Shown here piece by piece: positions 1-33,490 of a stretch of DNA of 33,490 bases. The notes under the pieces are model-generated. The model ran no database searches and had not been told where the DNA came from. It was given only the letters and a program-made list of their open reading frames with translations. The stretch is from Planctomycetota bacterium (lineage in GTDB: Bacteria; Planctomycetota; Planctomycetia; Pirellulales; Thermoguttaceae): contig JAKPGL010000175.1 of NCBI GenBank assembly GCA_029550925.1, positions 1 to 33,490 of the forward strand. Reading direction: 5' to 3'. Position numbers and translations under genes: made by a program. The stretch's first letter is position 1. Every line of letters starts with the position of its first letter.

Positions 1-250
1 AGAAATTCTCCACCATGTCGGCCAATCGCTGACATTCCCGAAGGACGATGTGAATTTTGTCCAAGAGGCGACGTTCTTGAGGGGTTTTCGGCTCGGCGAA
101 ATCCTCGGCCAACAGCTCCATATTGAGCCGAATGACCGAGAGCGGCCCTCGGATTTCATGGGCCCAAGCGCCGGCCAACCGGGCGATTTCCGCGGCCTGT
201 GCGGCCGCTCGCCGCTGCGCCTCCTCCACCCGCTGCGTGAAACTATCCAT
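1..250 (-). CDS. Sensor histidine kinase, N-terminal part (runs off the window)
   Basis: The reading frame begins with ATG at 250 on the minus strand and is still open at base 1, giving about 83 residues. An in-frame TAG lies just upstream, so this ATG is the first possible one. Residues 1-25 are a charged, Ala/Arg/Glu-rich helix. They lead into a HisKA dimerisation/phosphoacceptor segment with the H-box AWAHEIRGPLS, whose His is the expected autophosphorylation site, followed by a second helix (RLLDKIHIVLRECQRLADMVENF). No membrane segment or sensor domain precedes the H-box, so this is probably a soluble NtrB-like kinase that gets its signal from a partner. The ATPase domain lies outside the window. 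It is transcribed divergently from the oxidoreductase at 456. Confidence 0.85.
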   Translation of the reverse strand, partial: MDSFTQRVEEAQRRAAAQAAEIARLAGAWAHEIRGPLSVIRLNMELLAEDFAEPKTPQERRLLDKIHIVLRECQRLADMVENF

Positions 251-324
251 CCCCGCTGGCCTCTTCTAAAAACTTTGGCCCGACCCAATGATTCAGGCCC
301 TCACAACACCCTATATCCATTTGT

Positions 325-368
325 AAAAGGAGAGCATGCTCAATGTAGAAAAAATATTGTCTCCTTTT
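325..368. repeat. 9-bp inverted repeat in the divergent intergenic region
   Basis: AAAAGGAGA at 325-333 is matched by its reverse complement TCTCCTTTT at 360-368, with a 26-base AT-rich loop. It sits between the histidine kinase and the oxidoreductase gene, just upstream of the predicted promoter at 392. It could be a regulator site or a hairpin. No function can be assigned from sequence. Confidence 0.4.
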
Positions 369-391
369 CCGCCGGCAGATGCAAGCGGCCG

Positions 392-421
392 TTGACACCC
401 CATATTGCTCGAAAGGATAAT
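392..421 (+). promoter_or_regulatory. Sigma70-type promoter for the oxidoreductase gene at 456
   Basis: A perfect -35 hexamer TTGACA (392-397) is followed after 18 bp by GATAAT (416-421), which matches the -10 consensus at five of six positions. The predicted start near 428 gives a leader of about 28 bases that contains the AGAAAGGA ribosome-binding site of the gene at 456. Confidence 0.55.
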
Positions 422-455
422 AAAAGCGTATAACCTCACATAGAAAGGAACCGAT

Positions 456-1859
456 ATGAGCAGCTTTTGCACGCGTCGGAAGTTTTTGGCCTCGGCAGGC
501 GGCGGTTTGGCGTTGCCGATCTTCCTGCCCCGGCATGTCCTGGGCGGGCACACCGAGGCTGCGCCCAGCGAACAGGTCCATGTGGCCATTGTCGGCCTGG
601 GCGGCCGAGCACGCGGCATTGTGCAGGAAGCCCGGGGGTTGCCCATGCAGATTGTGGCCGTCTGCGACTGCTATCTGCCTGCTGCGGAACGGTTTGCCAA
701 AGACCTCAGCCAAGGCCAACCCTGGAAAATCTACGATGACGTCCGCCAGATGCTCGATAAGGAAAAGGCGATCGAGGCGGTCATGGTGGAAACCACCACG
801 CACGCCCGGGCCTGGGTGACGATCCTGTGCATGCAGGCGGGAAAAGATGTCTATATCGAAAAGCCCATGGCGCTTTCGATCGAAGAAGGCCGACGCATGG
901 TCCAGGCTGCTCGCAAATACGGCCGGGTCACCCAAGTCGGCACCCAGCAGCGATCCATGCCGATCAACAACTGGGCCAGCGACCTGGTAAAGACTGGCAA
1001 ACTCGGAAAATGCCTCACGGTGCTAGCCCCCAACTTCATCGGGCCGGACCGCTGGAAAGACCAGCCCGAACAGCCCCTGCCTCCCGGCGGAAAAAAGAAT
1101 TGGTGGGACGAGTGGACCAACCAGGCTGTGTATCGGCCCTATCATCCGGCGTTGCACCGTGGTTGGGCCCGTTGGTGGGACTACGACGGCGGTGGACTGT
1201 GTTTCGGCGTAACCGGCTGGGGTACCCATTCCTACGATCAGGTCAACCGCGCTTTGGGAACCGACGATACCGGCCCGGTGGAAATCATCCTGGAGGAAAA
1301 ATGTGAGGTTCGCGAAAGCGGCCGGTTCGTACCTCGGCAGACCGTCGGCGGTCTTGTGCTGGGCGAGACCGGCGACATCGACACCGGTACGGATTACCAT
1401 CACATGGCCAAGCTCGCCGGCCCGCGGGCCAAAGTGACCATGAAGTTCGCCAGCGGTACGGAGCTAAAACTCCATCTGGACGGCGACCGCGGACCGGGCC
1501 TGGGAGCAATTTTCGTCTGTGAACAAGGCAAAATCGAAATCAATCGCAATAAGTTGGCCAGCAATCCGAAAGACATTGTCCGCTCGCCAGACAATCCTGG
1601 GCCGATCACCCGGCCGGAAACCGCCTACCATATTGAAAATTGGCTCCAGGGCATTAAAACCCGAGGCCGATGCACAGCCGACATCGAGATCGGCCAGCGT
1701 TCGACCACCCTCTGCTACCTGGTCAATATCGTCCGGGAAGTAGGTCGGGTGGGCGAAGTGCTTCGCTGGGACCCTGTAGCCGAGCGGTTCACCAATTGCG
1801 ACGAGGCCAATAAATTGCTCAGCCGACCTCGCCGGGCTGGCTACGAATTGCCCGGATAA
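456..1859 (+). CDS. Gfo/Idh/MocA family oxidoreductase with Tat signal peptide
   Basis: 467 residues. The N-terminus has a twin-arginine motif (CTRRKFLAS, Arg7-Arg8), a short hydrophobic stretch to about residue 30 and then the mature protein, so export through the Tat route is likely. A Rossmann NAD(P)-binding domain starts at about residue 42 (VHVAIVGLGGRARG). The family's EKP motif is at 135-137, where the Lys is the usual catalytic-site residue. The C-terminal part is the mixed alpha/beta substrate domain. Such proteins oxidise or reduce sugars and cyclitols with NAD(P), and exported members are greatly expanded in planctomycetes. The start follows AGAAAGGA at good spacing. Substrate unknown. 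No operon partner is visible on the same strand. Confidence 0.9.
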   Translation: MSSFCTRRKFLASAGGGLALPIFLPRHVLGGHTEAAPSEQVHVAIVGLGGRARGIVQEARGLPMQIVAVCDCYLPAAERFAKDLSQGQPWKIYDDVRQMLDKEKAIEAVMVETTTHARAWVTILCMQAGKDVYIEKPMALSIEEGRRMVQAARKYGRVTQVGTQQRSMPINNWASDLVKTGKLGKCLTVLAPNFIGPDRWKDQPEQPLPPGGKKNWWDEWTNQAVYRPYHPALHRGWARWWDYDGGGLCFGVTGWGTHSYDQVNRALGTDDTGPVEIILEEKCEVRESGRFVPRQTVGGLVLGETGDIDTGTDYHHMAKLAGPRAKVTMKFASGTELKLHLDGDRGPGLGAIFVCEQGKIEINRNKLASNPKDIVRSPDNPGPITRPETAYHIENWLQGIKTRGRCTADIEIGQRSTTLCYLVNIVREVGRVGEVLRWDPVAERFTNCDEANKLLSRPRRAGYELPG

Positions 1860-2126
1860 AGTCCATTTGCCCCTACGGAATACGTACCCTCCACCAACCC
1901 AGAACCGTAGGACGGCCCGCAAAATCTCCCCGGACTATGCACCTACCATCCGTACTGGTTGGGCAATCCCCCCCGGCGGGTGCTCCAGCCTGCCCACCCT
2001 CCTTTAACAAAACCCCACCGGGTACAATGAAATTTTCGTACCCTTTCCAGCGGAGTGAAGGAACTCCCCATTTGGGGTGGGAGACGGCTAGCCTGTGATT
2101 CCCGCCCAAGAGGGAATCCAGTTTTT
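1860..2126. other. Spacer with decayed repeat fragments
   Basis: No gene is visible here. Two repeat fragments can be recognised. One begins GTACCCTTTC at 2038-2069 and is closely similar to 6771-6801. The other is an ATTCCC-N8-GGGAAT palindrome at 2098-2117, directly left of the MITE-like element at 2127. A third stretch, 2068-2086 (CATTTGG..TGGGAGACGG), recurs at 17123-17141. Confidence 0.5.
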
Positions 2127-2320
2127 GTAACATTTTAGCCGAATGCAGTACCTTGTCATTCCCGCTCTAGCGGGAATCCAGGGTCCTAGGAGGCGGCTAC
2201 GTTCTCGTTCCTCCCAAGGAGCGGCAGCAAGAAGCCTGGATTGGGCGCTTGCGCGGGAATGACAATCCTGGGTAAACTTCGCCCTAAAAATACCTCCTTT
2301 GCATTCGGCTGAAATGTTAC
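2127..2320. mobile_element. MITE-like element, copy 1 (194 bp, 21-bp terminal inverted repeats)
   Basis: The left end (2127-2147, beginning GTAACATTTTAGCC) and the right end (2300-2320) are inverted repeats with one mismatch in 21. Inside the left end is a perfect ATTCCC-N8-GGGAAT palindrome (2158-2177). Then comes a 66-bp centre (2176-2241) and a degenerate second palindrome near 2246-2262. A second copy at 6302-6474 has the same ends in the same order but the centre reversed. It encodes no protein, so it would need a transposase or RAYT-like enzyme from elsewhere. No clear target-site duplication was seen. Confidence 0.75.
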
Positions 2321-2448
2321 CAGTTTTTTTAGCTTTTTGGGTTTCCCGCGGATGCGGACAAGTCTGGGTTGCCGGGTGCGCGGGAAGGAGATTTCTGGAT
2401 TCCTGCCTGGGAGGAATGGTAGATTCCTCCATCCAGTTAAAATGCTAC
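2321..2448. repeat. Decayed relative of the MITE-like element
   Basis: This stretch, directly right of copy 1, keeps scattered similarity to it: a TTTCCCGCGGATGCGG block, GTGCGCGGGAAGG, and a terminal CAGTTAAAATGCTAC (2434-2448) resembling the right end of the element. It reads as an older, eroded tandem insertion. The remaining bases to 2538 are AT-rich and probably hold the promoter of the next gene, but no convincing hexamer pair was seen. Confidence 0.4.
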
Positions 2449-2538
2449 AAAGGGGGGCTCTGTTCCCTCCAAGGAAAGAGGCATGGCCTTGTGTGGCCAG
2501 GCTTTCTAGATTTTACTTATTTTGTGTATATTGCCTAA

Positions 2539-3519
2539 ATGAAACCAACATGGCCTACCACCCGTAAATGGCTCCTGGCACTGGCCAAACTCCTGGTGGT
2601 CCTGCTGGTCTTGTGGTTTGTTCGCAAAACCTTGCAGGAAGGTTGGCAAGAGCTCCAGCAAGGCCATTGGCGATTGGAGTGGGGTTGGCTTATACTCTCT
2701 GGTGGGGTTTATCTGGTGGGGTTGCTCGGTCCAGCCCTGTTTTGGCACTACGTGCTCCGCCGCTTGGGCCAAAACCCGCATCTTCTCGAAAGTCTTCGGG
2801 CCTACTATATCAGCCATCTGGGCAAGTACGTGCCTGGCAAAGCGATGGTCATTGTGCTGCGGGCCGGTCTGATTTCCGGCCAACGGGTCCATTTAGGACT
2901 GGCCGCGGTCAGCACCTTTATCGAAACGCTGACCATGATGGCCGTCGGGGCGTTTATCTCATTGGCCATTTTGCTGGCCCAGTTTCGCGATCATCCCTGG
3001 CTGATGCTTTTGTCGCTAGGGCTGATGGTCGTTTCGGGCCTGCCGACCTTGCCTTCGGTGGTGCGACTGGCCCTGCGTTGGTTCCGCTGGCCGGAAAATG
3101 GGGGCACGATCTTGGAAACCGCCGACCGATACCGCCTACCGACCATGCTGCTGGGATGGGCATATATGGCGGTTTGTTGGTTGGTCTTGGGGCTGAGTTT
3201 AGGCTGTTGTCTGGCCGGAATGGGGGTACAGGTCCATTGGGGCAATACGGAGCAGTGGGCACTCTGGACCGCCACGGCGGCCTTGGCTGTGGTGGCCGGG
3301 TTTGTCTCTTTGGTGCCCGGCGGCATCATGGTCCGGGAAGCGGTGTTGTTGAGTCTGTTGGCCCCCCAGGTGGGCAAAGCCGCCGCCTTGGCCAGTGCGG
3401 TGCTTTTGCGCCTGGTCTGGCTAGTGGCAGAATTGGCAATATCGGCTATCCTATACGGAAGTTATTGGAGCATTCTCCAAAGGTCTCCCGGGCAGTGCGA
3501 TCCCCGGAGCCAGCGTTGA
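2539..3519 (+). CDS. Flippase-like integral membrane protein (LPG-synthase transmembrane family)
   Basis: 326 residues with about eight hydrophobic helices, beginning with a helix at 11-28 (LLALAKLLVVLLVLWFVRKTL) typical of the lysylphosphatidylglycerol-synthase transmembrane / UPF0104 family. The segment YYISHLGKYVPGK (about 90-102) is a family hallmark, as is the late LVPGGIMVREAVLL. It has no synthetase domain, so it is the stand-alone membrane half, which in known relatives is linked to lipid or lipid-linked sugar translocation. No clear Shine-Dalgarno sequence precedes the ATG. It lies 36 bases ahead of a GT2 glycosyltransferase and likely starts a three-gene envelope operon. Confidence 0.85.
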   Translation: MKPTWPTTRKWLLALAKLLVVLLVLWFVRKTLQEGWQELQQGHWRLEWGWLILSGGVYLVGLLGPALFWHYVLRRLGQNPHLLESLRAYYISHLGKYVPGKAMVIVLRAGLISGQRVHLGLAAVSTFIETLTMMAVGAFISLAILLAQFRDHPWLMLLSLGLMVVSGLPTLPSVVRLALRWFRWPENGGTILETADRYRLPTMLLGWAYMAVCWLVLGLSLGCCLAGMGVQVHWGNTEQWALWTATAALAVVAGFVSLVPGGIMVREAVLLSLLAPQVGKAAALASAVLLRLVWLVAELAISAILYGSYWSILQRSPGQCDPRSQR

Positions 3520-3555
3520 TCCTATAGCCATAAGGTACGAAAAGGACCTCGGCAG

Positions 3556-4581
3556 ATGCTTTCGGTGGTGATCCCTCTCTATAACGAAGAGCCGAGTCTG
3601 GAAAAACTCTACCAGGAATTGGTCGAGATGTCCTCAGGCCGGGGATACTCGATGGAGATCATTTTCGTCGATGACGGTTCGACGGACGGTTCCTGGGGGG
3701 TGATTCGGCGGTTGGCCGAGCGGGACCAGCGGGTCCGGGGCATCCGGTTTCGGCGGAATTTTGGCAAGGCGGCTGCTTTGGACGCTGGATTTGCCGCCGC
3801 ACAGGGGGAATACGTGATCACCCTGGACGCCGACCTGCAGGACGATCCGCACGAAATCCCCAAGCTGCTGGCCAAGCTGGAGGAAGGGTTTGATCTGGTC
3901 AGCGGCTGGAAACAGCATCGGCAAGACCCCTGGGGCAAGGTGATCGGCTCTCGGATATTCAACTATGCGGTGCGTCGGCTGACCGGCGTGCACCTGCACG
4001 ATCATAATTGCGGCATGAAGGCGTATCGACAGGAGGTGGTCCGGGAGGTGCGCTTGTATGGGGAGATGCATCGGCTAGTGCCGGTCCTGGCCGCTGCCCG
4101 CGGCTTCCGGGTAACGGAAGTCCCGGTGCACCATCGGCCTCGGCAGTTTGGTCGGTCCAAATACGGCCCTAGCCGGGCGGTTAAAGGCGTGTTGGACCTG
4201 CTGACCGTGAAGTTCTTGACCACCTATGGGTTCCGGCCGCAGCACCTGCTGGGCGGAACGGGTCTGCTGATGATGTTGTTGGGCCTGCTGGTGCTCGTGT
4301 ACTGTCTGGGCAGTTGGGCGGAGTGGTGGCCCTGGTGGCTGCTGGCCCAGTTTCCTTTGCAGCCGTTGGCCGTCGGCGGCGTGGGGCTTTTGGTCCTGGG
4401 CGGCCAGTGGATCGCCGTGGGACTGCTGGCCGAGGGGATGATCGCCCTCTACGGCAGAGGTCCTAAGCCTTATTCCATTGCCGAATACGCGCCGGCTTCT
4501 TCGCCGACGCCTGCCGCTTCGATCTTGCCTCCCGGGGCATCGGCTGCCGGAGATTCGACGCCCTTCCCGAAACCAGAGTAA
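3556..4581 (+). CDS. Family 2 glycosyltransferase, DPM1/GtrB-like, membrane-anchored
   Basis: 341 residues. A GT-A nucleotide-sugar fold begins at residue 2 (SVVIPLYNEE). It carries DDGSTDGS at 39-46 and the metal-binding D91-A-D93 within TLDADLQDDP. GRSKYG, near residue 196, is typical of polyprenyl-phosphate glycosyltransferases. Two long hydrophobic helices follow at about 230-260 and 270-300, and the tail is Pro/Ala-rich. Relatives move a hexose or similar sugar from a nucleotide donor to undecaprenyl or dolichyl phosphate on the inner membrane face. Its neighbours, a flippase-like protein upstream and a GT-C-like protein downstream, fit that lipid-linked sugar pathway. Which sugar is unknown. 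Confidence 0.92.
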   Translation: MLSVVIPLYNEEPSLEKLYQELVEMSSGRGYSMEIIFVDDGSTDGSWGVIRRLAERDQRVRGIRFRRNFGKAAALDAGFAAAQGEYVITLDADLQDDPHEIPKLLAKLEEGFDLVSGWKQHRQDPWGKVIGSRIFNYAVRRLTGVHLHDHNCGMKAYRQEVVREVRLYGEMHRLVPVLAAARGFRVTEVPVHHRPRQFGRSKYGPSRAVKGVLDLLTVKFLTTYGFRPQHLLGGTGLLMMLLGLLVLVYCLGSWAEWWPWWLLAQFPLQPLAVGGVGLLVLGGQWIAVGLLAEGMIALYGRGPKPYSIAEYAPASSPTPAASILPPGASAAGDSTPFPKPE

Positions 4582-4624
4582 AAACCAGAGGCGTAATCGT
4601 CTTTTCCGGATAGGAGAATCCCAC

Positions 4625-6247
4625 ATGAGTGTTTCGCAGTCCGTTCCCGCAGAAAGAACTTCGGCCCGCACGTTTCGCTCCGTGGCCTGGGTGGTGATTG
4701 CTGCCGGGGTGGCGGTGGTACTGGGTCGGCTCATGGCGGTCGATTCGGTCAACATGCTCCATGTTTATACGGAACGGCTCAAGGAGCTGGAAAAGGCCCG
4801 GTCGGCCCAACGCCAGGAGCTCATCGCCCAGGGGCTGGCAGGCGCCGAGTTGGAAAAGGCCCTCCAGGATTGGGAAACCCGCTACCGCCGGGAACGCCTC
4901 TCGGTGATGCGCCCCTTCCTCAGTAGCAACGACCGGAGCCGGTGGTGCACCGTCCGGGTCCTGGTGGAACCCGACCTCTGGGTCTATGACGAAGTGGAAG
5001 TGAACGGCCGAAAGGAAAGACGTTGTATCCCGTACGCCCTTGACAAGGTGATCCAGGAGCCTGGCTGGGACACGATCGACATGGTTAAGCACGACGCGGA
5101 AGGCCGGGGCGGCCTAGGCCCGCATGAAGGACATTTGTACTCTAGCAAGCCGCCCCTGCTGCCCACGCTCCTAGCCGGGCCGTATTGGATCATGTACCAC
5201 ATCCTTGGTTGGAAAATGGCAGAACACCCGTACCTGGTAGGTCGGACGCTGCTGGTGCTGGTGAATGTGATTCCGCTGGGGGTGTATTTTTGGCTATTGG
5301 CCCGGCTGGCCGACCGATTGGCCCAGCATACCTGGACCAAACTGTTTATCTTGACCGCCGGAGTGTTCGGCACATTTCTGACCACCTTTGCCGTGGTGTT
5401 GAATAATCATCTTTTGGGCGCTGTTAGTGCGATGGTGGCCCTGGCCGCCGCTGTGCCGATCTGGTTCGACCAGGACCGGCGATGGTGGCTTTTTGTACTG
5501 GCCGGGCTTTTCGGGGCCTTTGCCGTGACCAACGAACTGCCCGCGCTGGCGTTTTTCGCTCTGCTGACGTTGGGGCTTCTGTGGAAGGCGCCGGTGCGCA
5601 CGGGTGTCTATTATGTACCGCCTGTTCTGGTGGTCTTGGCCGCCATGCTGGGGACCAACTGGATTGCCCACGGCACGCCCATCCCGCCCTACGCCCGCCG
5701 TCATGCGGTGGAGAAAGAAGAAAACTGGTACGACTATGAATATACCGTACGCCGGGGCGACAAGGTCATTGTGCGGGAAAGCTACTGGCGCAATCCGCAG
5801 GGGATCGACCGCGGGGAAACAAACCGGGCCAAGTACGCCCTGCACGCCCTGGTCGGCCATCATGGGGTCTTTTCGCTCACGCCGATTTGGCTGCTGGCGG
5901 CCGTGGGGCTTGTCATGGGCCTGCTTCGACCGCCGGTGGAAGGGTTCCGAGGTCTGGCCGGGGCGGTGCTCCTGGCTTCTCTGGCCGCTCTGGTCTTTTA
6001 CATCGGGATTGTCAAGGAGCTGAACTACGGCGGCCAGGCCTGCGGGTTCCGATGGATGTTCTGGTTTGCGCCGCTTTGGCTGGTGGGGATGATCCCGGCC
6101 GTAGATTGGCTGGCCCAGCGCCGCTGGGGCCGACTGCTTGCCCTGGTGCTCCTAGCCGTGTCCGTTGCCTCGGCCGCCTACCCCACCTGGAACCCCTGGA
6201 CCCAGCCCTGGCTCTACCAGTGGATGGAACACCTCGGCTGGGTGTAA
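4625..6247 (+). CDS. Polytopic membrane protein, GT-C (GT39-like) glycosyltransferase candidate
   Basis: 540 residues from ATG 4625, which follows AGGAG at good spacing. The frame is open further upstream, but that would overlap the previous gene. An N-terminal transmembrane helix (about 20-40) is followed by a large soluble loop with an EKARSAQRQE coiled stretch. Then comes the segment HLYSSKPPLLPTLLAGP, a pattern common before the second helix of GT-C enzymes, and about nine further hydrophobic helices. A periplasmic-type loop rich in charged and Tyr residues lies at about 360-400. In GT-C families such proteins take sugars from polyprenyl phosphate outside the membrane. Together with the two preceding genes, 36 and 43 bases apart, this suggests a cell-surface glycosylation operon. 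The enzyme assignment is inference. Confidence 0.75.
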   Translation: MSVSQSVPAERTSARTFRSVAWVVIAAGVAVVLGRLMAVDSVNMLHVYTERLKELEKARSAQRQELIAQGLAGAELEKALQDWETRYRRERLSVMRPFLSSNDRSRWCTVRVLVEPDLWVYDEVEVNGRKERRCIPYALDKVIQEPGWDTIDMVKHDAEGRGGLGPHEGHLYSSKPPLLPTLLAGPYWIMYHILGWKMAEHPYLVGRTLLVLVNVIPLGVYFWLLARLADRLAQHTWTKLFILTAGVFGTFLTTFAVVLNNHLLGAVSAMVALAAAVPIWFDQDRRWWLFVLAGLFGAFAVTNELPALAFFALLTLGLLWKAPVRTGVYYVPPVLVVLAAMLGTNWIAHGTPIPPYARRHAVEKEENWYDYEYTVRRGDKVIVRESYWRNPQGIDRGETNRAKYALHALVGHHGVFSLTPIWLLAAVGLVMGLLRPPVEGFRGLAGAVLLASLAALVFYIGIVKELNYGGQACGFRWMFWFAPLWLVGMIPAVDWLAQRRWGRLLALVLLAVSVASAAYPTWNPWTQPWLYQWMEHLGWV

Positions 6248-6301
6248 AATGTTTCTGGAACCAGAGGTTTTTCGAGATTCACTCTGATATATTGAATCTT
6301 G

Positions 6302-6474
6302 GTAACATTTTAGCCGAATGCAGTACTTTGTCATTCCCGCGCAAGCGGGAATCTAGGCTTCTTGCAGCCGCTACTTGGGAGGAATAACAACGTAGCCGCC
6401 TCATAGGACCTGGGATAATCCCAGGCAAATTTCGTCCTAAAAGAAGCCTCCTTTGCATTCGGCTAAAATGCTAC
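6302..6474. mobile_element. MITE-like element, copy 2 (173 bp) with inverted centre
   Basis: The left 51 bases match copy 1 (2127-2177) at 47 positions, including the terminal repeat and a perfect ATTCCC-N8-GGGAAT palindrome (6333-6352). The right end (6454-6474) is the inverted repeat of the left with one mismatch. The 66-bp centre, 6351-6416, matches the reverse complement of 2176-2241 at about 57 positions, so only the middle is flipped. Copy 2 also lacks about 22 bp, including the second palindrome of copy 1. It lies 54 bases after the stop of the membrane protein gene. Confidence 0.75.
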
Positions 6475-6945
6475 AAACCGGGAAAGGACGGTGATCCGGG
6501 CCTTCGGGGATTTTAGCTGGCCTCGGCAAAGCCGAGGCCGGCCTCTCGACGGCCAGGGGAGAGGCGAAGGAGTTGAGCCACTTTGGCGGTTTGCCCGGCC
6601 TCCGGCATGGGCCTCTGGGATGTGTAGATACCAATGTCCGCCGGGGGAGGGCAGAAAATCCGAAACCTTTCTCTTGGGCCGGTGAGATGCCCGAAAAGTT
6701 TATTCTGGAGTCTTGCAAAATGGGTTTGTTCAGTAGTTTGCACACTACGCACCCGCCTCAAAAATTCCGAGTACCCTTTCAACCGAATGAAGCAACCCCC
6801 CGGCAGCGCGGACCTCTGGTGCGCACTGCTAGGGGGGGCCTCTGGCCCGCCCCGGTTCGCTACCTTTCGGAACAAAGGGGGAACTCAACACTTCTCCATT
6901 CGGCTGCATGGTTGCCTATTTTGTAAACAGAAAGGGAATATTCAA
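6475..6945. repeat. Repeat graveyard upstream of the DUF433 gene
   Basis: No gene is supported here. Recognisable pieces are as follows. A GGCCTCGGC-AAA-GCCGAGGCC hairpin spans about 6520-6540. A 27-bp sequence at 6540-6566 recurs exactly inverted at 29310-29336. 6619-6636 (GATGTGTAGATACCAATG) recurs at 23284-23301. 6712-6733 is like the left part of the 122-bp element at 27223. 6771-6801 is like 2038-2069. A CCATTCGGCTGCATGGTTGCC end near 6896-6916 recalls the MITE-like right terminus. The spacer appears to have collected several small elements in succession. Confidence 0.6.
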
Positions 6946-7179
6946 ATGTTAGAGCGAATCTCGGTCAATCCGAACATTCATTTCGGCAAGCCTTGTGTGG
7001 CAGGCACCCGAATACCGGTCGAAAACGTCCTGGAACTACTCCGGGAGGGGCTGTCGTTTGAGCAGATCATCCAAGATTACTATCCGGAGCTCCAGGTAGA
7101 GGACATCCGTACATGTATTCAGTATGCGATTGCCTTAATCGAGGCTGAGGAAATTCACCTTGCGGTAGAACCGAAATGA
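6946..7179 (+). CDS. DUF433 family protein, probable antitoxin
   Basis: 77 residues from ATG 6946, preceded by AAAGGGA. The frame is open upstream, but that part is repeat-derived sequence. The whole protein fits DUF433: ISVNPNIHFGKPCVAGTRIPVENVLELLREGLS, then the helical ..EQIIQDYYPELQVEDIRTCIQYA.., which resembles the winged-helix part of VapB-like antitoxins. The stop overlaps the next start by four bases (ATGA), which indicates translational coupling. With the DUF5615 PIN-like partner it forms a common but poorly characterised toxin-antitoxin-like pair. It probably neutralises the partner and may repress the pair's own transcription (inference). Confidence 0.88.
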   Translation: MLERISVNPNIHFGKPCVAGTRIPVENVLELLREGLSFEQIIQDYYPELQVEDIRTCIQYAIALIEAEEIHLAVEPK

Positions 7180-7535
7180 AATTCTTGCTCGACCAGGATG
7201 TATATCAGGTTACGGCTCGGTGGCTTCGGGATCACGGCCACGATGTGGTAACGGCCACTCAGATGGGCCTTTCCCAGGCCTCGGATGAGGAATTGCTCCG
7301 AACAGCTCAGGCGCAAGGCCGGATATTCGTAACCCGCGATAGAGACTTCGGGCATCTGGTCTTTGTCAAAGGAATCCGGGTCGGTGTGTTTTATCTACGG
7401 ATGTTGCCCTCGACGCAAGAGGCCGTTCATCGCCAACTTGACCGTATATTGAACAGCTATTCTGAAGAAGAAATCAATGGGAGCTTCTTTGTGGTCAGTG
7501 CTCAGGGATATAGGAAAAGGAAAATTCATCCCTAG
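7176..7535 (+). CDS. DUF5615 PIN-like protein, probable toxin nuclease
   Basis: 119 residues. MKFLLDQDVYQVTARWLRDHGHDVVTA at the start and GRIFVTRDRDFGHLVFV in the middle are the DUF5615/Mut7-C PIN-like signature. Asp6 and Asp8, the Asp-Glu-Glu of SDEELLRTA, and the Asp residues of TRDRDFG are the candidate metal-binding acidic cluster of a PIN-type ribonuclease. The start overlaps the DUF433 stop by four bases. No export signal is present, so it is cytosolic. It would act as an RNA-cleaving toxin held by DUF433. This pairing is known, but activity has not been shown for this protein. Confidence 0.88.
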   Translation: MKFLLDQDVYQVTARWLRDHGHDVVTATQMGLSQASDEELLRTAQAQGRIFVTRDRDFGHLVFVKGIRVGVFYLRMLPSTQEAVHRQLDRILNSYSEEEINGSFFVVSAQGYRKRKIHP

Positions 7536-7574
7536 CTTTCCCTGGAACCTGTCCTTCGGAGATAGGAGCAGTTC

Positions 7575-8792
7575 ATGGAGGGGTTTGCGATGACGAGTCG
7601 GGAGCGGGTGGCGGCGGCCATGCGACATAAGCCGGTCGATCGGGTGCCGGTCATGTGTCAGTTGGCCATCGGCCATTACCTGTTGAATACCGACGTGAGT
7701 CCTGTGGACCTTTGGTTTACCAGCGAAGGATTTGCCCGGGCTCTTGTAACCCTGCAGCGGCGCTATCGGTTCGACGGCATCTTGATCAATCTGTTGGGCA
7801 CCGATCCGGATTGGATGCGGTGGGTGGCTCGCATCGAAACCCATCCGGACGGAAGCCAAACCGTCTATTGGAAAAATGGGGACACGGCCCGCTGTCCGGC
7901 CGACGACAATGTGCAGCATTTTCCTGCCGGCGGACGGCGTCGGCCCACCATCCAGGAAGTGGACCCCGATCTACTCTACTACGACGATCCCCATGGGCCG
8001 GGCGGCCTGAAATATCCCTTCTACTTCGGCATGGAACCGTATCGGCCCGACAAAAGCAACTATTGGCCCGACTATATCTGGCGGACCGTGGATCTGGTGC
8101 TGGCCGAGACGGCCGGGCAGGTTTCGGTCCATGCCGAGGTGTTTTCGCCGTTTACGCAATTGATGGAACTTTTCGGCTATGAGCAGGCGCTAATGTATCT
8201 ATTGGACGAGCCGGACCGTTGCCATGCGATTCTGGCGGCGTATGCGGAGGGCACGGCGGACCTGGCCCGGCGGTTTGCCCGCCGAGGCGTGGATGCCATT
8301 TTGATTTCGTCGGCCTTTGCGGGCGGTGGGTTCATTTCGCCCAGGCAATATGCGGAGTTTGTGCTTCCCTATGAGGCGAAGGTGGCCGAGGCGGTCCACC
8401 AGGAAGGACTGCCGGTGTATGTGCACACCTGCGGCCGGATCGGCGATCGGCTGGAGCTGATGGCCGAGGCGGGCATCGACGGAATCGACACGCTGGACCC
8501 GCCGCCGCTGGGCAACGTGGATCTGGAGGACGCCAAACGTCGGGTGGGCGATCGGCTGTTTTTCAAAGGCAATATCGATCCAGTGAACACTCTGCTCAAA
8601 AAAAGCCGGGAGGAGGTGCGGGCCGACGCCCTGTGGCGGCTTCGGGTGGGCAGCCCCGGCAGCGGCTATATCTTGAGCAGCGCCTGTTCCGTTTCGCCCC
8701 GTGTGCCGCCGGAAAACCTGACTGTGCTGGTCGAAGCCAGCGAACAGTTCGCCCGGCAGCAATCCGAATCTCTCGGCGGTTCCGGGGCCTGA
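7575..8792 (+). CDS. Uroporphyrinogen decarboxylase (URO-D) family protein
   Basis: 405 residues from ATG 7575, preceded by AGGAG. A second ATG at 7590, preceded by GGAGG, would give the more usual family start MTSRERV, so either is possible. The protein is a TIM barrel of the URO-D/MtaA type. HTCG at 284-287 is the zinc-site motif seen in methylcobamide:CoM methyltransferase-like members, and GIDTLDPPP.GNVDLEDAKR and FFKGNIDPVNTLL follow as expected. A true heme-pathway HemE is less likely, because planctomycetes carry many such paralogues among sugar and C1 genes. Substrate unknown. It is 39 bases after the toxin-like gene and 64 bases before the secreted hydrolase. Confidence 0.85.
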   Translation: MEGFAMTSRERVAAAMRHKPVDRVPVMCQLAIGHYLLNTDVSPVDLWFTSEGFARALVTLQRRYRFDGILINLLGTDPDWMRWVARIETHPDGSQTVYWKNGDTARCPADDNVQHFPAGGRRRPTIQEVDPDLLYYDDPHGPGGLKYPFYFGMEPYRPDKSNYWPDYIWRTVDLVLAETAGQVSVHAEVFSPFTQLMELFGYEQALMYLLDEPDRCHAILAAYAEGTADLARRFARRGVDAILISSAFAGGGFISPRQYAEFVLPYEAKVAEAVHQEGLPVYVHTCGRIGDRLELMAEAGIDGIDTLDPPPLGNVDLEDAKRRVGDRLFFKGNIDPVNTLLKKSREEVRADALWRLRVGSPGSGYILSSACSVSPRVPPENLTVLVEASEQFARQQSESLGGSGA

Positions 8793-8856
8793 AGGGGCAG
8801 TTCGGTCATGTCTTAATGGTTTGAAAACCGCGAGGGAACCCCCCCAGGAGAGACGC

Positions 8857-11118
8857 ATGAGGACATTGGGGAAGCTGTGTTTTGGGCTGGTTGTGCTCTG
8901 TGGTAGTTGGCTGTCGGCTGGGGAACAGGGGAGGCTGGTTTTAGCGATCGAGCGGCAGACGGCTGCGAGTGGGCCGACTCAGACGTCCTTCGGCGAAGAG
9001 AGGCGGGGGGGCAGAACGGCGGCTGGTTCCGCCGAATCGGCCGGGGCTGTTTCGACAGGAGATGGGCAGAGGGTTTCTGCCAGCGCTAAGGAGACGGCTT
9101 CTGCGGGGCAGAGCCAGCCTCCGACGCCGCTACCGACGCTTCGGGAATCGTTGCGCCGGTATCAATTGGCCCGTCAAGAGCAGGATCGGGCCGTCCGCAA
9201 TCGGATTCGCACGCAGAAGGATTTGGCCGAATATCAGAAGTGGGTGCGGGAGCGGTTCCTGGAGGTGCTGGGGCCGTGGCCGCCGCGAACCCCGCTTCAG
9301 CCGACCATTGTCGGCCGTCTGGAACGAGAAGGATATGTGATCGAAAAAATTCTGATCCAAAGTCAGCCGGGCTTCTATGTGCCGATCAACCTGTATCTTC
9401 CTACAGGCCGAAAGGGGCCGTTGCTGGCGGTGCTATGTCCTGAAGGACACGCCCCGAAAGGAAAAGCCCATGACGTGAACGACAATTATCAAGCCCGGTT
9501 CATCACCCTGGCGAAAAAAGGCTACATCGTGCTGGCCTTCGATCCGCTGGGACAAGGCGAACGGGGCGTCTATGGGGCGGCCACGGGCAATCATCATTAC
9601 ATCCAGGGCTACCAGTGTATGCCTTCGGGCAGACATTTGGCCAGCTACTTCCTGTGGGACTGTATCCGGTGTTTGGATTATCTGGAGAGTCGGCCCGAGG
9701 TGGATCGGAACCGGATCGCCTGTTCGGGTTGTTCCGGCGGCGGAGCGATCACGACGTATCTGGCGGCGATCGAAGATCGGCTTGCCTTGGCGGCGCCGAC
9801 GTCGTATGTGGCGGAAAGCATCCGGCTTACGGACGATACGGGATTGCACGTCGAGTCGTGGTTTCCGGATGTGTGCGGGCCGTATGGGCCGGGCAGCGTA
9901 CAAATGTTGACCTGTTTTGCGCCCCGGCCGCTTCTAATCCTCGGCAACCAACAGGACGGCGAATTTCCGCCGGCCAGCATGGAGGCAGTGTTTCGAGAAG
10001 TGCAAAAGATGTACGAGGCCATAGGTATGGCCAACCGGATCGAATATGCGAACGTTCCGACGCCGCACGGTTATTGGCCGGAAGCCCGCCGAGAGTTCTA
10101 CCGGTTTCTGAATCGTCATTTCGATCTGGCTTCGGTCGGAGCGGAAGAGCCGCCCGTAAAGACCGAAAAAGAAGAGGAGCTTTGGTGCGCCCCGGGAGGA
10201 CAGGTGAGCAATCTGCCGGGGGCGCAAACCGTCTATTCGCTGAACCGGGCGTTGATGGCCGAGCTGCGGGCCGCCAGAATCGAGCGGCGAAAAACCCTCT
10301 CGGCAGAAGATTACCGGCGATTTATCCGGGAAGCAGTGCAAAGGGTCGTCCACTATCAACCGACCGAGGGGCCGCTTGGCGCTGGGCGGATGGCTCGGCG
10401 GGAGGACGGCGCAGGCGTGGTGATCAAAATGGCGCTGGAGTATGAACCCGCCTTTTGGACAGAGGCGGACCTTTACGAACCGAAGCACTCGGTAGAAGGA
10501 GCGATCGTGCTGGCGGCGGACGACAATCCGGCGGGCAGGGAGAAGGCCGCCGCATGGGCCGCCCAAGGCATACGGGTCCTTCATCTCCATACGCAGCGGG
10601 CGGACGACCGGGTGGAAATCATGGCCGGGCGTCCTCGGGCAGGCGTTTGGGCAAAAATGCTGGTCCGAGGGGCGGACTTCCTCCAACGTCAAGCCGATCC
10701 CCCATCAAACCGAGTCGTGGGCGTCGGCTTGGGATGGACTGCCGCCCTTGCCGTGCAAATGGCGGCGCTAGTTGAACCGAGGCGGTTTGCGGGTGCGGCC
10801 GCTCTGGGCGGACTGGATCGGCTGGAAAGCCTTTCTGAACAGATCGACGAATTCCATAGTATTCAAATGCTGCCTGGTGCGCTGCGGTGGTTCGACGAAG
10901 AAGACCTTTTGGCTGCGTTGGCGCCTTGCCCGGTGCTGGTGGCCGGGGTAACCAACAAAAAGGGATCGCCGCTCTCGGCCTCGGCACTGGCGGAGCGTTA
11001 CGGTTGGGTAGTGGAGCGTTATGGGCCGCAGCATGGGGGACGGCTTCAGCTCCACGCCGGCCAGATCACGCCGGCGGAGATGGCCCAGTGGCGTCGATCT
11101 GTATTGGAGTCGCCGTAA
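8857..11118 (+). CDS. Large secreted alpha/beta hydrolase (acetyl-xylan-esterase-like)
   Basis: 753 residues from ATG 8857, which follows AGGAGAG. The frame extends to a TTG at 8821 but without a better ribosome site. A Sec signal peptide covers about 1-22, followed by a Ser/Thr/Gly-rich linker to about residue 90. The hydrolase domain spans about 95-430. The nucleophile elbow GCSGG places Ser293, with candidate acid Asp367 (GNQQDGEFP) and His404 (TPHGYW), which completes a catalytic triad. The second half (about 480-753) resembles a further hydrolase-like fold (VVGVGLGWTAALAVQMA) in which no GxSxG is visible, so it may be a degenerate domain. The likely role is deacylation of a polysaccharide outside the cytoplasm. 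Confidence 0.85.
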   Translation: MRTLGKLCFGLVVLCGSWLSAGEQGRLVLAIERQTAASGPTQTSFGEERRGGRTAAGSAESAGAVSTGDGQRVSASAKETASAGQSQPPTPLPTLRESLRRYQLARQEQDRAVRNRIRTQKDLAEYQKWVRERFLEVLGPWPPRTPLQPTIVGRLEREGYVIEKILIQSQPGFYVPINLYLPTGRKGPLLAVLCPEGHAPKGKAHDVNDNYQARFITLAKKGYIVLAFDPLGQGERGVYGAATGNHHYIQGYQCMPSGRHLASYFLWDCIRCLDYLESRPEVDRNRIACSGCSGGGAITTYLAAIEDRLALAAPTSYVAESIRLTDDTGLHVESWFPDVCGPYGPGSVQMLTCFAPRPLLILGNQQDGEFPPASMEAVFREVQKMYEAIGMANRIEYANVPTPHGYWPEARREFYRFLNRHFDLASVGAEEPPVKTEKEEELWCAPGGQVSNLPGAQTVYSLNRALMAELRAARIERRKTLSAEDYRRFIREAVQRVVHYQPTEGPLGAGRMARREDGAGVVIKMALEYEPAFWTEADLYEPKHSVEGAIVLAADDNPAGREKAAAWAAQGIRVLHLHTQRADDRVEIMAGRPRAGVWAKMLVRGADFLQRQADPPSNRVVGVGLGWTAALAVQMAALVEPRRFAGAAALGGLDRLESLSEQIDEFHSIQMLPGALRWFDEEDLLAALAPCPVLVAGVTNKKGSPLSASALAERYGWVVERYGPQHGGRLQLHAGQITPAEMAQWRRSVLESP

Positions 11119-11211
11119 AGTTTTTGTGCCCTCCCGGCCGTCGGCCCCCCCATCTTTTCCGCCCCGTCGTTTTTTCAGCGGCAGGGGAGTTCTCGCAGTG
11201 TATTTCTTTCT

Positions 11212-11352
11212 CTTGGAAAGGCTTTTTGCGCCCGAGCCGGTTGCGTTATGGGACTTCCACCACGATAGCCTGAAACGAGCAACGGAATGCTATCGGAAGC
11301 GGTTGTAGGTCGGAGGCGACGCGGCAACCGGCTCTTGCGCCCCTTGTCCTGG
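11212..11352 (+). ncRNA. Possible structured RNA between the hydrolase and the PfkB kinase
   Basis: Two arms, 11228-11244 (GCGCCCGAGCCGGTTGC) and 11324-11340, are inverted repeats matching at 15 of 17 positions. Between them, CGATAGC (11272-11278) pairs with GCTATCG, and CTTC with GAAG just outside, leaving a one-sided bulge. This gives a long rod with a central bubble of about 110-140 bases. The shape recalls 6S-type or leader RNAs, but no known family motif was recognised. The strand is inferred from the flanking genes. The rest of the spacer 11119-11504 shows nothing clear except a repeat of GGAAGCGGTT at about 11295 and 11351. Confidence 0.35.
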
Positions 11353-11504
11353 AAGCGGTTTGGCTGGATAATAGGTTCCGTTCGGAGGCTATCGGTCCAG
11401 AGGGGGCACGGACAGGAATCGACGGAGGCAGGGGGGCGTTCCAAGAGTGGATTGTGTCTTTTGGACTGGGAAGTTCGTCGAAACAGCAGACAGGAGGAGG
11501 ACCT

Positions 11505-12407
11505 ATGCCGTTAGTGGTGGTCGGATCGGTGGCGTTGGACAGTATCGAGACGCCTACGAGCAAGCGGGAAAATGTGCTGGGCGGATCGGCGGTGTATTTT
11601 TCGTATGCGGCGAGTTATTTTACGCCGGTTCGGCTGGTGGGGGCGGTGGGGGAGGATTGGCCTGCCGAATACACCCGCCTGTTCCAACAACGAGGCATCG
11701 ACACGCAGGGGTTGCAAATCATTCCGGGCGGAAAAACGTTTCGTTGGCGAGGGCGGTATCTGGCCGATATGAACAAGCGGGAAACCGTGGAAGTTCATCT
11801 GAACGTATTCGAGCAGTTCGATCCGGTGTTGCCCGACGATTGCCGACGGGCGAAGTTTCTCTTCCTGGCCAACGGACCGGTTACCATGCAACTGAAAGCG
11901 ATGGAGCAGTGTACCGGCGCGGAACTGATCGTGGCCGACACGATGGACCTGTGGATCAATACCCAACGCAAAGAACTGGAGAACCTGCTGGCCCGGATCG
12001 ACGGCCTGGTGATGAACGACAGCGAAGCCCGGCTGCTGACGGGCGACGAAAATCTGGTGCGGGCAGGCCATAAGATCCGCGACATGGGGCCTCGCTTTGT
12101 GGTAATCAAAAAGGGCGAACATGGGGCCATGTTCTTTTCCAAACACGAAACCTACGTCCTGCCCGCCTATCCGACGCCCGATGTGGTGGATCCCACCGGC
12201 GCCGGCGATAGTTTTGCCGGCGGCATGATGGGCTATCTGGCCATGCGCGGGGCCTTCGACCCGAAGACGCTCAAAGAAGCGATGGCCTACGGTATCCTGG
12301 TCGCCAGTTTTACGGTGGAAGATTTTAGTCTGGATCGGCTCCTGAAAATCCGTCGGGAAGACCTGGAACAACGGATGGACGAGTATAAACGGATGCTCAG
12401 TTTTTGA
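11505..12407 (+). CDS. PfkB family carbohydrate kinase
   Basis: 300 residues from ATG 11505, which has a strong AGGAGG at correct spacing. Upstream in-frame starts lack one. The N-terminal substrate side reads VVVGSVALDSIETP..GGSAVYFSYAASYF, a PfkB signature 1 variant. The C-terminal signature 2 is D229-P-T-G-A-G-D235, where Asp235 is the catalytic base and the glycines form the anion hole. Cytosolic. PfkB members phosphorylate sugars, nucleosides or similar with ATP. The lid region is not distinctive enough to name the substrate. It is separated by 386 bases from the preceding gene and likely has its own promoter. Confidence 0.9.
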   Translation: MPLVVVGSVALDSIETPTSKRENVLGGSAVYFSYAASYFTPVRLVGAVGEDWPAEYTRLFQQRGIDTQGLQIIPGGKTFRWRGRYLADMNKRETVEVHLNVFEQFDPVLPDDCRRAKFLFLANGPVTMQLKAMEQCTGAELIVADTMDLWINTQRKELENLLARIDGLVMNDSEARLLTGDENLVRAGHKIRDMGPRFVVIKKGEHGAMFFSKHETYVLPAYPTPDVVDPTGAGDSFAGGMMGYLAMRGAFDPKTLKEAMAYGILVASFTVEDFSLDRLLKIRREDLEQRMDEYKRMLSF

Positions 12408-12461
12408 ACCTGGTTCCACCGAATCCACCTGTTGCCCGCTGGAAACCCGATGACTTCTGAC

Positions 12462-12540
12462 CGTCGTTCCCGCGCAAGCGGGAATCCAGAAATACTGGTC
12501 CACACCAAGAGGCGCTCCGCTTTGCGCAGGATGATAATAG
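12462..12540. repeat. Degenerate palindromic repeat related to the MITE-like element core
   Basis: 12466-12485 is a GTTCCC-N8-GGGAAT palindrome, one base off the ATTCCC-N8-GGGAAT form, followed by ATCCAG as in copy 1. Near 12522-12540 TTTGCGCAGGATGATAAT resembles the second, inverted palindrome of copy 1. Neither 21-bp terminal repeat is present. It lies between the PfkB and ThpR genes. Confidence 0.5.
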
Positions 12541-12588
12541 CGCCAACAGGCTCTTTCGGGCAGAAGTGTTCCCTAAGGAGGATTTCTT

Positions 12589-13167
12589 GTGAATACAATT
12601 CGTACTTTCATCGCCGTGGAGTCCAGCCCAGAGGTTCGGGAAGCGGCGGGCCGATTGGTCCAGCAATGGGAGCGGCTCAGCCGGGATGTCAAATGGGTGG
12701 AACCGGAAAACATGCACCTGACGCTCAAATTCCTGGGTGATGTGGATTCGGAACAAATCCCGTCCGTAACCGAGGCGGTGCGTAAAGCGGCGGCGGAGTG
12801 CAGGCCGTTTGAGCTGGAAATCCGCGGCACCGGCGCCTTTCCCAGTTTGCGTCGGCCGAACGTGTTCTGGTTGGGCGTCGGCCAAGGAGCCGAACTTTTG
12901 GGTATCTTGGCCCAAAAGGTAGAACGGACGTTAGAACCGCTCGGCTTTCGGCCCGAAGACCGCCCGTTTCACGGCCATCTGACCCTAGGCCGAGTTCGGC
13001 GGGGCGGCGGACAGTTGGCCGCCCTCCTCGAACGACTCCGCAAAGAACAAGACTTTCAGGCCGGATGGGTTTCTGTCCGCCAAATAACCCTCTTCTCCAG
13101 TCAGCTTACGCCCCAAGGACCTATCTACACCCCGCTGGACCATGCCCCCCTGGCCGGCGACTCGTAA
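12589..13167 (+). CDS. thpR: RNA 2',3'-cyclic phosphodiesterase (2H/LigT family)
   Basis: 192 residues starting at GTG 12589, seven bases after a perfect AAGGAGG. Two HxT motifs of the 2H phosphoesterase superfamily are present: His43-Leu-Thr45 in NMHLTLKFLG and His130-Leu-Thr132 in FHGHLTLGRVRR. Length and order match ThpR/LigT, which opens 2',3'-cyclic phosphates on RNA and was first seen as a tRNA ligase-like activity. Cytosolic. It converges on the NO reductase gene across a hairpin spacer. Confidence 0.93.
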   Translation: MNTIRTFIAVESSPEVREAAGRLVQQWERLSRDVKWVEPENMHLTLKFLGDVDSEQIPSVTEAVRKAAAECRPFELEIRGTGAFPSLRRPNVFWLGVGQGAELLGILAQKVERTLEPLGFRPEDRPFHGHLTLGRVRRGGGQLAALLERLRKEQDFQAGWVSVRQITLFSSQLTPQGPIYTPLDHAPLAGDS

Positions 13168-13224
13168 CATCGCCGGGCCGTCTGGAAATGGCCAGCCTCG
13201 GCCTCCATCTACTTCTAGGTGCGA

Positions 13225-13257
13225 TTCCAGAAAGCCCTTGCTCTTCGCTTTCTGGAA
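13225..13257. terminator. Hairpin between convergent genes, possible bidirectional terminator
   Basis: TTCCAGAAAGC (13225-13235) and its exact reverse complement (13247-13257) form an 11-bp stem with an 11-base loop. It lies in the 97-base spacer where thpR (plus) and the NO reductase (minus) converge. There is no strong T-run on either side, so factor-independent termination is not certain. Confidence 0.45.
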
Positions 13258-13264
13258 GCCCGTT

Positions 13265-15601
13265 TCACTGCCGCCGAAGCCGCGGATAGGTGCTCAGCAG
13301 GAAATACAATAGCGGCAAGGCGCCCAGGACAATGATGATCGTGTCAGGCACGATCCGCCAATTGCCCAGGGTCTGGATGATCGGCAGTTCATAGAAGGCG
13401 GCGCTCCGTGCCCACCACAGACCATGATCATAGCTATACCACAGTTGCGCTAGGCCGATCGGCAGTAGTCCCGTCAAAAACATCAAAAACAGCCCGCCAT
13501 TCAGCCCCCAGAAACTAGCGGCCAAAAGCCGATCGTTCCAATAGCGACTTTCTACCAGACCGCGCCAGCAGAACAAAATCAGCGCAATGGCCAACATGCC
13601 ATACACGCCGAACAGGGCCGTGTGGCCGTGGTTGCTCGTCAGATACGTACCGTGCTCGTAGTAGTTGATGATGGGCAGATTGATGATAAACCCGAAAAGC
13701 CCGGCGCCCACAAAGTTCCACACGCTGGAAGCCGTCAGGAAATAGAGCGGCCAGCGATACGGAAACTCCTGGCCGGCGGCCCGAATACTGCGATACTCCA
13801 TCCAGGCTCGCACCACCAGAAGAATCAGCGGGATCGGCTCCAGCGAACTAAACACCCCCCCCACCGCAAGCCAAAAACTGGGGCCTCCGTACCAGAAATA
13901 ATGGTGTGCGGTACCCGGAATGCCGCTCAAAAACACCAGGATGGCTGTCAGATACGCCACCCGAAGGGCCGACTGGGCGCTAACTAGCCCCAGCGTTACC
14001 AAAAACAGCGAAATCACCGCCACGCCGAAAAACTCAAAAATGCTTTCCACCCAAATGTGCACGACAAACCACCGCCAATAGTCGGCGATCGTAATGTGCG
14101 TACCTCGGTGGTAAAACAGCCCAAACCCGAAAAAGGCCACCACAAAAATCGCACTGAACACGTAGAAAATGGTTAGCGCCCGCCGATCGTGGGATTCTTG
14201 TTCGGGCGTTTCCGGCCGGCGCAGCACCGGGAGCATCGCTCGATAGACGATCACCAACCAGAAGATCAGGCCGCCAAAAAGCAGGATTTGCCACAGTCGG
14301 CCCAACTCCAGGTATTCCCATCCCTGGTGGCCCAGCCAATACCAGGCCTCGCCCAGATACCCTTTGATGCCGAGGGCCTCGCCCAACAGACTGCCGACGG
14401 CCACCAGCACCGCCGCTGCAAACAGGATGTTCACTAGCAGGCCTTGCCCGGCCGGTTCCCGACCTGTCATCAGCGGGGCCAAGTACACAGCCGTCCCGAT
14501 CCACGAAACCGCAATCCACAGGATCGCCAGTTGCAAGTGCCAGGTTTTGGCCCAGCTATAGGGAATGAGCTCGGCAATTGCCTGTAGGTAGAAACTGCCC
14601 GGATGCACCGTGTAATGGGCCAGAAGTCCCCCCATGAGAATCTGAGCGACAAATAGCAGGCCCGCCACCAGAAAGAATTTGGCCGCCGCCCGCTGACTGG
14701 CCGTTACCGGCGCTTGCAGCAAGGCCCAGGCCGCCTCCACCGCCTTCGATTCGCCGTAGAAAAACTCGTACCGGTGAACAATATACACCACCAGCCCCAA
14801 CACGGCAAACAGTGCCAGGATCGATAGCACACTCCAGATCACCGTCTCGTTGGAGGGTTCGTTGCCTGCCTGCCGGTCGGCCGGCCAATTGTTCGTGTAG
14901 GTGTAGCTGAGGCCGGGCCGCTCGGTGCCAGCCGCCCAGGCGGTCCAGAAGAAAAAGTCGGCCAAATCCCGCCGTTCCTCGGCCGTGGGAATCGCGCCGG
15001 GCAAAAATCCGTAGCGTTGGTCGCCCTCGGCAAAAGTGCGATCCCAATACCGCCGCATCTGCGCAGCGGCAAACGCCTGGGCCGGCGTGAGCCGAAGCTC
15101 CCTGGCGGCCGGATCGTATCGGTTGGTGCGAAGTTCCCGCTGGACTTTCACGTCCAGTTCGTCGATTTGTCGGCTTGGCTGGGGCGGAAGTTTTGTGTAA
15201 GCATCGGGACTCGGTTTGCCGCCGGCCGCATAATACACCTTCATTAGCTCGGCTACTCCATGGAGTGTATAGGCCGAGAAATCCATTCCCCGCAACGAAC
15301 CGTGGCCCCACACACTTCCGTGATTCATCAGCCCGTAGCGCTGATAGACCTGCTGACCCCGCCGGATCGACTCGCCGCTTAGGGGCGGGTCCAACACATC
15401 GGCCAATCTACCGCCAGAAGAAGCAGCCGAGGTTTCCCCACCCTGACCAGCTAAAGCCGATTCTGACCCGTTCGGCTGGACGACCACTTTGTCCGGAATA
15501 GGCGGTACTTTGTCGAAGGCGAAAAAACCGCCGCCCAACAGTAGCGCCATACTAACCACAAACGCCACAATGGCAAAGTTCCGCAAACCCTTCGTACTCA
15601 T
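13265..15601 (-). CDS. norZ: Quinol-type nitric oxide reductase (single-subunit qNOR)
   Basis: 778 residues. The start ATG 15601 follows CAGGAGATGG. An N-terminal helix and a long periplasmic domain (about 50-260, SGESIRRGQQVYQRYGLMNHGSVWGHGS) are the cytochrome-c-like extension without a CxxCH heme site, which is typical of qNOR. About thirteen further helices follow. The ligands fit the heme-copper NOR pattern: H355 for heme b; H515, H566 and H567 for FeB; E519 four residues after H515; H658 and H660 for hemes b3 and b. It reduces 2 NO to N2O with quinol electrons in the cytoplasmic membrane. It lies 66 bases downstream of the hemerythrin gene. No nitrite or N2O reductase is nearby, so NO detoxification is the likely role. 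Confidence 0.95.
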   Translation of the reverse strand: MSTKGLRNFAIVAFVVSMALLLGGGFFAFDKVPPIPDKVVVQPNGSESALAGQGGETSAASSGGRLADVLDPPLSGESIRRGQQVYQRYGLMNHGSVWGHGSLRGMDFSAYTLHGVAELMKVYYAAGGKPSPDAYTKLPPQPSRQIDELDVKVQRELRTNRYDPAARELRLTPAQAFAAAQMRRYWDRTFAEGDQRYGFLPGAIPTAEERRDLADFFFWTAWAAGTERPGLSYTYTNNWPADRQAGNEPSNETVIWSVLSILALFAVLGLVVYIVHRYEFFYGESKAVEAAWALLQAPVTASQRAAAKFFLVAGLLFVAQILMGGLLAHYTVHPGSFYLQAIAELIPYSWAKTWHLQLAILWIAVSWIGTAVYLAPLMTGREPAGQGLLVNILFAAAVLVAVGSLLGEALGIKGYLGEAWYWLGHQGWEYLELGRLWQILLFGGLIFWLVIVYRAMLPVLRRPETPEQESHDRRALTIFYVFSAIFVVAFFGFGLFYHRGTHITIADYWRWFVVHIWVESIFEFFGVAVISLFLVTLGLVSAQSALRVAYLTAILVFLSGIPGTAHHYFWYGGPSFWLAVGGVFSSLEPIPLILLVVRAWMEYRSIRAAGQEFPYRWPLYFLTASSVWNFVGAGLFGFIINLPIINYYEHGTYLTSNHGHTALFGVYGMLAIALILFCWRGLVESRYWNDRLLAASFWGLNGGLFLMFLTGLLPIGLAQLWYSYDHGLWWARSAAFYELPIIQTLGNWRIVPDTIIIVLGALPLLYFLLSTYPRLRRQ

Positions 15602-15667
15602 GCATCCATCTCCTGAAAAGAAGCCTCCAACACCAAAACCTTACTACCGGAACAGAGAAGTTTGTGT

Positions 15668-16267
15668 TTACCTACTATGCGAACCACAGCAAGACGAGGG
15701 CCGTTCGGCCGTCCGGGGCAGGCCGTACTTGTCGGCCAGTTGATGGGCCGCCTGGATCCACCGCTCATGTTCCCCCGCTTCTACAGCCGTTTGTTCTGTC
15801 TGATGAAACTCTTCGAGAAGTTGTTGCTGATCCTGGGGAGAAAAGGCTTGTTCGGCCATCATAAACAAAATGTTATCTTCTTTGTAGATATGCTCCCGCA
15901 AAAGGTCGATGTACGCCCGGGCGTGTTGGCAGAACATGGTTCGGGCTTCTTGCTGGCCCGACTGGAGCCGCTGGAGGGCCTCGGCCATGCTCCGAATATG
16001 GCTCCGACCGATATCATGCTCATAAAGCATCACGCCGATCGGCCCCATTTCACGCGGAAATCCTTTCCGCTCTAAGGCCGGGAATAGAAGCCCTTCTTCC
16101 TTGCCGTGGTGGCATCGATCGGCAAACCGGCGGAAAAATTCGAGCGTTTCCTGGGCGTCGGCCTGGTCGATCGGTTGGTCTTCCGGCAGGGAACCGAGTT
16201 TTTCCAGTACCGAAAGCATTTGCTCAATCACCCGGTGCTCGCTACGCAGCAGATCGGTAGGTTTCAT
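15668..16267 (-). CDS. Hemerythrin-domain protein
   Basis: 199 residues, ATG 16267 after AAAGGAG. Four-helix hemerythrin with the expected di-iron ligands: H11, H54 and E58 (HHGKEE), H84 (YEHD), perhaps H90, and H126 with D131 (HIYKED). Such proteins bind O2 or NO at a non-heme di-iron centre, and DnrN/RIC-like relatives repair iron centres damaged by NO. It lacks the N-terminal ScdA domain of RIC. It sits between the Rrf2 regulator and NO reductase genes, with a putative operator about 116 bases upstream. The C-terminal about 40 residues form a Glu/Gln-rich helix and a Cys-Cys end. Confidence 0.9.
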   Translation of the reverse strand: MKPTDLLRSEHRVIEQMLSVLEKLGSLPEDQPIDQADAQETLEFFRRFADRCHHGKEEGLLFPALERKGFPREMGPIGVMLYEHDIGRSHIRSMAEALQRLQSGQQEARTMFCQHARAYIDLLREHIYKEDNILFMMAEQAFSPQDQQQLLEEFHQTEQTAVEAGEHERWIQAAHQLADKYGLPRTAERPSSCCGSHSR

Positions 16268-16382
16268 GATAGCTCTCCTTTCCAGAAAGAACGGGATCAG
16301 GGGTTAGGAGGGGGAAAACCCTTTTATGGTTGGGGGATAGATTCAAGTAAGGTTTTAAGGACGTGAAAGGCGGACCTCCTTA

Positions 16383-16404
16383 AATAGTTGAATCACATGC
16401 AATT
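16383..16404 (-). promoter_or_regulatory. Putative Rrf2-regulator operator upstream of the hemerythrin gene
   Basis: This 22-bp sequence matches 16980-17001, in front of the regulator gene, at 18 positions (shared blocks AATAGTT, AATC, CATG, ATT). An internal imperfect palindrome TTG.AT...AT.CAA is visible. It lies in the 186-base spacer between the regulator stop and the hemerythrin start. A clean promoter hexamer pair was not identified around it. Confidence 0.55.
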
Positions 16405-16453
16405 AGCTGATTTCTGTGGTAAAAAAACGGATTTTCGGTAACATCGGTGCTAT

Positions 16454-16969
16454 TTAGGCAATTCCTCCTGCCGGGGGAATTTCTTTGGTGCCAGAGGAGG
16501 AATTCTCCTGCGATGGTAGTTCTTTAACCCCAAGGGGGGGTGCTTCCTGGGGCGTAATCCGAGCTCCTGCCAGCAGGTCGGCAATGGTGGTCTGTTGCAA
16601 AAACTCCAAATAGGCGTCCCGGACCTTTTTCCACCGGGGATGCACCGGGCAGCCCGTGGAATCCGCACAGAGTGGATGGCCCAGGAAGCAACCTTCCCAT
16701 CGGCTCACCTTTTCGAAGGGTTCCATTGCCTCCCAAAGGGTGATATGGGTGGCCGACCGAGCCAGGCGCACCCCGCCGCCTTTGCCCTTCTGGGATTGCA
16801 AAAGTCCTTGGTCAGTAAGGACTTTAAGCAATTTACCTAGGTAGTTTTTAGGGGCGCCGATTTTTTGGGCGATCTCGGCAGCCCCCAGATATTGGCCTTC
16901 CGGCAGGGAGGCCAGGACGACCAAAGCCCGGCAGGTATAAATCCCGGTTCGGCTCAGCATGGGATGCAA
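16454..16969 (-). CDS. Rrf2 family transcriptional regulator, NsrR/IscR-like with Fe-S cysteines
   Basis: 171 residues. A winged helix occupies about 1-80 (GAPKNYLGKLLKVLTDQGLLQSQKGKGGGVRLAR). It is followed by Cys94, Cys101 and Cys107, spaced C-X6-C-X5-C in the position of the [2Fe-2S] or [4Fe-4S] ligands of IscR and NsrR. A dimerisation helix follows to about 136. The last 35 residues are Pro/Glu/Ser-rich, with loosely repeated DNA, and are unusual for the family. Gene context with hemerythrin and NO reductase argues for an NO sensor that derepresses when its cluster is nitrosylated. An operator-like copy overlapping its own promoter suggests autorepression. The name NsrR is plausible but not proven. 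Confidence 0.88.
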   Translation of the reverse strand: MHPMLSRTGIYTCRALVVLASLPEGQYLGAAEIAQKIGAPKNYLGKLLKVLTDQGLLQSQKGKGGGVRLARSATHITLWEAMEPFEKVSRWEGCFLGHPLCADSTGCPVHPRWKKVRDAYLEFLQQTTIADLLAGARITPQEAPPLGVKELPSQENSSSGTKEIPPAGGIA

Positions 16970-16979
16970 GGGCCTCTAT

Positions 16980-17026
16980 AATAGTTTAATCGCATGTTAT
17001 TGTATGATTATTTTGCTTTCTGTCAA
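16980..17026 (-). promoter_or_regulatory. Promoter and overlapping operator of the Rrf2 regulator gene
   Basis: On the minus strand, a perfect -35 TTGACA (17021-17026) and TACAAT (16999-17004, one mismatch to the -10 consensus) are 16 bp apart. The shared 22-bp motif at 16980-17001 overlaps the end of the -10 and the expected start point, a standard position for repression. The leader to the ATG at 16969 would be about 20 bases. Confidence 0.65.
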
Positions 17027-17400
17027 GCCCCAAGGCCAAAATTTTCTCCAAAATCTCTCAAAACCCAGCTTTTCGGGTGGGACATTTCCCCTAATTTTGA
17101 GTATCTAGTCCCAAAACGCCCTCATTTGGCATGGGAGACGGGGCTCTACCAGGGCGGTGGAGGGTTTTTCGTGGGCCTGTTTGCTTCAGGCAGCAGGGAC
17201 GGAGTATCCAGGGCGGAAATCTCCCTGATTGGCAGGGGAAGACGTTTCTCATTTCCTTCCGTTCCGCCTTGGGAGAACTTCTTAAGTCTTTTTGCAAGGC
17301 ATACTTGGGAAGGAGGCCGCAAGTTTTCTAAACCGAAAGAAAAAAAGCGGATAATTACAGAAAGTTGTGGCAGACCTAGCCGCCGTAAAAGGAGCCGCCG
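17027..17400. other. Spacer between divergent regulator and WecG-type genes
   Basis: An open frame runs through here on the plus strand (16994-17404), but it has no ribosome site, no recognisable domain and a composition unlike its neighbours, so it is not called as a gene. The only repeat seen is 17123-17141 (CATTTGG..TGGGAGACGG), which resembles 2068-2086. The last bases carry the AAAGGAG ribosome site of the next gene. Confidence 0.5.
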
Positions 17401-18240
17401 ATGAATCCTCTCCTGATGGCCAACCCCGAGGCATCAATCGTCGCCGAAGCCTTCGAGCAGGCGGTGGAAGAGTTGCCGCCCCTGGAGGAGGTAGAGGTTT
17501 TGGGGCTTCGGTTGGCCCGGATGAGTTTTGCCGAGACGGTGGACCGGGTGGAATGGCTGATCCGGCGGGGCAAGCCCGGTTTTTTCATCACCGCCAATCT
17601 CCACTATGCCATGCTTTGTGAGCGGGACGGTCGGCTTCGGCAGGTGAACGGGAAGGCGGCTTTTTTGACGGCGGATGGGATGCCGTTGGTCTGGCTGAGT
17701 CGGTTTTTGGGCCAGCCGGTGCCGGAGCGGGTTACCGGAGCGGATCTGGTCTGGGCGCTTTGCCAACGGGCGGCCGAGCGAGGCTGGCGGGTATTTTTAC
17801 TCGGCGGCGGACCAAGTGTAGCCGAGCAAGCGGCCACGGCGTTTCAAACCCGATGTCCGGGTCTGCGGATTGTCGGCGTCGAGGCCCCGGTTTTAGAAAA
17901 CCTTACCGCCCAAGAGCACACCGAGCTTTTGGAGCGGATTCGGCAGGCCAGGCCGGAGCTGCTTTTGGCGGCCCTGGGCCAACCGAAAGGGGAACTCTGG
18001 CTTGCCGAGCATATTGAAACGCTTGGCGTGCCGGCGGCGGTGCAGATCGGGGCGGCGCTGGATTTTGTCGCGGGCCGGGTTCGGCGTGCGCCGGGCTGGA
18101 TGCAACGGACGGGGCTGGAATGGTTTTGGCGGTTTTTGCGAGAACCGGTTCGCCTGGCCCGCCGGTATTGGGCGGACGGTCTGTTTCTGTTTCGACGAGT
18201 GCTCGCCGCCGTGCTTTTCGGCAAGAAGGCCCTTCGATAA
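17401..18240 (+). CDS. WecG/TagA/CpsF family glycosyltransferase (GT26)
   Basis: 279 residues, ATG 17401 after AAAGGAG. A later ATG at 17416 is less well placed. Family motifs are in order: LGLRLARMSFAETV (about 34-47), ITANLHYAMLCERD (63-76), LTADGMPLVW (89-98), RVTGADLVW (110-118), VFLLGGGPSVAEQA, and LGQPKGELWLAEH. The basic C-terminus after FVAGRVRRAPGW is the membrane-binding tail of the family. These enzymes add ManNAc(A) or related UDP-sugars to lipid-linked acceptors in surface-polymer synthesis. Cytoplasmic membrane face. It stands alone, convergent with ispH. Exact sugar unknown. Confidence 0.9.
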   Translation: MNPLLMANPEASIVAEAFEQAVEELPPLEEVEVLGLRLARMSFAETVDRVEWLIRRGKPGFFITANLHYAMLCERDGRLRQVNGKAAFLTADGMPLVWLSRFLGQPVPERVTGADLVWALCQRAAERGWRVFLLGGGPSVAEQAATAFQTRCPGLRIVGVEAPVLENLTAQEHTELLERIRQARPELLLAALGQPKGELWLAEHIETLGVPAAVQIGAALDFVAGRVRRAPGWMQRTGLEWFWRFLREPVRLARRYWADGLFLFRRVLAAVLFGKKALR

Positions 18241-18318
18241 TCCAGGCGGCCGCCGCGCCGCCGACGTCAGATCGCCGGTTGTCTCGCAGCGGCGGAAAGG
18301 GCGCTGAGGGGGCAACCC

Positions 18319-19260
18319 TCAGGCTTCCGAAGGTCCCTCGCCCCGCAATTCAGCCGGCAGAAGAAAGTGGAGGTGTTCTTCTCGGACGATCCGCTCCTGG
18401 ACCTCGGCGTGGAAATGTTTCTGGAGCCATTGGACGCACTGGGCCACGAGGTGTTCCGGGGCGCTGGCGCCGGCGGTTAAAAGTACGGTTTCATCGCCCT
18501 GGAACCACTCCAAGCGGAGGTCCTCTGCGCCGTCGATCAGGTAAGCAGGGACTCCGTGGGCTTGGGCGATTTCCGCTAGTCGTCGGCTATTGGAGCTGTT
18601 GGGGCTGCCGACCACAAGAGCTATTTGCACTTCGGAGGCCAGACGCCGGACGGCTTCCTGGCGGTTTTGGGTGGCGTAGCAGATGTCGTCTTTGTGGGGG
18701 CCAACAATGTGCGGGAATCGCTCCCGAAGCCGGACTACCACTTTTTCCACTTCGTCTTTGGAGAGGGTCGTTTGGGTAAGGTAGGCCAGCTTGGCGTCCG
18801 GCGGCAGGTCCAGCCGATCTACATCTTCGACTGTTTGGATCAGCCGAATAGCCTGCGGCGCTTCGCCCATCACGCCGACGATCTCATCGTGCCCGGCGTG
18901 GCCGATCAGTATAATTTGATATCCTTGTCGGGCGAAACGGATAGCTTCATGATGTACTTTAGTTACCAGCGGGCAGGTGGCGTCGATCACCTTCAGGCCT
19001 CTGGCGGCGGCTTCCGCCCGAACGGCCGGCGAGACGCCATGGGCAGAGAAGACCAGGTAGGCCCCGGCGGGGACCCGGCTCAGATCATCGACAAACACCG
19101 CCCCTTGGGTCCGAAAATGCTCTACTATCCATCGGTTGTGGACAATCTCGTGATAGACATAGATCGGCCTGCCAAACCGCTGGAGGGCCTGCTGGAGGCT
19201 TTCCAGGGCCATTCGCACCCCGGCACAGAATCCTCTCGGCTGGACCAGTAGAATTCGCAT
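18319..19260 (-). CDS. ispH: 4-hydroxy-3-methylbut-2-enyl diphosphate reductase
   Basis: 313 residues, ATG 19260 after GGAGG. All Fe-S ligands are present: Cys12, Cys96 and Cys194. Substrate-binding His41, His74 and His124 and the proton-relay Glu126 (GHAGHDE) are at the same numbers as in E. coli. TQTTLS and GSPNSSNS follow as in the family. It catalyses the last step of the MEP pathway, giving IPP and DMAPP. Its neighbour across a 119-base divergent spacer is hpnC, which uses the C15 products of this pathway. A small CTGAGGG hairpin (18304-18322) overlaps the stop. Confidence 0.97.
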   Translation of the reverse strand: MRILLVQPRGFCAGVRMALESLQQALQRFGRPIYVYHEIVHNRWIVEHFRTQGAVFVDDLSRVPAGAYLVFSAHGVSPAVRAEAAARGLKVIDATCPLVTKVHHEAIRFARQGYQIILIGHAGHDEIVGVMGEAPQAIRLIQTVEDVDRLDLPPDAKLAYLTQTTLSKDEVEKVVVRLRERFPHIVGPHKDDICYATQNRQEAVRRLASEVQIALVVGSPNSSNSRRLAEIAQAHGVPAYLIDGAEDLRLEWFQGDETVLLTAGASAPEHLVAQCVQWLQKHFHAEVQERIVREEHLHFLLPAELRGEGPSEA

Positions 19261-19379
19261 TGGAAACCTCCGCGATTGGCTAGGAGATCAACATCTACGA
19301 GCGTTTCTCACCGGAACAAAGTTTTTGTGGGTGGGGTTGGATTTTCTCGTGGGGAATTTTACGGCATAATAGGAAGGCG

Positions 19380-20354
19380 ATGGCCCGATACAGCTTTACA
19401 GAGGATTTGAAACAGTATGGGCCGCAGGCGGCCCTGACCGACCCGATCGGCCTGCGGCAAGCCAGGCGGTATTGTCGCCGACTGGCCCGCTCGCATTATG
19501 AAAACTTCACGGTGGTCAGTTGGGGCTTGCCCCGCCGTCTGCGACAACACTTCTATAATATCTACGCCTACTGCCGATGGGCAGATAACCTGGCCGATCT
19601 GGCCCCTGATCCCCGGCACGCGTTGGTTTGGCTGAGTTGGTGGGAAAGTCATCTGCGGGCCTGTTTCCAGAACCGGGCGATCCATCCCGTCTTTATCGCC
19701 CTGCAGGAAACGATTCAGCAGTTTCGCATTCCGCCCGATCCGTTTTTGGACCTGTTGGTGGCGTTTCGGCAGGACCAGCAGGTTACCCGCTACGACACGT
19801 TCGATCAATTATTAGCGTATTGCCGCTACTCGGCCAATCCGGTAGGTCGGTTGGTGTTGTACACGGCCGAGTGCTATGATCCGCAGCGGGCGGCCCTTTC
19901 GGACGCCATCTGCACCGGCTTGCAACTGGCCAATTTCTGGCAGGATGTGGCCGAGGATTGGAAAAAGGGCCGTATCTATATCCCCCTGGCCCACCTGCGA
20001 CGATTCGGCGGGGATGAGACGCCCATTATTCGAGGGGTGGTTACCCCTACGTTTCAGAGAGCGTTGGCCGCCGCGTGCGATGAGGCCGAAGGCTGGCTCC
20101 TCCGGGGCCGACCCCTGATTGGTCTGGTCCCCAGCTTTCTTCGGCTGGATGTGGCCCTATTTATCGAAGGCGGATTGGCCATCCTGCGGGCTATCCGCCA
20201 ACGGGACTATGATGTGCTCAGCCAACGGCCCATGTTGTCCCGTTGGCAAAAGCTCGGCCTAGTGCTCCGCACCTGGTGGAACGTCCGCATCCGACGCGCC
20301 ATCCCCGCCAGCGAGTCTTCCTCCGCGACGTTTCCTCCCTTTCCGTCTGGATAG
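19380..20354 (+). CDS. hpnC: Squalene/phytoene synthase family, HpnC-type
   Basis: 324 residues. The start region SHYENFTVVSWGLPRRLRQHFYNIYAYCRWADNLAD is typical of HpnC. The two Asp-rich metal motifs are D69-NLA-D73 and D189-VAE-D193. In the three-enzyme bacterial route HpnC makes hydroxysqualene from presqualene diphosphate, upstream of hopanoid or other triterpene synthesis. The partners hpnD and hpnE are not in this window. The AGGAAGG before the ATG is only two bases away, and a CATAAT lies just before it, so the transcript may be nearly leaderless. A phytoene synthase is the main alternative. Confidence 0.85.
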   Translation: MARYSFTEDLKQYGPQAALTDPIGLRQARRYCRRLARSHYENFTVVSWGLPRRLRQHFYNIYAYCRWADNLADLAPDPRHALVWLSWWESHLRACFQNRAIHPVFIALQETIQQFRIPPDPFLDLLVAFRQDQQVTRYDTFDQLLAYCRYSANPVGRLVLYTAECYDPQRAALSDAICTGLQLANFWQDVAEDWKKGRIYIPLAHLRRFGGDETPIIRGVVTPTFQRALAAACDEAEGWLLRGRPLIGLVPSFLRLDVALFIEGGLAILRAIRQRDYDVLSQRPMLSRWQKLGLVLRTWWNVRIRRAIPASESSSATFPPFPSG

Positions 20355-20404
20355 GGATCAAGTTTGCCAACCGGGAAGAGATTCTTCTAACCTACCAGCC
20401 TTCT

Positions 20405-20448
20405 CCAAAAAGAACACTGCCTTCCCGAGTTTCGCTCTGGGAAGGCAG
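20405..20448 (-). terminator. Factor-independent terminator downstream of tRNA-Pro
   Basis: CTGCCTTCCC (20417-20426) and GGGAAGGCAG (20439-20448) form a perfect 10-bp stem. Read on the minus strand it is followed by TGTTCTTTTT, so it ends the tRNA transcript about 50 bases after the tRNA 3' end. Confidence 0.75.
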
Positions 20449-20498
20449 CGCCAGGGTATGGAGGCGATTGGCCCCCGTGATAGGGGCATATCTCCGAG

Positions 20499-20574
20499 TC
20501 GGGGCGACTGGATTTGAACCAGCGACCTTTAGACCCCCAGTCTAACGCGCTAAACCAGACTGCGCTACGCCCCG
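20499..20574 (-). tRNA. tRNA-Pro (anticodon GGG)
   Basis: A 76-base cloverleaf on the minus strand. The acceptor CGGGGCG pairs with CGCCCCG over 7 bp, and the discriminator base is A. The D stem is GCGC/GCGC with a GG-containing loop. The anticodon stem TTAGA/TCTAA encloses the loop CTGGGGG with anticodon GGG. The variable loop has 5 bases, and the T arm is GCTGG-TTCAAAT-CCAGT. The 3' CCA is not encoded. A terminator hairpin follows. Confidence 0.95.
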
Positions 20575-20857
20575 CAATGTCCCGTCGCCGGGAAATGCCT
20601 CGCCGACGGAAGCTCACGTTCCCATTATTTTACTGTATCGTGGCCCCAGGAGGCAACCTCTTGAATATGCCAGAAGTTTCCGGGCCGGGCAATGCCTCCA
20701 CCCAGAAGAGGGGAAAGATTCCAGAAAACTTGGATTGCTTTCGCACGAGTGAAGAGGAACCCTAGTGTTTGTTTAGGGGGCCAGAAGATGTCTGTGTCTT
20801 TCCCTCGCAAGGGGCGGTCCAAGTCCTCCTGGCCACCCATGCCCTGGCGGGCAAGGC

Positions 20858-21313
20858 TCAGGGATCCGGAGCAGCCAGGCGGATCGAATCGGCGTACGGA
20901 TCGCACGGTCGGCGCTGTCGAACGTACTCCAACGCCTCTTCCAGCGGCATGTGTTGGGTCCAGTGGAGATAAGCGACCACGACGCTGGGCGAGCGGTTGA
21001 CGCCGGCGCTGCAATGGACAAACACCGTATGGCCCGCCTGGAGGAGTTTTTCCAGCGCAGCGACACAGGCGGGCAATTTCTCGCGAAGGTCTTCGGGGCT
21101 AAAGTCTTGCACGGGAATCCGGACCAGTTCGATGTCCATTTTTCGGTAGGCCGACTCCAACGCGGGCCAGTCGATCCCCCAAAAAAGAAAATCTTCTTCC
21201 GTCTGAAGACTGAAGACCGCCGTAATACCAAGCTCCTTGAGCTGGTCTATATCCGCCGGTTCTACCGGACAAGAGCCTACATAGACGCGAGGAAGGATTA
21301 GGGTGAGTTCCAT
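20858..21313 (-). CDS. Dual-specificity protein phosphatase family protein
   Basis: 151 residues from ATG 21313 (MELTLILPRVYVGS). The frame is open much further upstream, but that sequence overlaps the PEBP gene on the same strand and looks non-coding. The signature His100-Cys101-SAGVNR-Ser108 is the HCx5RS phosphate loop, with Cys101 as nucleophile and Arg107 binding phosphate. Asp70 (VQDFSPED) is the likely general acid. It removes phosphate from Tyr/Ser/Thr or a small molecule in the cytosol. No Shine-Dalgarno sequence is evident. It may be co-transcribed with the PEBP gene 101 bases upstream. Confidence 0.88.
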   Translation of the reverse strand: MELTLILPRVYVGSCPVEPADIDQLKELGITAVFSLQTEEDFLFWGIDWPALESAYRKMDIELVRIPVQDFSPEDLREKLPACVAALEKLLQAGHTVFVHCSAGVNRSPSVVVAYLHWTQHMPLEEALEYVRQRRPCDPYADSIRLAAPDP

Positions 21314-21414
21314 AAAAGAAAAACGATTCCATGATTCCAACAGGAGCAAGGGCGCTGGAACCCCGTCTGCCAGACTGGATTCCTGGATGGATCGGTCTGG
21401 TCCATACCGGTCGA

Positions 21415-21897
21415 TTATCGCTGGTAGGTTCCGATCAATTCGGCGGTTGCCAGGATATGGCCCTCCATTTTTTTGAGAAGGTTTTTTTTGGTTTCTCCGG
21501 GCTGGATGTTCAAAGGGGAGTCGAGGGCGTACAGGGTGAAATGATAGTGATGGACTCCGTGGCCAGGGGGCGGCATGGGGCCTCGGTAGCCGATCGTTTG
21601 GCCGCTTGCCCAAGAGTTTTTCCCTTGCATCGCTCCGGGCGGTTGGGACAATTGCGAAGTCTTTGGCAGTCCTTCCGGCAAAGCGGTTATCTGGGGCGGT
21701 ATTTTGTAAAGCACCCAATGGACCAAGGGTTCCGGCGTGGGGGCGTCCGGATCGTCGCAAATCAGGGCCAATTCTTGGGTCCCCGCAGGTACTGCGGTCC
21801 ATTGAAGCGGCGGCGAGATGTCTTCCCCCTCGCCCGTGTAGCGACGAGGAATCGCCCCGCCAGGGACAAACGCCGAACTGGAAAGTTGCATGGCCAT
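21415..21897 (-). CDS. YbhB/YbcL family PEBP (Raf-kinase-inhibitor-like) protein
   Basis: 160 residues, ATG 21897 eight bases after AGGAGG. The fold markers are all present: SSAFVPGGAIPRRYTGEGEDISPPLQW, ALICDDPDAPTPEPLVHWVLYKIP, and the C-terminal HHYHFTLYALDSPLN. Asp and His residues of CDDPDAP and VHW line the anion-binding pocket of the family. Bacterial members are cytosolic or periplasmic with unclear ligands, and no signal peptide is seen here. It is followed on the same strand by the phosphatase gene, so a small phosphate-related signalling role is possible but only inferred. Confidence 0.92.
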   Translation of the reverse strand: MAMQLSSSAFVPGGAIPRRYTGEGEDISPPLQWTAVPAGTQELALICDDPDAPTPEPLVHWVLYKIPPQITALPEGLPKTSQLSQPPGAMQGKNSWASGQTIGYRGPMPPPGHGVHHYHFTLYALDSPLNIQPGETKKNLLKKMEGHILATAELIGTYQR

Positions 21898-22153
21898 CGC
21901 GTTGACCTCCTCGAATATAGCAGGCGCAACGGATCGAATCTGCCGGTTTGTAGCCAGTCCTTTCTGACCCTGCGAAAAGGCGCCGCTGGCAAACCGAAAC
22001 CGGCAACAAGGCCAACATTTCAGAGCGGCCTATACCCGTTACTATAAAAGACTCCGCCGGGGAATCAAGCCCGCGTGGCGCCCAGAAAAGTTCGGGAAAC
22101 AGTTCCGCCGACGGAAGATGCTTGCCATTCCTAACGCTTCCAGCAAGGGTGTT

Positions 22154-22330
22154 GTAACCCAGGCTGTCTAGCCTGAGCCATTCGCCCGCTAGACAGCGGG
22201 CGTTCCGGGGAGGGCGTTATGTAGCTTAGCCTGTCCAGGCTGAGTTACGCGCCGGCTGACAGACGGCGGTACGTAGCTTAGGCTGTCTAGCCTGAACCAT
22301 TCGCCCGCTAGACAGCGGGCGTTCCGGGGA
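22154..22330. repeat. Paired-hairpin repeat array (units B-A-B)
   Basis: Three units of about 50-58 bases lie at about 22154-22210 (B), 22220-22272 (A) and 22273-22330 (B). Each B unit has a hairpin AGGCT-GTCT-AGCCT and then CGCCCGCT-AGAC-AGCGGGCG. The A unit has AGCCT-GTCC-AGGCT and then a CGCCG..CGGCG stem with GACAG in the loop. The two loops in a unit are complementary. The same A-B order recurs at 24770-24872. The array fills most of the 22019-22373 spacer, where no gene was found. It resembles REP/BIME sequences in build. Confidence 0.8.
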
Positions 22331-22373
22331 CGGATACGGCAGGATCATGTTGCCCTGGAGGGTAGCAGCGTCT

Positions 22374-22892
22374 TCAGGTCAGCACATTGACTCCTGCCAA
22401 TTCCGGGGCGGAGTGCAATAGGGCCAGCCGGCTGATCCAATCGAGGCGCTTTTGCAGCCCGGCCAGCACCGGAGCAATTTGCCGAAACGCTTCTTCGGTG
22501 CTTCCTTGGGCCTCCAGAGAGTCTTGCAGTTTGTCGAGCTTTTTCGTGTAAAATTGCACCAGATCGACCGTTTCGTCCAGATCGACGCCTTCCTCGCTCA
22601 GGTCGAAAAGGATTTGACCCAGCAGTTGGACATCCGTTTCCGAGAGGGCCCGGGACTTTTGCAGTTCTTCCAGCATCTGGGCAAATTGCCGAGGGGTGAT
22701 CCGAGTAACATCATACTGGGCGGCGATCTGCCGCAGTGCTTGTGCAGCGGCGTCGGCGGCAGAAGTTTTGGAACTCGATCCCGAACTAGCTGTACCAGTC
22801 GCCGGGGCGCTCTCGGTAGGCGCAGGTCGCACCGAATTCCACAACGACTGCAACACTCCGGTCCCGCTAAGCACTTCTGTGAAAGGAGACAT
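22374..22892 (-). CDS. Hypothetical helical protein
   Basis: 172 residues, ATG 22892 after TAGGA. Not recognised. Residues 1-50 are low complexity (Ser/Thr/Ala/Pro-rich linker). The rest is predicted to be amphipathic helices rich in Gln, Leu, Asp and Glu (RQFAQMLEELQKSR, QILFDLSEEGVDLDETVDLVQFY, KLDKLQDSLEAQG), with no signal peptide, no membrane helix and no Cys. It could be a cytosolic adaptor or coiled-coil partner. The gene lies just downstream of a repeat array on the other side of its stop, and the nearest upstream gene on its strand is the HEAT protein about 500 bases away. Confidence 0.7.
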   Translation of the reverse strand: MSPFTEVLSGTGVLQSLWNSVRPAPTESAPATGTASSGSSSKTSAADAAAQALRQIAAQYDVTRITPRQFAQMLEELQKSRALSETDVQLLGQILFDLSEEGVDLDETVDLVQFYTKKLDKLQDSLEAQGSTEEAFRQIAPVLAGLQKRLDWISRLALLHSAPELAGVNVLT

Positions 22893-23170
22893 CGTTCGTT
22901 ATCCTACCGGAAGAGAGGAAAAATAGGTAATTTGCAAAAATGGACGGATTTAGAAAAGAAGGAGACGGCCCTTTTCTTATCTTTCTGCCATCCTGGCGAA
23001 AAGAGGGCAGGAAAGGTCTGCCCGGGATTTAGCAAATGGCGTGCCGATCGGAGAAAAACTCTTGCCCCGGCCAGGAGGACTTCACCAATCAATAAAATCC
23101 TCCGGGGAATTCCACGGGGCTGTTAACCTACCGCCGCTCAGGCCCGGCTCGACCAGAACAAACCGTTCCG

Positions 23171-23230
23171 GGTTGGCCAAAACCTCATCGGGCGAAAATT
23201 GCCCGTACCAACCGGCAGTTTTGGCCAACC
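23171..23230. repeat. Nested hairpin with 13-bp perfect outer stem
   Basis: GGTTGGCCAAAAC (23171-23183) and its exact reverse complement (23218-23230) enclose an inner CGGGC/GCCCG hairpin (23189-23205). It lies in the 496-base spacer between the HEAT protein gene and the unknown helical protein gene. It has no T-run, so it is not a classical terminator. The rest of that spacer (22893-23170) shows no gene. Confidence 0.65.
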
Positions 23231-23276
23231 TTGGGCAAGGACCCCCGGCAGGCAAGAAAAGTTCGCTAAAAGTTCG

Positions 23277-23392
23277 CTTAACGCATGGGTATCTACACAT
23301 CTTCCCGGAAACGCAATAGGTTGGGGTGATCTGGTCGGGGCTCCCCCAACATTTTGTAGGGAAAACCCCTGTGGAGATACCAATGCGCTTAA
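23277..23392. repeat. 116-bp element with imperfect terminal inverted repeats
   Basis: The arms 23277-23299 (CTTAACGCATGGGTATCTAC..) and 23370-23392 are inverted repeats matching at about 20 of 23 positions. Inside is a TTGGGG..CCCCCAA hairpin. The right arm includes the stop codon of the HEAT protein gene (23389). The left arm's GATGTGTAGATACC block, read on the minus strand, also occurs at 6619-6636. It may be a small mobile element that supplied the 3' end of the gene, or a 3'-UTR hairpin. Confidence 0.6.
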
Positions 23393-24690
23393 CGAGGGGG
23401 CGCCGATTTTCGACCGTCGATTTGGTCCAGGGCTTGTTGGGCGGCCTGGCGGACCTCTGGCTCGGCGTCCAAAGCGGCGGCCGCCAAGGCATCCCGATAG
23501 GCCCTGGCCTCCCGTCCGATGGCGCCCAGGGCCTTGGCCGCCGCTTCCCGAACCCATTTGTCTTGGTGATAAAGGGCCAGCGCTAAGGCGGGAAGGGCGT
23601 CGGCGGCTTTCGGTCCCAATTTGGCCAAGGCTTCTGCCGCCGCTACGCTCTCATAGGGATTGCCCCCTTGGAGTCGTTCGATCAGGGGTTTTATCTCCTC
23701 GGATGCCTCCTGGGTTGCCTGCTGGACCAGGGCCTCCAGATTCAGTTGTCGGGCGGCCAGCTCGGCCATCTGGCGAACCGAAGCGTCCGGGTCTTCTTTG
23801 GCCAGCTTCTGGACCTGGGGCAGGAGCGATTTGGCTTTCGGCCCGATCCGCGCCAGGACCAAAACCGCCCGGCGCCGCGTGAGCCGATCCGAATGTTCTA
23901 ATAAAGGGGCAATTTTATCTAGGACGACACTCACCGCCGGACCGATCCCCGCTAGCGCCTCCAAGGCGTACCATCGTACCCGGGGATGGGGGTCTTGGAG
24001 CCGATCGGCCAACGAGGCCAAAGCCGGTTTGGCCTGCCCGCCTAATTTGGAGAATACATAGGCGGCCCCGGCCCGGACATTGGCCTTTTCCGATTGCAAA
24101 GCGGGCAGGAGCGTCTCCACCCCCGCCGATCCCATCTCCACCCAGGCAGATGTCGCTCCTTCCGGCATTTGAAACACATTGCCGTCCTCGCTGGTCTGCA
24201 CCAGGACGTCCAAGGCCGATTGGACCGCCTCCGGCCCCTCGGCCACGAGGGCTTCCAGCGCCTTGGATCGGGCCACCGGGTCTTTCGACTTCTGGAGCTG
24301 GCCAATCCACTTGGCGTAAGGATTCAGACCTGCTGGATGGTCCGCAGCGCTGGACGGCCCCGTACCCAAACCGCCTTCTGGAGTAGCCGTGCGAAGAGTC
24401 CGAACATACCGGCCCGCAGCGACCGCCGCAATCAAACCGACCAAAAACAAGGCCAATCCGCTCAAAATCCAAATCCATCGGCGCAACGGGTCGGCGCCGA
24501 CAGGTTTGGTTTCCGAGGGGACTATGGCGTCTTCGGAGGGAGAGACGGTTTGCCCCGGATCGGCGCCGTCTCCTTCGGACGGACCTGGGAAACGAAACCG
24601 CCCAAAACAATGAGGACAAGATACCTCGCCGCCAGCGGAGGCTTCGTAAACGACTTCTTGGAAACAATACGGACAGGTAGTTTGAGGCAT
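23389..24690 (-). CDS. HEAT-repeat membrane protein with N-terminal zinc ribbon
   Basis: 433 residues from ATG 24690. The frame reaches a GTG at 24705 without a ribosome site. The zinc ribbon is at 1-35, with Cys6, Cys9, Cys25 and Cys28 (CPYC..CPHC). A Pro/Ser/Asp linker follows, then one transmembrane helix at about 73-95 (WIWILSGLALFLVGLIAAVAAG). The rest (about 130-433) is a stack of HEAT/PBS-lyase-like repeats, with recurring patterns such as ARIGPKAKSLLPQVQKLAKE and AKLGPKAADALPALALALYH. With this topology the zinc ribbon is on one side of the membrane and the HEAT scaffold on the other. It probably acts as a protein-binding scaffold. This layout is common in planctomycetes. The last codons lie in a repeat arm. 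Confidence 0.85.
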   Translation of the reverse strand: MPQTTCPYCFQEVVYEASAGGEVSCPHCFGRFRFPGPSEGDGADPGQTVSPSEDAIVPSETKPVGADPLRRWIWILSGLALFLVGLIAAVAAGRYVRTLRTATPEGGLGTGPSSAADHPAGLNPYAKWIGQLQKSKDPVARSKALEALVAEGPEAVQSALDVLVQTSEDGNVFQMPEGATSAWVEMGSAGVETLLPALQSEKANVRAGAAYVFSKLGGQAKPALASLADRLQDPHPRVRWYALEALAGIGPAVSVVLDKIAPLLEHSDRLTRRRAVLVLARIGPKAKSLLPQVQKLAKEDPDASVRQMAELAARQLNLEALVQQATQEASEEIKPLIERLQGGNPYESVAAAEALAKLGPKAADALPALALALYHQDKWVREAAAKALGAIGREARAYRDALAAAALDAEPEVRQAAQQALDQIDGRKSAPPR

Positions 24691-24769
24691 ACACTCCGGT
24701 TTCACGCCAAAAAAAGCTCTTCGTTTAGTGTACCTTCAGCAATTCTCCCCTTGCAACTCCCCGGCTCGC

Positions 24770-24872
24770 GTAGCTTAGCCTGTCCAGGCTGAGTTACGCG
24801 CCGGCTGACAGCGGCGGTACGTAGCTTAGGTTGTCTAGCCTGAGCCATTCGCCCGCTAGACAGCGGGCGTTA
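24770..24872. repeat. Paired-hairpin repeat array (units A-B)
   Basis: The A unit (24770-24820) and B unit (24821-24872) match those at 22220-22330 almost base for base. Differences include CAGCGGCGG for CAGACGGCGG in A and GGTTGTCTAG for GGCTGTCTAG in B. The array sits about 20 bases upstream of the predicted promoter of the isomerase gene and fills much of the 24691-25029 spacer. Confidence 0.8.
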
Positions 24873-24891
24873 CGAGTCTATCAGGAAAAAA

Positions 24892-24920
24892 TTGACCTGG
24901 CCTGTGTCCTATGGCATACT
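24892..24920 (+). promoter_or_regulatory. Sigma70-type promoter for the sugar cluster
   Basis: TTGACC (24892-24897) and CATACT (24915-24920) are separated by exactly 17 bp. Transcription would start near 24927, giving a leader of about 100 bases. That leader holds a weak CCTC..GAGG hairpin followed by TTTTCTTT (about 24935-24970), a possible attenuator. Confidence 0.55.
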
Positions 24921-25029
24921 AACGGAAAAGCCCTCCCCGCCAAATAGGATAACGGAGAGGTTTTCTTTGCAGGACGCTTTCGGCAAAAAAGGCGAAAAGC
25001 GATTTCACCTCTTGAAAAAGGAGCCGACT

Positions 25030-25986
25030 ATGGACCGACGTGAATTTTTAGTTTCGAGCGCGGGCGCTGGTTTGGGCGTTTGCCTGGCAGGCCGACTTCG
25101 GGCGGAAACGTGGAAGACAAAACTCCACAAAGCGATGATCGGCGCTCCTACGGAGCAGACCCTCCAGGCTTGGAAGGCCGCCGGCTTTGAAGGGATCGAA
25201 TGCAACCAATGGAACGTCCCCCCGGCCCAAGCCGAACAGGCCCGCCGGTTGGCCGAAAAGTTGGGCATGAAAATCCATAGCGTGCTGCGCGGCTGGACCA
25301 ATTTCAACGGCCAAGACCCCGAAAAAGTCAAGGCCGACATCCAGAGCGTCGAGACGGCCCTGAAGGCGGCCGAAGCCTATGGAGCCGACGCGGTGCTGTT
25401 GGTGCCTTGTCGGGTCGGCCCGCCCGGCATGACCATCCCGGAAGCCTGGGAGTTCGATATCGAGTTCGACGAAAAGACCGGCCATGTCAAACGGGTGGTA
25501 CAAGGAGACAACACCAAACATGCCGAGTACATCAAGGCCCACAACCACGCCATCGATACCTCGCGAGCGGCGGTCGAAAAACTGATCCCCACTGCGGAAA
25601 AGACCAAGGTGGTCATCGCCTTGGAAAACGTCTGGAACAATCTCTGGGTGTTGCCGGATATTTTCGCCCATTTTGTCCGCTCGTTTGGCAGTCCGTGGGT
25701 GCGGGCGTATTTCGACATCGGCAACCACGTCAAATACGCCCCGCCGGAAAAATGGATCCGTACCCTAGGCGACCTGATCGTCAAATGCCATGTGAAGGAT
25801 TTCCTCCTGAACCCGGATGGCCGGGGCGGCAAGTTCGTCCATCCCAGGGACGGAAGCGTCAAATGGCCGGAAGTGCGCAAAGCCTTGGACGAAGTCGGCT
25901 ACAACGGCTGGCTGACCATCGAAGACGGCGGCCTGGCGCTGGAAGAGTTCAGCCGACGATTGGACCTGATCATCGCCGGAAAGTAA
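25030..25986 (+). CDS. Sugar phosphate isomerase/epimerase-like protein with Tat signal
   Basis: 318 residues from ATG 25030, preceded by AAGGAG. Tat signal MDRREFLVSS with Arg3-Arg4, a hydrophobic core to about residue 22 and a cleavage site near RLRAE. The mature part is a xylose-isomerase-like/AP-endonuclease-2 TIM barrel: GIECNQW early, GADAVLLVPCRVGPPG, the metal-site region VVIALENVWNN, YFDIGNHVKYAPPEKWIR, VKCHVKDFL and a final WLTIEDGG. It interconverts a sugar or hydroxy acid, with divalent metal, outside the cytoplasm. It is 45 bases ahead of a Gfo/Idh/MocA gene, an arrangement often seen in planctomycete sugar clusters. Confidence 0.9.
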   Translation: MDRREFLVSSAGAGLGVCLAGRLRAETWKTKLHKAMIGAPTEQTLQAWKAAGFEGIECNQWNVPPAQAEQARRLAEKLGMKIHSVLRGWTNFNGQDPEKVKADIQSVETALKAAEAYGADAVLLVPCRVGPPGMTIPEAWEFDIEFDEKTGHVKRVVQGDNTKHAEYIKAHNHAIDTSRAAVEKLIPTAEKTKVVIALENVWNNLWVLPDIFAHFVRSFGSPWVRAYFDIGNHVKYAPPEKWIRTLGDLIVKCHVKDFLLNPDGRGGKFVHPRDGSVKWPEVRKALDEVGYNGWLTIEDGGLALEEFSRRLDLIIAGK

Positions 25987-26031
25987 TCATCCCCCCCGAA
26001 ATAACCTCCCCTGTGGAAAGGAGACTTGGTG

Positions 26032-27117
26032 ATGCATACTTCGTTGTGTCTGCTGGTACGTTGGGAAAAAGTAGTTTTGTGGACCATGGCCGTTGTGGCG
26101 GCAGGCTGGCTGCTGGCGTCGGCAACCCCGATGGGACTTGGCGCAGACGAAAAACCAGCCGCCTCCCCGGCCCAGCAACCGACCAAGCCAGAACAAAAGG
26201 TTCTTCGGGCCGGGATGATCGGTCTGACCACCTCCCATGTGATCGCTTTCAGCGGCATGATCAACGATCCGAAGGCCGTCGGCCCGATGGCCCAGGTGGA
26301 AGTGGTCGCGGGGTTTCCCGGCGGCGTCCAGGACAACCCCTCCAGTTGGGACCGTCGGCCCAAATATACCGAAGAGCTTCGGCAGAAGGGCATCCGCATT
26401 TATGAGTCGATTCCCGAAATGCTCCGGGATGTGGATGTGGTGTTGCTGGAGGAGGTGGACGGCCGACCGCATTTGGAGTGGGCGCGTCCGGTCATCGAAG
26501 CCGGCAAACCCCTCTTTATCGACAAGCCGCTGGCAGGCAGTCTGGCCGACTGCATCGAAATCTTCCAACTGGCCAAAGAAAAGGGTGTGCCTTGCTTTTC
26601 GAGTTCGTCGCTTCGTTTCGGCTGGGGCCTGGAGGAGATTCGGGCGGGCAAGAGCCGATTTGGCAAAGTGAAAAAATGCACCGCCTGGAGCCCCATGTCC
26701 ATCGAGCCGCACCATCCTGACCTCTATTGGTACGGCATCCACGGCGTGGAGATACTGTTTACCATCATGGGCCCCGGTTGCCAGACGGTTACCCGCGAAG
26801 GACCGGAAAAGGTGGTGGGCGTCTGGAAAGACGGCCGGGTGGGCGTGTTCGAGGCCCGCAAAGGCTACGGCGCCTATGTCGAAGGCGATAAGGAAAGCGG
26901 CGAAGTCGGCAAATACAGCGGTTACAAGGGGCTGGTGGAAGAAGTCTGCAAGTTTTTCCTGACCGGCCAGCCGCCCGTCAGCATGGAAGAGACCCTGGAA
27001 ATCTATACCTTCATGTCGGCAGCCGACGTGAGCAAGGCCCAGGGCGGCAAACCGGTGAAAATGGAAGAGGTTTACCAGAAGGCCCTCCAAGAAGTCCAGG
27101 CCCGCCGAAAAAAGTAA
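26032..27117 (+). CDS. Secreted Gfo/Idh/MocA family oxidoreductase
   Basis: 361 residues from ATG 26032, eight bases after AGGAG. TTG and GTG codons just upstream are too near the ribosome site. An N-terminal signal or anchor helix (about 14-36, VVLWTMAVVAAGWLLASATP) lacks a twin arginine, so Sec export or anchoring is likely. The NAD(P)-binding domain begins with RAGMIGLTTSHVIAF, which departs from the usual GxGxxG loop. DKP is at 164-166, with the family Lys at 165. The second domain includes SSSSLRFGWGLEEI and PHHPDLYWYGIHGVEILF. It probably acts with the isomerase just upstream on the same sugar. The weak glycine loop leaves open reduced or altered cofactor use. Confidence 0.88.
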   Translation: MHTSLCLLVRWEKVVLWTMAVVAAGWLLASATPMGLGADEKPAASPAQQPTKPEQKVLRAGMIGLTTSHVIAFSGMINDPKAVGPMAQVEVVAGFPGGVQDNPSSWDRRPKYTEELRQKGIRIYESIPEMLRDVDVVLLEEVDGRPHLEWARPVIEAGKPLFIDKPLAGSLADCIEIFQLAKEKGVPCFSSSSLRFGWGLEEIRAGKSRFGKVKKCTAWSPMSIEPHHPDLYWYGIHGVEILFTIMGPGCQTVTREGPEKVVGVWKDGRVGVFEARKGYGAYVEGDKESGEVGKYSGYKGLVEEVCKFFLTGQPPVSMEETLEIYTFMSAADVSKAQGGKPVKMEEVYQKALQEVQARRKK

Positions 27118-27222
27118 ACCGTCCCCGGACGTAGGAGCCATTCCCTGCTGGACAAGCCGGCATCGCCGCAGCGCCTGGCCGTGCGCTCCTACCGACGTGG
27201 CGGTCCCCAACCCATACGCCCA

Positions 27223-27344
27223 CTGAAGTTTTGCAAAATGGACTTGTTCAGGGGGGGCCACTGAACAAGCCCTAAAAAATCTCGAGATTTTTTAGGGTCG
27301 GTAGGAACAAGATCGGACGAAATCTCCGATTTGCAAAACTTCAG
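27223..27344. mobile_element. 122-bp nested-palindrome element, MITE-like
   Basis: The perfect 15-bp terminal inverted repeats are CTGAAGTTTTGCAAA (27223-27237) and its complement at 27330-27344. Inside are CTTGTTCAG/CTGAACAAG (27243-27269) and a perfect 28-bp palindrome at 27270-27297 (CCCTAAAAAATCTC plus its mirror). An ATCGGA/TCCGAT hairpin follows near 27313-27330. It lies in the 273-base spacer between the oxidoreductase and the hydrolase-like gene. A related left end is at 6712-6733. The central palindrome could also stop transcription. Confidence 0.75.
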
Positions 27345-27390
27345 TCCCAGATACCCTCCCTTTTTCCCTTTTTTAGAAAGGGCGCTGAGG

Positions 27391-29268
27391 ATGTTCGTGC
27401 GCAGATCATCTTTTTCGGTGAGAACATGGCTGCCAACCTTGCTGGCGGTGGTGGCAGGGATGGGGGGAATGGCCTGGTGTGTTGGAGCGGCAGGCGGGGC
27501 GGACGCAGAAACTCCCATTGGGCCGCCGCCGGAACTTACCCTCCGACGCAGCGATGTGGTCTTCATGTACGATAACCCGGCCAAATATGAACTCTACGGC
27601 TGCACGGTGATGGGCTGGGCGGGGCATCGAGACGCCAACCGGAGGGCCCAGGCCCACGCCAAAGGCGTTCGGCTTTTTTCCATCAGCATCGGTTTTCGCA
27701 CCGAAGGCCGCGGCGTGATCGACTTTACCGAAAAGTTCCTGGAGGCCGCCTGCTACAACCTGGACGGCAAACCGATTACCGTCCCCTGGCTCTGGGACCA
27801 CAAGTACAAAGGGCATCCGTATTATTGGTGGTGTACAAATAGTCCGGAGTTCCGGCGCTATCTGACCCATCGGCTCCAGCAGGTCATGTCGGCCAATCCG
27901 GACGGCCTGCACATCGACGACTACACCGGCACGGCCGGCTGTGTAACCTGGTTGGGCGGCTGCTTTTGCCCCCATTGCATGGCCGGCTTCCGAGATTATT
28001 TAGCCCACCAAGACTCGCCAGAAACCAAAAAGACCCTGGCCGATCTGGGCGTTACCGATATGGCCAATTTCGACTACGGCCAGTTCCTCCGCTCTCGGGG
28101 CGTCAAGCTGGACGAATATCTCAAGCGCCGGTGGACCATGCCGCTGGCCAGGGAGTTTCTGGATTTCCAGATGAAGGCCAATACCCAGTTTGTGGCCGAG
28201 TTTCGCCGACAGGCCGAGCGGCTCCGCGGCAAGCCGATCGCTTTCTGCGTCAATTCTGGTCTGGGCAGCCCGGAGGCATTGGCCATCGCCCCGCATCTGA
28301 CGTATTTTTGCTGCGAGGTGGGTCACCAGGCGGCCAAAGGCCAGTTGCCCGGCCATCCGATCTACGTCTATAAATTGGCCGATGGGCTGCGCCGACCCGT
28401 GGCATCCACGGCCAGCGGCTACGATTGGGCCTTCATCAACGAGCACAAAAAGGAAGGCCTGGTTCGCCTGTGGATTGCCCTTTCCTATGCGATGGGCCAC
28501 AACTTCATGGCCCCTCATCGCCAGTGGTGCTACACCAAAGAGAAAGGCACCCACTGGTACGACGGCCCGGACGAGGCGTATGCCTGGGTGTATCAATTTG
28601 TTCGGCAGGAGGCTCGGCTTCTGGATGGTTACGAAGCTCTGGCCCCGGCAGCCGTGCTCTACGACAACGCCGCACGCCGCCAAGGCCGGGCCAATATCGA
28701 ACCGATCTGCATCCGCCTGGCCGAGCTAAATATCCCCTTTACCGTCGTGGTCCAGGGCGACGATTGGCTGGAAGGCTACGAACTGACGGCTGAAAAACTG
28801 GCCGGCTTCCGGACGGTTATCGTGCCGAAAGATCACCCGGCCCTGGATGAAAAGGCTGCTGGGCAGAAAGAACCGCCCCGTTGGCTGGCCAGCGTACAAA
28901 AAGAGGGTCGGCTGGTGGTCTGGCCGGATGAAAAGGCTCTGGAAAAATTGCTCCCCCAGCCTGTGCAGGTTCAGGGCAGTGATCAGGTGCTGGTGGTCCC
29001 CCGGATTCGGCCCGATGAGCCAAAGGCGCCGGTGGTCCTGCATCTAGTCAGCCGGGCCTATCGAATGCCGGAAGACCGAATGGAGCCGCAGAAAGGATGT
29101 ACCGTTCGCCTTCGGCTGGATATACTGGGCCAGCGGAGGCCGAAAAAAGCGGTGCTTCATGCACCCAAGGCCGAGCCGCAGAACCTGACCGTTTCGATAG
29201 ACAACGACTGGATCAGCGTTCCAGTGCCGCAGTTGGATTTCTGGGCCTTGGTCGAATTGAGCGAGTAA
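27391..29268 (+). CDS. Secreted glycoside-hydrolase-like protein (GHL family TIM barrel)
   Basis: 625 residues from ATG 27391, after AAAGGG. Upstream in-frame codons come from the repeat. A signal peptide covers about 1-35 (VRTWLPTLLAVVAGMGGMAWCVG). The domain from about 50-400 has YGCTVMGWAGHRDANRRAQAHAKGVRLFS, then DGLHIDDYTG with Asp176-Asp177 as candidate catalytic acids. A Cys cluster C191-F-C193-PHC196 (GGCFCPHCMAGFRDYL) follows, typical of 'hypothetical glycosyl hydrolase' groups. The C-terminal part (about 430-625) resembles a class-I-glutamine-amidotransferase-like/trimerisation region with a final beta domain. It probably releases or binds an oligosaccharide for the neighbouring oxidoreductases. 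Activity is not demonstrable from sequence. Confidence 0.75.
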   Translation: MFVRRSSFSVRTWLPTLLAVVAGMGGMAWCVGAAGGADAETPIGPPPELTLRRSDVVFMYDNPAKYELYGCTVMGWAGHRDANRRAQAHAKGVRLFSISIGFRTEGRGVIDFTEKFLEAACYNLDGKPITVPWLWDHKYKGHPYYWWCTNSPEFRRYLTHRLQQVMSANPDGLHIDDYTGTAGCVTWLGGCFCPHCMAGFRDYLAHQDSPETKKTLADLGVTDMANFDYGQFLRSRGVKLDEYLKRRWTMPLAREFLDFQMKANTQFVAEFRRQAERLRGKPIAFCVNSGLGSPEALAIAPHLTYFCCEVGHQAAKGQLPGHPIYVYKLADGLRRPVASTASGYDWAFINEHKKEGLVRLWIALSYAMGHNFMAPHRQWCYTKEKGTHWYDGPDEAYAWVYQFVRQEARLLDGYEALAPAAVLYDNAARRQGRANIEPICIRLAELNIPFTVVVQGDDWLEGYELTAEKLAGFRTVIVPKDHPALDEKAAGQKEPPRWLASVQKEGRLVVWPDEKALEKLLPQPVQVQGSDQVLVVPRIRPDEPKAPVVLHLVSRAYRMPEDRMEPQKGCTVRLRLDILGQRRPKKAVLHAPKAEPQNLTVSIDNDWISVPVPQLDFWALVELSE

Positions 29269-29370
29269 ACCGGAAGGACTTTCGTATCAATCCCGAGCAG
29301 TGGAGTTACCGCCTCTCCCCTGGCCGTCGAGAGGCCGATAGGGCGTACGCACTGCCTACACCGAAAACCA

Positions 29371-29491
29371 CTCACCCTCTCCCCTGGCGGGAGAGGGTGG
29401 CCTGCGTTAGCAGGCCGGGTGAGGGGGAACAAACCCTTTCCCCTTTGTAGGAGTGGCTGGCCTCCATAGCAGGCCGGATGAGGGGGCCCTT
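29371..29491. repeat. CTCACCCTCTCCC-type intergenic repeat, about one and a half copies
   Basis: CTCACCCTCTCCC, with GGGAGAGGG and GGGTGAGGG as its inverted partners, fills 29371-29427, including a GCCTGCGTTAGCAGGC hairpin. A partial direct copy (GGCCTCCATAGCAGGCCGG) follows at 29456-29486. This kind of repeat is widespread between genes in many bacteria. To its left, 29310-29336 is the exact inverted match of 6540-6566. Confidence 0.65.
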
Positions 29492-29514
29492 TCCCCTGCC
29501 GCATATCCTTCCTA

Positions 29515-29628
29515 TTGTCATTCCCGCGTAAGCGGCAGTCCAGTGTTTACAGACAGTGTATTTACCAATGGGATTCCCGCTTTCGCTGGGATGACAAGAG
29601 AGGATTTTCCATTCGGCTAAAAAGTTCC
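29515..29628. repeat. Modular relative of the MITE-like element lacking the left end
   Basis: TTGTCATTCCCGCGTAAGCGG (split palindrome) at the left and GATTCCCGCTTTCGCTGGGATGACAA near 29572-29597 form a long inverted pair. The right end CCATTCGGCTAAAAAGTTCC resembles the right terminal repeat of copies 1 and 2. The centre is unrelated to theirs. It lies 41 bases before the next gene and may supply part of its leader. Confidence 0.55.
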
Positions 29629-29669
29629 TGTTTTCTGAAATGCTCCTTTTTTGCAAGAGGAGAAAGACA

Positions 29670-30995
29670 ATGGCCAATGAGCATAAAGACTGTCTCGTTT
29701 CCGGCGTTGCTGCGCCGATGGTGGTGCCGGCGGCTGCATTGGGTCGGGCGGAGGGGCCGCCACCTAGTGAGAAGATTTCCGTCGCTCTGATCGGCTGCGG
29801 CGGCATGGGGATGGGCAACCTGGCCAATTGTGCCCAGTATCCCGATGTCGTGGTGGCGGCCGTCTGCGATGTATGGCAAGAGCGTCGAGAGGCGGCCTTC
29901 CAGCGCTACAAACAGACGGCCAAAGCATACCATGATTATCATGAGGTGTTGGCCCGGCAAGACATCCAGGGTGTTATTATTGCCACTCCGCCCCATTGGC
30001 ACGCCCTGCAAACCATCGAAGCCTGCGAGGCCAAAAAAGACGTGTATGTGCAAAAGCCGATGACTCTCTATCTGGACGAGGCGTTGGCCGTGCGCCGAGC
30101 CGCCGAAAAACATGGCCGCGTCACCCAGGTGGGCACCCAGATCCATGCGGGCGAAAATTACCGCCGGGTAGTCGAGTGGGTCCAGTCCGGCCGATTAGGC
30201 CCAATCCCGGTGGTCCGGACCTTTCTTACCGGCAATCAGGGCGAAGAAGGCATTGGGCCGGACCCGAAGGCGCCGGCGCCGCCGGGGATGGATTGGAACC
30301 TCTGGTGCGGTCCGGCGCCGCTTCGACCGTTCAATCCGCTCATCTGTGCTAATGCGCACACCAACTGTTCTTTTATGGACTATAGCGGCGGCTACACGCC
30401 CGGCATGGCCCCGCACATTATCGACGTGGCTTTCTGGGCCTTGAATCTGGGCATCCCGCCCCGGACCGACGCCACCGGCGGCCGATTCGTTACCAAAGAT
30501 TGCGGCGACGCCTACGACACCCAGCAGGTCCTCTGGTCCTACCCGAACCTGACCATGACCTGGATGCTGCAACTGTGCAATAGCTACGGGTTTGATCTGC
30601 AGGGGCCGGACAATAAGATCCGCCGACGCCTGGGCGTCTATTTCCACGGCGTGAACGGCACCCTGTTTTGCGACTACGGCACGCACAAGGTAGTACCGGA
30701 GGGCGATCGGCTGAAAGACCTCAGCCCGCCGCCCAAGACGATTCCGCCCTCGCCCGGGCATGAACGGGAGTGGTTGGACTGCATTCGCAGCCGGCAGCAG
30801 CCCAGTTGTAATGTGTCGTACCATTACAAGCTTGATGCGGCCATTGGGTTGGCGAACATCGCGTATCGGCTTGGCCGATCGGTGCGGTTTGATCCGAAAA
30901 CGGAGCGGATCGTGGGCGACGAGGAGGCGGCCCGGCTGGCCCGCCCCGTGTATCGAGACCCCTGGAAATTCCCCGCCCACTATCTGGAAGGCTGA
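29670..30995 (+). CDS. Gfo/Idh/MocA family oxidoreductase with eroded Tat-like N-terminus
   Basis: 441 residues from ATG 29670, seven bases after AGGAG. The Rossmann domain begins at about residue 34 (VALIGCGGMGMGNLANC). The family Lys-Pro is at 129-130 (VQKPMTLY), followed by HGRVTQVGTQIHAG and the long substrate domain with YSGGYTPGMAPHIIDVAFWAL. The N-terminus reads HKDCLVSGVAAPMVVPAAALGRAEG. It is like a Tat signal h-region and cleavage site, but His-Lys stands where two arginines are expected, so Tat export is doubtful. It is close in design to the protein at 456-1859 and ends the sugar cluster. It converges on a UroD-like gene. Confidence 0.9.
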   Translation: MANEHKDCLVSGVAAPMVVPAAALGRAEGPPPSEKISVALIGCGGMGMGNLANCAQYPDVVVAAVCDVWQERREAAFQRYKQTAKAYHDYHEVLARQDIQGVIIATPPHWHALQTIEACEAKKDVYVQKPMTLYLDEALAVRRAAEKHGRVTQVGTQIHAGENYRRVVEWVQSGRLGPIPVVRTFLTGNQGEEGIGPDPKAPAPPGMDWNLWCGPAPLRPFNPLICANAHTNCSFMDYSGGYTPGMAPHIIDVAFWALNLGIPPRTDATGGRFVTKDCGDAYDTQQVLWSYPNLTMTWMLQLCNSYGFDLQGPDNKIRRRLGVYFHGVNGTLFCDYGTHKVVPEGDRLKDLSPPPKTIPPSPGHEREWLDCIRSRQQPSCNVSYHYKLDAAIGLANIAYRLGRSVRFDPKTERIVGDEEAARLARPVYRDPWKFPAHYLEG

Positions 30996-31068
30996 GAAAG
31001 GTTTTCTAGGCCGAAAGATAATTCCTGCTTTCGCCCTCTAAAATCCTCTCCATTCCAACAGCAGTAAA

Positions 31069-32034
31069 CTAGGAGACGGTTTTGAGGCGGCGGAAGGCTT
31101 CGGCGCAGGCCCAGTAGTTTTCCGCGGACATGCCCATGGAGCTATATTCTTCCACGTAGCCGATGAAGCCGCCTTCCGGGGCGCCCAGGGCACGGTACAT
31201 CCGTTCCGCCTCGGCAAAGATTTCTTCCCGGGTGCCGCTGATGCCTACGGTCTGGTAGCTGATGGGCATGAGGAAGCATTGTTTGCCGCGAAGCCGACGG
31301 CCCACCCGTTCGATATCCACCACGTTCGGCTGAGAAATGTTCATTACATCCACGCCCAGCTCATGGAAATCCTCGACAATCTCGGTGATATTGCCGCAGC
31401 AGTGGAACCACACGTCCAGCCCCAACCGGTGGGCCAATTCAAACTGCCGTCGATAACCCGGGGCAAACAGTTTTCGCCACAAAGCGGGCGAAATCATCAG
31501 CCCCTTTTGCGTGCCCCAGTCATCGACAAAATGGATGGCGTCGAACCCGTATCGGGCCGCCAGCTCGATCAGCCGACATTCAAAATCCCAAATCAGGTTC
31601 ATCAGCCGACCGAACCGCTCCGGCTCGCTGACAAAATCCACCATCGCATTTTCAAACCCCCGCAGGAGCATGTAGGTAGTAAAGCCCGACAGATCCAGGC
31701 TGGCCATCCGATACCGATCTTCGCAGGCGGCCAGAAACTCCGGCAGGCCGGCCATGCGCTCCTGTTCCCGCAGGGGCGGCGGTTGGTAGGCTTCGGCCGA
31801 CTGCCAATCGGGCAATAGCGGCGCCGTCGGATGGCCCATGGTGCCGTCGTCCAGGTACTCCAGCCGATAGCCCCATTCTTTCACCTGGGGATCCGAGACG
31901 CCCTGCCGACCCAGCAGCATGTGATAGACCATCACATCGCCCTCCGCTTGATCGGCGTTGACAAACCAAATGGGAATCCGCTCAGGCCGCTGAAACCGGA
32001 TCGCCTGTTGCACCACCCCTCGTCGTTTGCTCAT
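31069..32034 (-). CDS. Uroporphyrinogen decarboxylase (URO-D) family protein
   Basis: 321 residues from ATG 32034, with AGGAA upstream. A TTG eight codons earlier is possible but lacks a ribosome site. TIM barrel of the URO-D/methyltransferase type: FQRPERIPIWF near the start, then FDAIHFVDDWGTQKGLMISPALWRKLFAP, His211-Cys212-Cys213-Gly as the zinc-type motif, and GVDVMNISQPNVVDIERVGRRLRGKQCF. It is shorter than the paralogue at 7575 and clearly diverged from it. The likely role is a corrinoid- or metal-dependent methyl or carboxyl transfer in sugar or aromatic metabolism, not heme synthesis. Substrate unknown. Confidence 0.85.
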   Translation of the reverse strand: MSKRRGVVQQAIRFQRPERIPIWFVNADQAEGDVMVYHMLLGRQGVSDPQVKEWGYRLEYLDDGTMGHPTAPLLPDWQSAEAYQPPPLREQERMAGLPEFLAACEDRYRMASLDLSGFTTYMLLRGFENAMVDFVSEPERFGRLMNLIWDFECRLIELAARYGFDAIHFVDDWGTQKGLMISPALWRKLFAPGYRRQFELAHRLGLDVWFHCCGNITEIVEDFHELGVDVMNISQPNVVDIERVGRRLRGKQCFLMPISYQTVGISGTREEIFAEAERMYRALGAPEGGFIGYVEEYSSMGMSAENYWACAEAFRRLKTVS

Positions 32035-32061
32035 AGAAGATATTTCCTGAGAGGCCAAGAA

Positions 32062-32133
32062 GCTCTAACAAAACGAAGCCGACCTATTCCCCCCGCTGGA
32101 GGAAGTGAGGAGGAAAGGCCGTTTTGTTAGAGC
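32062..32133. repeat. 72-bp element with 14-bp perfect inverted repeats
   Basis: GCTCTAACAAAACG (32062-32075) and its exact reverse complement (32120-32133) bracket a purine-rich spacer. It lies between the Cys-rich protein gene and the UroD-like gene, both on the minus strand, so it could be a transcription terminator for the former or another small mobile repeat. Confidence 0.6.
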
Positions 32134-32171
32134 CTCTAAGAACGAACCAATACCATTGCGCCGTTTCAGCT

Positions 32172-33200
32172 CTATTCTCGGAGAACAAAAGCATACTGCC
32201 CCGGCTCCACCGGTTGCCAGTGGCTTTGGAGCCGATTGCCGGTCGCCAGATGCCGAAGTTCCAACGTCTCCTTATCCACCACCACCAACAGCTTTTTCCA
32301 CAGACCGGAGGCCGTCAGAATATAGACCGTTTCGGTTTCGGCCAACTGCCAACGGCGCCAGCGGTCCAGCAGGGGATACTCGGCCAATAGACGGGCCATG
32401 CGGGGATCGGCCTTGCTGACCGTTTGCAACCCTCGACAGGCCGAGCAGACGCCTTCCTGAAGGGCCGCTGGACTGACCTTCTCCTGACACACCGAACAGG
32501 GGCGCAATTCGCTTCGGAGCACGGGCTTACCGGAAAGAGAACAAAAGTCCATCAGTTCTTTGGCCGCCTGCTTGCCCGTCCAAGAGCATCGAACCAGCTC
32601 ATCTGCCGGCAGCCGCCGCCCCGTAACCTCGCAAACGCCGACGGCCGAGGCGTCGAGTATCTGCCCGTCGTCCGTGGCGGCCAGATGGAAGGTGGCCCGG
32701 CCCGTGCGTGGACAGATAAACGGCGGCGGCTCCACCGTGCGCGCCCAGCCGGAAAACGGCAAATCCACCCACGCCGAGCCGATCGTAAACCGAAGTTTTC
32801 CCTCTACAAACTTACACCAAACCGCGGCGATTTCTTCCACGCTTGTCTCGCCCCCTGGGGCGAAAACCCCTGCCGCCCGCTCCCTGGCTTGCTCGATGGC
32901 CCGTTGAAACATGCCCGGGGCGTACGGTGGGGGAACCGTTACCGGCCTGGCCTCCCCAAGCCCCAACTGCTGAACCAGCTCGGGCAGGAGAGGCTGTCCA
33001 TGATCATCCGTCCATAATTCCTCGGCCCGTCCGTTCTGTTGCCCCCGTAAGCGCACAAAGAGCCGGTCTTCCCACTGGCACCCGGCCAAATACACCCGGC
33101 CCCCATCCACCTGATACGCTGGAAAAAGCCGGGCCGTCAGTTCCGGGAGACTACTCGGCTGTTCTGGCGCGTAATGCACCACCCGATCCCCCACATCCAC
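32172..33200 (-). CDS. Hypothetical protein with tandem 15-residue Cys repeats
   Basis: 342 residues from GTG 33200, six bases after AAGGAG. Not recognised as a named family. The N-terminal half is mixed alpha/beta with no signal peptide. From 163 to 255 it has eight cysteines: C163 (CPRTG), then C190, C205, C220 and C235 at exact 15-residue steps with a C-x2-[TS]-G-[KR] pattern (CEVTG, CSWTG, CSLSG, CSVC), then C238, C252 and C255 (CSVC..CSAC). The last two pairs look like a zinc knuckle. The C-terminal 75 residues return to alpha/beta (VYILTASGLWKKLLVVVDKETLELRHL). It is probably a cytosolic zinc protein. Function unknown. Confidence 0.75.
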   Translation of the reverse strand: MDVGDRVVHYAPEQPSSLPELTARLFPAYQVDGGRVYLAGCQWEDRLFVRLRGQQNGRAEELWTDDHGQPLLPELVQQLGLGEARPVTVPPPYAPGMFQRAIEQARERAAGVFAPGGETSVEEIAAVWCKFVEGKLRFTIGSAWVDLPFSGWARTVEPPPFICPRTGRATFHLAATDDGQILDASAVGVCEVTGRRLPADELVRCSWTGKQAAKELMDFCSLSGKPVLRSELRPCSVCQEKVSPAALQEGVCSACRGLQTVSKADPRMARLLAEYPLLDRWRRWQLAETETVYILTASGLWKKLLVVVDKETLELRHLATGNRLQSHWQPVEPGQYAFVLRE

Positions 33201-33490
33201 CGGTGTCTCCTTGCCAAGAAAATTATCCCCCTGCGCTTCCTAACCGCCCCAATCGCCCGTCCATATCTTTCTCATCCAAAATGTTGAGGAAGTTTTCTGT
33301 CTCGTCGATTTCCCCGGAGACGCCTCCGATACGTCCTTTGGCGCCCTCTGTTTTTCTCTTTCTGAATGCGGAATGCTTGCCAAGAAGAAACCCCGAAGGC
33401 AAACTCTCTCCTTATCATTTTATAGAAATCGCTTCGGTTTTCCAACCAGCCCGGGATGACCAGATAGGTCAAACCGTCTATAGTGAAGAT
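33201..33490. other. Right-hand end, no supported gene
   Basis: An open frame of 66 residues (33272-33472, minus) starts with TTG, has no ribosome site and is Arg-rich at its end. It is not called. No hairpin or repeat shared with the rest of the window was noticed. Confidence 0.4.

Follow-up and report, generated by a model that had tools for sequence, protein, structure and literature searches.

Two copies of a small repeat in a planctomycete genome share the same ends and carry the same centre in opposite orientations. Which part of such an element has turned round, how often, and by what means? Both copies lie in the window, the whole stretch of 33,490 nucleotides that was analysed (contig JAKPGL010000175.1). 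Copy 1 (194 bp, 2127..2320) and copy 2 (173 bp, 6302..6474), both on the forward strand, are built as arm A, spacer and arm B; alignment and comparison with the family place the spacer of copy 1 in the minority ('parallel') orientation, and that of copy 2 is in the majority ('anti') orientation. The terminal inverted repeats, at 2127..2147 (+) and 2300..2320 (-) in copy 1 and at 6302..6322 (+) and 6454..6474 (-) in copy 2, agree at 20 of 21 bases within each copy. A perfect 8-bp target site duplication, CAGTTTTT, brackets copy 1 at 2119..2126 and 2321..2328, as read directly and backed by the duplication statistics of the family; comparing 6294-6301 with 6475-6482 revealed no duplication for copy 2.

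An earlier note had proposed that the centre is reversed between shared ends and a left arm in direct order, and the alignments bear this out. The centre of copy 1 (2176-2241) is identical to the reverse complement of that of copy 2 (6351-6416) at 57/66 bases, compared with 27/66 in direct orientation. This match is far beyond chance because the best 66-mer match to the copy 1 centre reached 32-36/66 in 20 shuffled windows and 32/66 in the rest of the real window. Our recount of the left arm gives 48/51 identical bases in direct order in place of the 47/51 first reported. The inversion itself stands, but the 66 bp originally assigned to it were too few: when copy 1 is aligned locally with the reversed copy 2, the match continues into the right stem, and family-wide markers in the inner half of each flanking palindrome travel with the centre. 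Likewise, the inversion does end at the palindromes that were said to flank both centres, but by reference to full-length family copies most of the right-hand one is gone from copy 2, and therefore only copy 1 keeps its centre between two palindromes. A flip of the whole element was rejected; the arm order is kept in the window copies, and across the family the spacer varies separately from the arms and does not always flip with them. An Rfam scan of the window matched only a tRNA.

A probable REP pair nested in an IS66-type MITE

Its sequence marks the element as an IS66-type MITE of about 194 bp, non-autonomous and present in many copies in this Thermoguttaceae-like planctomycete. According to the accessible passages of two papers, ends of the IS66 family start with GTAA and are flanked by 8-bp direct repeats (PMC3281130, PMC11946415). 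The terminal repeats studied here start with GTAAC and gave 287 matches genome-wide versus 3 for a control. The loci retrieved contained 117 paired elements, a few of them overlapping. Of the 287 terminal-repeat places the first 100 were covered, so that elements lacking a left-arm or spacer match are under-counted; two further searches scored 40 of 328 and 40 of 366 candidates. Among paired elements with G/C ends, 34 of 98 have perfect 8-bp duplications (0.2 when pairings are shuffled; a few overlapping pairs are counted twice); perfect duplications of 5, 6, 7 or 10 bp were not found among them, and one of 9 bp was. Contig C224 of the same genome carries a frame matching the IS66 transposase profile PF03050 (E 6.7e-26), and 65 bp from it lies a 21/21 match to the terminal repeat (L234:932), identical to the left end of copy 1. 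This identical end beside a transposase frame is the reason for assigning the element to the IS66 type. A zf-IS66 match fell below its cut-off, and a right end on contig C232 differs from the terminal repeat by 3 mismatches. Since contig ends cut both IS66 pieces, no intact IS66 copy was seen in this draft of 233 contigs (97.5% complete), where several copies of the MITE also lie at contig ends. In viral contigs, one exact 21-base pattern had 0 matches. The element thus resembles IS66 elements and their MITEs in its GTAA ends, 8-bp duplications and transposase frame beside an identical end, but differs from them in its interior, a probable REP dimer, and in its start, which does not match the GTAAGCG given in the accessible text of PMC11946415 past GTAA.

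Going by its motifs, the interior between arms A and B, which are unlike each other, appears to be a head-to-head CGTC-1 REP dimer (Neisseria dRS3 type) around a 54-bp spacer. CGTC-1 REPs are described, in the part of PMC3733652 available, as having a TGTC or CGTC tag, an 8-bp stem, a 4-nt loop and a CCA tail. The left REP of copy 1 (2154..2181, +) follows this plan with tag TGTC, stem ATTCCCGC, loop TCTA, stem GCGGGAAT and tail CCAG, its core ATTCCCGC..GCGGGAAT spanning 2158-2177. That of copy 2 (6329..6356, +; core 6333-6352) reads TGTC ATTCCCGC GCAA GCGGGAAT CTAG; relative to the description, the tail is CCA in copy 1 and CTA in copy 2. By alignment, the copy 1 spacer (2182..2235, +) returns as its reverse complement in copy 2 (6357..6409, -). 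The right, inverted REP of copy 1 (2236..2264, -) has a diverged inner half, making the pair a heterodimer, and in copy 2 a remnant is left (6410..6425), most of the REP being deleted by comparison with full-length copies. Both the IS66-type identity and the nested REP pair had been overlooked by the earlier note.

Markers in 103 spacers delimit the inverted block; L089 and L112, with 8 mismatches to the pattern, were dropped from the original 105 and are also absent from the two-arm count and from both the spacer and arms trees below, but kept in the 105-row tree. The marker CTCAAT occurs on the ell side in 51/103 and on the rho side in 0/103, whereas CCCAAT occurs on rho in 63/103 and on ell in 0/103, and arms A, B and C are each found on both sides of the spacer. 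Of the 103, 39 were scored with an intact GGGAAT-type inner half on ell and 27 with one on rho. The inverted block consists of the spacer and the inner REP halves, in copy 1 at minimum 2170..2249 by marker segregation and alignment. Its breakpoints would lie in the outer REP halves, which would limit the block to 2154-2264 at most.

Orientation and arm combinations across the family

Both orientations are found genome-wide. The 95 left arms comprise 42 with an anti centre, 10 with a parallel one and 43 without a centre match. Among the 70 copies with two arms, a set outside which fall the 33 of 103 spacers where at least one arm could not be scored, the orientation relative to arm A is that of copy 2 in 57, that of copy 1 in 10 and neither in 3. 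The claim that only the inside has turned is upheld, and both orientations occur with unchanged arms. The arm pairs are B-A (49), C-A (8), A-B (7), A-C (3), B-C (2) and A-A (1). The third arm type, C, and other spacer types also agree with the modular element that the earlier note had suggested. The centre is not scattered alone at unrelated places: the clear case without arm or terminal repeat is one of 105 (L064), and L135 and L152, also scored armless, have a degraded terminal repeat or a position near a contig end. Two other spacer types, each represented by 8 rows, showed no reversed copy; one row of the first type has an unassigned orientation, and the rows of the second are 6 distinct elements. 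The flipped share of the main spacer, 10/67, does not differ significantly from an assumed 0/18 in those types (Fisher p 0.11).

An older, genus-wide origin of the spacer as a repeat was also considered and rejected, since the genomes G001, G002, G017 and G034 contain no match even when 3 mismatches are allowed. The REP itself is common, with 145 and 123 in same-genus genomes and 147 in G017. The syntenic places in relatives were also compared. At locus L155, both genes flanking copy 1 are present 325 bp apart with no element match between them, and the contig stops before the place of copy 2; at L154, the genes on either side of the copy 2 place are present and the element is absent, the region upstream of copy 1 not being syntenic.

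Origins and mechanism of the inversion

Two short trees support the view that the flip arose more than once. The spacer tree (80 columns; 69 of the 70 two-arm copies, without the A-A copy) requires 8 changes for the 10 flipped copies, and placing them in one clade gives p-AU 0.020. The arms tree (88 columns; 53 of the 56 A/B copies, three having too short an arm) requires 6 changes for 7 flipped copies, with p-AU 0.006 for one clade. Most forks are open in both trees, and the starred branches alone force only 3 (spacer) and 2 (arms) changes. Flipped copies group together in the 105-row tree (9 changes versus 14.2 when shuffled; 0 of 500 shuffles as low), and therefore part of the flipped set consists of copies of one flip. 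This clustering favours a single ancestral flip that was then spread by transposition, as do the spacers of L041, L051 and L152, which are 0-1 bases apart (L041 and L051 flipped, the arms of L152 not assignable), and those of L040 and L045, 4 bases from the nearest. We nevertheless rejected this account, and regard it as very improbable, because the spacer and arms trees, with few columns in each, reject one clade and because the nearest other spacer belongs to an unflipped or B-C copy for 7/7 flipped A-B copies, in an ungapped comparison that is uninformative for L035 owing to an indel. Assembly chimeras, in which wrong halves of the 194-bp repeat were joined, would fit the fragmented draft with its copies at contig ends and the spacers of L033, L040, L041, L045 and L051, only 0-4 bases from another copy. 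For copies with private spacers, chimeras are judged unlikely: in L031, L032, L034, L037 and L050 the spacer differs from its closest counterpart at 7-11 of 79 bases, and the 7 flipped elements with G/C ends include 3 with perfect duplications and 2 more with 7/8. As an explanation of the whole pattern, chimeras are hardly credible.

Exchange of modules deserves more weight, though we consider it rather unlikely. Elements would swap arms and spacers with one another by crossing-over or gene conversion at the REPs they have in common, and the inverted centres would stem from double exchange instead of inversion in place. Arm C stands on either side in 13 of the 70 copies, other spacer types fill the same place, and L062 and L129 share their target duplication and right flank while differing patchily within the spacer and one REP. 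However, a single exchange between opposite elements would give A-A and B-B forms, and same-arm elements number one in 70 (L039, an A-A copy near a contig end) against 14.8 expected under free arm swapping, a count as low in 0 of 20,000 shuffles, which ignore relatedness among copies. Free arm shuffling was thus discarded as the principal explanation, but such products could be hidden if symmetric elements are selected against. A true invertible element, switched by a dedicated site-specific recombinase that recognises the REPs, would account for breakpoints within a conserved REP, and exact inverted identity of this length is short for RecA. In Neisseria, dRS3, the same REP type, is targeted by the Nf1 prophage integrase, according to the accessible text of PMC3898611. 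Against such an enzyme, which we regard as improbable, profile searches of the 97.5% complete genome at E 0.001 found no serine recombinase (PF00239), no IS110/Piv-type protein (PF02371) and no Y1 transposase (PF01797), and the mix of 57 and 10 is uneven.

Rare, recurrent inversion in place between the inverted REPs of the IS66-type MITE, with no dedicated invertase needed, is probably the best explanation. The two inverted REPs would pair and the spacer would invert at low frequency, most likely because replication switches template at the hairpin or because short inverted repeats recombine, akin to the small 'flip-flop' inversions known from plastid hairpins. The IS66 transposase may then spread both forms. 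The short exact inverted match of today, the missing REP of copy 2 and the lack of reversed copies in the two other spacer types count against this explanation. The longest exact inverted match across the spacer sides has a median of 10 bp in the 10 flipped and 8 bp in the 57 unflipped copies, and is not significantly longer in the flipped ones (p 0.13). In some copies, copy 2 for example, it falls in the terminal repeat. A wider proposal, which we hold to be doubtful, is that head-to-head CGTC/dRS3 REP dimers are inversion cassettes in which the two REPs pair and the spacer turns again and again in vivo, possibly with the aid of a recombinase from the host or a phage, that the MITE carries the cassette round the genome, and that other bacteria have NIMEs and REP dimers which behave likewise.

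Relation to known repeats

Just like the CGTC-1 and dRS3 dimers in the available parts of PMC3733652 and PMC3898611, the pair has a TGTC tag, the stem ATTCCCGC, a 4-nt loop, a CCA tail, apparently outward tags and a spacer within 20-100 bp. CGTC-1 dimers of H. neapolitanus also lie inside palindromic sequence (PMC3733652, same part). In contrast to known CGTC-1 dimers as described there, the palindrome here is an identified MITE with target site duplications, the spacer occurs in both orientations, and many REPs inside the MITE are degenerate. The accessible results of that paper list five phyla for CGTC repeats, without Planctomycetes, and its abstract counts Planctomycetes among the phyla with members of both super-families. 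The same text notes that head-to-head REP dimers tend to conserve their spacers and that no mover is known for the CGTC class, and in it the word 'inversion' occurs 0 times. The element further resembles NIMEs, as presented in the accessible text of PMC3898611, in combining unlike repeat modules with dRS3-type ATTCCC(N8)GGGAAT palindromes, but its modules ride on a MITE whose hallmarks are terminal repeats and target duplications. With the plastid flip-flop inversions in the available part of PMC6824564, it shares a loop between a short inverted-repeat stem, both orientations and several changes on a tree; those concern short loops at fixed loci, whereas the present case is a dispersed bacterial mobile element. 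Among the titles and abstract openings listed from an open-access collection, none describes a MITE whose centre can invert or a REP spacer that is inverted.

In phase-variable invertible DNA (invertons), a segment between inverted repeats occurs in two orientations. The spacer shares this arrangement, but none of the three recombinase families was found, and no locus appeared in both states in the one genome in which the copies were compared. From the copies of this genome, the element appears to be a twist on known kinds of bacterial repeats, and a candidate rather than a proven genetic switch. A mobile REP dimer with turned spacers would be a natural record of hairpin inversion, in which the target duplications and the unlike arms provide fixed landmarks. 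Should inversion still be going on, the family would offer a simple test bed for enzyme-free inversion by short inverted repeats, and spacer orientation would not be a reliable character in such repeats.

Two copies with an inverted centre

The two MITE copies in the window (copy 1, 2127-2320; copy 2, 6302-6474) were compared directly. As the earlier note had described, their ends and left arms are collinear, and the centre matches solely after reverse complementing (57/66 versus 27/66 in direct order); the left arm is identical at 48 of 51 positions, where the note gave 47. Since the best centre match in 20 shuffled windows did not exceed 36/66, the original observation is real. The inverted stretch is longer than the 66 bp proposed: when copy 1 is aligned against the reverse of copy 2, the match continues past 66 bp into the right-hand stem. 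Comparison with relatives covered the place of copy 1 in locus L155, where both flanking genes are present without the element between them, and the place of copy 2 in locus L154, which also lacks the element.

Downstream of copy 2 lies a DUF5615/PIN-like gene (7176-7535), preceded by a short ORF that resembles a DUF433-type partner. The window also contains a tRNA gene (20499-20574, minus strand; Rfam RF00005) and a glycosyltransferase gene (3556-4581), judged by which the nearest named relatives are Thermoguttaceae MAGs (90% and 86% identity).

A MITE of the IS66 type and its nested REP pair

The source genome is a 4.9-Mb draft in 233 contigs, the window being contig C96. Genome-wide, the terminal repeat (up to three mismatches) gave 149 forward and 138 reverse matches (reversed control: 2 and 1), the left arm 95 and the spacer 89 (controls 0). 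The loci fetched around the matches hold at least 117 paired-end elements, including a few overlapping pairs. The termini read GTAAC...GTTAC, and a perfect 8-bp flanking duplication accompanies 34 of 98 elements (0.2 in shuffled pairings); perfect duplications numbered 0 at lengths of 5, 6, 7 and 10 bp, and 1 at 9 bp. Contig C224 carries a reading frame for an IS66 transposase (PF03050, E 6.7e-26), which begins 65 bp away from the outermost base of a terminus that matches the 21-bp terminal repeat exactly. The contig ends within this frame, and contig C232 starts with another IS66 fragment, which includes a right end with 3 mismatches. The 8-bp duplication and the GTAA start are shared with IS66, as characterized in the cited passages (PMC3281130, PMC11946415). 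Together with the IS66 frame beside an identical end, they identify the element as an IS66-type MITE.

A 15-base pattern of the MITE end matched 219 times in the source genome, 5 and 3 times in two genomes of the same genus and 23 times in G034, a genome from another genus of the family; 14 of 60 genomes had at least one match (controls 0 to 3). Two G034 loci (L237, L240) carry short elements whose terminal repeat is that of the MITE but for one mismatch, with different sequence adjoining it. Contig C161 of the source genome carries one element together with its flanks twice, about 5 kb apart (L116/L117; 93.6% identity over 374 bp).

The MITE interior reads TGTC-ATTCCCGC-NNNN-GCGGGAAT-CCAG, followed by the spacer and the same unit inverted. 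This fits the CGTC-1 REP, which the relevant passages of PMC3733652 define by a CGTC or TGTC tag, an 8-bp stem, a 4-nt loop and a CCA tail, mostly occurring as head-to-head dimers with the tags outside and corresponding to dRS3 in Neisseria. It also fits the palindrome ATTCCC(N8)GGGAAT, as given in a passage of PMC3898611. In the portions of PMC3733652 concerned, Planctomycetes are absent from the CGTC phyla in the results, yet named in the abstract for both super-families. With up to three mismatches, the palindrome occurs seven times in the window against 0.48 expected; further REP-like palindromes lie outside both MITE copies at 12466-12485, 29520-29539 and 29573-29592. Among 60 genomes searched, a longer REP pattern was found 200 times in the source genome, 145 and 123 times in two genomes of the same genus, 147 times in one of another genus and once each in two more, with none in the other 54. 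These counts suggest that the REP probably predates the MITE expansion. The spacer (up to three mismatches) was not found in the comparison genomes G001, G002, G017 or G034. Loci L266 and L268 of G017, from another genus of the family, show head-to-head CGTC REP dimers with short spacers and no MITE arms in the stretch shown.

Orientation of the spacer across the family

Counting orientations genome-wide, as the earlier note had suggested, revealed both: behind the 95 left arms, the spacer runs as in copy 2 in 42 cases and as in copy 1 (flipped) in 10, with no spacer match in 43. When all spacers were read in one direction, leaving out two distant ones, and the arms (A, B and a third type, C) were scored on each side, the 70 copies with both arms known comprised 49 B-A (as copy 2), 8 C-A, 7 A-B (as copy 1), 3 A-C, 2 B-C and 1 A-A. 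Markers in the inner REP halves travel with the spacer rather than the arm: scoring the first marker found per side, CTCAAT was recorded on one spacer side in 51 of 103 copies and on the opposite side in none, whereas CCCAAT was recorded on that opposite side in 63 of 103 copies and on the CTCAAT side in none. The inversion would accordingly break within the outer REP halves (TGTCATTCCCGC...), and these markers place the inverted block of copy 1 at a probable minimum of about 2170-2249 and maximum of 2154-2264.

Inversion in place is favoured by the rarity of copies whose two arms are of one type, 1 of 70 against 14.8 expected if arms were swapped independently (0 of 20,000 shuffles as low, the shuffles ignoring relatedness), a deficit that argues against free arm swapping between copies. 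Some exchange between copies nevertheless seems to occur, as 13 of the 70 copies have arm C in place of A or B, and other spacer types occupy the same frame. Moreover, loci L062 (contig C8) and L129 (contig C182) share an identical 8-bp duplication and a right flank that agrees, with one mismatch, to the end of C8, yet differ in patches within the spacer and the REP on the B side, a pattern resembling sequence conversion in place. Assembly error is an unlikely source of flipped copies with private spacers and target duplications: five copies carry spacers that differ from their closest counterpart at 7-11 of 79 positions, and target duplications surround some flipped copies.

As for the number of inversions, a spacer tree (69 copies, 80 columns) calls for 8 changes to explain its 10 flipped copies (bootstrap 7-9; about 9.5 on average when shuffled), and an arms tree (53 copies, 88 columns) for 6 to explain its 7 (bootstrap 5-6; shuffled mean 6.7), both trees being short and weakly resolved, with starred branches alone forcing 3 and 2 changes. 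A single flip followed by spread was rejected on these short trees, the one-clade constraint failing for spacers (p-AU 0.020) and arms (p-AU 0.006). In a tree built from the full set of 105 spacers, the flipped label shows clustering (9 changes versus 14.2 shuffled; 0 of 500 as low), and some flipped copies are almost identical, L041 and L051 for example. A fair statement would be that several flips occurred, some of which were afterwards copied. Three spacers lie close to contig ends (L041 on C42, L152 on C230 and C218:33-61); those of L041 and L152 are identical, with a partial arm C match cut by the contig end, which suggests that a subfamily of recent origin caused the assembly to break.

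A possible route to inversion

Folding of copies 1 and 2 as single strands is far more favourable than that of shuffled sequences (z -8.2 and -8.8). Exact inverted matches between the two sides are short, the longest having a median of 8-10 bp and reaching 13 bp in copy 1; such lengths would favour template switching or events of the cruciform type over ordinary recombination by RecA. Searches of the genome for serine recombinases, IS110/Piv-type recombinases and Y1 transposases found none. Recurrent spacer inversion may be likened to the small hairpin-loop inversions of plastids, which change repeatedly according to the passage cited (PMC6824564). Since no reversed copy was seen in two other spacer types, the process may be either rare or biased to the 54-bp spacer, the numbers being too small to choose. 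Overall, the family is an IS66-type MITE carrying a nested REP dimer, the spacer of which appears to have been inverted recurrently.
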